Below are positions 1 through 64,000 of a DNA stretch of 64,000 bases, piece after piece. The position numbers and the translations under genes are program-made. Source of the stretch: Thuidium tamariscinum (taxonomy: Eukaryota > Streptophyta > Bryopsida > Hypnales > Thuidiaceae); NCBI GenBank assembly GCA_947034885.2, contig OX344749.2, positions 51,241,682 to 51,305,681 of the forward strand, given 5' to 3'. How positions within the stretch are numbered: the first letter of the stretch is position 1; each line of letters opens with the position of its first letter. The notes beneath the pieces were generated by a model, which saw only the letters and a program-made list of their open reading frames with translations, had not been told where the DNA came from and made no database searches.

Positions 1-2829
1 CCGACCATCGAGGGATGGTGGCTCCCTCTTGAGAAGCGATCGAGAGAGATCGGTAGCAACTGGGTGACTGTAGCTAGTCGGCGAGAGCATTGGATGTGCT
101 GCTCTAGTAGTCTTGTTGGATTCCGAGACTGCATGATATATGGCGGAGGGAGCTTGCTTGCAGCGCAAGGCAGCAGCAGCTTCGGTCTGAAGCAGTCAAG
201 GCTCGGAGCTTGGTTCTCAGTGGATAGGGGGTCGGGGTCGGTGTGATTCATTGGGTTGGGTTTGCGAACTAGCTGCTTGCAGGGAGATGCGTAATTGCGT
301 AGGGGATAGGGATTGGGAGGGTGTTTGTTGAGGGTACGTGTGGGTGCAGTGCTGTTGCTTGGTGTATGTATTTGTCGCCACCGTGAGAAAGGGGAAGGTG
401 TGGGGAAAGGGAAGGCGGAGTGCTGCTGGTGGCCTACTTAGCCTGAGGAAATACACGCACACATATTCACACACATATCCGCCGATCGGCCGGCACAGAC
501 TAGTTTGGGTGGGGCAAGGCACCGCCAAGTTGCACCAGCAGCTAGTGCGCGTTTCCTTGCTGTGTGTGTACCCACCCGCTTGGAACCCGCTTGGAAGGTT
601 TGTACACGGAACCTACCTGTCCGTCGTCGTTTTGTACTTGCATGCTTCTCCAGTTGGTGGGGGTGCCGGTTGTGTGGTTGTCTGGTAAGAGCTTCCTGGA
701 CCCAATTGAATTCTGGAGCATGAGGTGAATTCATTCAAGCACTGACGTACTGCTGCTGCGCGCTCGATATACCTCAACGTGAATTTTCATTTTTATTTTC
801 TGACAGGCCTAGAGGGTGTGCAAGCGGGACAAACTCTAACTTGCGCCATTGTGATTCCCTTTTAATATCATCCTGAATTTAACAAGCTAGTTGTGCTCCG
901 CTGGCATGGCTCAAGTCCAATAGTCGACCGACTCACAAGCAGAGTCGAGCTTGCCTGACTCTCGGGAAGCTAAGCCGTCGCTTGTTAATTAGTTAACCCG
1001 GGATTCGATCTCCTAATTGATCGCGTTACTATGTAGAAAAGCACCGAAGGTATCTCCGTAGTTTCAAACATCAGTGTTCTACAGAGCGGGTTTAAGAAAG
1101 TGATTCCATTTCTACGGTCCAGTAACATATTAAAAAGATTCATGCATCACATGCCTAGCTTTGTAATCGAGAAACTCAGACTCATGAGCAAGAAACTCCA
1201 TGAGAAAGAGCAGTCCAGGAGTCTAATTAGTGACTGAAGAGGGAAAATCTGAATGTTATTCAAGACCAGCACTGTACTAGTGTGTGCAAATTGGATAATA
1301 ACCTCAATCATTTTACAGTTCATAAAGAACTTAGCCTCCCTATTGTACAGGAATCAATGTTCTTCTGAAGAGTAATTGCTAGCGTGACAGTTAGCTAGCT
1401 GAGAACACGATTTCTTGGAGAAGAAAGCTAGTAACCAGCCAAAAAATAACATTCAGTTGGCCGTTCAAACCTTGGATCTTCACCTTGGTTCTCTCCTGGC
1501 CGGGTAATCCGTCTGTGCGCTTTCAGCCAGAGTGTGTTCAATCAGGATAGCATCTCCTTTTCCATCTGTCACTTTAGTTGAAGAGATCGTGGCTGTACGT
1601 GTTGACATTGAAGTGGAATGACGATACACTGGGTGTACTGACCATGTACGATTTCAAGTGTTCTCATACGACAATAGTCTATGGCATGGCTCCATGCCAG
1701 ATAACGTGCCTGTGGAGGGTCGATTAGATAGAGTGCTACTTCAAGCAATGTGATCCGCACTTAACGTACATGTAACACCTACCAAATCTTAACACTCGAG
1801 TTAGCATTAGTATTACGATCGATCCTTGCTTTCGAGTAAAATACAAGCCTAGCTCGATCAGCATATCTTAAGCTGTTTGAGAGAGAGCCCGAGAATATTC
1901 GAAGGTTTGAGTTGAGGTCGGGAACTCATGATTGAGATGAGAATGATTCTTGCTGCTTTGTAGCCAACTCAAAGATTAATTCTTGTTTCCTTCATTTACT
2001 TTGGTGAATCCCTATTGTCCAGTGTGCGATTTGTAGATCGATGATTAGCTTAATTCTAGTTTCTATCGATCTCTTCCCCGATCTCCTCCACAACAAACTT
2101 GACCTGTCTGTTGCTAGTACTATTCAAGGACGATTTTCATTCCCCTTTTCATTTTCATAAATGAGCTCAAAGTAACATGCTATAATAGAAAGCAGACCAC
2201 CTCCGTGATTATTAAGCAAAAACTCCTGTTGATTAGTTGATTTGCGTAGTCTGGAAGAAGGTTATAATGAATTCTATATATTGCAAAATTGTTTGAAAAG
2301 AATCACCTGGTTATTCCCGTGATCTTCAGAATCGAGATGGGTCGTGCAGCGAGATTGTGATTATGTGTAGCTAGGCTTACAGAATGGTCCTAGTTGCGGT
2401 ACAAATCGTGTGAAAGATGTCGGAGGAACTTTTTTCGAAGAATCGGGAGTGAACCGCTTCGTTCCTTTTAAGGATGTAGTCGAAAGAGTCTCGACAAATC
2501 TGAGCTTTCATTGCTGTGTCAAGTCACGGACAAATCCAGGGTGAGCTTAGTGATATCGTAGGCTTGTTCCTGCAACCGCTCTAAAGTAATTTACATCAGC
2601 TGACTGTACGCATGCACGTTCTCATGTGTCTGGCTAGTGGTAGCTCGACTTCATGAAAAGTATCTTCCCTCTCATTGGACCTGTTTTAATCCCACTCTTT
2701 TGCCATCATGGGAGTGAGAATTTGGAAAATATGATGCTAGCTTTTGCAGATTTTCAATCACAGTTCATGTCTGCCATTAGATCACGTTAGACACACGAGT
2801 AGAGATCGATCGAAAATCCCTGGTAGCTG
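1..2829. other. 5' flank of the NAC gene, no gene recognised
   Basis: No open reading frame here looks like a known protein, and the short frames overlap each other on both strands in a G/T-rich stretch (1-720). Base composition is more balanced than in the later deserts and no dispersed repeat found elsewhere in the window recurs here. It is best read as single-copy DNA upstream of the NAC gene. It could hold distal promoter sequence or a noncoding first exon, but nothing in the sequence decides this. Confidence 0.5.
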
Positions 2830-2835
2830 TATATA
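2830..2835 (+). promoter_or_regulatory. Candidate TATA box of the NAC gene
   Basis: A TATATA hexamer inside CTGTATATACC lies 214 bases before the NAC start codon. A start site about 30 bases downstream would give a leader of roughly 180 nt, a normal plant length. The call rests only on motif and position; AT-rich DNA gives many chance matches. Confidence 0.3.
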
Positions 2836-3043
2836 CCAAATTGGTAGGCGTAAGCTCACTTCAATGTTTTGATTAGGCGGAATTAGACGATTTCGATAAT
2901 TGTAAGCGGATTAGAGGCAGAAGCCGAAACAGAAGTGATTGAGACTCTTTGGTTAACGTTTTCCGAGTTCTAATTCCAGTGGTTCTGATCGATCCAGCGT
3001 GTCTACAGGCGGCGTAAAGCTAAGAAACTGCAGGAGAGTTGCA

Positions 3044-5508
3044 ATGAACAACACCAACTCCAGCTCCCCGATCCCGGTGGGTTTCCGATTCCATCCGACT
3101 GACGAGGAGCTCGTGGGCTATTACTTGCACGGCAAAGTGGAAAGGGCGCAGCGAGACCAGCTCATTCAAGAGCTGGACCTCTACAAAATCGAACCCTGGG
3201 ACCTCCACGGTAAGCAATCCAAATCTACAACTGTGCACAATACCTAGCTGAATTATACCACCACTCAACGAACATTGATTTCTGGCCAACTTGGTATTCC
3301 TAAAATCTCTTTCGCGCGTAGAAACGATAACAGCCTGCATGGAGGAATAATTTTCATATGCTCATATTCTTGAAATGGAAAGCGCCCGACGACTTTCAAG
3401 TGCCGGGGTCTCTGAAAACTAGCTAGGACGAGTGTACATCTAAGGTTCCGATGGGCAATTCAACCTGCCTGCAGTAATTTCACTGAAATCCGACATTCTT
3501 GTAATCAACACGAGGTCAATTTAGGATTAGTAAGAAAATGCACCGAGAGATTCCCTCTCTCTCTCTATACCTGAGTGGTTCTAGGATTGGTATTCCCGGT
3601 TTACATTGTGAAATGTTAGATCCTCGTTTTTTCGATCCCGGAGACTAGTTTTCTAGCTCACATGGAACCGCGCGAGAACACTTGACAGTTTATACAAACG
3701 GTTAGGAAACGGGCAATGGTTGATGGACCGATCGAGCATAGTGTTGGAACCAGTAAGTGCGCTGACAATGATGCAACGCGTCGGATCGGATGACTGAATG
3801 AATGATTTGCAGAAGTGTGCCGGATCGGCGATGACGCGGCGGAGAACCAGACCGACTGGTACTTTTTCAGCCGCAAGGACAAGAAGTACCCGACGGGCAA
3901 CCGGGCCAACCGCGCCACCACGGCGGGCTTCTGGAAGGCCACGGGAAGGGACAAGGCCATCCACACGCAGCACCGCCACGTGATCGGCATGCGCAAGACT
4001 CTAGTGTTTTACAAAGGACGCGCCCCCCACGGCCAGAAGTCCGACTGGATCATGCACGAGTTCCGACTAGACGAAGGAACCCCCGGCGGAGTCCCCAACT
4101 ACGGAACTACTACAGTAAGTTCTTCACTTTCGAACCCCCCTCCCTAGCTAGAGTAGTTCGTGTTATCGCTCAGTCACTAGAACTCCATTCGATCATCTGT
4201 AGTAGAACGATTTCTATCTGATTTACTTCCTGGACAATAGATTGCTGGTGGAGTCGATGGAGGTGGGTGCTAATTGAAGGGGAGGGCCAGAATTAATGAT
4301 ACCTCTTGAGTGATACCGACTAGAGGGTGTAATTAACTTCGAAAGAGCAAAATTGTAAGTGGCATACAGAGATTTAGTGTCATTTTCCCTGCCTTTCTAC
4401 TCGTGGAGTAGACGGAAAGGGCTAATACAGCACCTCCAGTGGTGTTCATTAATAGTAGAATGGTAGGCGTCGAAGGACACCCAATGAATTGAATGACACC
4501 CGAAGAGTAGGGTAGTTCATTTTCAGCTGAATGACAACCTGTGAAAGACACCGAAGTGTAGTGTAGTTCCTTTCCAGCGAATTGACACCCGAAGTGCCTT
4601 TTAGCCAGTTTGTGTTGTTACTCGGGTGGCATTCAATTCTCCCTCTACCTTTCAAGTCGTGTTTTGCAGGTGATCGTGCAAAGTATCCCCCTTCCTGTAC
4701 CGAACGTAATACCCGTAGATTGGAAGGTATCTGATTATGCACACTGCATGTTTCTATTTCCTCCGACTCTTTTGGTTTACGGCTGTAAGCACTGTTTGAC
4801 AATGTTACAAGTGGTTGTGTGCAGGAACTAGATGGGTGGGTAGTGTGTCGCGTCTTTAGGAAAACCAAAGTTTTTAAGACCAAGAGCCAAGACACGTCGT
4901 GCTCCTTGGACGAAGACCAGAACCAGCTGCTCCCAGGCGAGCTTCTGAGCCCTCCTCCCGCCGGAGTCAATCTCATCTACCACGACAACAACGCCCACCC
5001 TCTCCAGCACCCCAGCTTCACCACCAACCTCCCCTGCAAACAGGAGATCAGCGTGGACGACTACGGCACTCCCCCGCAAGACAGTCCCCCCTATTTCCCG
5101 GACTCGGCCCTCCTGCACCACCTCCAAGTAGACCAGGAGTTCCAGATGCGCCATCATCTTGCCAACTCTCTCGATCTCGATCTGGCGCCGTGTTCGTCCT
5201 CCTCGTTCCGAACTCTGAATCCAGCTTGCAGGCCCCGGGCTGAGCAATGTGAGTACTCCGTCGTCCCCTTCGACGACGCGAGATCCACGGTCACGCACGA
5301 AGCCAGCGCCTTCCCCGGGTTGCAATGTGAGGAGAGTCCGTTTTGGATGCAGCCGCAAATGGACGGTTGCGTGAGGACGGGGACGCGCGGGGACCAGACG
5401 TTAGCGGACGTCACCTGCCATGTGGGCCGCATGAAGAGGCAAGCCACGGACCATTTGACCTCGTCGATCAATATGGAAAGTCACTTGGTCCATCTTTGGA
5501 ATGTATAG
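3044..5508 (+). CDS. NAC-domain transcription factor, VNS (VND/NST/SMB) type, three exons
   Basis: Plant-specific DNA-binding transcription factor, expected in the nucleus. Exons are 3044-3209, 3813-4114 and 4825-5508; both introns are GT-AG (603 and 710 bp) with phases 1 and 0, giving 383 aa. The ATG at 3044 is chosen because the conserved NAC start [18 protein letters not shown] begins 11 residues later. The NAC domain spans about residues 9-170: EPWDLHE joins across intron 1, then [15 protein letters not shown] (70-84), [15 protein letters not shown] (89-103), [17 protein letters not shown] (113-129), DWIMHEFRL (133-141), and [10 protein letters not shown] (160-169) at the start of exon 3. 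The exact blocks [11 protein letters not shown] and [14 protein letters not shown] are typical of the VNS branch, which in known plants controls water-conducting, fibre and root-cap cell differentiation. The tail (170-383) is variable, acidic and Ser/Pro-rich, as for an activation region, with tryptophans at FWMQP and near the end (HLWNV). The family is certain; the subfamily is likely from motifs alone. Confidence 0.95.
3210..3812 (+). other. NAC intron 1
   Basis: The donor GTAAGC and the acceptor TTTGCAG join codon 56 (G + AA = Glu) in phase 1, a usual intron position in NAC genes. It contains a short CT microsatellite near 3555 and nothing else recognisable. Confidence 0.85.
4486..4639. 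repeat. Inverted repeat with imperfect tandem units inside NAC intron 2 (4115-4824)
   Basis: GAATTGAATGACACCCGA at 4486-4503 reappears inverted, with one mismatch, at 4622-4639. Between the arms the motif GACACCCGAAGNGTAGNGTAGTTC occurs as two diverged units (near 4494 and 4546). The layout looks like a small MITE or a foldback-prone tandem duplication lying in the intron, well away from both splice sites. No target duplication was found, so the mobile origin is inferred. Confidence 0.45.
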
Positions 5509-6232
5509 TTGTAGAGTAGACAGTGTGTGTTTTAGTTAGGTAGTTAGTTCGTTACGTACTTACACAGGCTGGATTAATCTCACCTCCGAGTGACGATATG
5601 ATTTGTTCGATTTTTGGATAAGAACTTACTCGACTGTTTCGTTAGCATGAAGCTTAATCGGAAAGTGGAACTAGATCAAGAAGAGCAAGGAATTCATATA
5701 TGCCTTCTGCCGCAAGTAGGCCAACGCTCGGACAGGAAGCCGTGCACGATTTATACATGGCGGAAGGATGTGGAAGTCCACGTCAGTCAGGCTTCATATG
5801 ATCATATCAGTTGACAGCAAGAATATGTGAGACGCAGGTTATTGGAACTAAAGTAGAGAAGAGCAAACGAAGATGCTTAATATGCAAACTATTTATGTTC
5901 TGCCAAGTGGCATGGCAAAAAGTGGAGGGATCTCAATTGTTTGTTGTTAGCTAGAGTCCGGAGTAGTCCGATCGATTCGCTTAACTAGTTTCTTTTTCCG
6001 TAATTTCTGCATTAGTTCGTCCTTAGTTCGATCGGAGGTGTTTGTTCTGTAATCGGTTGAATGTGCTCGTGTCTTGGAAGTTGGAAGGGACTGCCAGCTA
6101 GCTAGCATTCTCCGTTTAGTACACAGTCGTACAGTTTGTAAACCTGCAGATATGATCGACCCAGTTGTTCTTTATACCCTCGAATTAGCCGATCGAGGAG
6201 TTTAAATTCTGTTGAACGCTGAAAATGGCATC

Positions 6233-6238
6233 AATAAA
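6233..6238 (+). terminator. Candidate polyadenylation signal of the NAC gene
   Basis: An AATAAA hexamer lies 725 bases after the NAC stop codon, preceded by T-rich sequence. It would give a 3' UTR of about 0.75 kb, long but acceptable. Nearer, weaker signals could be used instead. Confidence 0.3.
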
Positions 6239-6299
6239 ATTGTTGGCTCTTGTACATAAGCGGATTCCGTTTTAGATATATGTACCGTACCGTTGAAAA

Positions 6300-7640
6300 C
6301 TTGAAATCTGAGAGTTATATATCAGACTCATTCCTGCTTCACATAATATCTGCGAATTTGGAATTGTTCGTTATTGGTGTCATCGAACAGTCGTCTTACG
6401 AAACCTAGCCTCATATTTGTTTAATGTTGGATTTTAGCGATATTGAGACAACTGGTTTTAGAGATGCTCAATGGACACCATCCGAGAGCTACTTTCGTCC
6501 TTGATGCGGGCCCCAGTTTTAAATAACTAATTGGCGTTCTGAAACTCGCTAAATTATATATATCCTAGAGAGTACGATCATTGATAGAAGAGGACACTGA
6601 AAGGGTGACTGCATCTCCAAGTGATATTCCAATCAACAACGACGCTAATGGTGAATGACACGTTACTGAAATAGATTCAACCGCAAGTGAAACCGACGGA
6701 TTCCTGCAGAGCGCTTCAGTTTCTGTATGCAGACGCCAATGGATTGGAACCGACAGAGCATGTCGTTGCAGGAGATAGCGTACGTCCAGTGGCTAGAGCT
6801 CGAATATATCCGGTCTATTCATTCTCAGCTGCCTCCATCTGTTGTGCAGATCACAAGTTACCGCGTGAGAGTTTAAATTCGCTACAGGCTAGCTGCACGC
6901 TGTCGGAGGTAGGGATACATCATACTGTAGACTCCGATCCGTATCAGTGAAACTGGAGGACCCGCCCGGTCTGAATTCCTACAGTAGGAAGATGAATCTT
7001 TGAATTGAAGCTATGCGAATTGAATCGACCCTGAAGTTTCAACTTAAGGAAATCGTACTTTGAATGCATCGAAATTCAATTTCGTAAACTTGGTGACACT
7101 CAGAGCGCCGAAATTGAACCGCACCAAGCTCCCAAATTTAACTAAGACTCGCTGAGATTTTGAGTTTTCAGATCTCCACCGTTGGTATGGCCGTTTGACA
7201 CGCACTTCCGGACGATTTGATGACGGTCAAGGTCCGGACCCGATTTGAAGTTGGTCCAATTTTCAATCCCGTGAGGGCGACTGTAATGGGACTCAAGTGG
7301 AAAAATTCGTTAAATGAGACATAGCCATCCAATTATTAGGATTTGTGCCCAATTTTTTCACCCCAAAATATTGAATATTGTCACACGAGTGCCACTTAAT
7401 CAAGCATGATTCCATTGGATGAACATGAAAATTGGGCTCACTGGTTCAATTATGAATGTGAAGACTATGGGATTGATTTATTGCCCAATTTAATAATGTG
7501 AGTATTCTTTTGTTTGATTTTTGTGATTTTGAAATCAACCTAATAATTAGGCATATATTTAAAACATCTTGAAAGACTAAAATTGGTTTTTTAGAATTGA
7601 GCTTTAAATGTTCAATTCTCATTATTAAGTAAATATGTAC
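6300..7640. other. Intergenic DNA downstream of the NAC gene, no gene seen
   Basis: Moderately AT-rich and apparently single-copy until about 7300, where composition shifts to strongly AT-rich DNA. Frames are short with no recognisable domain. Around 7010-7140 the motif TTGAATTGAA/AAATTGAA recurs loosely. Confidence 0.5.
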
Positions 7641-7645
7641 TCATT

Positions 7646-8199
7646 TGTTCCACTAAAAAACTCTAAAAAATTTTCTCTTGAGAAATTAACTATATTTTTA
7701 GTCATAGTGCTAGCAATACATGCATTCAAGAACAATTAATCCATTCCCTAAATCTATGCAAAATGTTTAGTTTAGGTGCTATTGTTTAGGCATCTGAAAT
7801 CCATATGCAAAGTATGATTTTTGAACATAGTTTATAAATGTTGCAACTTCTATTATTTTAAATTATTTGAAGAGTGGTGGAAACACTAAGATGCTAGAAT
7901 GCCTAGAAACATGTTCTTTAAGCTAAATATCTACAATAAAAAAAAAACTAGTTGACTTTATAATCAAAATATCAAATTTGCCATAGGAATGAAGTGGTCA
8001 CTAAACACATTGTTAACATTAGTATTTGAAGGACTGCTTTATACAATGAGTTTTAAATGGGTAAGGCAAAACTTGCAAATCTAAAGGTTTGTTCCCACAT
8101 TGTTTCACTTGCCCTCACAAGGTTGTTCAACAGAAAAAACTTGAGAAAAAACTATTAATAAATGGTCAAAATCAAGAAATAGAGTTTTTTAGTGGAACA
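7646..8199. mobile_element. MITE-like element with 20-bp perfect terminal inverted repeats
   Basis: TGTTCCACTAAAAAACTCTA at 7646-7665 is repeated exactly, inverted, at 8180-8199. A third, partial copy of the same end lies just outside at 8219-8237. The 554-bp interior is AT-rich with no coding capacity. No clear target duplication flanks either the inner or the outer end, so the superfamily is unknown. The doubled right end suggests a tandem terminal duplication or a nested copy. Confidence 0.6.
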
Positions 8200-8264
8200 T
8201 AGATTCTACCTGAATTGGAGCTTTTTAGTGGAACAAAAAGACTACTTAGGAATTAATGATATAT

Positions 8265-9009
8265 GGGTGAATGCAAGAAAGACTTGTACTATTTGGCGTT
8301 ACACTTTGAATGATGGAGTTGTCATGTGCTATAACTTTTGAAGCATGAATTTTTTGAACTTGAAATTTTTATTGGAGATGGCTAACCTGATAGTAATTAG
8401 AACCCTTATTTTTTTTTAAATTTCAAAAATTATTTTATATTTTAATTTTAATTTAGCTAATTTGTCTCACTTTGCAGTTTAGGGTTTTTTAGTATTGGGG
8501 AGTACTTAAAATTAATGATTTAAAGTTGATATTTCTAGGGTCTATTCCTACACTAAGAATGCGTGTTTCTACAAAAGGAAATTTGAAAAATCATTATTCT
8601 CTTTCCTCTACATGTGTGCTAATAGGTCTCCCTTGCGCATACATTTTTGAACAATCAAGATGGTTTTTAGATCATTTTTTTGGTGAAATGTCTTAACCAT
8701 AAAGTCTTCCCAAATTCCCAACTTTTAGTTTTAATAAAAATTACTTTACCTATTTTTTACAAATTTAAATATGAAATTATAGTGAAAGTTACAATTTTCA
8801 AGAAATTGTGCACTTTTCTAGTTCTCCTACTTAGAGAATTTTTCTATGCTTTTCCTTCTTAGGGTACCTTTTTCTTAAAGGTATATACATCAAACATATT
8901 TTTCACTTTTAAAAAAAATTGATTTATTAATTATACAATACTCCCAAAGGAAAAAATGAGTACTGTGCAAAATGCTACGCTTTTCGGCAGGTCTTTCTTG
9001 CAAAGACCC
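8265..9009 (-). mobile_element. Family A nonautonomous transposon, copy A1 (inverted)
   Basis: The left tip is GGGTGAATGCAAGAAAGACTTGT and the right tip is the inverted form GGTCTTTCTTGCAAAGACC. The interior is the reverse complement of copies A2, A3 and A5: for example CTCCTACTTAGAGAATTTTTC near 8835 matches inverted sequence near 35440 and 21620. The same frame reads FLVLLLREFF in A1 and A2 only because the DNA is shared; no protein is implied. This is the most diverged copy. Confidence 0.6.
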
Positions 9010-9989
9010 ATACTAGGGGAATGCAATGAATGCATTGTTTGCATCCAATAAATTATTTGCAAACTTTGCATCAACTAGAATGCTAAAAATGCAAATCCCA
9101 TATTCCTATGCCAAACAAATTTCTATGTATTCTAAAAACTTATTGTTTTTAAAACTAATTGGTTAAATTATGACTTATATTTGATGTGCCATTTTAACAT
9201 TTATATAATTAGCTCATTATGCCATTATATCAATGTATATAACTATTCAAATTTGTTTGCAAATTGTTTTTCATCCACAATACTACTGGATACATTAAAA
9301 CATAGGTATATTAAGATTTTTTTTACCTCCATCCAGTAAGTCAACGTATCAATCCTTCTCTCAACTCTTTTGATAGGTTACTAAATGGCAATTTAATCTA
9401 GAGTTATATGTGCGAATCCAAAAAATTGATTTCATGAGTTCATTGCAAGTAGGATAAAAATTAAAAGGTCAATGGAATTGATCACTCAATCCTTTAAAAT
9501 CCATTTTTATTTTTAATTTATTACTCAGATCTTGATATGATGATTTCAAATATGTGCATGTTCATTTGAATTAGTATGATTATTCTATTGTATTGTTGCC
9601 ACATGTGATCATTTGAAACCTATTGTTAACCCTTAATTCCTTTGACTATGTTTCTACTAAAAATTCTCCAAAATTGCGATTTCTAGTACAACTGTACAAG
9701 TACAAAAAATTTGAAAAAAAGAAAACTTTGAACACATGTAATCATAAGATCCTATATATAGTATGCTCACCTAAAAGCATGTGGAAAAAATCTCACAAAT
9801 TTGCACTACTTGAAATGCAAGATATGACCTTGAACTTATAGAATTGTTTTTTGACCTTATCAAAAACTACTATGTAGTTGCACCATGATTTTTTTGGATT
9901 TTTAGTGTGAGATTGTATTGGAAAAATATTATTTGTTTAAAAATTGGCAACAAATTTTGAAGTTTTTTGCCAAAAACTTTGAATTATAT

Positions 9990-10450
9990 ATATATGAAAA
10001 ATGTTCAAAATGGTGGTGCTTCTTTCATTCTTTGGATTTATTCTTCAAGGCAAGTTGGTTATATGTTTGAAAATTTTCAAATCATTTGGAGTTGTACAAT
10101 ATATTTGTAGAAATAAAATAAATAAATAATTAGTAGAAAGAAGTAGAAAATGATTCAAAATATATACAAAATTATTCAATTTATTTATGGAATTGAAAAA
10201 TGTCAATTCCTATGGTTGCAACCTTGTAATAATTTATTTATTTACAATTTAAAAGAACCTACATTGTATGATTTTTTTTTCAAAAAATATTAAAATTTCA
10301 GTGAAATAAAGGACTTCAAAGTTCATTTAGAGGTAGAAAATTGATAATTGCATGCCTAAAAATAAAACTCATGATAACTTGTGACTAATACATTAAAATG
10401 GAATGATTCAAAACTTTCCGAGTAAATTTAAATCTAAAAAAATAATTTTA
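9990..10450 (+). repeat. Dispersed repeat F, copy 1
   Basis: This block matches the reverse complement of 29040-29460 over its length. Shared landmarks include TCTTCAAGGCAAGTTGG (near 10046), TGGAATTGAAAAATGTCAATTCC (near 10189) and ATTAAAATGGAATGATTCAAA (near 10393). No open frame or terminal repeat is obvious, so it could be part of a longer degraded element. Similarity may extend left into 9600-9990. Confidence 0.6.
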
Positions 10451-11750
10451 AATTTTTGTTTATGAAAAATGTGATTTTTTTATCTACCTGAATTACCCAT
10501 TTATTTACTAAAAAAATAATATATTAGACCATAACTATTGATTCATATTTTCAAATGTCTTGCATTTTAGTGCATATGATGAAATATATTCCTCATTCAC
10601 ACCTTCTATTAAATTTTTGGGCCCAAAACATAGAAATCTCTAGTCACACGTATTTACCTAAAATTACTATATCATCAAATATACCAAATTGGTCCTTCAA
10701 GAATAAATATGAGAAAAATAATTATAAGATGATATCTTTGAAATGATACATTAGATAGATTTGAGGCCTCTAGAAATCTAGGATATTGTAAGCCCAAATT
10801 GTGAGCATGCAGAAACTACTATAGGAATGCAAAAATGCAAGAATCTGACATGATTAAGAGTGTGCTACATCATTAAAAAAATTAAATTTTTTTTGGACTT
10901 TTTTTTGCATTCATGACCAATTTTTTTTCTTAAACTATTGGCTTGACAATAGCTAATAGTTTCGGAAACAGTTTTGGAGATAGACTTAAAATGATCCTCT
11001 GGAGGTCTCAAATCTCCCCTAGTGCCACACTACCACTCTTCTTTTTTACCTTATCAAGTATCAACTATTTATTGAATGACTCTTGAAATGTCTTTTAAAT
11101 TTATTTTTATAGTCCTAATTACTTTCTAGAGCTCTATACATACTAAATTGTTTGTTTTTTAAAATTTTAAATATTTTTTTTTGAATTTTTTTCCATTATT
11201 TTTTTGAATTAGGGAATGAAAAAATTCTATAGAGTCTATTTATATGAAAATCTGATTTGAATCCAACATTTGAAGAAAAAATTACATATTTAAAATAAAT
11301 AAAAAAACTTAGGGAAGAGGAGTGCAATGTTGTTTTGCTAAATTAGACACTTATATACTTTTTCCTAACTTGAGGTTCAATTGTTGTACTCAAGTTTGAA
11401 GTCCCCAAATCTCCTTTTTAAAGGAAATTTGAGCAAAATTTTGACAAAAATAAATGATTTACATCATCAAAAAGGTTAGATAGTCTTGAGAAAAGATTAT
11501 GCTCTATTTGGTAGATGGAAAATTTTGTTAAAATTTTGATATTCCATATGTCATTTTTAAACCATGGTCAAAATTGATCCTTCTCCAAACCACCAACTAC
11601 ATTTACAGAATATAGTCGTCTTCCAAGTTGGCTCGATGTAGGAATAGTAATTGTTGTCATACCTTCTCAAACATTGATATGTATTCCAATCAATAATGAA
11701 CTCAACCCTCCTCTATTTTTATTTTTATTTTTATTTTTTTTCCTTAATTA
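10451..11750. other. AT-rich intergenic DNA, no gene
   Basis: Homopolymer-rich AT DNA. Around 10960-11030 there is faint similarity to the inner part of the long inverted arms described at 18672-21447, including a GGAAACA block followed by an AGGTCTCAAA block and TCCCCTAGTG. No coding signal was seen. Confidence 0.45.
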
Positions 11751-11757
11751 TAATAAT

Positions 11758-11911
11758 GCAGGAAAGTCCATGTGACATTGGGATTGCCAGCTTTGCATTG
11801 CTTTCAATTCCCTTGTTTGCATGAGAATTTTTTTTTAATAAATATATTTTTTCTTTATTATGTTAATGTAGGAAAGTCCATGTGACATTGGGATTGCCGG
11901 CTTTGCATTGG
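11758..11911 (+). repeat. Two direct repeats of about 50 bp separated by poly-T
   Basis: The block AGGAAAGTCCATGTGACATT followed by GGGATTGCCRGCTTTGCATTG occurs at about 11760-11800 and again at about 11871-11910 with one difference. T-rich spacers (TTTTTATTTTTATTTTT) precede each copy. It is a recent local duplication with a unit of about 111 bp, at the edge of the single-copy island that follows. Confidence 0.75.
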
Positions 11912-11929
11912 ATCAATGTGTCCCCATAA

Positions 11930-14092
11930 AACCCAACACTATGCACCACCCTTTTTATACACTATGCAGATGCTAGACCCAACTCCTTCCTTCCTTCCTT
12001 GCATCTCCAACTTCAAGTGATCCCGTAAGCTGAAATCTTGTGACACTGCCAAAAGATGGAATAATCCTAGCACTGAAAGTAACTTAACTTAAGTGGGTAC
12101 CCCTGCAGATTGTGCAGAAGGGACACCCAACCCATTCCTTGCAAAAAGAAAGTTCTGACTGTAGGACACCCTGACCTCATTATTACCACCAGAGTACCGG
12201 ATCCGCACGAGATCATTTCTGATAAGGCCCTGATAAGGCACGCAGTCATGGAGGACACGGATCCTGCCGTGACTGTCGGCGCTTCGGGGCTAATTATCCA
12301 CTGGACAACCAGAGCAGCATGATCACGGCACGAAGGAAACCAAGCATGAGGACGGGATGGCCCGGCGATTCAAAATCTAAGAACTTTTACTGCAAAGCGA
12401 TCGAGGTAATCAAGTGCATGTAGATCATCTCAGTCACGTCGATCGATCGATCTGCTTCGAACTAGCTCGATGGTCATTACATATTCTACATTGCGTTAAT
12501 TAGAGGGGAAGTGCAGCTAGCATGATGCAGCATGCTCTGTCTTGTAATGAATTACGCTTCCCTGCTACGTCTCAAGTACGTCCAGCCCCTCCACAAGCTA
12601 CAGTACGAGTTCACAGCTAACATACTAATCAAAATTCAAAATCTAATTAAGTTGATTAATTAATCAACAGCTAGCAATTGCAGCAAACAAATCTAGATTC
12701 AAAATCCAAGCTCGAGAAAAGCATACAATAATACTGTAGATCTCACGTCCGGTTCGATCATGCATATCGCCAGGTTTGCATTGCTCCAGCTAGAGGGAAT
12801 CGGAGAGAGATCGATAGATTTTTCGCTCCTGTAGCTGGTGCAGCAGTTGCCTTTAGCTTTGTTAGGCTTGTCTGCTACGTCTCTGGACAGACCCCGCCCC
12901 GCCTCGCCCTGCCCTCCACTACTGTACCTGTAGAGCAGTAGAATACCCGTTCCATTCGGCAGATTGATCGTGAACTTGTTCGCATCTCACTTTTCCCAGA
13001 GCTCGATCTCGATTGCCTTTGAGTCTTGCCGACGCCACCCCCGCCGGCTGGCTGGCCACTACGCCCAGACGTACTCGCAGCACTGCGCTTGCCAGAGAAT
13101 ATTGATGTCGTTTATCCTTCCACGTGGAGTGCCGCGGATGGTGCGGAATATTTTTTCTTGAAAAGAAAAGGGAGGGTGCGGCTCCAGTTTGCAGCGCAGT
13201 TTGGTACACATGACCGAGATTATGTTCCAATTTCATTCCCTGGACTGACACGTCAGAGCTGGACGTACGTACGTACGGGGTATATAGCTGCGCGCACCTA
13301 GCTAGATAAGTTAGATAGATTATTATGATAGCGACCGATAATATTAATAATTGAAGAATATCAGTACCATTAATTGTAAAATTTAGGAATCTGGGATTGG
13401 AGTGAAGCCACTGTGATGGCCGGTGCACCCCAAGATACTCTTAACTTCCAGGTCTCCGCCTGGACTTTTCCAAAATGGACCGACAATCACATTACTTAGA
13501 GTTTGGGTTATTCTGACCGTTTTACAATTGTTTGGAAAAGATGTAACTCATTGATTTGGCTGTCTTGAGCCCTACGATCGAGAGAAATACCCAAACTGAA
13601 GGCAGGTCGATCGTCGTCTGTCTACCTCTTGCATGTCGATAGGGACGTTCACTTTACCAGCTGCAGCAGTCTGTGGTCGACAGCTAGTCATGTGTGGAAT
13701 ACTAGATTCATGGCTGGCTGTACGTACTATACGCTTCAGGAGGCAAGCAGTTTGAATGGATCGTGGTTTAGAACCTGCATGACAGTGAAGATGTACGATA
13801 AATTAGTACTCTCTGGTTGCAATTAATTAACCTTAAGTACTTTCTATTAATTAAATCGGTATATATATATATCCCTAGCCTAGGCCTGGCCGGGCAACTC
13901 GATCACCAGTACCAGAGTTTGGTGTGGAGGGATTGAGGACGGGGGGTCGGAGGGATTGTGGGCAGTTCGAATGATGGTGATCATTGTAATCCTTCGAATC
14001 CCCCTCAATTAATAACTCATTCAGCACCAGATTTGGGTACCTAGTACGCAGTTGCTTCAATTGGTGTCATGCTGAAACCGAATGGTGTAAAC
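11930..14092. other. Single-copy-like island without recognisable gene
   Basis: GC content rises clearly compared with the flanks. Overlapping frames at 12110-12322 (+), 13026-13301 (+) and 12919-13428 (-) lack any family motif, and none has a matching upstream or downstream exon that I can identify. Palindromic CGATCGATCGAT and ACGTACGTACGT runs occur near 12440 and 13263. It may contain a noncoding transcript or gene remnant, but no structure can be supported. Confidence 0.4.
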
Positions 14093-14285
14093 AGATATTT
14101 CGTTAAAATGGTGGTATTCATGCGTCATTTTTCCGTTCATTTTCTAGGACTGGTATAGATTCAGACCTCAGGGTCTTGAAATCTTGGATTGACATTCATT
14201 TTAGACCGCACGGTCTAACCCTGAAAATGCCAAGTTTGTGGCATGTACCGCCAATTTAACGAAATGTCCGTTTAACGAAATATCT
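14093..14285. mobile_element. 193-bp MITE-like inverted repeat element
   Basis: The left end AGATATTTCGTTAAAATGG is mirrored by the right end, where AACGAAATATCT closes the element. The right arm carries the AACGAAAT unit twice (AATTTAACGAAATGTCC and GTTTAACGAAATATC). A GGTGGTA / TACCGCC pair extends the inverted similarity inward. The centre holds two further small foldbacks, GACCTCAGGGTC and TTAGACCGCACGGTCTAA. No target duplication is convincing. Confidence 0.6.
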
Positions 14286-15524
14286 AAAACCCCCAAATCG
14301 TGAATATATGTCCACAGGAAGGCACTGCCTCGAGCAGTGAGTGAGAGCACCATGACAGTGTTTACAGTAGTTTAACTTAATTATCCCCTTTAACTAAACA
14401 AGCATCTCAAAAGGAGGAGAAATGTACAGTACATTGCGCTTCCAAATTTCCAATTAGCGGATGGAATTAATGGCTTCCTGGGCACCAATGGTGGATTGTG
14501 TGTTCTACAATGATTTCCTGGTTACCACATCATATCAACTTGAATGGGTTCAATTCATTCTTGCCTCGTAATTAATTATGAAAGAAAAAAGATCGAGAGT
14601 TCAGGAATCTAAATAAGTAAATTAATCGAAAAGGGGGAATCGACTTGCATGCAGGAGCTGGTCCAGGTCATCCAGGAGGTATAGTCATGCTTATTTGGTA
14701 TCATCCACGGTGTCATCTCGATCCGTGGCGTCTGCCCTACGGCATGCAACAATCAAGCGACAGGGTAGTACTTGTGAATATGGTCGATTGCTCTGATCTG
14801 GAAAGCCGGAATTAAAACGTATGCCGTACATCAGGAACTTAACGGAATTAATTCCTGACTCTAGCTTGTGCCCGACCGGCTAGGCTAGTTGATAATCTTT
14901 GATTCCATTGATTTTGTCATGACGTCATCATGGGGCTGAGGGGCTGACGTACTTGACGAGACCCCTTTGTAAAATTGGGGAACCGTTTTCTCCTGATATA
15001 TGTTCACACCATTTTTCAATCTATGATTAGATGCGGTAATCAGTCCAGCTTCTTGAACAAGCGAAGCAGACATAATTCGGTGCACTGCAGAGTACAATTC
15101 AATTCACTGGTAGATCGATCAGGAAGCATCACAAGCTGTACAATTTCAGTTTCATTTATTTATGTGTTGAATTGTTGATTGATTGCCCTGCGAGGAATGT
15201 TTCGATTTTTTCCAGCCTCTGGCTGCGCTATCAATTGACTAGTGGGATTCAGAGTAGCTCAGGGCCGAAGAGGCAGACAGTGTTCAACTTTGAGTGCGTT
15301 CCACGTGAAGATGAGAGCTAGACCCAATTAATAGGAGGGACTGAAAGTGTTGGCTACTTTGAAGTCGTCATTTTGTTTTATAAAGAGGGGAGAAGAATCT
15401 TTTTTTGTTGGAAGCATGACTTGCGAGTCTCTGATCACAATACACGCATGAAGATGATCGAGTTTGTGACATTGAAAAGAGTTATTCCACTCCAACTGCA
15501 GGAAGTAGCGGTTTCAACACACCG

Positions 15525-15835
15525 TCAATTATTTTGCAACTAATGGTTTTGCACTGGTTTGATTCGTACTTGGCCATCAACTCATGGCTGTTCACTCTGT
15601 TGCAAAAGCCATTGCGAAAATGCTGATAAAACTTGTTGCAAAAGTCTAGGACATAGACTAAAACATATCTTTGCGTAAACTGTTGCAAAACCTGTTGCAA
15701 TCTCAAGCAGCTAGTTGCAGATGCATTGTCCACACAACGTTGTGCACTTGAATTGTACCAGTTAAACCAAATTTTGCAAAATTGGTCATAGATTTTTGCA
15801 GTCTCTCATTGCAAAACCGTTGCAAGAACTCAGTT
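15525..15835. repeat. Cluster of TTGCAAAA-type motifs
   Basis: At least a dozen copies of TTGCA, most as GTTGCAAAAC, GTTGCAAAAG or TTTTGCAAC, lie within about 310 bp in both orientations, e.g. near 15599, 15634, 15682, 15694, 15809 and 15820. Clustered short motifs of this kind are typical of the subterminal transposase-binding region of CACTA or MULE elements. No terminal repeat or coding sequence was found beside it, so it may be a solo end of a larger lost element. Confidence 0.55.
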
Positions 15836-16004
15836 TTGTAATCTCGATTACCTTGCTGTACTAACTAGCGAGTAGGTCTTTTAGATGGGGATAACTTTCA
15901 ACTTCAAAAGAGTTGCTGAAAAATGCTAGTACATGCGCGCACTATGTCACCACAAATTCTCTTCAGAGATGGAAATAATGGCTACTATTAATTAATTGTA
16001 TCTG

Positions 16005-16144
16005 CAGGGCTGTTTACACTCATTGGTCATTGGTCATTGGTGTGAGTGACCCCAACAAAATTTAACTGTAGAATAAGCAACAGTGCCAAGATGGCCTCAC
16101 TGAATTGACGCACTAGCTCGATCGAGTGAGTGTAAACAACCCTC
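16005..16144. mobile_element. 140-bp MITE-like inverted repeat element
   Basis: CAGGGCTGTTTACACTCA at the left is mirrored by TGAGTGTAAACAACCCTC at the right with two mismatches. The CAGGG tip resembles hAT ends, but the 8 bp on the two sides do not match, so the family is uncertain. The left subterminal part has CATTGGT three times in tandem. Confidence 0.6.
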
Positions 16145-16909
16145 GAAAGAAGAATTTTGATTATTCGAAGCTAGGCTGAGCATATTAATTCTGGCCAATT
16201 AAGTATGTGAAGTCCAATGATGCGCACAGGTGCAATACCAAGCATATGTGAGTCAAGAAACAAATATAAGTGAGCCTGACTTTCTACAAATCTAGCGGCA
16301 TTCAAGCTAGCTTTGCATAAAAGGACTGTGGAGGCTGGTTTTCAGTAGAAGTCTCATCTGAAATCCATTTTTGCAATCAAAATTCTGGTAATGGAAGTAA
16401 TTAGTTATCATAAAAAGATGCATGAAAAACTTAGAAAAATTGTGATTTCGTCGAATTGGCACTACTCTGGGCTACTCAAATTGTGACCGTCCTTTGTACA
16501 GAGCTCCTGAACAAGGTCTGGACATTTGTCTATTTACATCTTTTTCATGAATTTTTCAATACCTTACTGGCTTGTTTTAATTTGCACATAGCTTTTGAAG
16601 GAACTCAAAGTTGAAGTTTCTTCCAGAAAAACTTCAAATTGGGTGAAATTTAACCTATTCCAGGCGGAATCATTGACGCGGCATGTGCTGCAGTGGGAAA
16701 ATCGTCCCATAATTTTCAGTACAAGAGAAGCAAAGGAATTTGACAACCGCTGAAAAAATATCCTGAATTGGCCCTTTTATAGATTTCTGTAATGGATAAA
16801 ACGCCTGCCTGGAAATCTGGAATGGGTTGTTTGTCCTTTCAATTTCTCAAATCACATCTACGGTCAAAGCAAATTTAATGTCTCAAACTTAGAGGTGTTC
16901 AATACTTAA

Positions 16910-17832
16910 CCCCTCAAGACAAGGACCATTGTGCATTTGGGAGACAAATTAGATTTTGCATAGGTACCTAGGGTCTCAATTTTTGTCTTTATTTTTTGAG
17001 GTTTTTTTGGAAAATAGAAAAACTGATTAGCTCGTTGGGAATATATATTTTTTCAATCGGTGCATAGAAACAAAAGTTATGCCCAAATAAGCTCAAAAGA
17101 AGGAAGAGGCAACAATCTATTTTTTTTTTTAAATTTGAGTTTTACAAAAAAAAATAATATTTTTTTTTATAGATTATATTTTTGTCTAAATGGAAAGCTT
17201 TGATTCATTACATTTGAATTTGTTATGAGAAAGTTATGGACAATTTTGTTTTTTGGGCAACTTAATCATATTTTTGAAAAATTAACTTCTAGAGTTTGTT
17301 TTGAATGTAATTTTTACAACTTTACAAAAAGAAAAGTTTCAAATTATGGTTTATTTTTCTTGCTAAAACAATCTCGCCATTGGAATTAGTGCATTTTAAA
17401 TTCATTTTAGAGATATTAATAGTTTAGATTTCATTCTATTTTGTACCTACTTCTATTTCTCAAATTTTTAAAGAATAAAAATTAAAAAATTCTGTATTTT
17501 TTTCCTAGACTCTCAACTTGATTCTCCACAATAAATATTTAAAGCTCAAAACTTTGTAGTGTAAAAAATTTAAGTTAAAAAGATTCAAAGTCAAATAATG
17601 GTATCCCAAAATGCCCTTAAAAAATTGTGTTTTCACTTTAAAAATAGATATCTTGCAAACTATGTAGTCTAAATTTTTTTTAAATTCCTACATATTTTTA
17701 TACAGTTAGGTAGGTATAGAATTCTACAATTAGATGTGCAAGAAAAACAATTTTCAAATTTTTTTACTCTTTTCTATAGAAATGGCAATTTTTAGTTTTT
17801 TTCACAAAATAAAAGCTTTGGTCTTTTAGATG
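16910..17832 (-). mobile_element. TTAA-flanked element T, copy T3 (inverted), piggyBac-like
   Basis: It is bounded by TTAA at 16906-16909 and TTAA at 17833-17836. The left tip CCCCTCAAGACAAGGACC corresponds to the right end of copy T1 read in reverse, and the right tip TTGGTCTTTTAGATG to T1's left end. The inner sequence aligns in reverse with T1: AGAAAAACTGATTAGCTC, TTTTTTCAATCGGTGCATAG and CAAAAGTTATGCC match T1 sequence around 44870-44960. Length is 923 bp, against 922 for T1. It is the oldest-looking copy and has no open frame. Confidence 0.75.
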
Positions 17833-18225
17833 TTAAAGGGATGTGAATGACATCAGATACAAAATTTCCAAAATATCTTTTTGAGTATTTTCTAACACTT
17901 GGATAATTACTAGCTCTACTACTAGAGCCTCTATCCCAATAGTATTATTCAATTCTTTTTTAACCCATAAATGATGCCAAATCCATTATATATTTGGTCA
18001 ATGAATGATAGAAAATCTTTTTTGTAGGATAGAAGTGCAATTATTCATCTTTGAAATTTTACATGAAATGAAGAGGTCTTGCTTGTATAGTAGTTTGAGT
18101 TCCAATAAGTGCTTTTGAATTTATTTAAACCTACTATTTATTTGAAACACAATGCCAAAAGGGATGATCTCTTTGGTCACCAATCCATTCTTGAAGGGTT
18201 AAGTAGTGAAGTCAAATGTTGTCAA

Positions 18226-18445
18226 CACTACAAAAAAGGGATATTTTAAGTAAATTTTAAAATATAGTTCTAAACATAAGATTACAAGTAATGATCTTTA
18301 AGGAGATTTTTAGCAAAATTTCACTGGAAACACAAATATTTTTAGTAAAATTTTACTAAAAATCTTCTTAAAGGTCATTAATAATAATCTTCTATTGAGG
18401 ACTATATTTTAAAACTCACTTAAAATACCCCTTTTTCTTGTAGTG
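18226..18445. mobile_element. CACTA-type MITE with CAA target duplication
   Basis: It begins CACTACAAAAAAGGGATATT and ends with the inverse of CACTACAAGAAAAAGGGGTA, so both tips are the classical CACTA signature. The inverted similarity continues inward through TTTTAAGT and TTTTAAAATATAGT, with a second inner pair around TTTAAGGAGATTTTTAG / CTAAAAATCTTCTTAAA. A 3-bp direct repeat CAA flanks both sides (18223-18225 and 18446-18448), as CACTA (En/Spm) transposases produce. Noncoding, 220 bp, so it must have been mobilised in trans. Confidence 0.88.
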
Positions 18446-19825
18446 CAATCTTTTTTATATATAACTGGCTTATGTTTCCATACAAAGTTTCCTCCCAAAT
18501 TTTTTTTATTGCATTTATTTCGGATAGTACCCAAAAAATTGTCTTCAATAGAATAATTAAGCTCATTACATCTATAGACATAAATGATGCTCAAAAAATT
18601 TGATGACACCTTATTTATTCATCCACATGCATGTACATTCATCCATAATGTAGTATAAGAAGATTTCTAGCCAGTTTAGAAGACTGCAAGTTCCCAAATG
18701 TTGGGAACGCATTGGGAACACTTGGAACGTGATGCTGATATGGTCGAGTGATTGCCACGTCAGAAAATACTAATTAATTAATTAATATTTATTAAAATTT
18801 TAATAAATAAATATTTTTTTAAATCATTTTCTTGCTTTTAAATACATTCTGAAGTTTTTTGGAATTTTTTTTAAGAAAATTTCAAAATTCAAAAATTCAG
18901 ACTAGTAGGGGGCTTGTTTGCAATAGTGGAAACAATTTCAGGAAACAACCCTGATACGGTCTTCCAAAGGTCCAAAAATCCTCTAATGTGATTCTCTCTT
19001 ATAATCTAATAGTTTCATCCATTGCAAAAAAAAGACTATACAATGTTGAATTCTTGTAGATCATATCTATCTATACCTTAAGGTAGAGACTCTGTCTTGT
19101 TTTGTTTTGTTTGTTATGTTTGTTTGTTTGTTATATTGAGATATTATAGACCTCAACCTCATTTTTAATACCATCGGAAAGCCTTCAACAAAGAGGAGTG
19201 CACGGGCTTTGTTTGCTGATATTTGGACCTATGGCTTGAAAATTATTGAATTTTGAAATTTTTATGAAATCAAAAATTAGAAAATTATTTGTATTTTATA
19301 TTTTGGTTCTAGCAACATCACAAGGGACATTAGTTGTCATTGAAACTTGAAACTTCCAATCTAGATGTTTTTTCCCTTGTTTTGGTTGTTTAAAAAATAA
19401 AATTGGTCTAAAAAAATTGGTCTTAAGTGTAGTGAAAGGATATGAATAATTTTAATAGGTTGTTAAATATTGTACAACACAAATTGCCTAGGTAAGTTGC
19501 CTATTTGAGAATTGAAAAGTCAATTTGGTAGTTGTCATCGTCAATTGTTAACAAAGTATTAATTGGACTTGTAAGAGCCATTTGGATTTCATCCACAACT
19601 AGAAAAGAGTGTGCAAGTCTAGCCCAAGATGGTTGTTTTGTGAATTCTGTGGCTTTTGTTCAAGTATTAGAGAATTGATTGTTCAATGGATGTAATATGT
19701 AATGTGGATTTATTTGTTTAATTGGATTGTTATGTTCTTAAGTATATTGTGTATGTTTGGAATTGTGTGATAACTAGGATTGCATTAAATTTAGAGTATT
19801 TCACCCATTTCCAACCCACAATTGC

Positions 19826-20052
19826 TACTATGTGAGCATAGAAAGTAAGAGCTTAGAGCCTAGAATTTTATTCACCTATTGTAAAGGTGTTTATACTATA
19901 GACACCTCAATGGTTATAGTCTATCTATGTCTTAGACACCTATATTATAGGTATTTATGTTATAAACACCTTTAATGAGTGTGGGATACCTACTTCTACT
20001 TAGGCTCAAGGCTCAAAGGCTCACACTTCTATATTCACATAGTGGTGTCGTT
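19826..20052. mobile_element. MITE-like family C, copy 1
   Basis: The left end CTACTATGTGAGCATAG is mirrored by the right end (inverse CACTATGTGAATATAG). Inside, GAGCTTAGAGCC and GGCTCAAGGCTC form a second inverted pair, and the motifs GTGTTTATACTATAGACACC and AGGTATTTATGTTATAAACACC are internal palindromes. It resembles 22515-22755. The near-CACTA tip hints at the CACTA group, but flanking trinucleotides do not match. Confidence 0.5.
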
Positions 20053-20573
20053 GTTTCCAACCACTAAAGCAATTACACATATGTAGACCATATTTTTTAA
20101 TGCAATTTTATTTTCATGTATTGAAATAGAATTTGGAAGGATGCTATATTTTTTAGAATTTCATTACACAAATTGTAATTACTATGAATTTTTTAGTAGA
20201 AGATTCTCTTTGACCTATAATGGTGATATAAGATGATTGCAAAACCAACCAAGGGCTAGTTGCATTTATGAAAACCTTGCAATCAATCATAATGTGCCAC
20301 AATTGCTCCAAGAACTATACCATAACTTCACAGAAAGAAAACAACTTTTTGATTGAAAATGGGGGTTGATCAATAATGGGTTGCCATCTTCTAGTTTGTT
20401 ATTGTGTGTTTATGTTTGAATTAAAAATAAATAATGACATATTCTATTTGTTACTTGTGCAATTTCTAATTGATCAATGTGTGCTTGATTTGGAAGTGAT
20501 TAAAAGAATATATCATTATATTTGTGTATAACTTTAGATTACAAACTTAGAATATTATTGCCTTAGTAGAGTA

Positions 20574-20651
20574 CACTATACCAAAATGTGGTAAAAAAAA
20601 ACCGCACTCAAAATCGAGTGCGGTTTTTTTTTACCACATTTTGGTATAGTG
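20574..20651. mobile_element. 78-bp perfect CACTA hairpin element with GTA duplication
   Basis: Two 36-base arms (20574-20609 and 20616-20651) are exact reverse complements, separated by the six-base loop AAAATC. The tips are CACTATACCAAAATGTGG and its inverse, and the flanks are GTA (20571-20573) and GTA (20652-20654). CACTA tips with a 3-bp duplication place it in the CACTA superfamily. Nine-base A and T runs in the arms are still identical, so it is either very recent or kept identical by hairpin-mediated correction. Confidence 0.85.
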
Positions 20652-21439
20652 GTATGCTAGTTTGGGTCTCAGTTTGAATTCTATTATAGTAGAACATTAT
20701 GAGTTAATTATAGGTGTTTGAATCTTTGAATCACAATCTATTTTGCTATGTGTCTATTGTGAATGTGGATGCTTGATTTGTATATATTCTATAACCAAAT
20801 GTCCAAATTGAAAAGTAACTGACTTAATGTCTATAATTGGCCATGAATTCATTTACAAAATTGGATATTTATTATTTTCAAAATATAAACCTATTGGAAT
20901 AATTATTTGTCATTTTTTGTTTTAGAATGAAGGCCTGGAAATTTATTGAATGTACAACTTGGAGTTATCATTATTTTATTTGCAACGTTAAAAATCAAAT
21001 AAAAAATGTAATTTGCAAAGTTTGAGAATTGCCAATTGGATAGTATATGCATCTACGTGCTATAATATAAATTGGAATTTATTCACAATATCGATTTTAT
21101 TTTTGTCATTTCAGTGGATGCATGACATTAGGGAAGTTCTTAGGCCTCTAGGAGACTATTTCAAGGTTTTTCTCAAAAATAGTTTCCAATGTTACAAACC
21201 AATAATAGTTGGTGTGAATTTTCAAATTTAATAAAAATTTAACTTAAAAATTTCAGAAAGTATTAAGAACCAAAAAATGATTCTAAAAAAAATAGTTTTA
21301 ATTTTTTAAAATAATTTTACTTATTTATTTGTTTATTTATTATGTGACATGGCAGTGGTCCAACCATGTCAAATTGATGATGTGATAGCGTTCCTATTGC
21401 TCCCACTACGTTCTCATAGTTTGAGAACTCACAATCTCT

Positions 21440-22178
21440 TGGAGGCCCAAGAACTCCCTAATGTACACTTGTACTATTTGTTGCATTTTGTAATAGTATA
21501 CATGAATTTTTTTGGAGTAGTTTTAAATTAGGAAAGTAAATTTCTAAATTAAAGATTATGGTTAATATATGTGCCCTCAAGATGAAGGTACTCTTGAAGA
21601 AAAATCATGAAAAAATTCTCTAAGAAGGAGAACTAGAAAAGTGCCAAAATCAATAGAAAATTGATATTTCAATGGTTTAATTAATAAAAAATAGGAAAAA
21701 AGGTAAATTGAGAAGAAAAAAAATCTATTTGTAGAAACTTTACAAGGATGAACTTTCACCAAAAAAATCACCAAAATAAAAATTTTACTTGTTTTGAAAT
21801 GCAAGTAGAAAGAGTCTTACTTTGTAGATTTCTACACCATATAAAATTAACTACTTCTAGGATTACTTTATAGAATATCTATGAACCTACTAGAAGACCA
21901 TCTCCTCCAAATTTAATCTTTAAATTCATTTAATTAAGTACTTGATAGTATTAAAAATCCCTAAATTAGCAAACGTGACATAAAATTGGGGAACATTTTA
22001 AATAGTAATTTTTTTTAAACTTTGAAAATTTTTACAAGGTGTATAATTGTCACTCATAAGTGCTTTTCTTTTTTACAAATTTCAAGTCATTTGGGGTCAT
22101 GATGCAAAAGTTATGGCCAATAAACAAATCAATATGCAACGTGTGACATAAAATAGTCCAAGTGTTCCTTGCAATCAC
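21440..22178 (+). mobile_element. Family A nonautonomous transposon, copy A2
   Basis: The right end reads AAGTGTTCCTTGCAATCAC, and the left end is degraded (TACACTTGTACTATTTGTTGC). The interior matches A3 and A5, including ACACGTTGC/GTGACATAAAATAG near the right end and AAAAATTCTCTAAGAAGGAGAA near 21610. It supplies an uninterrupted version of the site where element T1 sits in A5: here ACAAATTTCAAGTCATTTGG (near 22076). Confidence 0.7.
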
Positions 22179-22514
22179 GTCTTTATACTAATTGGTTGTG
22201 AAATCATGTGGTAAGTGTGGAGTAAGTTCTTCAAAGTCCTAATTGGAGACAAATTTGTAAATGGTAGTATATTTTTGTATTGACCACATCTAATTTTAAA
22301 ATTGTATGTTTTAATGGTTCCTTCAGTAAATTGCCAAGTTAAAAATTAGAATTAAAGTTAGCCAATGAGTGAAGCATGAATGAACAAAACTAATTCCAAG
22401 TTCATCAAAAAATAGTGTTAATTTTGCTTCTAACATGATTATGACTTCAAGTGGTTTGTGGTTTAAAGTATAAGGAAGTGGATTTGATGAAGTTTGAATG
22501 CCTTTGAGGAAGAT

Positions 22515-22755
22515 AAATGAGGGTGCTAGCATGTGAACATGAAAATGCGAGCATATATGTCTTAAGTATATACATAAGTAGATATCTTATAACAACTGAA
22601 GGTATTTCTAAACATTCATAAACACCTGCAATTTAGGTATCTATAATATAGTTGCACTATAATTATAGAAAGTCTCTATAATATAGACACTTATACCAAG
22701 GGTGTATAGTCTTCTAAGTTCATGGGCTCACACTTGTAGGCTCACATAATAACAA
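22515..22755. mobile_element. MITE-like family C, copy 2
   Basis: It shares with 19826-20052 the GTGAGC-type ends (GCTAGCATGTGAACATG at left, GGCTCACATAATAAC at right) and internal ATAATATAGACACTTATA-like palindromes. TGGGCTCACACTTGTAGG matches AGGCTCACACTTCTATA of copy 1. Boundaries are approximate and there is no coding sequence. Confidence 0.45.
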
Positions 22756-23867
22756 TCATGGATTCTTTCTCAAAGAGTTCACTATATAAGATGTTCGTTG
22801 GTACCATGCAACCAAGTCCCTATTACATGGAGGCTATGTAGGTAAATTTTATGAATTCTATGGGATTATAATTGTCTAAATTTCAAAACCCTTTTTATTT
22901 CATGCACCCTATACTTTATTTGAAAAAAAGAATTGTACTATTTTTATTTACCTTAAATTCTTTCAAAAAATAGAACATTAAATTTTAAACTACCTAAAAT
23001 CATTGGAGCAATGCCTTCTACGGATAGAACAATTTTCAATCATTCAAATTCTTTACACAATATCATCAAACTAAGACTTGAAAAAAATCCATTAGTTAAA
23101 GAAGAATTTCAAAGCTAAAGTTTTGAAACTCATGTGAATTTCAAATATATATTGAACTTTAGTTTTTGCATGCACTAGAATTTATATTCTTGAAGAGTCC
23201 TTATTATTGAGTTCCTAAACAAAGTTTGATTAGCTAAAGCTACAATGGTCACTAGATCACAAACGTGCTTCAATATTCTTCCCTCTCATATTATTGACAT
23301 TTCATACCCAATACTAGTATATAAAAAAAAAATAGAAAAATCTAGAACATAGAAAATTGTTGTGAATGGAACCAACTAAGATCTACATAACTTCAAAGTT
23401 TTATTTTGATGATCTATTGAGAGTTACATGTCAATAAACAACAGTTATACTTTAATACATAGGAGAGGGCTCTAAAACTGAGTGGGCATTTTCAACTGTC
23501 CAGTAGGGGCTATGAAATGAACACTTGAATTGTCGGAAAATGAACTATAGATTACAATGGACCTTGATAAGATTTGTTTTTACTTCTTCAATGGATGGTT
23601 GAATAGCCACATTGAGTTCATTTCTAACTAGTGGCTAGGTGTTTACTAATTTAATTCAAAATAAGAATTTGTTGTTCAACTACCTTCTTACAAGTATTGA
23701 ATTTTTTTGAAATAATGATTAATTCAAGCATTCATTTCAGATTTAGAAAGGGACACTCTTAGAAACCATTTCTATTGCTTTATCTTGTGCTTTATACACG
23801 TTGCAATGCCAATTTTTGAACAAGCCGTGGATTTTTTTTAACTATGCATAGATGGGTTTCCAAGGGC

Positions 23868-24110
23868 CTATGATCACAAACTGGGACCTTTACTAGATTG
23901 TGTTTGAAGATTCATAACTAATTCAATAATGCTTCAAAAAATATGAAACAACTTGTGTTAGATTCCTCATCTATTTTTCTTTGACCGAAAAATAAACTAA
24001 AAATATTTCCATCTCAAGAGATACATGAAAAAGGCACATGAGTGCTTAAATGATCGCTTTTTGAGCCTCTTACCTTACTCCGGCCATGGAGTAGAGGCAT
24101 GACCAATTGT
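23868..24110 (-). mobile_element. MITE family B, copy B1 (inverted)
   Basis: It aligns in reverse with 59514-59826: the inverse of GAGCCTCTTACCTTACTCC corresponds to the B5 tip ATAAGGTAGGAGGTCC. Both share ACAAGTTGTTTCATATTTTTTGAAGC and GAATTAGTTATGAAT in the centre. Noncoding. Confidence 0.55.
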
Positions 24111-27100
24111 CCTCAAGTAGTAATTCTTACATTAATAAAAGTACCTATAGAAGGTGTAAGTCAATAATTGTTGGTGTTTATTTTATTTCTTGATTAATAA
24201 GCAATTGGCTACATGAGCTACATTTATACACTAACTAATCAAATATAGTTGAGGTAGAGTAGTAATCTAAAAAATCAATTGGATCTACCCTTGGATATTT
24301 CTGATAAAGCTATAGTATTTTTAATACTTCTAAAAAACATTGGATTTTTCTTTGGCAAGGCTATTGTAGAAATTTAAAAAACAAAAATTCATTATTATTT
24401 CCTATCCTTCATTATTTATAAAGACTCTAAACCTATCATGTTGTTTTTCTTGTAGTAACAACAAGCTTCTTTGTAATATGTTGCAATAACATTTGCAAGT
24501 AATCCGTACAAAATAGGACTAGATCTTTGTGTTTTCCATTAATTGGCAAGGTTGTTTTTGAAGTGTTGTAGGTATAGATGAAAGGCAATGTATTGGACAT
24601 CCAATCTTTGTTCCTACAAGTTTCTTTTCCTATATTATGATTGAGTTTGTAGATAGGTTTTACACAATAGCATGTTCATGTTTTTTACTGTTGCATCGTT
24701 ATAAGAATAATTTAAGCAATATGCAACATCTTATGCAAGAAGGGCATTGCAACCAACAATTATAGTTTTTCATATGTATTTTATTGTAAAAATGTAAAAA
24801 TGTAAAACAACAACAACGAATTCTTGCAAAAAAATCTTAAAATTCCACAAATAAAATCAATTCATAATAACGTTGTCATTTTAAAAACTACAAGGGAGTA
24901 TTTTTGAAACGCCATGTAGTGATTTTGCTTTCACAAAGAGATAATTTTTCTAACTTTTTAATTCCTATGATTTCTAGACTTCAAGACAAATTCAAATCAC
25001 TACGGTTTTTCAAAAATTTAGCATGTCCATCTATATCTATGCTTACATCTACATCTACACCTTCTTTATAAAAAAATTAATCTTATTTTAATATTTGATT
25101 CTCATCATTTGATCACAAGTTTGGCATATTACACCATGCCTAAATGAAGAAATGTATTAAGTTTGTAATGTATAAAATAAATGTTTTATCCATATTTTAA
25201 TATTTAGATGATTTCAACAAATCAATAGAAAGTCTTGATAATTGATTCCTAAAAAGCAAAAAAAATTCATGCATATTTTTTAAAATCTTAAATTTTGGCC
25301 CTTGTATTCACTAATGATTGTGAAAATTTGAAATTTGAAAATTGTTTTGGCTACTTCTAATTATTTGAAAAATTATCATTGGTGTTTCTTGTCTATTATT
25401 TTACATTTTTTTGCAATCATTGCGTGGCTCCAAAAACTCCACCATAGCTTGAAATGTCAAAGTTCAAAATTTGTGCATTTAAATTTGTGTATTGTTGTAA
25501 AAAAATATGAGATAATAAAGTCATTCTATCCCACCTAACTACTTGTTTATGCCCTTTATCTCCTATCCAAATTATTGAATTAGTTGAATTCTTTTCTAAT
25601 GTATTAATCCTCTCACATTAGAAGTTTTGAATATTTGTTAACTATTCGTCAATTGTTTTTGAGATTTGGCAACTAATCTAGTTACATTTTAATTTGAAAG
25701 ATGTGAAAGTTTTGTTTCCTAGACTTTGTAAAAATTATGGGATTTTCATAAATTTTTGAAAATATGAATGATTGGTAAAATATTAAACTTTCATTGCCAC
25801 AATGTCAATAGAAATAAATCACAATCAAAGTTTGTATGTGTGGGTTTAATTGCAAGTAAAAAATCTATTTTAATAGTTAAATCTACAAAGGGTTGACCAT
25901 TTGAGAAGCATATAAGATTATTCAACTTCAACAAGGAGCATGGCTAGGCTTGTGTGTTTAATACTTTTAGAAGGTTAAGAAACAAGTAACTTCAAACAAA
26001 CAAGACAATTTAAAAGGAATAGGACATTACTTTCTACACACAAATGTTAATGATTCTCTCTATCCCAAATAAAATACTAAATAATATGGTGAGGCAAAAA
26101 ATAAATAAATCCCTACTTTTTGCAACATTAAAGAAAATGCATGTTGAATAAGGATTTATGAACAATTTAGAATAAAAAGTGAAGTCTAGACCACATGGAC
26201 ATTTCATAACTTATAGGATGATTCCAATTACTACAATGAAGAAGAATAGGCTTGGCTCTTATGATAGAATTTGAAAGCATTCATTTTCACTTTATATATG
26301 TTTAGATGATACATACATTGCAAATGGTGACTTTTCAACTCTTGAGAAAAATAAGCATTCAAAATGGCATTGCTTCTTTAGAGTGGTTTCCTCAAGTTTT
26401 GCAAAGTCCTTAATTGCAGATCTTCTAATGATATATTTGAGTGTTAAAATTTTGCCACAAAAGTCTTTACATGAATGAATTTATTACTTGTCACTTAGAA
26501 TATTTAAACTTTTATGTGAGTTGGCTCAATATCCACAACAAGCAAGCTTAGGTCTATTATAGGACTAGAGGTAGGTGAAATGATTTTGTAAACCTTGAGA
26601 TGCAATCATTAAGAATATGCACTAGCTTGATAATTAAACAAGTATTTACATTAAAACTAGTTGCTACCAATAACTTAAATCTAAAAGTAAATAGTGCTAC
26701 TAAAATATCTATTTGGAAATACATCATCATTTTTAAGCAACTAATCACTAATTCACTTTGTATATGTCATTATTGAACAATCAAAACTTCATGTAATTGA
26801 ACTTCAATTAATCACTCTTGTTTTGAGAAAAGTGTCAAATCCATAATATTGTGATGAATTAAATGCACATTCAAGGCCAAGGGCAAAACTAATATGAATA
26901 TGAATGAAGAAGTGTATCATTTTTGCTAGAGGCATGCATAGATCTTAAGTCGTAGACCTATGAAATTACAATTACAATTACAATGGACAATTAAGATTTA
27001 TCCAACAAATTGTGATACCAAAAATTTGATTCTAGTAGTTTAATGTGAGCTATCCAAAGTTTAAATTACTATTAGTAGACTCCTATCACCAAAATTGGAC

Positions 27101-28015
27101 TTTGGATTTCAATTAAAAACAATAAGGTTTCAATATTTTAGAAAGGAATTGAATGCCTTCTATACCAAAGGGACTCCCTAGTCTTCTATTGTACAATCAA
27201 TATCTCTAAATGTATGACAAATGGTATTAGGTAGGCAAACCATTTATGACTTCTTCTTAAGCAATTGAGCATATATAAAATGCAAATATGTTTAGGGAAA
27301 AAATTCTCCCATGTGCAGAAATAGATTTGAAAAGCATTTTTTTTTTTAGAATTTTTTTTTTCAAAACAAAATTATCATGAATTTTGTAGGTGAAGATTTT
27401 GTTCATCCCACATTAGTCATATAGGTCAACTTATTTCCAACCAAGGGCTAGTTGTAAAATCAAGAGTACTTCATTCTATGATAGAAATATTGTACCACCA
27501 ATTGAAGTGCTTCGTTGTCATGTGCCACCTTACCAAGTGGGATTACTATTCAAATTATAAAGCATCAAAATTGATTAGAAAAAGGCCATCCTACCCTCCT
27601 AGAATAAGGGTGATCAGGAATGGGTTGCCTTTCACAGACCCACACATATTTTGAATAGCCCCAAACCTAAATGTGCAACATCAAACCCACAAAATTTGAA
27701 TTGTTGCACAATCATGATGCAAGTCCTTTGCAATTAGTAGGAAGATTACATACCTCCCTATGTCATTATAATGAATGTGCAAATTGGTGATTGAAATTTT
27801 CAAGTTCCAACAATGAATGGGGAGTATTGGCATTTATTCATTTAGTTACAAGTTAGTTGGTAGAATTTGAAAGTTTCTGAATTGAGTTCAAAATTTTCGT
27901 GAAAAAACTGATCATTTTAGAGGAAAAAATATAATACTTTTTATTTTCTTAAGGCCTAGCCAATAGTATCTTCCAAACAATCTGAAATTTCTCGACAAAA
28001 ACGATACTTTTTGAG
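24111..28015. other. AT-rich desert, no gene
   Basis: About 3.9 kb of AT-rich sequence with only short frames in all six directions. Apart from short CAATTACAATTACAATTAC-like runs near 26965 I see no structured repeat and no element ends. It is probably decayed transposon DNA. Confidence 0.4.
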
Positions 28016-28019
28016 TTTG

Positions 28020-28470
28020 AGCCCAAGTAAAAATATAAAGGCCATCCATTCTAATTTATGCTCTAATTAGAAATTTGAAAATATTCTTAATATTGAATAT
28101 TTTATTGCAATTTGAACTTTGGATGTATTTTCAATGTCTTTTACAATGGAAGTATAGAATGACACGGAAACTAAGTTCACACCATAATTATTGTCTCTGT
28201 AATGTACACACATGGTGAAATTTTCAGATTTTTGGAGATAATTTTTTATTTGATGTGGTTTTCTTTTCTTTTCTTTTTCTTTTTCAAAATTCTCATAAAA
28301 ATCAATTTTCCTCAAAAAAATCTAAATTTTTTGTGAAATATAGAAGACATGAAACTTCATCTTTGAATAATAAATATAATTTTCTTTCACACGTATCTAG
28401 TTTCTAAATGGCAACAAACTAAGTGATGGGCAATCAAGCTTGAAATCAATGGTTATAGGTTTGTCCTTTA
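28020..28470 (+). repeat. Dispersed repeat D, copy 1
   Basis: It aligns in the same orientation with 48095-48465. Shared landmarks are TTTTTTATTTGATGTGGTTTTC / TTTGTATTTGATATGAATTTT, then CTTCATCTTTGAATAATAAA / CTTTATCTTTGAAAAATAAA, and finally TTCACACGTATCTAGTTTC / TTCATTCATATCTGGTTGC. A polypyrimidine TTTTCTTTTCTTTTCTTTTTC stretch is specific to this copy. No open frame. The element type is unknown. Confidence 0.55.
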
Positions 28471-29039
28471 AGGCTTAAAGGCAAGTTTCTTTTTTTCATT
28501 TCTCATGAGGTAATATTAAATGTTGTAATGGAGCTTTTGATTTCAAAATTCATCCACATATTGAATAGAAGATGACACATCAACACACTTACGCAAATAA
28601 CATATCTTTAATTTTATTTTCGTCCACAATTTGGTAAGTTTATCCAATATTTTTAATTTAAATCGTTTTGGCAATTCCATCCAATATTTTACTAATTATT
28701 TTCTTTAGGCTAGGTTCAAAGTCTCTAATTTTGGTGCAAAATGACAACAAATCACCAGAAAAACATTGCTTAAAGGACCAAACTACATTTTTTGACAACA
28801 TAGTAATTTTTGGGCAATTGACTACCAATGGAATTTTTATTTTTATTTTTTGAAATTTTAACACAACATTTTATTGAAGAGTAGCTTTGACACTCAATAC
28901 ACTCATCAATAAATTACATAACTTTTGACTACATGGTTAAAAAGTTATTGTATGATATGTAATTTTCAATGTTCATCATGTAGCTTGAGCAATCCAAAAG
29001 AATTATGAAAAAAATAATTCTTTTGAAAAATAAAAAATA

Positions 29040-29460
29040 AAAGTTGGTTTCCAAGATTTGAATATACATGCATATCTTTGAATCATTCCATTTTGATTGA
29101 TGAAAGAAAATTTATAAGGTGTTTTAGTTTGTAGACAATTATCAATTCACTACTCTAAATAGACTTTAAAGTCTTTTATTTAACTTGGTTTTCAATTTTT
29201 TTGAAAATAAATTAAAAAATTAGGTGTAGATTGTTTATTATATCATTACAATGATTGGAATTGACATTATTCAATTCCATGAATAATTTATTAACAATTT
29301 AATATTTTAAATCATTCTTTACTTCTTTGTACTTATTATTTTTCTCCTATATGTTGTTCAACTATGAATGGTTTGAAAATTTTCAAGACTATAGCCAACT
29401 TGCCTTGAAGAATGAATTCAAAGAGTTACAACCAATTTGGACATTTTTTCATACAAATAT
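29040..29460 (-). repeat. Dispersed repeat F, copy 2 (inverted)
   Basis: It is the reverse complement counterpart of 9990-10450, e.g. GCCAACTTGCCTTGAAGAA near 29396 and AATTGACATTATTCAATTCCAT near 29261. The divergence suggests an old duplication. Confidence 0.6.
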
Positions 29461-30700
29461 GAGCTTGTAAAGTGTAGCTATCTTATTTTTTGCATGGCCT
29501 AAAAATGTTTTTTTGTCAATGCTAAAATCTTGCTATCTACGCCGTGGAAATTTTTGAATTTTTTCCACATCTTTTTAAACTAGATTTCTACAAGAGCCTA
29601 TAGTTACATGTGTCAAAAAATTCTAAATTTTGTACCTATAATTAAAAAAATATCACTTTTAGAGCATTTTTGGTGAACTTTGGCATTTTTAACCCCTAAG
29701 TGACTAGAAATATCTTTAAAGTTGACGATTTGAAAAAAATCATTATAAAGTATTATTTGGAAGAATATTTTGGAATTGAAATACCAATTAAAGTTATAGA
29801 CTTTGAATTTTACATTTCATCTATAGAAGTAGATTCACCAATGCTATGACCAATATTTTCTATAAATTCTAAAAGGAAAATTTTAAAAGTTTCTTCAAAA
29901 TTTAATGATAAGTAACATATTTTCATTTTTTGAGTAAATTTTTTTGGAATGGGTTTGAAATGAGTTATATGGTGATTTTTTGAAATTTTTGTGTTCTTTA
30001 AATCTACAAGCTCACTTTTGCAAATCTAATTTTGAACTAAAGTAAATTTAATTTTAGCTTGGTCAACTACTTGATATACTTCCAAATTTGAAATTTTTAG
30101 AAAAATATAAACTTTAGTAACACCAAATTCAACCTTTATGGTAGAAGGACCTATAACTAATAAAATAAACACATTTGGACATGATCTACAATACTGCAAG
30201 GCAAAACAAATATTTTTAGAGGTGCACTAATAGAAACAATGAAGATTGCAAAAAATTTGTTAATTTTATCTCTTAAATCAAAATTACCATGAAATTTGAA
30301 AGGCAAAAGTCAGGCTCGACCAATGATCAACATCTATAGTCTTCTAATTTAGATCATTTAAGAACTACTTTCCTACTCATTGCTTCCTACTTTCTTAATC
30401 ACTTATGTGTCATTAATTTATTGGTCTAAACCTTGAAAAAATACAAAAACACCCATTTGAATGAGAAACTGGAAATCTGTTCCAATCGTAGTTGGAAATA
30501 TGTTACCATATTGATTATTCATGGGGCACCAATTAGTAAGGGGTACTTCTACTATAGATTGGACAACAACTTCATAATGCATCTCTACAAATTAAGATGA
30601 CTTTCATTAAAGCAATAATGGCGATGAAAAGTGATTTTCAATTTGTACATTGACCAAAAATTGAATGTTAGAGTACTCCAAGGTTAAGATTCAAATCGTG
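29461..30700. other. AT-rich intergenic DNA, no gene
   Basis: No recognisable gene. TTAACCCCTAAGTGACTAG near 29690 resembles the tip of element T, but no matching second end or interior was found, so no element is called. Confidence 0.35.
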
Positions 30701-30860
30701 TGGTCTAAAATCTAAATTGGACCTAGATGTTTGAAACCTAAGCCTATCCTAGATGCCTGAAATCTAGACAAGTCATAGATGATTTAGAACATATGGTTTT
30801 TAATCTATTTATGTCCTAGATTTATGAAATCTATATCTATTCTAGATGTCACTTTTGCAA
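30700..30860 (+). repeat. Degenerate local repeat of CTAGATG(T/C)NTGAAATCTA units
   Basis: Five or so units such as CTAGATGTTTGAAACCTA, CTAGATGCCTGAAATCTA, CTAGATTTATGAAATCTA and TTCTAGATGTCA lie within 160 bp at irregular spacing of about 30-50 bp. It is an old tandem array with no coding sense. Confidence 0.5.
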
Positions 30861-31418
30861 TTGACATTGCAAAGTCTAAAAATGGCACATAGAATACCAA
30901 TTTAATGAAATTTGCCATACATACAATTTCTTGAGGCCTAAATGTCTTGTGGACCTTTGCCTTTGACATGGCCAATTCAATTGCTTGCCAAATTGATCAA
31001 CAATAAGGTAGGAGGTTGAAAATTTGCTTAAGCTCTAGAACCAGTGACTTCCTCAAATATTGTAGGTACAAGGCAACTTTGCCCACTCCATAAGCAAATA
31101 ATTATTTAATTTGAAAATTTGATATACACCACATGAAAAAAGAATTGTTTGAAATTCAACTTTTTGGATAAATAAATAATTGCAATTTCACCCTTTGACC
31201 TAGGTTGTCCACCCTATCACAACTACTCACTTCATGCATGCATCTCTCACATGGCATCTCAAGCCACTTAATGTGTATTGTGTAAAGGGAGTGAAAAAAC
31301 AAGTTACTATTTATAAAAGTGGAGTGGTAGGAGGTAAAACAACCCACATGGGACATGTATTTTAGGACTTGTAAGAGCTTGACTACTTGTAGTCAAATGC
31401 AAGAATTGTGTTCAAAAT

Positions 31419-31760
31419 AAAATTTGAAACTTCATTTAGGCATAGTAGAATAACTTTTTCCAAAAAACTTTGAACTAAGAAAACTTAAGAAATAAAGATA
31501 GATTTCACTTCTAAAAATCTATTTCAAATTTGAAACCTCTAATCAAAAGTTATTAACAAAGTTCATGGAAGGGTTGGAAAGGATATTTTCTTTGACATTT
31601 TCAAATATGATCTTTTCTAAATTTTGTCTATAACTTTTTTTGGGGGGCATGAAATCACAAAAAAAGTTTTGAAGATTAAAGTTATCTTTATTTCTCAATA
31701 TTTTTAGTGCATATTTTTGAAAAAAATTATTCTACTATGCCTAAATGAGGTTTAAAATTC
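31419..31760. mobile_element. MITE family E with long terminal inverted repeats
   Basis: The left arm, starting with AAACTTCATTTAGGCATAG and continuing TAGAATAACTTTTT, is mirrored at the right by AAAAAATTATTCTACTATG and CCTAAATGAGGTTT. Each arm is at least 45 bp with few mismatches. A related single end occurs at about 34725-34790 (AAAATTATTCTACTATGCTT, CAATGAGGTC). Noncoding, about 340 bp. Flanking duplications are not resolved. Confidence 0.65.
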
Positions 31761-32164
31761 TACTTCATTCACAATTCCTACATTATGACAATGAGAAATC
31801 AAGATCTCATCTTCAAATTATCCCATATCCTTTGAGGATTTATGATAGAAAATAAATTTTACTATAAAAATGACATCTCTATTATTTGTAAATATAGAAT
31901 GTCTATGAAGTAATTCCTTTACTTTGTAATCAATTTTTTTTGATAGTAGATGGTCAAATAATGGATTGACATTTTGACACAAAGGGTTCACAATGAATTT
32001 TGTGATTTGTAGCAAATTATTTTCATAATTACATAAAGATTAAACTATTTGCTCCCAAAATTTCCAAAATATTTCACTATTGAATTCTTGAAATTAATTA
32101 AAGGCAAAGTTGCCATGCACCTAGCTATGGTATACATTGTTTGTACAGGTTGCTTTTTCATTTT

Positions 32165-32403
32165 ACCAACAAATAATGTACATTTGAGGAGGTGGGTGAT
32201 TTTAGAGCCCTATGCCATTTCAACTGTTCAAAAATTCATAACTAATTCCTCAAAGCTTTCAAAAATATGAAACAACTTGAGTTAGATGCCAATTCCTCTT
32301 GTCTTTCAAGGATAGTTTAGTGAAAAATACTTGAAGAAGTTTCACCTCCCCCAAATTCAGTTTCGGCTCCTCGATGGGCGCTTTATGGACCCCTGCTTTA
32401 GTT
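32165..32403 (-). mobile_element. MITE family B, copy B2 (inverted)
   Basis: It aligns closely, in reverse, with 59514-59790: the inverse reads GGTCCATAAAGCGCCCATCG, GAAACTGAATTT, TCCTTGAAAGACAAG, GGAATTGGCATCTAA and CAAGTTGTTTCATATTTTT, each nearly identical in B5. The terminal motif is CTAAAGCAGGGGTCC (inverse). Confidence 0.7.
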
Positions 32404-34640
32404 CACATTTTAAACTTATCTCATTTACTGGTCTTTGTGGAACTTGAGGCTTGTCCACTGATCTGAAAAGGTATCTCCAAAGTTGATCTGCTACATGGTC
32501 CAGCATGACGATGTCATTGACAGATGTGTCTTAATTAATGCTGTGCTCTTGTTTTTGATCGATAATTAATCTTGGTTGTTTTGCAAACTATCTAAGAAAT
32601 GTTAACCTGGAGGACAACGTAATTGAAAACTTGGTGATAAACTGAAGAGTTCAATCAATTTGCTTGTGTGTGCTTTTGCATTTTTCTAATGAAGGTGGTG
32701 TGCGTACTCGCAGGAAGACAACAAAGATTTGTGGTATGAGGCAAAAAAGACACAACTGTGAGGTTAGACTCATCTTTTGCAAGTTAAATATTGATTTCAT
32801 CATTATCGCTTTTGCAATTCACCTCATCATTCATGGGAGCCTGTGTAGGTACGGTGAAGGTCTCGGAGAGGTTCATGCAGCAATTATAAAAACGCGATCT
32901 GGATCTTTTCCTCGTCGATTCCAAGGAACCAGCATGAAAAATTAAAGCATTAATTGCATGGTTCCAACATCACCTACCAATTCGTGTAGCACACAACTAC
33001 ATGCAAAACCATATTTTACAAGCACGATGCAAACGTTGGATTCACTTAATTCAAATAGCGTATCGCATCTCCAAGAATTCCAGTGCAACAAACCTTTAAC
33101 CAAGGAATCCAGCTTTCACTGTGAATGAATGGGAGTTTTAGTGTGTTAACCCCCCATAGCCTGAGGGGATAAAATCCATCTGCTCAGACTTGGAAAATTT
33201 GCAGGTTTCAATTTGGAATTGAGTAGGTGCACGGAGCTCTACCGCATGACCTCAGATCATGCGGTAGAGGAAAATTTCCAAGGCCTCTAGCTTAGGCAGA
33301 CCTCGTATTGTCGCAGGGATAGTACAGTCTGCCCTGCGTAGCGCAGAGTCATTGGGAGATGCCGATTGTCGCCCACAACAGTTGGACTTCATCGCAGAGT
33401 TGCATGTCGGGCAATCGTGTAGCAATTCAATAATCTTAGCATTTCGTTTTTGGGATTTTTCTCTGTAGATTGTAGATCAGTAGGAAGTGCCTGTGGAAGT
33501 GCCTGTGGAAGTGGCTAGCGTACATGTCGGGAGGCTCTCAATCTCCAAACTGGTGGCCTCATGTCCAAATTCAATTTAATTTTTTTTCCAGCACCAGAGG
33601 TAATCTCCCGGCCTCGCCGATGCCCGACCTTGGTTGTCGCTTGAATTTTGAACTTGTGCACACCCTCTCTTGCGTGGCGCATGCACAATTCGTTCATGAG
33701 GTCGGAATCCGGAACCTGCAATAAAGATAGAGGAACCGCCGCAACCTGCCAACCACGAAAAATATCCGCTTCAAGCAACATTATTGGCAATCGGCTTTAA
33801 TTGACTCGTTGCCGAAGAATCCCAATGCAGGTCACCTGTTCATTCTGCACCACCCGCTCCGGCCATTGAATCTCAAATTGTCCACAGATCGTCGACATTC
33901 CTGACCCCGAAATTTCAGAGGACTATCATGTTGTCCAGTCCACCGTGCTCATGAAATGTTGTCCAAAATTTTTGGGTTTCGCAAGTGAAAATCTGCTTCG
34001 CCGCACAGAATATATAGTCATGGAAAATACACTGAAAGCTCGACAGGAGTCCGCTATTAAATGTACGATATAATGTACCGGTTGGAATTTTGATCGGAGT
34101 GAAATTCCCAACTCAGTGATGCCTAAAGTACCCATGATTCGGTGGAATTCCCTAGGATTGCTTATAATCATGCTCGGTGCAATGGTCGGTATGTTGCCAT
34201 TGATCATAAAAACAAGGTCCACATGCGGTCAATATCGCACTCGGTACATTCACGGGCTCCAGGAAAGGAAGCTCGTGCATGGCAAATTCATGCTCAGTCT
34301 TTGCTGTGCCCTCACCCCTGCTCGACACTTCAACAGTGAGCGCAATCATAACAACAACGTACAAAGCAAACAAAGAATCATGAACAACGAATCATGAACA
34401 GGCAGTTGAACACCGGCAGCTCAGCCACAGCTCTTGCTCTTTTAAAAGCAACCCGATTTTGCCCTAGTCAGCTGAACTGCAGAATTTGTGATGGTGTTTG
34501 CAGATTGAGGCGCAACCAACTGTGAGTGAGGATGCTTTGAGAATAATACCGCCCAATACTGCCGATTCAATACATGATGTCGACTCCCAGGTTTACATTG
34601 CAACACAAATTCTTTTTTTTTATATTTTCTCTCACTTGCT
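32404..34640. other. Single-copy-like island without recognisable gene
   Basis: Composition becomes more balanced and no dispersed repeat of the window recurs. Small frames at 33515-33790 (-), 34116-34397 (+) and 32664-32945 (+) carry no known motif. GAAGTGCCTGTG is duplicated in tandem near 33485. The segment could be a gene remnant or noncoding locus; nothing firmer can be said. Confidence 0.4.
33237..33269. other. 13-bp perfect hairpin
   Basis: CTCTACCGCATGA at 33237-33249 and its exact inverse at 33257-33269 enclose the seven-base loop CCTCAGA. The stem is too short for a plant miRNA precursor and does not have tRNA box sequences. It may be a small palindrome or protein-binding site. Confidence 0.5.
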
Positions 34641-35260
34641 GTAAAATTTCTCCACAACTTTTGAGTGGAGACTCCAAATCTCAAATGAATTTTTGGAGAT
34701 GAAACTTAACTTTTCTTTCCAACTTTTTTCATTTCAAAGTTTTTGAGAAAAATTATTCTACTATGCTTCAATGAGGTCTGATATTATAATTTTAATACAT
34801 TTCTTATTTTTGGCTTAACTAATGAGTGGTTCAAGAGCACTATCCTTCTAATTTCCTTTACAAATGCCATGTTGTTTGTTTTACTTCCTATCACCCCATG
34901 TCTAAAGAGCTTCACTTATGTGTCAATCTATCAATTTAAATTATTGGTAGCAAATAGTTGAGATTCTTTGGATACAATATTCAACCAAGATCCCTTTGAA
35001 GTTTTAGTAAACCTTCTTCCTTTACAAATTTTTGTTGGTGAGTATGTCTAATCCAAGAATTAGTAGAAAGAAATTGAAGTACACCATAAATGCACTACCA
35101 CTAGTATCCCGATTTGAAGACTACTAAATGTTATGTACTAAGTAAACAATGATGAAGAAAGCCCATTATCAAAGATCCACATCTCCTCAATCACTTCAAC
35201 ACCCACAAGTTTAATATTTTCAACTCAAATTTTGTCTGAAAATAACATTGTAGTCTTAGG
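34641..35260. other. AT-rich intergenic DNA with a solo end of MITE family E
   Basis: Contains the family E end at about 34725-34790; otherwise no gene or element was recognised. Confidence 0.4.
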
Positions 35261-35987
35261 TCATTGCAAGAAACACCTATTGATTACTCAATTTTGTTGC
35301 ATTTTGTGACAATACTCATGATTTTCTCAAGACTATTATAAAATTAAAAAACTAATTTTTAAAAAAATTTAAAAATCTAAATAATGTATACACCTCTAAG
35401 ATGAAGGTTTTCACTAAAGGAAATGGATAGAAAAATTCTCTAAGTAGGAGTACTTGAAAAGTGCCAAATCTCAAGAAAATAGGTACTTTGATGTTTTAAT
35501 TAGGGAAAAATAGTAAAAATAAGTAAATACAAAAAGAAAAAAGTGACCATTTGCAACAACTTTATGGAGATGGCCATTCAACAAAAAACCCACCAAAATC
35601 ATATTTTATATATTTCAAAATAAAAGCAAAAAGAAGCTCACTTTGTAAACCTCCATACAACATAAAATTAACTATTTTTGAAAATCCTTCCTTGAAAAGC
35701 TAGAAGTCTACTAGAAAACCATCTCATCCAAATTTCATCTCAAAATCATTAAAAAAATGGTAATCCATAGTACTAAAAACCACTGAACTACAAAGTGTGA
35801 CATTCAATCGGAGTATAGTACAATATTTTTGAAAATTATGAAAAAAATTAAAGAAGGTGTATGATAGTTATAGATACCTTTTCTATAAATCTTGAGACAT
35901 TTGGAGCCAAAACACAAAAGTTATAGCCATAAAACAAATCAGTATGCAACGTGTGACAAAATAGTACAACGGTGTTTCTTGCAATGA
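35261..35987 (+). mobile_element. Family A nonautonomous transposon, copy A3 (uninterrupted, 727 bp)
   Basis: The tips are TCATTGCAAGAAACACC and the inverse GGTGTTTCTTGCAATGA. The interior aligns end to end with A5 once the inserted T1 element is removed; that also leaves A5 at 727 bp. The site homologous to the T1 insertion reads TATAAATCTTGAGACATTTGG near 35884. No open frame and no clear target duplication. Confidence 0.8.
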
Positions 35988-36214
35988 TCCTCTTGTTGAA
36001 TGTATTTTTAAGTTTTGGTGTCATATAGGATATCCAAAATTTTGTATCATACTAGACAATGTGTTGATATCCTGTTACAATCTGTCACGTAAAGGAAAAA
36101 AAATCCAAGTTCTATGTTTGTTCTAGCCTATGGATGTTTATACGTTGAATCCAAGAGTGCCTTTCAAACAGTGGATGTTTTGTTTAAGTCCTATTCTAAA
36201 ATTCAAGCGAGGTT

Positions 36215-37020
36215 ATTCTACCCTAATTTCAATTCAACTTATACTCAATCTCCAAATTCCCTAATTGCTTCCATATGGTTTTATTATTCCCTAACCACTT
36301 TTCTATTTGATTCCTTTAATTTCCAAGTATGCTTTGATTCTACTTCAACCTCCTAATTTCCCATCTATTTTAATTTTTAATTTTCCTTTCCACTTTGCTT
36401 CTATTGTACTTTTCTACTTTTGACTTCTTTTTTAGTTTTCCATTCCAAACCTATTTCAATTTCTTCCTTCCATCTCAATTTCCTTTCCCTATGTCTATTT
36501 TGATATTCTATTCTAATACTAATTCTACTTTAATTTTCTATTCAACTTTGATTTTCTATTCTAATTTTTTTTCTACTTTGATTTCCTAATTTAATTTGTT
36601 TTTTTAGTGTAACTCTACTTCTATTTTAATTTTCTATTCAAATACGATTTTCTATTCTAATGTTGTTTCTCCTTAGATTTCCTAACCTTATTTGGTTTTC
36701 TAGTCTAATTATACTTCCACTTTAATTTTCTATTTAAATTTGATCTTTTATTCTAATTTAATTTTCTATCCTATTTCTATCTTGATTTTTATTCTAATTC
36801 TTTTTATTTTTCTATTCAAATTCAATTGTCATTTTCCATTCTAATTTGGTTTCAATTTCTTTATTTTATTTTATTTCTCTTTTCAATTTTGTATTCTAAT
36901 TCTAGTTCTATTCTTATTTTCTATTTTAATAATTTGGTTTCCTATTCAAATTCTATTTCTACTTTAAGTTTCAATTCTAATTTGATTTTCTATTCTAATT
37001 ACTATAAGTATTTATTTTAC
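36215..37020 (+). repeat. Pyrimidine-rich degenerate minisatellite
   Basis: About 800 bp in which the + strand is mostly T, C and A with very little G. It is built from repeated, variable units resembling TTCTATTCTAATTTNATTT. Phrases TTTTCTATTC, TTCTATTCTAATT and CTACTTTAATTTTCTATTC recur many times at 17-30 bp spacing. The open frames across it (Phe/Tyr/Ser/Asn-rich) are consequences of composition, not genes. Strong strand asymmetry is compatible with unusual DNA structure. Confidence 0.75.
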
Positions 37021-37753
37021 TTTTTAAATGTAAAAACTTGAAATGAGACAATGAATAAAGGAGATTTATAGGCATACATGCCCTATTGCAATGGTTGTGG
37101 CACCCATTTCTCTTTGAGTGCCATGGTTGGAAATTTCACAAATTAAATGTCCTAAAATAGGGCATTGAGATTTCTCCTTTTGTACATCATTTTTGACTTG
37201 CTTCTACTATGGATTTAGATGCAACCATTCACCACTTACTCCCATTGTTGTGATGTAAATGCGTACATTGTTTAATATGTATACATATTTTATATTCCAA
37301 ATAGATTTTTGAATTCAAGTTTTAGAATCTATATTTAGGTTTGAAGTTCAACACTAAAAATGTTGAACTAGAAGGTTTTATAGAGTCATAAGATCTAGAG
37401 TTTTAGGACTCTTCTTTGACTTCAGTTTTTACCCCCATTTAGTTTGATTGAAGTTTAATATCTAATTTTAGTTTCATACTTTATTTATATATTTAAGAGA
37501 TAAGGTTGGAAATTAGAAATAGTTTATCTCTTAGTTTGACCTTTGAGTTTCATTGGTTTTGGAAAGTAAACTTGAACTTATGTCCTTGTTCTTTTTCATT
37601 GGCCAATCGGTGTTTGGAAGTCCATTTAGGCATCTTCTACTTAACTTAGGGTCATATAGGATTGATAGGCATTGTCTTCCTCCTTATTGTGGACTGTGGA
37701 GAGTTTCTGTAGGTGATTACAATTTGTATTGGTTTGGAGAGTTAGGATTTGAT

Positions 37754-38465
37754 GTGATTGCAAGAAACACTTGTCCTTTTTTTCGTCCCCTTGTTAGGAG
37801 GTAGTTTTTTGCTCATAAATTTTGCATCTTTTGTTCATTTGACTTGAAACTTGAAATGAAGGTGCCTAAAAAAGTTTTACATTTTGTGTAATTTTTTCAA
37901 TATTTTTAAAATTAGTTTACTATTTTTAAACTGCCCCCAATTGGGTGTCTACTTTGGCCATTTTGGGGGGTTTAGTCCTATTTTTGACCCAAAAATGAAA
38001 ATTTTGAGCTGAAAATTGTCATGCAAGGACCTCACATAAAGTTACACAAGACCACAAAGAGATTTCTTGAAAATACTATACTGTTCAACCTCCACATGTC
38101 GTCAAAGTGGCTGACTTTGCACAAGTGTAGAGAATAGAATTAATTTTTTCCAAAGATGAAATTTGTTGGAAAAGAAATACCTTTACTTGGAAAAAAAATT
38201 CATTTTCATTTTTTGAATTTTTTTACTATTTTTACCAAATTAGTGAAAAAAGAGCTATTTTCATTGTATTTTCCATTGTCTATAACATGTAGAGAAAATT
38301 TTTCTTAGGTCTGAATTTCAAGAGACATGATATTCTCATTTCTCTTCAAATTATCTATATTTTTTCAATTTAAAATTTTTTTATTTCAAAGGGTCACAGG
38401 ACTTACAAGACTCACTGATTTTGAGCCATTTTGAGCCAAAACCGGTAAGTGTTTTTTGCAACGAC
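37754..38465 (+). mobile_element. Family A-related element, copy A4
   Basis: The left tip GTGATTGCAAGAAACACTTGTCC is identical to the tip of A5, and the right tip AAGTGTTTTTTGCAACGAC is its imperfect inverse. Length (712 bp) fits family A, but the interior is only weakly similar to A2, A3 and A5, so it may be a sister subfamily sharing ends. Confidence 0.6.
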
Positions 38466-40159
38466 CCATTAGGGAAGAGAAGCCAAAACTTTGTGTAGCC
38501 ATATTTTTTGTATAGAAAGGAATTTTCATATGAAACTTTGAGAGTTTGTTTATTTTGTTCTTGTGCTTTTTTAAATAAATTTTTTTATGATCAATTTGAA
38601 GTTGTGAGTGAAGAGATATATGTGATTGTATGAAGGCGAGTTTGTTGTCACCCAATGAAGAGGAGTAGAGATTCAACCGCTTATAATTGTTTATAAAACT
38701 TACTTTTCTTTTTGAAAATTTGAGGATTTATAGAAGAATTTTGTAGCTTTTCATAGACATATGATTCATATCATTTGAATCTTCAAAGAAGAAGTTATGA
38801 GAGTTTGTCAAAGAAATCTTTTCAAATGAAAGTTTGAGAGACTGTGTGAGGTTGGTAGGTGAATACATTTTGTATGTTCAACTTTCTTTGAAATTTTGTT
38901 TATATATTGTTTGGAGAAGAGGATCTAGTTTGGATTTTTGAATTTTGTCTTGGTACCTTTTCCTGTGGTGGACTTGTTGTTGGTATTTATCAGTATTGGT
39001 CCATTTTATATTTGTGGTTAGGCACTTTCAATTTTTAGATGTTTTGTGGTGGTGAAGTGAGGTTGATGGCCAGCGAGACCATTGAGTGTGCACCAAGTGG
39101 GTGGTGCTTGTTTCCCCTTGTAGTGAAGTTGGATTAATTGCCAAAAAACTACAAGGTTTTGGTGGTGTTACAGGTGCAGGTGCAGGTTGCCTTTATCTTG
39201 TAGATAGTTGTAGGTGCAAGTTGCCCTTACCATGTAAATAGTTGCAGGTATCCAAGTAGTCATTAAAACTACTTAGAAGTGTTTACATTTGAAACTTTGG
39301 GCCAACGGTAGATATCAATGAGGCTTTTTAGCCTAATCGACGTTGGATGCTACTAGGAGGCCTCAGATTTTGAATGTAGACAAGTGTTTAGATAGAATAT
39401 ATTGTGTGTGAACTTGAAGAGACTATTAGTCTCTAAATTTTAAAAAAATTACTATTTATAAATTGATATAAATATTATCAAACTTAGTCGCAACTAGGAA
39501 TCCAATGTTTTCCAAGAACAAAACTCTCTTACTCTGATATCGTTGGCCTCTATCATTTTTTCCCTTCTCTTTTTCTTTTGCCTCTCTCCCCTTGACACTC
39601 CTCTCATATACCTTTAACTAGGGTAGTTGGTTGCCTCAATTTTCTTACACAACAATGTCCTAGGAAGATCCCCATGATGTGATTTTTGACTAGTAAGGAG
39701 TATATCTACTTGGAAGTTCTTATGTACCTCCACCTTATAAGAACCTATGACATATACTCTATCTAATTGTTGACTTGCCTAATTCTATCTCTTTGCTAAT
39801 TCTAAGAATCAAGATTGAATCTCATGATTTTTTGCCTTGTGGCTAAATATCTACCGAACCTTCCACCCTCACCTTATTTTCCTTAAAGCTCCCCACTTGA
39901 ATATGTGAGTTTCATTAATGCATGAGAGGAATTGACTAATTTAGTTGCTATAACTCTTCTACCTAAACTCTTGCCTAATGTTCTAGTCTTGTTTCCCCAA
40001 ATTTTCCTCCCTCCCCTATTTTTTTCCGTCCTACCTTGTTTTGTTTACAATGTTTGTAGAACTAAATTATTTTAGTGTGGGATAATAATTTCAATTTTTA
40101 TATATGTTAGCCATGATCCTTGTTACTAGCCCAATTTCCTACTGCCATGACTCTACTTA
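38466..40159. other. Intergenic DNA with a small tandem duplication, no gene
   Basis: At 39165-39250 a unit of about 50 bp is duplicated (GTGCAGGTTGCCTTTATCTTG then GTGCAAGTTGCCCTTACCATG, each followed by TAGATAGTTG- or TAAATAGTTG-like sequence), and GCAGGT occurs three times in a row beside it. ACTCTGATATCGTTGG near 39533 resembles an inverted retrotransposon primer-binding site, but no long terminal repeat pair supports it. Confidence 0.4.
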
Positions 40160-41431
40160 TACTATAAGAACCCCGTGTTTTAGGTATTGTCTACAAGAAA
40201 ACATATCATGTTTTTTGCACTGTAATACATTACTTGGTGAATAAATGGAGAAGTGTTAATTTTATGTGATGTTGTAGAAAACATATACAGCTAAGTTGAA
40301 AAACAAGTATATGTCATTGTAAACAAATATGTTCTTAATGATGTTTAGAAAAACAAGTTCATATTTTTTTGTGACATCCCAAAAAATATAGACTGCTATG
40401 TTAGCAAAAAGTTCATTTTGATTATGGATAAATTTGTAAGATTATTAAAGTCTATTGTAAAATACTGACTATATTTGAAAAATTTAGAAAAAAGATAGCC
40501 ATGTGCAATAATTTTCCAAAAAAAGAAAATGGATGTGTACCATAGATGAAACAAATGGTCTTTATACAAGTAAAGTGGTAGGAAGGGAACCAATCCATAC
40601 ATGATACATAAAACAACAATAATATTCAATGTAAAATGTCAAAAACAACGTTGAGATGTCTTAAACAACATTTTCATATTTGAAACAAAGTTGACATTTA
40701 CAATAGTCAAATTGCCATACTCTATTTATCCCATATATTTTGTCTTACCTTGGGTAGAAAATGCATATAAATATTTCCTCTTTATCCTGTATTCTCTCTA
40801 ACTTTCAAAGAAATAATTCCTTCATTTACCATCAAAATTTCTTTTGATGGTAAATGGTAAGTTATCTTCAATTTTTATTGAACTCAACAATTTTGCTTAT
40901 TCATTAAAAAAAATTGTTGTTGATCTTGTCTTATAGATAAAGTGAACACTAATTCATATTTCAAAAAACATTTAATGTGATGTCTCAAAAAACACCATTA
41001 AAATTTTCAAACAACATAATAGTGTGTTGACAAAATATGCCATCTTAGCATAATTTGAGATCCATATCCGTATAATTTGGAAGTCCATGTCACTTTTTTT
41101 CCAAGACCAGGTCACAAACCTAGTCAAAATGAGTTAAATGACATTGGATGAAAAATTGTCCCATATGGCATTGCTCATCTTAAGAAAAGCTTGTGTGGCG
41201 CTTAAGATCCCTCCATGTGTAGCCTTCCAAAGGTTTTGTGCAAGCCCTTGTTTCATTGGACATCATATAACAACAACCCAAATTCAAATGCGTTGCTTAA
41301 AATTATGGAATGTTTTTTGCCCATCTATTATGACAGATTTTAGGTGGCATCAATGTTGATCCAAATCCTGTCAACTGTGACATTTTCTCATGTTTTTCAC
41401 ATGTCCACAAAAAGGCAGGTTTCTTATAGTG
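40160..41431. mobile_element. Candidate CACTA nonautonomous element, about 1.27 kb
   Basis: The left tip TACTATAAGAACCCCG and the right tip (inverse CACTATAAGAAACCTG) match the common plant CACTA terminal form CACTATAAGAAA. Flanking trinucleotides are TTA and CTA, so the duplication is imperfect. Subterminal sequence carries repeated ATGTC..AAAAACAAC and AAACAACAT motifs, as in CACTA ends. The first base of the left tip has changed. No transposase is encoded. Confidence 0.55.
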
Positions 41432-41877
41432 CTACCAACCTGACAACCAATCGCAAGGGTTGCTAGGGTGTTGGAGGTGTTTGGATGTTGGTCTCTTTTT
41501 TTTAGACAAAAAGAAAATGCAAAAAACATAGACAAAACCAAAGAAAAAGTAGAAGGTAGAATGTAAGTAAATGGTAGTACAAGGGATTCTTATTTCCTTC
41601 TATTTTTTTACCCTAACCTTTAGTGTGGCATACTACTTTTGGTTTAGAAAGGCAACAATAAGTTTCTAATACCTCAAACAAAGGGTTAAAACCAAGAACA
41701 CAAATGGACACACACACAAAAAAAGCTCTCAAACCTCAAGGAGGTGGAAGGATGTTAACTAAAAGGGCATCAAAGGTCGTAAAAGTACCACCAAAGGTTT
41801 CTTGGCCTAAAATGCCAAGAGTTTTAATGTTAATTGAGCTCAATAAACCTAACTACATATAAAAGTAGGGATAGAAG

Positions 41878-41898
41878 GAGAGAGAGAGAGAGAGAGAG
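41878..41898. repeat. GA microsatellite
   Basis: An uninterrupted run of about ten GA dinucleotides in an otherwise AT-rich gene-free stretch (41432-43254). Confidence 0.9.
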
Positions 41899-43254
41899 AA
41901 GCATCCTTTTATACTCGCTTAGGCATTCACTGCCCCCTTCTTCAAGAAAATTCTAAATTTCTACCTCAATCTTTACTTTTGAGCTCAATCCATGGATTTA
42001 CATCCAAACTCTAACTAAGGACCTCTAAAATTGTATTTTTACATCCTATGTTGGACTTACATGCTAACTTTTGGAGATTAACACCAATTCCCAAACAAAT
42101 TGCGCCATTGCTTTTAAAAGGCCATTTCCTATCTCGTCTATCCTCAATCTTTTTCCTCAATTCAAAACCTCATAGAAAGTTAGCACAATTTTAAAAAACA
42201 AAATAGGTGAAAATTCAACTTTTGGTATTTGATTTTTTTTAACAAAAAGTAACTTATTTAGGCTCCTTAGTATATATAAAGGAGTAATAAAAGACCTATC
42301 ATCGACCTAATTTTGATTTTGTATTCTCCTAAATCCCCTGTCAACCCTATTGCAATTTTTAAATTTGCCAATTGCCGAAGGATCTTGTTGGTTCAGGTAC
42401 CTTTGACTACTGAAATGTATTGAAACTTGTCAGAGCGTCTTATAAAAATAAAAGAGGCTATTTTAATTTTTATTGAGGTTTTATTGCACCTTGAAAATTT
42501 TCTAGGAATTTCCAACCAAAAATTTTAGTGGTTAATTGTTTGGAGAGATATTCTTTGACTATAAGAAAATTTTGAGTCTTTTTGTCAAACCTTTCACAAA
42601 ATTTTAGAAAATAAGGATAGACTCACATCATCAATCTATACCAAGAAAGAAGGAGGATAAAATTCTGATTCCCTCAAATAGCACTAGTAATTTGGGAATC
42701 TTTTCTACCAAGGAAAATCTTTGGGAATCAATCTTGCTATTGCCTTCTAGCTTGACTTCAATCTTGGGCCATGAATTTTAGGCACTAAACTCCCTTTCCT
42801 CGTCCATCTTACACTAGTACCACTAATATGCACACAATTGGGATTTTGCTATTTCGTTGATGCTACAGAGAAACTAAAATCTCTCCTCAGAATCCTATCT
42901 AAAGTCATCTCTAGGGCTTTCCTAGACCAATTTAACTAGACTTAGGTGCATAAAGAGCCAATCACTTAAGTGTTTTAATTATCCACTAATTCCTAATTTC
43001 TAACCTATTTACAAGTGGATTTGGATTAATACTACATATAATATCCTAATCTAAACAAAATATTATATTGGCATGTAGCATGCCTATTTTGGTTCTACAT
43101 TCTTCTTTGTATTTTTTGTATTTTTTTCTTCTATTTAATTTTGCAAGAAATTCAAAAAAATAGAGCAATGAGTCCCAAGTGATGAATTAGAAGGTCACAC
43201 ATGTGTTCAAGAAAAAATAAGAGAGCATGTCCAAAATTCAAGCACACAAAGACC
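41899..43254. other. AT-rich intergenic DNA, no gene
   Basis: No open frame of note, no element end recognised and no match to the repeat families named elsewhere in the window. Confidence 0.4.
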
Positions 43255-43420
43255 AACAATGCCATTTCACATGTCATCAATTCATAATTCATTCTACAAA
43301 GCTCCAAAAATCTTGAATAGCTTGAGTTGGATGGCAATTTCATTCATCTTCTAAAGAAATTTATTCAAAAGAATTTGAAGGACATTCACCTATCCAAACT
43401 TAATTTAGGGTCTCAATTCA
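43255..43420 (-). mobile_element. MITE family B fragment, copy B3 (inverted)
   Basis: CAATTCATAATTCATTCTACAAAGCTCC and the following TTGAATAGCTTGAGTTGGATGGC align with the B1 and B2 centres. The outer ends are not recognisable, so it is a fragment. Confidence 0.45.
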
Positions 43421-43490
43421 AATTCAATTTCAACTTTAACAACAAACATAATACAATACAACAACAAAATTGAACACAATTTGACAATAG

Positions 43491-45143
43491 GGTGATTGCA
43501 AGAAACACTTGTTCTATTTGTTGCATTCTCAACGAAACTCATTATTTTTTCTGGAGTACTTTAAAATTAGAAAACTAATTTTTTTTAATTTAAAAAATAT
43601 GATTAATGTATACACCTCTAAGACGAAGGTTTTCACCAAAGGAAATGGATAGAAAAAATCTCTAAGTAAGAGAACTTGAAAAGTACCAAATCTCAAGAAA
43701 ATAAGTACTTTGATTCAAAAATTAGTTAAAAATAGTAAAAATAAGTAAATAAAAAGTAATAATTTTCCATTTATAACAACTTTATGGAAATGATCAATCA
43801 CCAAAAAAACCATGAAAGTAATATTTTATATGTTTCAAAATGCAAGTAGAAAGAAGCTCACTTTATAGACTTCCACACCACATAAAATTAACTATTTTTG
43901 AAATTCCTTCAATGGAAAGTTGTATTTCTATAGTAGAAAGCACTCTACAAAATTTCACAATGTAATTTTTCAAAAAAGGTACTCAATAGTAGTAGAAACT
44001 TCCAAATTGGCAAGTGTGACATACATTTTGGGCCTATTTTTGGATAGTAAACTACTTTTGAAAATTACCAAAAAATCAAGGAAGTTGTATAATAGTCATC
44101 AGTACCTTTTCTATAAATCTTACCCCCTAAAGGACCATGGCCATTTTTTAGCCCAAAACCACTCAAAACTGCCATTTTTGCTCCATTCATCCATGAAAAC
44201 AAAAAAAAGTAAAATTTTAGAATCTAACCGTAGGATCTTGTACTTTACTTATCTAAGATCATGTGGTGAAAATTTCATGAAGTTTGACTGCATAGATTAG
44301 AAGATATGAGTATTCAAAGTTGGAAAACAAGGTTTTTTTAAACTTTGATATGCAACTTCATATGACTTTGTCCTCCATTTGTGGAAGTATTTTGCACTAC
44401 AGACCTTGAATTTAAATTTTTTTCTATTGAAGGATTGAGCTGAGACCTTAGGAAAAAAAATCCAAAAAAAGAAGACTTTTTTTTCATTCTTTAAAAAATT
44501 GTTAAATAGATGAAGGTCCAAGATTGAAAGAAAATTTAAATTGCAAATATCTTATAGATGGGATTGAAATACAATAATCCCAATGGTGAGATTGTTTTAG
44601 CAAACAAAAACAACCTTGTCCAACAATTTTTTTGGAAAAATTGTGAAAATTGCATTCACAAATGAATCCTATAAGTTATTTTTTCAAGAAGATGCTTAGA
44701 TTGCCCGAAAAATAAGATTGTTCATAACTTCCACATCACTAATCCAAATGGAATGAATCAAAACTTCACCCGTAGACAAAAATAAGATCTATAAGGGAAA
44801 AAAATTAATTTTTTAATTTTGAAGTTTTTGTAGATTTTTTTTCTGCCCAGCTACATGAAAATTATGCTTAAAATGGCATAACTTTTGCTTTCGGTCACCA
44901 ATTGAAAAAATAATAATATTTCCACGGAGATAATCAGTTTTTCTATATTATGTAAAAATTTCAAGAAAATTCATTAAAAATTGAAGTCACAAGTACCTGC
45001 CCGAAATCCCAAAGTCCCCCGAGGGGACTCTTGGTCCTTTAGGGGTTAAGTCATTTGGAGTTAAAACAAAAAAGTTATGGCCAAAAAACAGATCAACATA
45101 TGTCATGTGACGGAAAATAGGACAAGTGTTTCTTGCAATCACC
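43491..45143 (+). mobile_element. Family A nonautonomous transposon, copy A5, interrupted by element T1
   Basis: It has the best-preserved family A ends: GGTGATTGCAAGAAACACTTG at 43491 and its exact inverse ending at 45143; inverted identity continues for about 25 bp with one change. The body is split after TTTTCTATAAATC by a 922-bp TTAA-type element. Without the insertion it is 727 bp, the length of A3. Noncoding. Confidence 0.85.
44124..45045 (+). mobile_element. TTAA-flanked element T, copy T1, nested in A5; piggyBac-like
   Basis: The left tip CCCCTAAAGGACCA is the exact inverse of the right tip TGGTCCTTTAGGGG (14 bp). It is flanked by TTAC (44120-44123, one change from TTAA) and TTAA (45046-45049). 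Uninterrupted family A copies A2 and A3 show a single tetranucleotide (TCAA, TTGA) here, so the tetranucleotide was duplicated on insertion. A 15-base hairpin GTCCCCCGAGGGGAC lies at 45014-45028, 17 bp inside the right end only. TTAA target and C-rich tips are the known marks of piggyBac transposons. There is no transposase, so it is nonautonomous. Confidence 0.82.
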
Positions 45144-45738
45144 AAACAACAAAAATTGTGTTTGCTAAAAAATTGTCATTCCATATTAAAAAACACAAGG
45201 TAGTGTTAACAAAATATTTAATGTCAATGTATATCGCAAATTAAATACACTTAAAAAGTCATATATCTATTAAAGTATAAAAACTAGCAACTCAAAAAAA
45301 GTCATTTTTTTAATCAAAATTTAAAGGTTTGCAAAGATGTGATTATCCAAACTAAAAGATTTTAGGGGTTCTCACTACTACAAGTTTCACTGAACTGCTT
45401 GATTTTCCATGCACTATAAGTTTGTTTGTTTTTTGAACAAATGGGGAGCCCCCACTGCATTAAAAAGAACCAAGATACAAAACCGGCCAAGCCAAACGGC
45501 TGGACAGAGAACCAAGAACCGGAAAAAAAAACCCCCAGAGAAAACACTAACTAAATAAACAGAGACAAGGCCCTTTACTACTCCAATAAATTTGGTCACC
45601 CTGTCTGGTGGCCAACATTGGAGACTGAAGCCAACATTTGTCAAAGTTCTCCCAAAGAGAGGGAGCTTGATGAGGCCTAAGTTTAACTGCTTTACGGGTC
45701 TTTATCAGAATAGCACAGCCTGCATCAAGAAGTGTTCC

Positions 45739-47260
45739 TCAAAGAGCTTGGTGGATATAGTCTAGAGCCCATTGGATGTGGCTAAATACCTTAGTATTTC
45801 TAGCAATCCAAATTAGCCATAATGACGCACCACGTAGAACAGACCAAATGGTTTTAATCTTCATAAATCTGCGAGGAAGAGTTGAGCCAAAGATACATTG
45901 TGTTGCATGGAAGTGGGTATGAGGTCCTAACACTGGTGGAGTTCTACTAATATGATGAAGAATGGATTGAGCATATTCCCATACATCTTGGGCGCATTGG
46001 CAATCATAGAACCTATATATCGATGTCTCTTCAGCCCCCGAAGAACAACAATTGCAACGCGTGTCTATATTAGGATTGATACGAGCTTGCCAAGAATGAA
46101 CGGCAACAACATTGTGCCAAACCGACCACATGAAAGCTGCCTCTTTCTGGGAACTTGTTTTAAGCCAAATTTCTTTCCAATCAGGTGTACAAGACAAAGG
46201 TAGTATACCAGGCCATTTTGAAGGAATCGAACGTTGAAGCCTGCAATTATGTGTAAGTAATTTGCGGCCACATGTTGTAGAGTATGATAGTAAAGGAGTT
46301 CCATTGCTCCAACGCCATCTACCAGGGTCATAAGTGAGGGTTTGGATCCTCCCTACAAAAAAGAGGTCCGAAGATGACTTCCAGCCTTTTCGAATCTCAA
46401 TGACTTGAACCCTGTGTACAAAACCAATATATATGGAGGGGTTATTGGAGTTGGAGAGGTAAATTAAGCGCCTAGATAGAGGTTCGATGATTGCTTTATC
46501 TATGTGAGTAGGTAAGATGAGATCTTGGTGCCACAAATTGAGAATCCCAATGTCTTGGCTGACAACTTCCCATACAATAAGGGGGATTGGATCGTGTCGG
46601 GTAGCAAAAATACCAAGCCAATCTCTTTCTTGTAGGTTGGAAGAGACTTGAGTGAGCACATTCAACCATTCCATAGGAATTTTGGATATCAACAAGGCCC
46701 ATTTGTCCTGTTTGCCATCATGTAGTGAGAAGGTATTAGAGATATCAATCTATGACTTGAACGCCCAACTTTGCTCATCCCATAAATCATGAATAGTTTG
46801 TAAACCACTTCTAGCCAACTCCCTTGCTCGAGCTATAGAAAAACCAAAGTTGGACCCTATAAATGATGTAGACCACCACAAGCTTGTTGTGAGAACTTCA
46901 TCAAAATTGACTGGAGGAGAAAGTTGTATATGCTTAGTAAATCGCTTCCATGCTGAGGTAATGCGGTTCCAGGTCTTAGAGCCACGTATTACAGAGGGGT
47001 TGTTCACCATACGCCATGCTTCGAATGGGAACCAATATCCTTCCTTAGGATTGGGCTTCATTAAAAAAATCCTATATCTAAGGAGGATTTTGAGATTAGA
47101 TATGCCTGGTTCAATAGCAAAAATGATCCACTTAGCAAGTAGGGTTGTTAGAGAGATCTCTGGGTCAAGCAATTTGAGTCCACCAATTTCTTTAGGAAGG
47201 CAGCAATCATCCCAACTAACTTGAGTTCGTGTTGTAAATTCTGTTCCACTCCAAAGATAG
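45739..47260 (-). pseudogene. LINE ORF2 C-terminal region with zf-RVT-like domain
   Basis: One frame runs from YLWSGTEFTTRTQVSWDD (about 47260) through CCLPKEIGGLKLLDPE to WAFKS, where a TAG at 46750-46752 interrupts it. It then continues in the same frame for 318 aa to 45739. The last part has the Trp/Cys/His pattern of the reverse-transcriptase zinc-binding domain: KEAAFMWSVWHNVVAVHSW, CNCCSSGAEETSIYRFYDC, then CAQDVWEYA. The long second frame is intact despite the stop upstream, so decay is fairly recent. Confidence 0.88.
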
Positions 47261-47359
47261 TTGCGAAAACTACCTCAAATTGAACGAATGGCTTGAATAG
47301 AGCCACACCAAATGGCAATGAAATAATATAAGGTTGATAATAAAATAGCATTGATAATG

Positions 47360-47935
47360 GTAACCCGCCCTACCAATAATAGGCGTTGAGACGACCAATA
47401 AGTCAATTTTTAGTAACCTTTTGCTTAAGAAATTCATCCACGTTGGGTGTCTCTAGTGTGATTCCAAATGGTGCCCCTAATAATTTAGAGAGAGAATTTG
47501 GAAGAGCCCATGTCAAATCGAAATTACTTATCCAGTCTGGTAGCAATAATTTCGAGAACCAGTATGCAATGCTTTTTGACTAGTTAATGACTAAGCCAGT
47601 TGCCAATCCAAAACATTGTATCAAAGAGATAGTGTTTTGAAGGTCCTCCTCTTTGCCTATTATCGAAAATTTTGTATCATCAGCATACTGTGATATGAGT
47701 TGTTGGCGATCAGTCTCTGGTAATTGTATGCCATGAATTCGGTTTTGTCTTTGCTCCTTTGCTGCAGCTAGATTCATGGCTTCACCTACAATTAGAAAGA
47801 GATATGGAGCCAAAGGATAACCTTGTCTCACCCAGCGTTGAATATTAAATGAGGAAGTGGCTGTCCCATTAAGTAGGACAGTTGCAGAAGCATCCTATAA
47901 ATTCAAATGGAGGATTTAGTATCCTCCTATAGATT
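47360..47935 (-). pseudogene. LINE reverse transcriptase domain fragment
   Basis: Recognisable sequence includes a VRQGYPLAPYLFLIVGEA block (about 47835-47780) and QQLISQYADDTKFS with the catalytic YADD box (near 47690). It continues with FGLATGLVIN, then an in-frame stop, then LTWALPNSLSKLLGAPFG and a second stop after LKQKVTKN. The segment upstream of VRQG (NLxDASATVLLNGTATS) starts abruptly at about 47935. Stops show that it is dead. Confidence 0.85.
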
Positions 47936-48094
47936 GTAGTAAGGATAGTACACATAATCTCAATTTCAAACACTAAATTATATGTACTGTACAAAATGCT
48001 AATGGACCAGATTTGTAGGCTACCTTCATTCTTTATAATTGATTTCTTCCTTTCAATGGCCCTTGCCTTATTTGTAAGTTTTTTGCAAATTTTA

Positions 48095-48465
48095 CACAAA
48101 ATGGATAAAAAATTATCTATATTCTACCACACATTGTTTCTAAAATGCAATAAATGAACCCCCCAAATTTATATCATAATGTTTTGTACTATAATATACA
48201 TCTATGATGAAAATTTTATATTTTTTGAGTAGATTTTGTATTTGATATGAATTTTTTTATTCATTATTTTCTTAAAAGAATCATAGTAATTTCAAATTTT
48301 TCTTCCTAAATCTTTTATTTTTGTAATTTGTAGTAGATAGATGACTTTATCTTTGAAAAATAAACTTAAAAATTTTCATTCATATCTGGTTGCAAAATAG
48401 TAGGAGATAGAATAATGATAGTTGATGCTTCAAATCAAGGGTCACTCACCCATGCTTATAAAATT
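48095..48465 (+). repeat. Dispersed repeat D, copy 2
   Basis: Direct-orientation homologue of 28020-28470, lying between the LINE and element T2. No coding sequence and no clear ends. Confidence 0.5.
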
Positions 48466-48558
48466 AAGCATCCTTAGGGCCCCTTTTGCTCCTTCCTTTG
48501 AAGGTAAAGTTCTTTGGATAGCAACTCCCCAACTAGCCAAAGACTCTTTGTAAATTAA

Positions 48559-48667
48559 CCCCTAAAGGCCCAAGGCCACTTTTCTGTCAAAAACCATTCA
48601 AAACTGCCATTTTTGTTGTGTTCACTCAAGAAAACAAAACAAAAAACAAAAAACAAAAAACAAAAAA

Positions 48668-48731
<64 letters not shown>

Positions 48732-49551
48732 TTTAACTGTAGGATATTATACTTTATTTGTTTGGGATCATGTGGTAAAAATTTCATAAAGTTTGACTGC
48801 ATAGATCGGAAGATATTTGCATTCAAAGTTGGAAAAAAGAGTTTTTTTGAACATTGCTTTGCAATTTCAGATGACTTTAACACCCATCTATTGGAGATTT
48901 TTGCACTATAGACTTTGAATTGAGAAAATTTTGTATTGAAGAATTGAGTTGAAAGTCTTGGAAAACAATTTTTTTTTAAATGCTTGATTTTCATTCTTTA
49001 AAAAATTATCAACTAGACATACATCCAAGATTGAAAGAAAAAATAAATCATTAATAGCTCTAAAATGTGATCAAAATACAATAATTCCAATGGTGAGATT
49101 GTTATAGCAATCAATTTTAACCTTGTCAAGCAATTTTTTTTGAAAAATTGTGAAAATTGCATTAAGAAATTAATCCTATGTGTTATTTTTTCGAGAAGAT
49201 TCTCAAGTTGCTCAAGAAACAAGATTGTTTATAACTTTCACATAACTAATCCAAATGGAATGAATCAAAGCTTGACACGTAGACAAAAATGTAATCTACA
49301 AGATAAAAAATTTCAATTTCAATTTCAATTTTTTGTGGATTTATTATTCTGCTTGCCGAGTTGAAATTTTAGCTTTTTGTGGTATAACTTTTGCTCCCAA
49401 GCACCAATTGAAATAAAAATTGTATTCCCACATAGATAATCAGTTTTCCTATCTTATAAGAAAGTTTCAAAAAGTTTCACTAAAAATTGAAGTCATCGGA
49501 ACTTGCCCGAACTTCAAATTGTCCCCCGAGGGGACAATGGGCTTTTAGGGA
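48559..49551 (+). mobile_element. TTAA-flanked element T, copy T2; piggyBac-like
   Basis: It is flanked by perfect TTAA on both sides (48555-48558 and 49552-49555). The left tip CCCCTAAAGGCCCA is the near inverse of the right tip TGGGCTTTTAGGGA. The interior matches T1 throughout, e.g. GATCATGTGGTAAAAATTTCAT, AGTTTGACTGCATAGAT, TTTGCACTATAGAC and CTAATCCAAATGGAATGAATC. The 15-base hairpin GTCCCCCGAGGGGAC is conserved at 49521-49535, again only near the right end. It is longer than T1 (993 bp), largely because of a TA microsatellite. No transposase. Confidence 0.82.
48672..48728. repeat. TA microsatellite inside element T2
   Basis: About 28 uninterrupted TA units. They replace the short spacer found at the same point in T1, so expansion followed divergence of the two copies. 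The Tyr/Ile frames across it are artefacts. Confidence 0.95.
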
Positions 49552-49689
49552 TTAAACTAAACTTACTACGGGGGATTCAAGGAGGATTTATTTCAATCTT
49601 GAAAAGGAGAATGAATGGTTTAGGCTAGTTAAAAATGTCATGTGTTACTTGTTGGATTCAAAAACACATCAAAATCCAATCAACCTTAT

Positions 49690-50035
49690 ATCAAATTCTT
49701 CAACAACATTCACTAGTCTAAAGTAGTGTACCCTTAAAGCACCCTTTTAAAAGTTGATTGCATTTTGGAGGAAGTTAAACTCCACAAAACAATTTTTAGT
49801 AAATTTGTATAGGAAAAAAATAGAATTAACATCCAACCCAAGTCGTTTCATATTTTTTGGACCTTTGTGGAATTAGTTATTAATTTTTATAGTTGAAATG
49901 TAGTAGTTTCTAAAAGTGCCTCCGTCTTAAAATGTACACTAATGGTACATTGTAGAAAGAAAAATGTACCTCTATGTTCGAAGTCGCTTTTGGAGCTCTA
50001 TTATTTTTAGAGCACCCTACTTTAGAGGGTAGCCT
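49690..50035 (+). mobile_element. MITE family B, copy B4
   Basis: The ends CTAAAGTAGTGTACC and the inverse CTAAAGTAGGGTGC resemble the B2 tip. The centre shares GTTTCATATTTTTTGGACC, GGAATTAGTTATTAATTTTTAT and AAAATGTACCTCTATGTTCG with B5. Noncoding. Confidence 0.6.
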
Positions 50036-50705
50036 AATCAGTGCAATCAAAACCTCTTTGAAGCATGCTATTAGGCTTGTTGCTTATCCAAATTTTGTGT
50101 AGTTAGAGCATGCAAAAGTGAACAATGAATAATATTTTGACTTTGTAACCTAAATGTGGTACTTAACAATAGGATGAAACATTCTGAAAAACTACAAAAA
50201 CACTATTTTGTCCATGATTATCTCAAAACCAAGCCTAAGGAGCTTGACTAATTATTAGTTAAGGATTAATCCTCGAAACTATCCCAAGTACCTATTGATA
50301 GAAACAATAAAGAAGACCTAATTGAATTTGAGTAGATTGAAGGAAATCAATCAAACTCTACAATTAGTATTATTTTGCAACAAGAAAGGGTCTTTTATAG
50401 TAGAAAATTTTTCCAACCCCATTCTTGACCCTTTAAAAAATTGTCTCCTTTTTTCTATTAAGAGTCATAATTGATTAATTTGTTTTTGGTTAGCTTTTTA
50501 GAGAACCCCTTGTGGAAAAAATTAATCAAGATTTTAATTAATTTAAAAAAAAAAATAAGTATTTGAAATAAAAGGATAGTATGTACTTATAAATGTTTCT
50601 AAACTTATCCAAAAATGTTCTTAAAAAAGTAATAAAAATCTATGTGATGAAATTCTATCAATATTCCAACAAGAAATTAATTGAACTTCATCTTAATTGG
50701 ATTTA

Positions 50706-51635
50706 GAGCATCTCCACCAAGAGCTTCTCTATCTCTATTTGGATGAAATTCATTTGGTTAGAAAAAATATTCTTTGCAAGCATATTGTATCCCTAAAAAT
50801 TTGGAAAAGAAGTCCAAATTCCATATATAGAAGGCTATATATAGAATTCAAATCAAATAACATAAACTATATATAAACTATAAACCTCTTATCATTGTGT
50901 TTATTTGATTTGAACTTATCCTATTCTTTCTAGCCCTTGTACTAATTGGATAGCTTCTTTTGATGTGTTACCACTTCTTTTAACACTAAATTGCTTGAAA
51001 TTGTGAACTTGTTGGAAAAACTAGTAGCACTTTTAGAGCATTCCTACCAATCAACTTTCCTATCCCTATATATCCAAATGAATTTCATCTGGATAGTAAA
51101 GATTCCCCTACCAATATCCTATATCCTTAAATTTTAAGAGAAGGGGGTATCACAATCTTCCATGTACAGGATGAATTGGGGACTAAGATATGGTAATAGG
51201 TATTCCAATTTTGCCCCAAAAGTACTTATTTTTCACCCACAAGTTCATTGTACTTCACCTTGGTTATATATAAATATACCTTCATTTATCAACTTTGAGT
51301 TGTGTATGAGGAATTTCATGTTCTTTATTATTAATCTACTTAGATTTAGGGAAGAATTAGTTGGAAGGAACTTTTGTACCCCCATCTCTTTGGGTGAAGA
51401 GGGTGCATATAGATACTAATAGGAAACTGACCCTATCTTTTTTCCCCCTTCATCTAAGTGGAGATAGGGATGGAGAAGCCCTTAGTGAAGATGCTCTTAG
51501 GGAATTCAAAATCAACTTTCTCTACACATGTGTTTGGGATAGAGCAACACTAATGGAAAAGAGCATCCCCTATCCCTTTACTTATTATTTCTTCATCCAC
51601 ATGGAGATAGGGATAGGGAAGAATTGGCGGGGACA
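50706..51635. mobile_element. Outer Tourist-like (PIF/Harbinger) MITE, interrupted
   Basis: The left end GAGCATCTCCACCAAGAGC, continuing TTCTCTATCTCTATTTGGATG, is mirrored by sequence around 51595-51635 (CATGGAGATAGGGATAGGG, AAGAATTGGCGGGGAC). TTA precedes the left tip, but the right tip is degraded so the target duplication cannot be confirmed. The element appears split by the related one at 51036-51496. Its exact right boundary is uncertain. Confidence 0.45.
51036..51496. mobile_element. Tourist-like (PIF/Harbinger) MITE with TTA duplication
   Basis: The tips are GAGCATTCCTACCAATC and the inverse GAGCATCTTCACTAAGG, followed on both arms by TTCCTATCCCTAT / TCTCCATCCCTATCT. TTA lies directly outside both ends (51033-51035 and 51497-51499). 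GAGCAT ends plus TTA duplication fit the Tourist group mobilised by PIF/Harbinger transposases. 461 bp, noncoding. Confidence 0.75.
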
Positions 51636-51639
51636 ACAA

Positions 51640-52640
51640 GGACAAGGCCTCCACTGCACTCATTCATTCCAAAGAAACAAAAGAAACAAAACGAAACCAT
51701 GATTGATTCATCAGTTTCCTGGACTGACATGGAAAGTCTGCTATTATTAGTCTAGCCTACGCCGTGGCACCCACAACTCCACGATTGTTGATTCAGTCAC
51801 GCATGTTTCCACAAAAACCTTCCCCCACGCAAAAGAGCTTAATCACACTGTGTCCTCTTCCATCAAAGCACTGTTTGTAAGAATTTCACACGGCTTTCTT
51901 CAGGTCATGCTTTTGATTTCTTCTAGCTCCAACTTGGCATGAAGCTCGGGCAAGAATTCTCTGTCATCCATCGGACCATGGGTGAGGCCAGGAAATGTTC
52001 TTTCTCTGCTGAGAAGAATCAAAGCATGATGAACTCGAGGCGGTGTTTGAGCATCACGGAAACTTGTATCGATCTTGAAACCAACACGCTGTACTCCCGA
52101 CTTGAATCTCCGTCGATTCCACTCATTATTTTTCAAATTTCATTCAATTCTTCCTTCAAACTTGTCACCGAAGGCAGCCTCAACAGAGAGACATGATGAG
52201 ATCGAGAATGCGAGAGCCTGAATTCACCGCAAGGAGAGATGGTGTGGAGGAGGGATTGAAGGGCGGGAAGAAGAGCCACTTCAAGTTCGGAACGATGAGA
52301 GGACGGAAGAGGAGCTCCCGGGCATATCCATGGAATTTGCATTCAATAGCCAGGCAAGGGGAATGTAGACAGCCCGGACGAGTGTCAGTCAAAGCTGGGT
52401 CCCAGACAAAACGGCATGTGACTTGACGAATCGAGCGTCTCTGGCCCCCGCCAACGTGCCAGTCGCCACCCAGGCAAAGCTTTACCCCGTCTATTTGTAA
52501 CTATAAACAAAAAAACAAAATCTCAAATTGGGTTGGTCCCCCCCCCCTCCACTGGCTTCGGTAATAAATTTGCAAACAGTAAACTCTTCCCCCCCATGAT
52601 AGGAATGAATGCATACTTCGGTACTTCCAACCTAAGTTAG
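51640..52640. other. Single-copy-like DNA, no recognisable gene
   Basis: More balanced composition with overlapping frames on both strands (e.g. 51900-52136 and 52133-52342 on the - strand). None shows a known domain or a sound exon pair. A poly-C run lies near 52540. Confidence 0.4.
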
Positions 52641-52879
52641 AACCTCACAGGCAGGGCATAAATTTGACACCCTAGCCAAATTTCTAGGGGACACCCTCGT
52701 CAAAATTTTGGGTGTCAAAAGGACACCCTTGTCCAATTTTTGGGTGTCCCTAATTTTCCATACATTTTTTTGGTTAGTTAGAATATTCTCAATTTTGAAA
52801 AATTTGTAATATCAATATAAATTTTTTGTTACAAATGAAAAGAGTCACTATATATCATAGCGTACAAAAGAAAACAAAC

Positions 52880-53205
52880 CTACAAGCGGCAACCTTTCAT
52901 GGCACTCCATTTCACCCAAACTTGTTCAAAGTCAATGGCTTCTATAGGAATTTTTGCCATTGCAACTCTCATTTCTGCTTCCAAAGTCTCCAATACTAAA
53001 CTAGAACGTAAATTAGACTTAATATGATTTTGAGTAGAAAATCCCCTCTCACAAGAAGCTGTGCTAGCAGGAATTACAAGAATACTTTGCCACAGCTTGG
53101 ACATGTGAGGATATCTTCCAATATAGTCCAAATTAGAAGAGTACACCATCCAAGCTTGGTGCATTTTCAAACTACCATATGAAATTTGAAGAGTATCCAA
53201 AAAAC
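52880..53205 (-). pseudogene. hAT transposase C-terminal (hATC dimerisation) fragment
   Basis: About 106 aa are readable. They include the hATC signature ILVIPASTASCERGFSTQN, then IKSNLRSSLVLETLEAEMRV, and end at KGCRL with a stop. The N-terminal zinc finger and RNase H-like catalytic core are absent, so it cannot catalyse transposition. The frame is open up to the GC-rich junction near 53205. Confidence 0.88.
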
Positions 53206-53450
53206 TTGCATTGCGGGCCTACGAGGCTGCAGGAGAGCGGCCTGCGGCCCTGCCTCGGCCCGCCCTAGCCGGCCGGGTGCCCAAGTGGCCAGCCTTAGGG
53301 CTGGCGGGAGCCCGGGAGTGCCGGCTAGGCCCCTAGCGGGACTGAGGCGCCCAGCCCAGGCCCTGCCCTAACCGTCCCCGCCCCTGCCCAGCCTGCGGCT
53401 CAGAGTTCAGGGGCCAAGGCAGGGAGGTGGTCAGGTGGGGACTTGGAGTC
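53206..53450. other. Extremely GC-rich block inside the hAT element
   Basis: About 240 bp of G/C-rich sequence (CCCGCCCTAGCCGGCC, GGCTGGCGGGAGCCCGG and similar) sits between the transposase remnant and the 5' subterminal repeats. It contrasts sharply with everything around it. It may be captured host sequence, a GC-rich 5' leader of the original transposon, or filler at a deletion junction. No protein is recognisable. Confidence 0.7.
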
Positions 53451-53617
53451 ATGGGGGTACGGGGGACACCCTACAAAATTTTTGGGTGTCAAAAGGACAC
53501 CCTTGTGAAATTTTTGGGTGTCCTCGGGGACACCCTGTTTGAGATTTGGGTGTCTCGGGACACCTTTGGAGACAAAATACACCCCCCAGGGTGTCAAATT
53601 TATGCCTTGCTCACAGG

Positions 53618-54787
53618 TGTGGATTTTCTATTGCCGACTGCTTGCTCCAGAGCCCACGGAGGTCGCGTGCAGGCGCAGAATCAATGGAACTGCCAGGGTG
53701 CGGAGCCACTGCATTGCGCTATTTCAGCACAGGACGGACACAAATACAGAACAACGAGGTCCATGCGAATCCGAGCAATAAAAGAAGCAATCAAAGCTTC
53801 GACGTCGACAAGCATCTCCAGCAGGACGGCGAGGGAGGGAAGGGACACTGACTATTTTCTTTCACCAAATTCTCCAGTTAGTTGACCCATCAGTGCTACT
53901 CACGGCACTCGCTAGTCGCTACTGTAGTTTGTCGTTCAACTAATTGCGATACCCATTATAAAAAACAATAGCAAACCTCTTTTGGCTGCAGCCCAATGGC
54001 GAAAAAGTGTGCAGAAAACACACACTGATGGGGCCTCCATTCCCGCCCCGCCATAGCCGGCACCACTGGTTCCACACGCCCCTCACCCGGGTATCGCCCA
54101 TATACCTGTCATCAGAAACCAGCGAAACTGGTAAACATTTGTCTCTCTTGCTCCGCGGCTTCTCCATAGCTCCATGACGGTCTCATTCTTTTCTTGCTAT
54201 TGAATCCACACGAGCACACAGATTATCAGCATTCAGTTCACTTTAAAATCTCAAGTTCTGGATTTCCGTTTGATCGAGATCAGGCGCTGGTAAAAGCTTA
54301 CTGCATGCTAGAGAAGACGCCGACGTACAGGCCGGCAGTACTAGCTGTAGTTGAGAATGTCGCTGTTTCTCGTTTGCGAGTAGAGATTCTAACCCTTCAA
54401 ACCTTTTTAAGATTTCTTCCATTGCGGTACTAACTTAGTACCAACATTGGGTCCTTCCGTCCTAGTCGATTGGTAAACTGCATTCAAAAGCCCTAGGGAA
54501 GCATTCTACTGAAACATTGCTGCGAATAATTACAGCAGTACGGACTCAACCTCGGATTGCCAATGTAGGTGCATGCTGTTTCGAGCTTTCTATTACCAAG
54601 AGTTTTAAGTTTTTTTTTTTTTTCTGATCGATGTAGTGATACTTACGGCAGCGGAGTAGAGGTTATGTTACAAGCTTTTATGGCTTATTTTCCATTGAGG
54701 AATCAGGGTATGCATTGAAGGGGTTTCAAGGCTATTCTTCGTAGTAAAATCCTAGTTGCGGAGTTCGCCGTTCAAGAGGAGATAGTG
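53618..54787. other. 5' flank of the membrane-protein gene
   Basis: Balanced composition and no repeat family recognised. A 79-codon frame at 54194-54433 has no known motif and probably lies in promoter or leader DNA. A T-rich run at 54610-54623 precedes the coding start by about 170 bp. No clear TATA box was picked. Confidence 0.4.
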
Positions 54788-57679
54788 ATGGGAAGCTCGG
54801 GGAACTTGAGCAAGTTAGTGATCCCGAAGCAGCATTGGCAAGAAGGCAAGGACAAGGCGGTGTACATGAATGTAGGCTACAAGGAGATGGGACCGGACTC
54901 TAGAGGCTCCGGGGTGCAGCAGCAGCAGCAGCAAGTGAGGTCCAAGCTGATGTGGTGGCTGGTGTTTAGTTTGTGCGCCGGTCTCGTGGTTGTGCCGTTT
55001 CTCATGGTCATGTGCGCCATTGATAACATTGAAGCCATGGGGTCCAAGCGCCAAGCTTGGATTTCGTTGGACGGACCTCCTCTGGGATTTATAGGGTAAG
55101 ACAGTTTCCTCCTCGTACAGTAACTCTTCATCTCCTTTCTTCCAATATGCGGCAACGATCTAGGTTTATTGCATTCCCTGTTTCCGCAAGACTCTTTACT
55201 TCTGAAAACAATGTCGTTTTTGCTGAGAACCGCATTATACGCAAGGCTCGTAATATCTGGAAACAATCTGGTTTTCCTGAAAACCCCGTTATTGGTAGGG
55301 CTCCTAACATCTGAAAACAATTTGCTTTATTGAGAATCCTGTTATACTGAAGACTCCGATCATCTGAAAAACAATTTAATTCTACTGAAAAATCTGCTAT
55401 ACTCAAGGCTGCCCGAATCTATGAAACAATTGAGTTATCCTAGAAGTCAACCTGTTTTTGCAATTGATTTTAACACAATATAAATTTGCAAAACTTTAGA
55501 TGGCGCTAATTTCTGGATTGTTGTAGGGAGCTCAAAGCTCACGGTCAATGGAACCTCTCCCTTACTGCACTGTGAAAGGAGACTTTACATTAATGCATCA
55601 GTATTGACGACTGTTATCGTTTAATATTCTACTCTGCCATTACGAATTTTCGAGGGTGTGAAGTTTAAAGTATTGAAGCTCATGGGGGTATGGGTTGAGT
55701 TCAACCTGAGGTATATGTTCACACTTGATGTCAGAGGTGGTGTTAGCGAAAACTGAATCCAGTCCAAAGGTTTCAGTCCCAAGACTCTCAACACCACTCT
55801 CAACACCAAGTGAAAACACACCTCGAGACTAAATCCAAGGGAAGGTGTATTGGAGTGCTATTGATGACTAATAAAGTTTGGTACTCTGCTCTGCCATTAC
55901 GAACGCTCAAGGTTTTGAAGCTCATGGAGTGTTTGTGTGATGTGTTGCAGTGTGCATTGGCAATGGAGTTTGTTGCGGGGCAGCATTCAAGCAGACTTGG
56001 TGACCACCAAGGCCTCCGAGGAAGCAAAGCCGAGAGCGGCCTTGCAAGGGATGGGGACACTGCTGCGCGTGGGAACAAAATCCATGCAGGAGCTCATGGT
56101 GGCGCATCTGACGGAGGACACTAGCAGCGAAGAGCTGCGACTCTTCCTGCGCTCGCTGCACCGAAGTGGCGCCACGGCCAGAGCCGACGTCGTGCTCCTG
56201 TTTCCTGGCGGACCCATGTCGAGCGCCATGGGGAACGTCATCCAGGAGGAAGAAGACAGCTTCCAGAAGTTACTGGTGGAGTTTGAGCCTAAGGATGGGG
56301 AGGAGGAAGCTATGGCGTCCCAAACTGACGACTCCGCATCTGCAGGTATGAATCCTGTGCAATGCAATGCAATCCTCAATCACTCCGCAGATTGAGTCGA
56401 CAGACTGATAGACCTTTTGTTTTTCAAATCTAAAAGTGCGCTTTCTATGTGTCGCCAGATTGACTGCCGCACTGATTCATCATTGAAGCTTGTCTTACGT
56501 ATACTGCAAAGATTGCAAAGATTGTAGAATCTTGTCTTCCGGATACCATTGCATCTAGTCTGATAGGATGAAAACTTATCTTTGCGAACCAGGAAGAATG
56601 TAAAACCTGTCCGTGTTTCTAACGCAAAATAACGGGACATCGCAGACGCCACCCCATCAATCGCCTCCTTCAATGCAACAGCATTCAAGAGACGCACCGA
56701 TGACGACACCCAACAAGATCCGTCTCCAGAGATCATCTGGGGTCGACGTCAACCCTCACCTTCGCCACCAACAACAGACAACCCCAATCCCGACACCACA
56801 ACGAACCCCATCACCCCAACCAGCTGGGCATCCTACGGCAGCATCGTGTCCTTCGACACACAAGAGCTCGACCCCCAGGACGCCTTACAAGGCTTCTTCG
56901 ACACGCCCCCAGTACAGCTCCGTCGCTGGCTCTGCTACGACATGCTTCTCGGCATGGTCAAGTCCCGCTACAAGAACGTCCTGGTGTCGCAAGTGAAAGG
57001 CGTCTACATTCTCGGCGACGCCTTGTCCGTCCTACGCAAGAAGCCCACGCTCTACCTCACAGCTGAAGATCTGCAATGGCGCGACGCAACCCAAGAACTT
57101 GTAAAAATGACGCCCATCTCGCAGCCTGAAGTGGAGACCACGCCGACTGTGGTGGATCTTCCGTCGGCGCGGTACGAGTCCATTCGACGGAGCTTGCGGG
57201 AGAGCAGCAAAGTGAAAGTTCAAGGAGAAGTGGCGCAGTTGGGGTTGATGCAGAGCGTTTATGGGATGCAGATGTGGAAGACGCTGGCGGAGAGTGACAA
57301 GGAGCGGGTGGTGGTGAGCTCTGCGGTGATTATGGGGGGGATGCAGTTTGTGCGCGGGTTGGCGAGCAAGATGACTTCGGAAATTGTGAGGGTGGCGATG
57401 GAGAGGAAGAATCGGCGACACTTTCATGATAAAGCGGTGATCAACATGTGGATGCTCAAGAAAGCGGCGCTCGGAAAGCGTATTGCCGATCATCTGAAAG
57501 TGGTGAAGAATCAAGACTCTGTTGTGCAGACTTCAATTCAATCTTTGCCATCGTCGCTTGGATCTGTGTTGCCGTTGCGAAATCGGCGTCGTTATCTTGT
57601 GGTGCACGATCGGGAGGCTCCCGCACTGCGTCTGGCGTTGTGCACTTTGGATTCCCGGCTCTATCAACGCTGCTCGTAA
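54788..57679 (+). CDS. Single-pass membrane protein of a conserved plant family of unknown function (DUF7780-like), three exons
   Basis: Exons 54788-55095, 55951-56345 and 56646-57679 join in compatible phases (2, then 1) at GT-AG sites to give 578 aa. The ATG at 54788 gives a short basic/polar N-terminus with a Gln run (44-49), then a membrane segment at about 55-77 (LMWWLVFSLCAGLVVVPFLM), so a type II topology is likely. Conserved blocks are MQELMVAHLTEDTSSEELR (148-166), LHRSGATARADVVLLFP (172-188), YGSIVSFDTQELDPQDAL (298-315), RRWLCYDMLLGMV (327-339), NVLVSQVKGVYILGD (345-359), SSAVIMGG (459-466) and MTSEIVRVAM (477-486). From memory these match the Arabidopsis proteins loosely annotated 'calcium ion-binding' (such as At4g12700), which are of similar length. 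The layout recalls a Golgi glycosyltransferase-like fold, but that is inference; no catalytic residues can be named. The variable Pro/Thr-rich linker (269-293) opens exon 3. Confidence 0.88.
55096..55950 (+). other. Intron 1 of the membrane-protein gene
   Basis: The donor GTAAGA and the acceptor GTGTTGCAG give phase 2 joining (GG + T = Gly103). It contains a diverged tandem repeat around 55200-55400 built on CTGAAAACAATNT...TGAGAANCCNGTTATANNNAAGNCTC units of about 55 bp. CTCTGCCATTACGAA also occurs twice (55630 and 55890). Confidence 0.75.
55190..55430 (+). repeat. Diverged 55-bp tandem repeat in intron 1
   Basis: Four units can be aligned: CTGAAAACAATGTCG.., CTGGAAACAATCTGG.., CTGAAAACAATTTGC.. 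and CTGAAAAACAATTTAA... Each is followed by a GAGAACC/GAAAACCCC-like block and TTATAC/TTATTG. There is no coding sense. Confidence 0.6.
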
Positions 57680-58110
57680 CGTCGTCATCGTCGCCTTTGC
57701 TCCCTTTCATGCACATGATTTTGCTAAGCTCTAAATCCTAAACCCTTGCAACCCTTGCTACTGTGGTGTGGTTTGAGTTGTATGCGTGATTTTTATCACT
57801 TTGCATACTATTCCACTTCTTCAACGTGAAGGCTGCCTTGGGTGTCCGGAATTTCATGTGCTATGCCTCGGGATTCAAGTGGAAGCTTCAGTGCAAGTGT
57901 TTTCTATTTGGAAAGGCTGTGATGGGAGTCACCAGCCCTTGAAGTTCAGGAATGTTTTAGTTGGAAGTGGATGGTTATTGAATCACAAATATTGCTCTCA
58001 AACAGGTTGTGGCTGCAAATGGTTAAAATGTGGTGGTTACCACAAAGTAGCTGCGTGCTCTCAAACTGGTGGGTTGGCATCCTACGAGCTTTATTCAGCT
58101 TGAAACAATT
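57680..58110. other. 3' flank of the membrane-protein gene
   Basis: Probably 3' UTR and downstream DNA. Frames on + at 57786-58103 show no known domain, and no strong AATAAA signal is visible. Confidence 0.4.
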
Positions 58111-58790
58111 GACTCGCGCGTTGTTTGCATGAGACGGCGACTGCAGGGCTCCCCATGCAAGGACTGTCTATCAACATCCAACCTTGCTTTCAGAAAATCG
58201 TGGTGGCAGGGCTTGGAAGCCCAAATGGTGTTGTTTAAGTGCCATGTAACTGTCGTCATGGAAAATATTGGCTCAGGGGTTTCTTTACATGAGACGGCAC
58301 CTTCAAGACTATCAATGCAAGCAGTTTCCATCAACAACAGCAATTACCCCATGTTTTCAGCTAATTGCGGTGGCAGGTCTTGGAAGGTGGAAATTTTTGC
58401 TGTCAAGCTCAAATGGTGTTGTATTGGTACCATGTAAGAGACCCTAACTTATTTGTGTCATGTAACTTGTGCCACTTTTGTAGCCACTTGTATTAATAGA
58501 GTACATTTGTAAATTGGAAATGTACAACACTATTGATTCATAGTGGCACAAATATGGTGGCTTCTTAATTGTGACACAACTAGGGTCTCTTACCTTAAAT
58601 GACTTTATGAAAGTCATTGACCAAGGGTTGTTTGTATAAGATGACAACTGCAAGGCTACCGGCTCGAAGACTTTCAATCAACAAAGTATGACAAATGACC
58701 CATGTTTTCAGCACACTGGTGGCAAGCCTTGGCCGTGCACCATCAACCCCAAATGGCACCGTTGAGGTGCTGTGTACCATTTCCTTTCGA
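58110..58790 (+). repeat. Three diverged tandem units of about 150-190 bp
   Basis: Units at about 58110-58260, 58275-58433 and 58610-58790 share four landmarks. These are a (C/A)ATGAGACGGC or ATAAGATGAC start, CATCAACA/ATCAACA, CCATGTTTTCAG, and GGTGGCAGGNCTTGGAAG or GGTGGCAAGCCTTGG. They end in AAATGGTGTTGT- or AAATGGCACC-like sequence. The second and third units are separated by a small inverted-repeat element (58434-58593). Confidence 0.65.
58434..58593. mobile_element. 160-bp MITE-like element in the tandem repeat
   Basis: GTAAGAGACCCTAACTTATTTG at the left is mirrored by CTAGGGTCTCTTAC at the right, and TTTGTGTCA...TTGTGCCAC pairs inverted with GTGGCACAA...TGTGACACAA. It lies exactly at a unit end in the surrounding tandem array. 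No duplication of flanking bases is obvious. Confidence 0.6.
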
Positions 58791-59513
58791 GGATTACCCC
58801 ATTCATTGACAACACCAGTTAAGAATGATGTACGGTAGCTTCATATTCTTTTGGTTCAGTGCTGTAGACTGCTCTGATGCCCAATCTCATTTGTTATCAT
58901 TATTTTCCCGCAGAAGCCTTGTGAGCTTTGTTTCTGCGCTGGGTTTACTTTTAGTGTCATAATTCTGGTGGGTAGGAAGTTGGAGACCTTCATTGCTCTT
59001 CATTATCACGGTAGGTGTGAATAAAAAGAATATCTTCAACAGTGCTCTCTTGAAACATGTGTAGGAGCTGAAATTTAATGAATTTCCTGTATCAATTTGA
59101 AATCCTTGACAACAACTTGTTTTGTGCACTTAGCATGCGTGTTGATGTCTGGATGTTTTGGCACCAACTTGCTGATGAGTAAAATTATGAGCACGTTGGT
59201 ATGTAACTTAACGGACGGTATATATCCCACTCTAGGATTGTCGACGAAGCTCGACCCTCTCTCTGTCTCTCATTTCACTGCAGGTCTGCAATTTGCACAT
59301 CAGCTTGAGAATCTCAGATGAATGTGATTACACAACTTCTGCATGTGAGCTTGTGAACAATCATGTGTTCAGACCACATTTTGAAACCCATTTGTGCCTT
59401 GCATACCTCGAAAATTTTCAAGATATAAGGATGAACATCAGATTTCTCTTTCAGATGTGCCAAGGAGGTTTTAAGGTACTGGAGCAGACTCAATCCTCAA
59501 ATTGATACTGCCT
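58791..59513. other. Intergenic DNA, no gene recognised
   Basis: Short frames on both strands without known motifs and no repeat family match. Confidence 0.35.
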
Positions 59514-59826
59514 GATAAGGTAGGAGGTCCATAAACCGACCATCTAAGGTTGAAACTGAATTTTGAAGAGGTAAAACATCTTGAAGTGTTTTACAGTAAA
59601 TTTTCCTTGAAAGACAAGTGGAATAGGCATCTAAAACAAGTTGTTTCTTATGTTTTGGAGCTTTGTGAAATTAGTTACAAATTTTGACGTTGAAAAAGAG
59701 TAGTCATCTTTGGTCATCGAAAGTGACCACCTCCTAAAATGTGCAGTACATTGAAGAAAGCAAAATGTACCTCTGAGTCATGTTTGCTTTTAATGTCTAG
59801 GTGGAGTTCAAGCCTCCTACCTTATC
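59514..59826 (+). mobile_element. MITE family B, copy B5 (reference copy)
   Basis: GATAAGGTAGGAGG at 59514-59527 is perfectly mirrored at 59813-59826. The 313-bp interior matches B1-B4 and B6. Flanking bases do not form a clear duplication, so the superfamily is not assigned. Noncoding. Confidence 0.75.
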
Positions 59827-59859
59827 TATCAATGACCCCTATATCTATGCACGACAATA

Positions 59860-60090
59860 TACTTGGGGCCGGATTGAAGGCCGGCCAGAACTCTTCAAGT
59901 TTGAACCAATAGGATCACTCAATTTCTCCAAATCCAGCCCAAGGGGTTTATACTTGGGGCCGGCCGGAACTATAACTCATCCTACGTGTCGTCTTAGGTG
60001 GCATGGTTTTGGCGCCAAACCATCCGGCCCCAAGGGAATAATCGGGATGAGGTTTGGGGTGGCCAGAACTCCCATCTAGGGCCGGATTGG
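59860..60090. repeat. GGGGCCGGATTGAA repeat block, copy 1
   Basis: CTTGGGGCCGG occurs at 59862 and again near 59953, and inverted (CCGGCCCCAAG) near 60028. CCCAAGGGGTTTATA (near 59939) is shared with the second block at 62350-62510. A near-perfect palindrome GGTTTTGGCGCCAAACC lies at about 60006. The short inverted pair suggests a compact foldback element of about 180 bp. Confidence 0.6.
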
Positions 60091-60508
60091 GTTCCTCCAT
60101 TGCATCAAAGAAATCTCTACCTTTATTATTAATTTTTTAAACTTCACTTTTGTTTTATTAAAATCTCTATTGTTTTTCTTGCTTGTTTGTCTTGAAGCGG
60201 CTTTTTGTTTTTGTAGTTAGTATAATAAACTTACATGTATGTTTTGATTGGTGCATGTACATACATGCCAATTGTGATGATTAACTAATCATTGGTTATG
60301 TAGGTTGTACTTAGAGTGGATAGTGACTCACAAGGGATTTTTCAATTAAATATATTAATTATTTAAAATAATACACATGTCACTTTCTGGTATGCCCTCA
60401 AAGTTTTCAAAAACATCTACCCTCATCTTTTTACAGTGAACCTCCCTCGGCCATTGCACTACTCTACCTACAACAAGAAATTGACTGAGCTATCTTCTCT
60501 AGAGTATG

Positions 60509-60721
60509 TTACAGGTATAACTGAGGCAGATCATGGCCGCGGCCCGCTTCAGAGTTGTTTCCAATGGCGTCGTCCAGCTGCCACACCTGCCGATCGCTGT
60601 TGTTGTCGTCGTCTATAACAATGACCTCGTCCACCGCAGCAGCAGTGCGAAGATCGTCCCCGAGAGTCACATCTGAAAGACGAGGAACATCAGCAAACCC
60701 CAATGCAGCCCAATTTAGGCT
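60509..60721 (-). other. Possible exon of an unrecognised gene
   Basis: A - strand frame without an ATG reads SLNWAALGFADVPRLSDV, then GDDLRTAAAVDEVIVIDDDN and DRQVWQLDDAIGNN, ending at 60509. It is acidic and GC-rich at third positions. A pyrimidine-rich acceptor-like TTCCTCGTCTTTCAG precedes the DVTLGDD part. It may be an internal or last exon, but no partner exon or family can be named. Confidence 0.25.
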
Positions 60722-60801
60722 TCAAGGAAACGCTCAGTGTTGAGGACGGAACCACAACAACCAGGAGAAGAGGAATCACTGAATCAGCAAAATACAGTAG
60801 C

Positions 60802-61083
60802 CTACAAAAACAAAAAGGAAAGGCAGGCAGGCCGTGCCCGACCTATCCGCAGGTCCTCCGCACCTCATAATCCCAGACATGAAAACCAGAAACAAAAGGA
60901 ATAAAATAGTGACATTCCGTAGCAATTCCTCATAATCACAGTACCCTACAAAACCAGAAAGGGCAGGCAGGCAGGCCGTGCCAAACATGTCCGCAGATCC
61001 TGCACGCCTCATAATCACAAACGTCAAATACAGAAAAGAAAGGCAAGCAGGCCGTCCCGACCTGTCCGCAGATCCTCTCCGCT
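60802..61083. repeat. Three diverged repeats with GGCAGGCAGGCCGT core
   Basis: Units at about 60802-60877, 60944-61020 and 61027-61083 share AAAGGCAGGCAGGCCGTGCC, GACCTGTCCGCAGATCCT and CCTCATAATCACA. Spacing is about 140 then 80 bp, so they are not a clean array. The segment grades into GC-rich unique sequence to 61330. Confidence 0.65.
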
Positions 61084-61457
61084 CCGCTCTTGTCCGCGCC
61101 GATCCTCTCTCCGACGCGCGGTGCAGTCCGCCCCGTCCGCTCCCTCTCCTCCGGACCTCCCCAACCTCTCCGCAGATCCACCACGCCCGGTGCCTGGCAT
61201 CGTCGGTCCGCCGCTCCCACGCTGCAATCCTACCTCCCTCGCGCTGAGCTCTCTTTTCCCCTCCTGGTCCCGCTTCCTATGTCGTGAACAACAGGCATCG
61301 ATGAGGAAGACAACTTGAAGTAACTGTCGCATCCCTGGATGAGTGCCACGTGCCACCTTACCTGGGACCATCAGCAGCCACCATTAATTTCTCCAAGGAG
61401 GGGGGGGGGAGAAACACGGTTTGTAAACACCATAGATAGTAATGCAAGGAGCATGAA

Positions 61458-61590
61458 TTTTAATTCAAATAATTATTCATATAATTATTCATATAATTTT
61501 AATTTAAATAATTATTCATATAATTATTCATATAATTTTAATTCAAATAATTATTCAAATAATTTTAATTCAAATAATTATAACATAATA
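61458..61590 (+). repeat. 39-bp tandem repeat, about 3 units
   Basis: Units beginning TTTTAATTCAAATAATTATTC start at 61458, 61497 and 61536. The first two are 39 bp and nearly identical, and the third lacks a 12-bp AATTATTCATAT subunit. The Asn/Tyr-rich frame across it is an artefact. Confidence 0.85.
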
Positions 61591-61834
61591 ATTTTTAAAA
61601 AGATAAAAAATAAAATTAACCTTAAATGGTTAAATTAAAAAATATATTTTTTGTTTAACTATTTGAATAAATTTAATCTTTACCTGCTAAAAGCTACCAT
61701 TAAAAATAGTTCATATTTCTCTATTTCATTGTTTGGATGTGAAAGAAAGTTCCTAAAGACCAAAAAACTTGGCATTTGGATATTGTATTATATTTCTATA
61801 TTTCAAAATAGTTTAAGCAAAATATGGTAGTCTC

Positions 61835-62070
61835 CTTTTTAAGCTACCATTTAAGATCTTATTGACTTTTCAAGGAAGTTGAAGTCTTTTAAAAAAATTT
61901 CAAAAAATTGTAGAAAGAATAGAATTGAATTTGGCATTTAACCCAAGTCATTATATATTTTGGTGTAAATTAGTAGCACATCAAATCCTCCATCTCCCTT
62001 TTAAACATCTAAAAGTTCTTTCTATGGCCATTTTAGTGCTAGATTGTATGAAATTTCAATGAATTTTTTT
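61835..62070 (+). mobile_element. MITE family B, copy B6 (weak)
   Basis: It shares with B4 the order GAATTGAATTTGGCATTTAACCC, AAGTC, TATATTTTGGTGTAAATTAGTAG and a later CCATCTCC block. Ends are not clear. Confidence 0.4.
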
Positions 62071-62349
62071 CCTTAGTAGTCCATCTTATACATCTTTGAA
62101 TGGACTCATTAGATTTGTAGCACCTCCCACTAATTTGCAATGTAAAAAATTTGTAGAAAAATAGTTTTTTTAATTTTTGAAGTAAAATAAATAGGAAGAA
62201 AATAGAAAAACAAAACAAATGTTTTTTGTTTATTTTTCAGTAAAGATTAGAAGATGTAAACATAAACATGCATATTTTAAATTTTTTTTGAATTTTTGAA
62301 TTGATTTTGTTGAGCATTGAGAAAATCCAAGAGCATATGAATTAAAAAT

Positions 62350-62510
62350 TGGGCCCTAGAATCCGGCCCAAGGGGTTTATATTAATTGCGGACAGATGGA
62401 AAATTGGGGCCGGATTGAAAAATTGGGGTTGGATTGAAGGCTGGATTGAAGGCCAATCCGACTGACCTTCCAACCAGCCCCATGCCCGATATAAACCACC
62501 CCTAAGTATG
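62350..62510. repeat. GGGGCCGGATTGAA repeat block, copy 2
   Basis: Tandem short units GGGGCCGGATTGAA, GGGGTTGGATTGAA and GGCTGGATTGAAGGCC follow CGGCCCAAGGGGTTTATA, which also occurs at about 59936. Both blocks have the same orientation, so they may be ends of one 2.6-kb segment or two copies of one repeat. Confidence 0.55.
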
Positions 62511-63680
62511 CTTTAAGAATGCATATAGAAGTGTAGCCCTATAACATTGTTGTGGACAATAACTATTTGATGGACAACAAAGAATTTTCCTGTATAAGAT
62601 AGAAGTGCAATTGTTCATTATTGAAATTTTGTAAAAAAAGGGGGCAATCATGTACAATGGTTTAGCCTCCATTGCATACTTTTTTTTATAGTAGAAGATT
62701 CATAGTGTTTTAAAAAAGGATGAATTCCATAGTCACCAACCTATCTTTACAAGGATGGCCATGTAAGAATAGAAGTGCAAGTAGTTTTTTATGTAGCTTT
62801 TTGGGATCTCAAGGCAATTGAATGGCTAAAATTTACCTATATTGAAATATAATTTATTAGTTAATGGCAAAGATAGTCAAGCCATGAAGAACAACTACAG
62901 GTCAGAGTTTCTTTTTTATAGTTTGTATAATTTGGTAAGTCCTTTCATGTAGTCAATTTTTGTAACTTTAGGTGTTTTGTCATTACCTAGTCCATCTTCT
63001 TGATGTACCTTGGCAATTTTTAGTGCACTTACATCATTGGCAACTAAATTATATTTGTTGGCTTTGAATTGAAAAAGAAACCTAAAAATTTGTATTGACA
63101 AAACTTACTCAATATTGAATGTGATGAAGTTTGAATAGATTCTTGTAAAATAAGCTATTCGTTTATTGATGAAGCCACTCATAGCTTTAGCTACTTGATG
63201 CATCAATAGCTTCAGCAACATATTGGTGAAACCCTAAACCCAAGAGCTTTCCAAATTCCACGTTTCGCATTGAACAAAGTATATGTTGATTGAGATTATC
63301 CAACACATAGGGGAAAACATCAAACTTTGTCCCTTCCAAAGGATTTTAGTAGGGATATTCCAAATTGCAACTTCTATTATTAAACTTTTAAAACTATTTT
63401 TTAAACTTTTACATTGGCAAGTAATAAGAGATTTCAATGCACCAAAAAATGCATCATTTGGATACTGTAAATAAAAGTTATGAAGAATCAAAATTTTTTA
63501 GGAAGATGTTATAAAATTGTTTCTTCAAAAATATGTACATATTGACTTAGCAACATAAAAGGATTTTCATCTTGTGTAGATGACTACGAGTTCCTAGATT
63601 ATGGGAACTTGCTGAAAGCTGTCACAGAGGTGATCTGATGTAGCCAAGAGACTGTCGCATCAAATATTAATATTTAATTT
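62511..63680. other. AT-rich intergenic DNA, no gene
   Basis: Only short frames; no element end or repeat family was recognised. Confidence 0.4.
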
Positions 63681-63684
63681 AATA

Positions 63685-64000
63685 TTTAAATAAATTATTT
63701 TAAATAAATTATTTTAAATAAATTATTTTAAATAAATTATTTTAAATAAATTATTTTAAATAAATTATTTTAAATAAATTATTTTAAATAAATTATTTTA
63801 AATAAATTATTTTAAATAAATTATTTTAAATAAATTATTTTAAATAAATTATTTTAAATAAATTATTTTAAATAAATTATTTTAAATAAATTATTTTAAA
63901 TAAATTATTTTAAATAAATTATTTTAAATAAATTATTTTAAATAAATTATTTTAAATAAATTATTTTAAATAAATTATTTTAAATAAATTATTTTAAATA
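63685..64000. repeat. 14-bp AT minisatellite running off the window
   Basis: A near-perfect array of the unit ATTATTTTAAATAA, about 22 copies, begins near 63685 and is still continuing at the last base. The preceding sequence (ATTTAATTTAATATTTAAA) looks like degenerate edge units. It contains only A and T and would melt easily. Confidence 0.95.

Follow-up and report, generated by a model that had tools for sequence, protein, structure and literature searches.

A TTAA-flanked, non-coding transposon family in a moss genome is very probably of the piggyBac superfamily

The window (the whole stretch of DNA that was analysed, 64 kb) carries three copies of a transposable element, here called T, together with genes and other repeats. 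A NAC gene lies in pieces at 3806-5505, with its NAM domain at 3806-4111 (E 1.4e-26) and a GWVVCRVF continuation near 4834, and a 348-aa frame at 56633-57676 matched DUF7780 (PF25002, E 4.2e-41). The interval between the first two T copies holds a degenerate LINE reverse-transcriptase fragment (45370-47409; zf-RVT, E 2.4e-9). The sequence that T1 entered has relatives at 21938-22178, 35753-35985 and 37754-37966, which are members of a dispersed repeat. At the end of the window, a perfect 14-bp tandem array (TTTAAATAAATTAT, 22.6 copies) occupies 63685-64000 and runs off the last base. Comparison of the window with Rfam returned no family at the gathering threshold.

T1, a non-autonomous piggyBac-type element of 922 bp, lies on the forward strand at 44124-45045. 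T2 (48559-49551, forward strand, 993 bp) represents a second subfamily with a (TA)n stretch inside, and T3 (16910-17832, reverse strand, 923 bp) is a more diverged, inverted copy. These positions, the inversion of T3 and the lengths agree with the first-pass annotation, as does the homology of the interiors: T1 and T2 were 77% identical across 832 bp by pairwise alignment, and T3 was about 70-71% identical to both across 544-550 bp. The left flank of T1 is TTAC (44120-44123), which is TTAA with one change, and its right flank is TTAA (45046-45049); TTAA flanks both sides of T2 (48555-48558 and 49552-49555) and of T3 (16906-16909 and 17833-17836), so that TTAA was confirmed on five of the six sides. 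T1 has a left terminal inverted repeat CCCCTAAAGGACC on the forward strand (44124-44136) and a right one on the reverse strand (45033-45045; GGTCCTTTAGGGG as read on the forward strand). A subterminal palindrome, GTCCCCCGAGGGGAC, is located at 45014-45028 in T1 and recurs in T2 at 49521-49535. The ends had also been described as shared by all three copies, which held in part. An exact CCCCTAAAGGNCC stands at both T1 ends and at the left end of T2, three of the six, and the right end of T2 (TCCCTAAAAGCCC) and the ends of T3 (CATCTAAAAGACC on one side, CCCCTCAAGACAAGGACC on the other) are decayed. With up to three mismatches allowed, the tip motif was matched 14 times in the window against 7.6 expected; since 4 of 100 shuffles also reached 14, the motif inside the window is by itself weak evidence. 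The homology of the interiors, taken with the genome-wide data below, settles that the T copies form one family.

The host was identified from two of its proteins. The host LEAFY fragment scored 238 bits against PDB 4bhk, which we take to be moss LEAFY, and at most 173 against four other LEAFY chains found. Within KPKMRDYVHCYALH, the host fragment and 4bhk both carry a D and 9fwy carries a Q; D at this position is characteristic of mosses, and H of most other land plants. Among single-domain chains, host LHCII matched best with 8htu and 7xqp (461 and 460 bits, against at most 441 for others), and two long multi-domain 9vfj chains gave 535 (in two stretches) and 445. An excerpt of PMC12965295 gives 7XQP as from the moss P. 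patens, and one of PMC10005731 gives 8HTU as PpPSI-L. Judged by the LEAFY and LHCII comparisons, the host is a moss.

The host genome (G000; 363.2 Mb in 19 contigs, of which ten are large, at 24.3-54.2 Mb, and an eleventh measures at least 14.5 Mb) was searched with T1. At least 40 full-length matches (1-922) were obtained at 96-100% identity, T1 itself included, in a list of 41 matches for which 40 of 6340 first-look candidates had been scored. Flanks were examined in the best 20 full-length matches by score, T1 itself excluded. TTAA stood directly outside both tips in 20/20 of these fetched copies, all 20 of which had a CCCCT-type left tip and a TTTAGGGG right tip, and none lacked TTAA on both sides. 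TTAA starts at 0.85% of window positions, which corresponds to a chance expectation of 0.34 in 40 flanks. Beyond the TTAA, the six bases on each side varied among the 20 copies, the sole irregularity being that position +5 was never C.

Genome-wide tip counts provided an unselected test of TTAA, unlike the fetched copies, which are the best T1 matches. The exact 13-mer tip, CCCCTAAAGGACC, occurred 5353 times (3 for the reversed control), and the same tip preceded by TTAA, TTAACCCCTAAAGGACC, occurred 4780 times (0 for the reversed control), so that 89% of exact tips are directly preceded by TTAA; the other 573 lack an exact TTAA there. The expectation of TTAA at insertion sites across the genome was thus borne out by the fetched copies and the exact tips alike. 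The 28 bases of the T1 left end had 40 exact occurrences, and 102 when up to two mismatches were allowed (control 0), and the T1 subfamily itself is thus small. The thousands of related tips therefore represent many subfamilies and at least one full-length piggyBac, an element of 7113 bp. Among 21 T1-type copies (210 pairs), the median pairwise K2P distance was 0.028. Their consensus has no open stretch longer than 84 codons, and T encodes no transposase. The T1 subfamily is recent and non-coding; because the 21 copies are the best T1 matches, they understate the age and variety of the whole T family. Since T is non-autonomous, the absence of a transposase of its own is no bar to its membership of piggyBac as a derivative.

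Empty sites were sought by joining the flanks of the 21 T copies at one TTAA and comparing them with the window and the fetched loci. Eight of the 21 queries aligned across the junction, giving 16 alignments to related repeats without the insert. Five of these contained exactly one TTAA, among them a 272-bp alignment at 93% identity and a 239-bp alignment at 89%; the remaining 11 had a 4-mer other than TTAA, diverged or beside small gaps. The window also contains three relatives of the T1 site, whose 4-mers are TTGA, TCAA and TCAA.

The genome encodes piggyBac transposases in number. PF13843 (DDE_Tnp_1_7) exceeded its curated cut-off at 116/116 scored places (best E 5.7e-80), which are a subset of 659 candidates and set the number of such places at 116 or more; 0/14 control genomes were matched. 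Four transposase proteins compared with DDE_Tnp_1_7 gave E values from 7.7e-77 to 4.5e-80. Thirty transposase domains fell into three deep clades, named A, B and C, and identity from one clade to another was about 36-45%. In the alignment of 11 transposases, the catalytic aspartates D532, D621, D739 and D742 (L093 protein numbering) were invariant and aligned with those of PDB 6x67 and 9c0f (phmmer E 5.8e-20 to 3.7e-30). Two C-terminal cysteines were likewise invariant, and three more and one histidine were conserved in at least 90% of the 11 sequences; Pfam zf-Tnp_2 appeared below its cut-off (E 0.75) in one of the four proteins. Several of the moss transposases had long variable N-terminal extensions in the alignment. 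The first three fold matches of a structure model were piggyBac and piggyBat chains (6x67, 9c0f), followed by Tn5; they serve as support only, because the predicted structure is poor (mean pLDDT 48). Viral contigs scanned with the transposase alignment yielded no relative (two pattern matches, none confirmed).

Eight elements were read whole and spanned 4.9-7.1 kb. All eight had TTAA flanks and inverted CCC tips, with 12-16 of the first 16 bases matching in each tip pair. The first four measured 4888, 5082, 5088 (the clade-A family) and 5938 bp, and the clade-C elements 5135, 5165, 6445 and 7113 bp. The clade-A length rests on the boundary shared by 11 copies, which gives 5088 bp; the tip pair with the best score, at 6063 bp, was rejected. 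These 11 copies each end at TTAA and then continue into a different flank. Ten of them differ from one (L040) by 1 base (nine copies) or 2 bases (one copy) of 3984, which indicates a very recent burst. Going by this near-identity of copies, the burst shows that some piggyBac elements of the genome moved very recently, and one clade-A family seems to have jumped very recently.

Tips were also sought around the transposases. Both tips were found within none of the first 30 transposase loci (4.1-4.2 kb); the elements read later are longer than these loci. In clade-A transposase neighbourhoods the tips were mostly CCC-NNN-AACGCC, which is not the tip of T. The search for a 3' tip within 1.5 kb was negative for 11 of 30 transposases, and seven of these 11, when extended, had candidate tips (the weakest at 7/12 bases). 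Sixteen further 3' flanks, from clade-C-like profile ranges, had a CCCC-type tip in 12 cases, five of which begin CCCCTAAAGG exactly, and no tip in the stretch fetched in four.

One clade-C element, of 6445 bp within C7:17555555-17564055, carries both T ends. Its 5' end matched the T1 right end at 34/36 bases, GTCCCCTCGGGGGAC included, and its 3' end matched the T1 left end at 24/27 bases, against 22/36 and 17/27 at the best other places in the same locus. The T1 left end is thus the counterpart of the transposase 3' end in the full-length relatives, and the T1 right end that of their 5' end. Further inwards, this element and T1 remained similar, at 85% across 99 bp from the right end and at 70% across 214 bp from the left end, and in two other clade-C elements the match to the T1 left end extended to 311 bp at 70%. 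The subterminal palindrome of T is present at the 5' end of the C7 element and of these two other elements. The transposase frame of the C7 element is broken into pieces of 415 and 316 aa, with two stops within the domain. The other two elements with the palindrome, 97.4% identical to each other, have open frames of 877 and 774 aa from stop to stop and matched the T tips at 23/36 and 17/27; the L053 element matched at 20/36 and 16/27. The middle of T (~530 bp) was unmatched in all four clade-C elements used for comparison. With both T ends and the palindrome, the C7 element identifies T as a non-autonomous element with clade-C ends. The first-pass annotation had supposed that a source of piggyBac-like transposase exists or existed in this genome; transposases are present at every place scored, among them those of elements with TTAA-CCC ends, and one such element matches both ends of T. 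No autonomous relative of another superfamily was seen.

Other assignments of T were weighed against these results. TTAA duplication is not unique to piggyBac, as Kolobok and Sola3 also duplicate TTAA, and T could in principle belong to Kolobok or to a TTAA-using branch of Sola and resemble piggyBac at its tips only. An excerpt of PMC9033089 lists Sola1 for Physcomitrella, which lends this reading some plausibility in a moss. It is nonetheless very improbable, as elements whose ends match T encode PF13843 transposases, and the C7 element with both T ends largely refutes it. PIF/Harbinger-type MITEs are common in plants, and the flanks of T do contain TTA and TAA; the proposal that T is a Tourist-type MITE of this superfamily with a 3-bp TTA/TAA duplication can be given almost no credence, however, since all four bases of TTAA were fixed on both sides in 20/20 copies where this reading would have a 3-bp TWA duplication, the tips of T are symmetric when the duplication is read as 4 bp, and the element that carries both T ends is a piggyBac. 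That the piggyBac sequences reached the assembly as animal or fungal contamination might be suspected, given that piggyBac is best known from animals. The transposase matches are instead distributed over the ten large contigs (C1-C10) and T copies lie on the same contigs, T shares the window with a NAC transcription factor gene, and the copies lie in repeats found elsewhere in the genome, all of which makes contamination extremely improbable.

A further alternative accepts the piggyBac ends of T and disputes the mover, which would be a transposase of clade A or B, or of an extinct relative, and not that of the clade-C elements found. The best end match (C7) has a broken frame, the near-identical copies belong to a clade-A family, and the tips of many clade-C subfamilies differ from those of T. 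The clade-A and clade-B tips seen, on the other hand, depart from T within the first 9 bases, and the likeness of the clade-C element in C7 continues into the subterminal sequence of T and its palindrome. We regard such a mover as unlikely.

The piggyBac reading of T offered by the first-pass annotation is supported. Very probably, T belongs to the piggyBac superfamily as a non-coding, non-autonomous transposon of this moss, with clade-C ends and most likely moved by a clade-C transposase. Its ends (~100 bases on the right, 200-300 on the left) belong to the resident clade-C piggyBac lineage. A clade-C transposase would most likely bind the two unlike ends of T, which have CCCCTAAAGG tips and the palindrome at one end, cut T out and join it into a TTAA. 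The TTAA target would in this way become the 4-bp duplication that flanks T; TTAA is what is seen at the flanks, and a single TTAA at some of the empty sites. Excision without a scar is established for animal piggyBac, and by analogy the excision of T may restore TTAA in the same manner. T may still be mobile today. Near-identical piggyBac copies occupy different TTAA sites in this genome. The broader proposition of a long-established, diverse and still mobile moss piggyBac, with at least three deep lineages, a clade-A element that is active at present and numerous non-autonomous passengers, is one on which our confidence is evenly divided. If true, a land plant would have an active piggyBac system native to it.

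Animal piggyBac elements have a TTAA target and CCC tips. The moss elements resemble piggyBac (6x67) and piggyBat (9c0f) in these two features and in PF13843, the four aligned aspartates and perhaps a C-terminal cysteine-rich segment; they differ in their moss host, in their length (4.9-7.1 kb), in the long variable N-terminal extensions of several of them and in being distant in sequence. Animals also have MITE-like non-autonomous piggyBac derivatives, which are short, non-coding and present in many copies. T is similar to these in its shortness, piggyBac ends, lack of coding capacity and many copies, and is unlike them in being long for a MITE (~922 bp) and in its middle, unmatched in the four clade-C elements. 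The TIR superfamilies of plants differ from piggyBac in transposase and target duplication, and the moss system departs from them in both. What T shares with the TIR superfamilies treated in an excerpt of PMC9033089 is its nature as a DNA transposon with terminal inverted repeats.

That excerpt of PMC9033089, a 2022 review, lists six land-plant TIR superfamilies (Tc1-Mariner, hAT, Sola, MULE, PIF-Harbinger and CACTA), with piggyBac absent; the word piggyBac occurs 0 times in the review. Excerpts of other papers do name it: PMC4438587 has PiggyBac among the superfamilies found in all groups studied, PMC10794571 has it among plant superfamilies, and a fern repeat table in PMC6890710 records a trace (122 kb). 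The earlier belief that piggyBac is rarely or never well documented in land plants is contradicted in part by these three. An excerpt of PMC10813416 speaks of the isolation of piggyBac from plants and gives no detail. None of the full-text matches listed described a moss piggyBac; subscription papers were mostly out of scope of that search, and an earlier report may exist. PMC10619864, which came up as a moss and piggyBac report, was rejected, as the matching text in its excerpt was the word 'piggybacking'.

T and its relatives are a known superfamily in an unexpected, little-documented host. What makes the finding of real interest is the abundance and diversity of the full-length elements, together with the near-identity of those in one family. 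The moss elements widen the host range of piggyBac and raise the question whether they are ancient residents or came by horizontal transfer. They may also provide a native piggyBac tool for plants. The sequence rule of TTAA followed by CCCCTAAAGG could serve to find related elements in other plant genomes, where they are perhaps filed as unknown repeats.

Two observations concern the placement of copies. Near position 208 of one locus (L042), a clade-A copy is inserted at a TTAA that immediately adjoins a T-like tip (CCCTAAAGGACTAAC), and the TTAA of that tip itself probably served as the clade-A target. At C8:23933884 and C8:23941055, and at C3:9545996 and C3:9555552, equal-scoring transposase or T copies lie close by in opposite orientation; these pairs are perhaps local inverted duplications.
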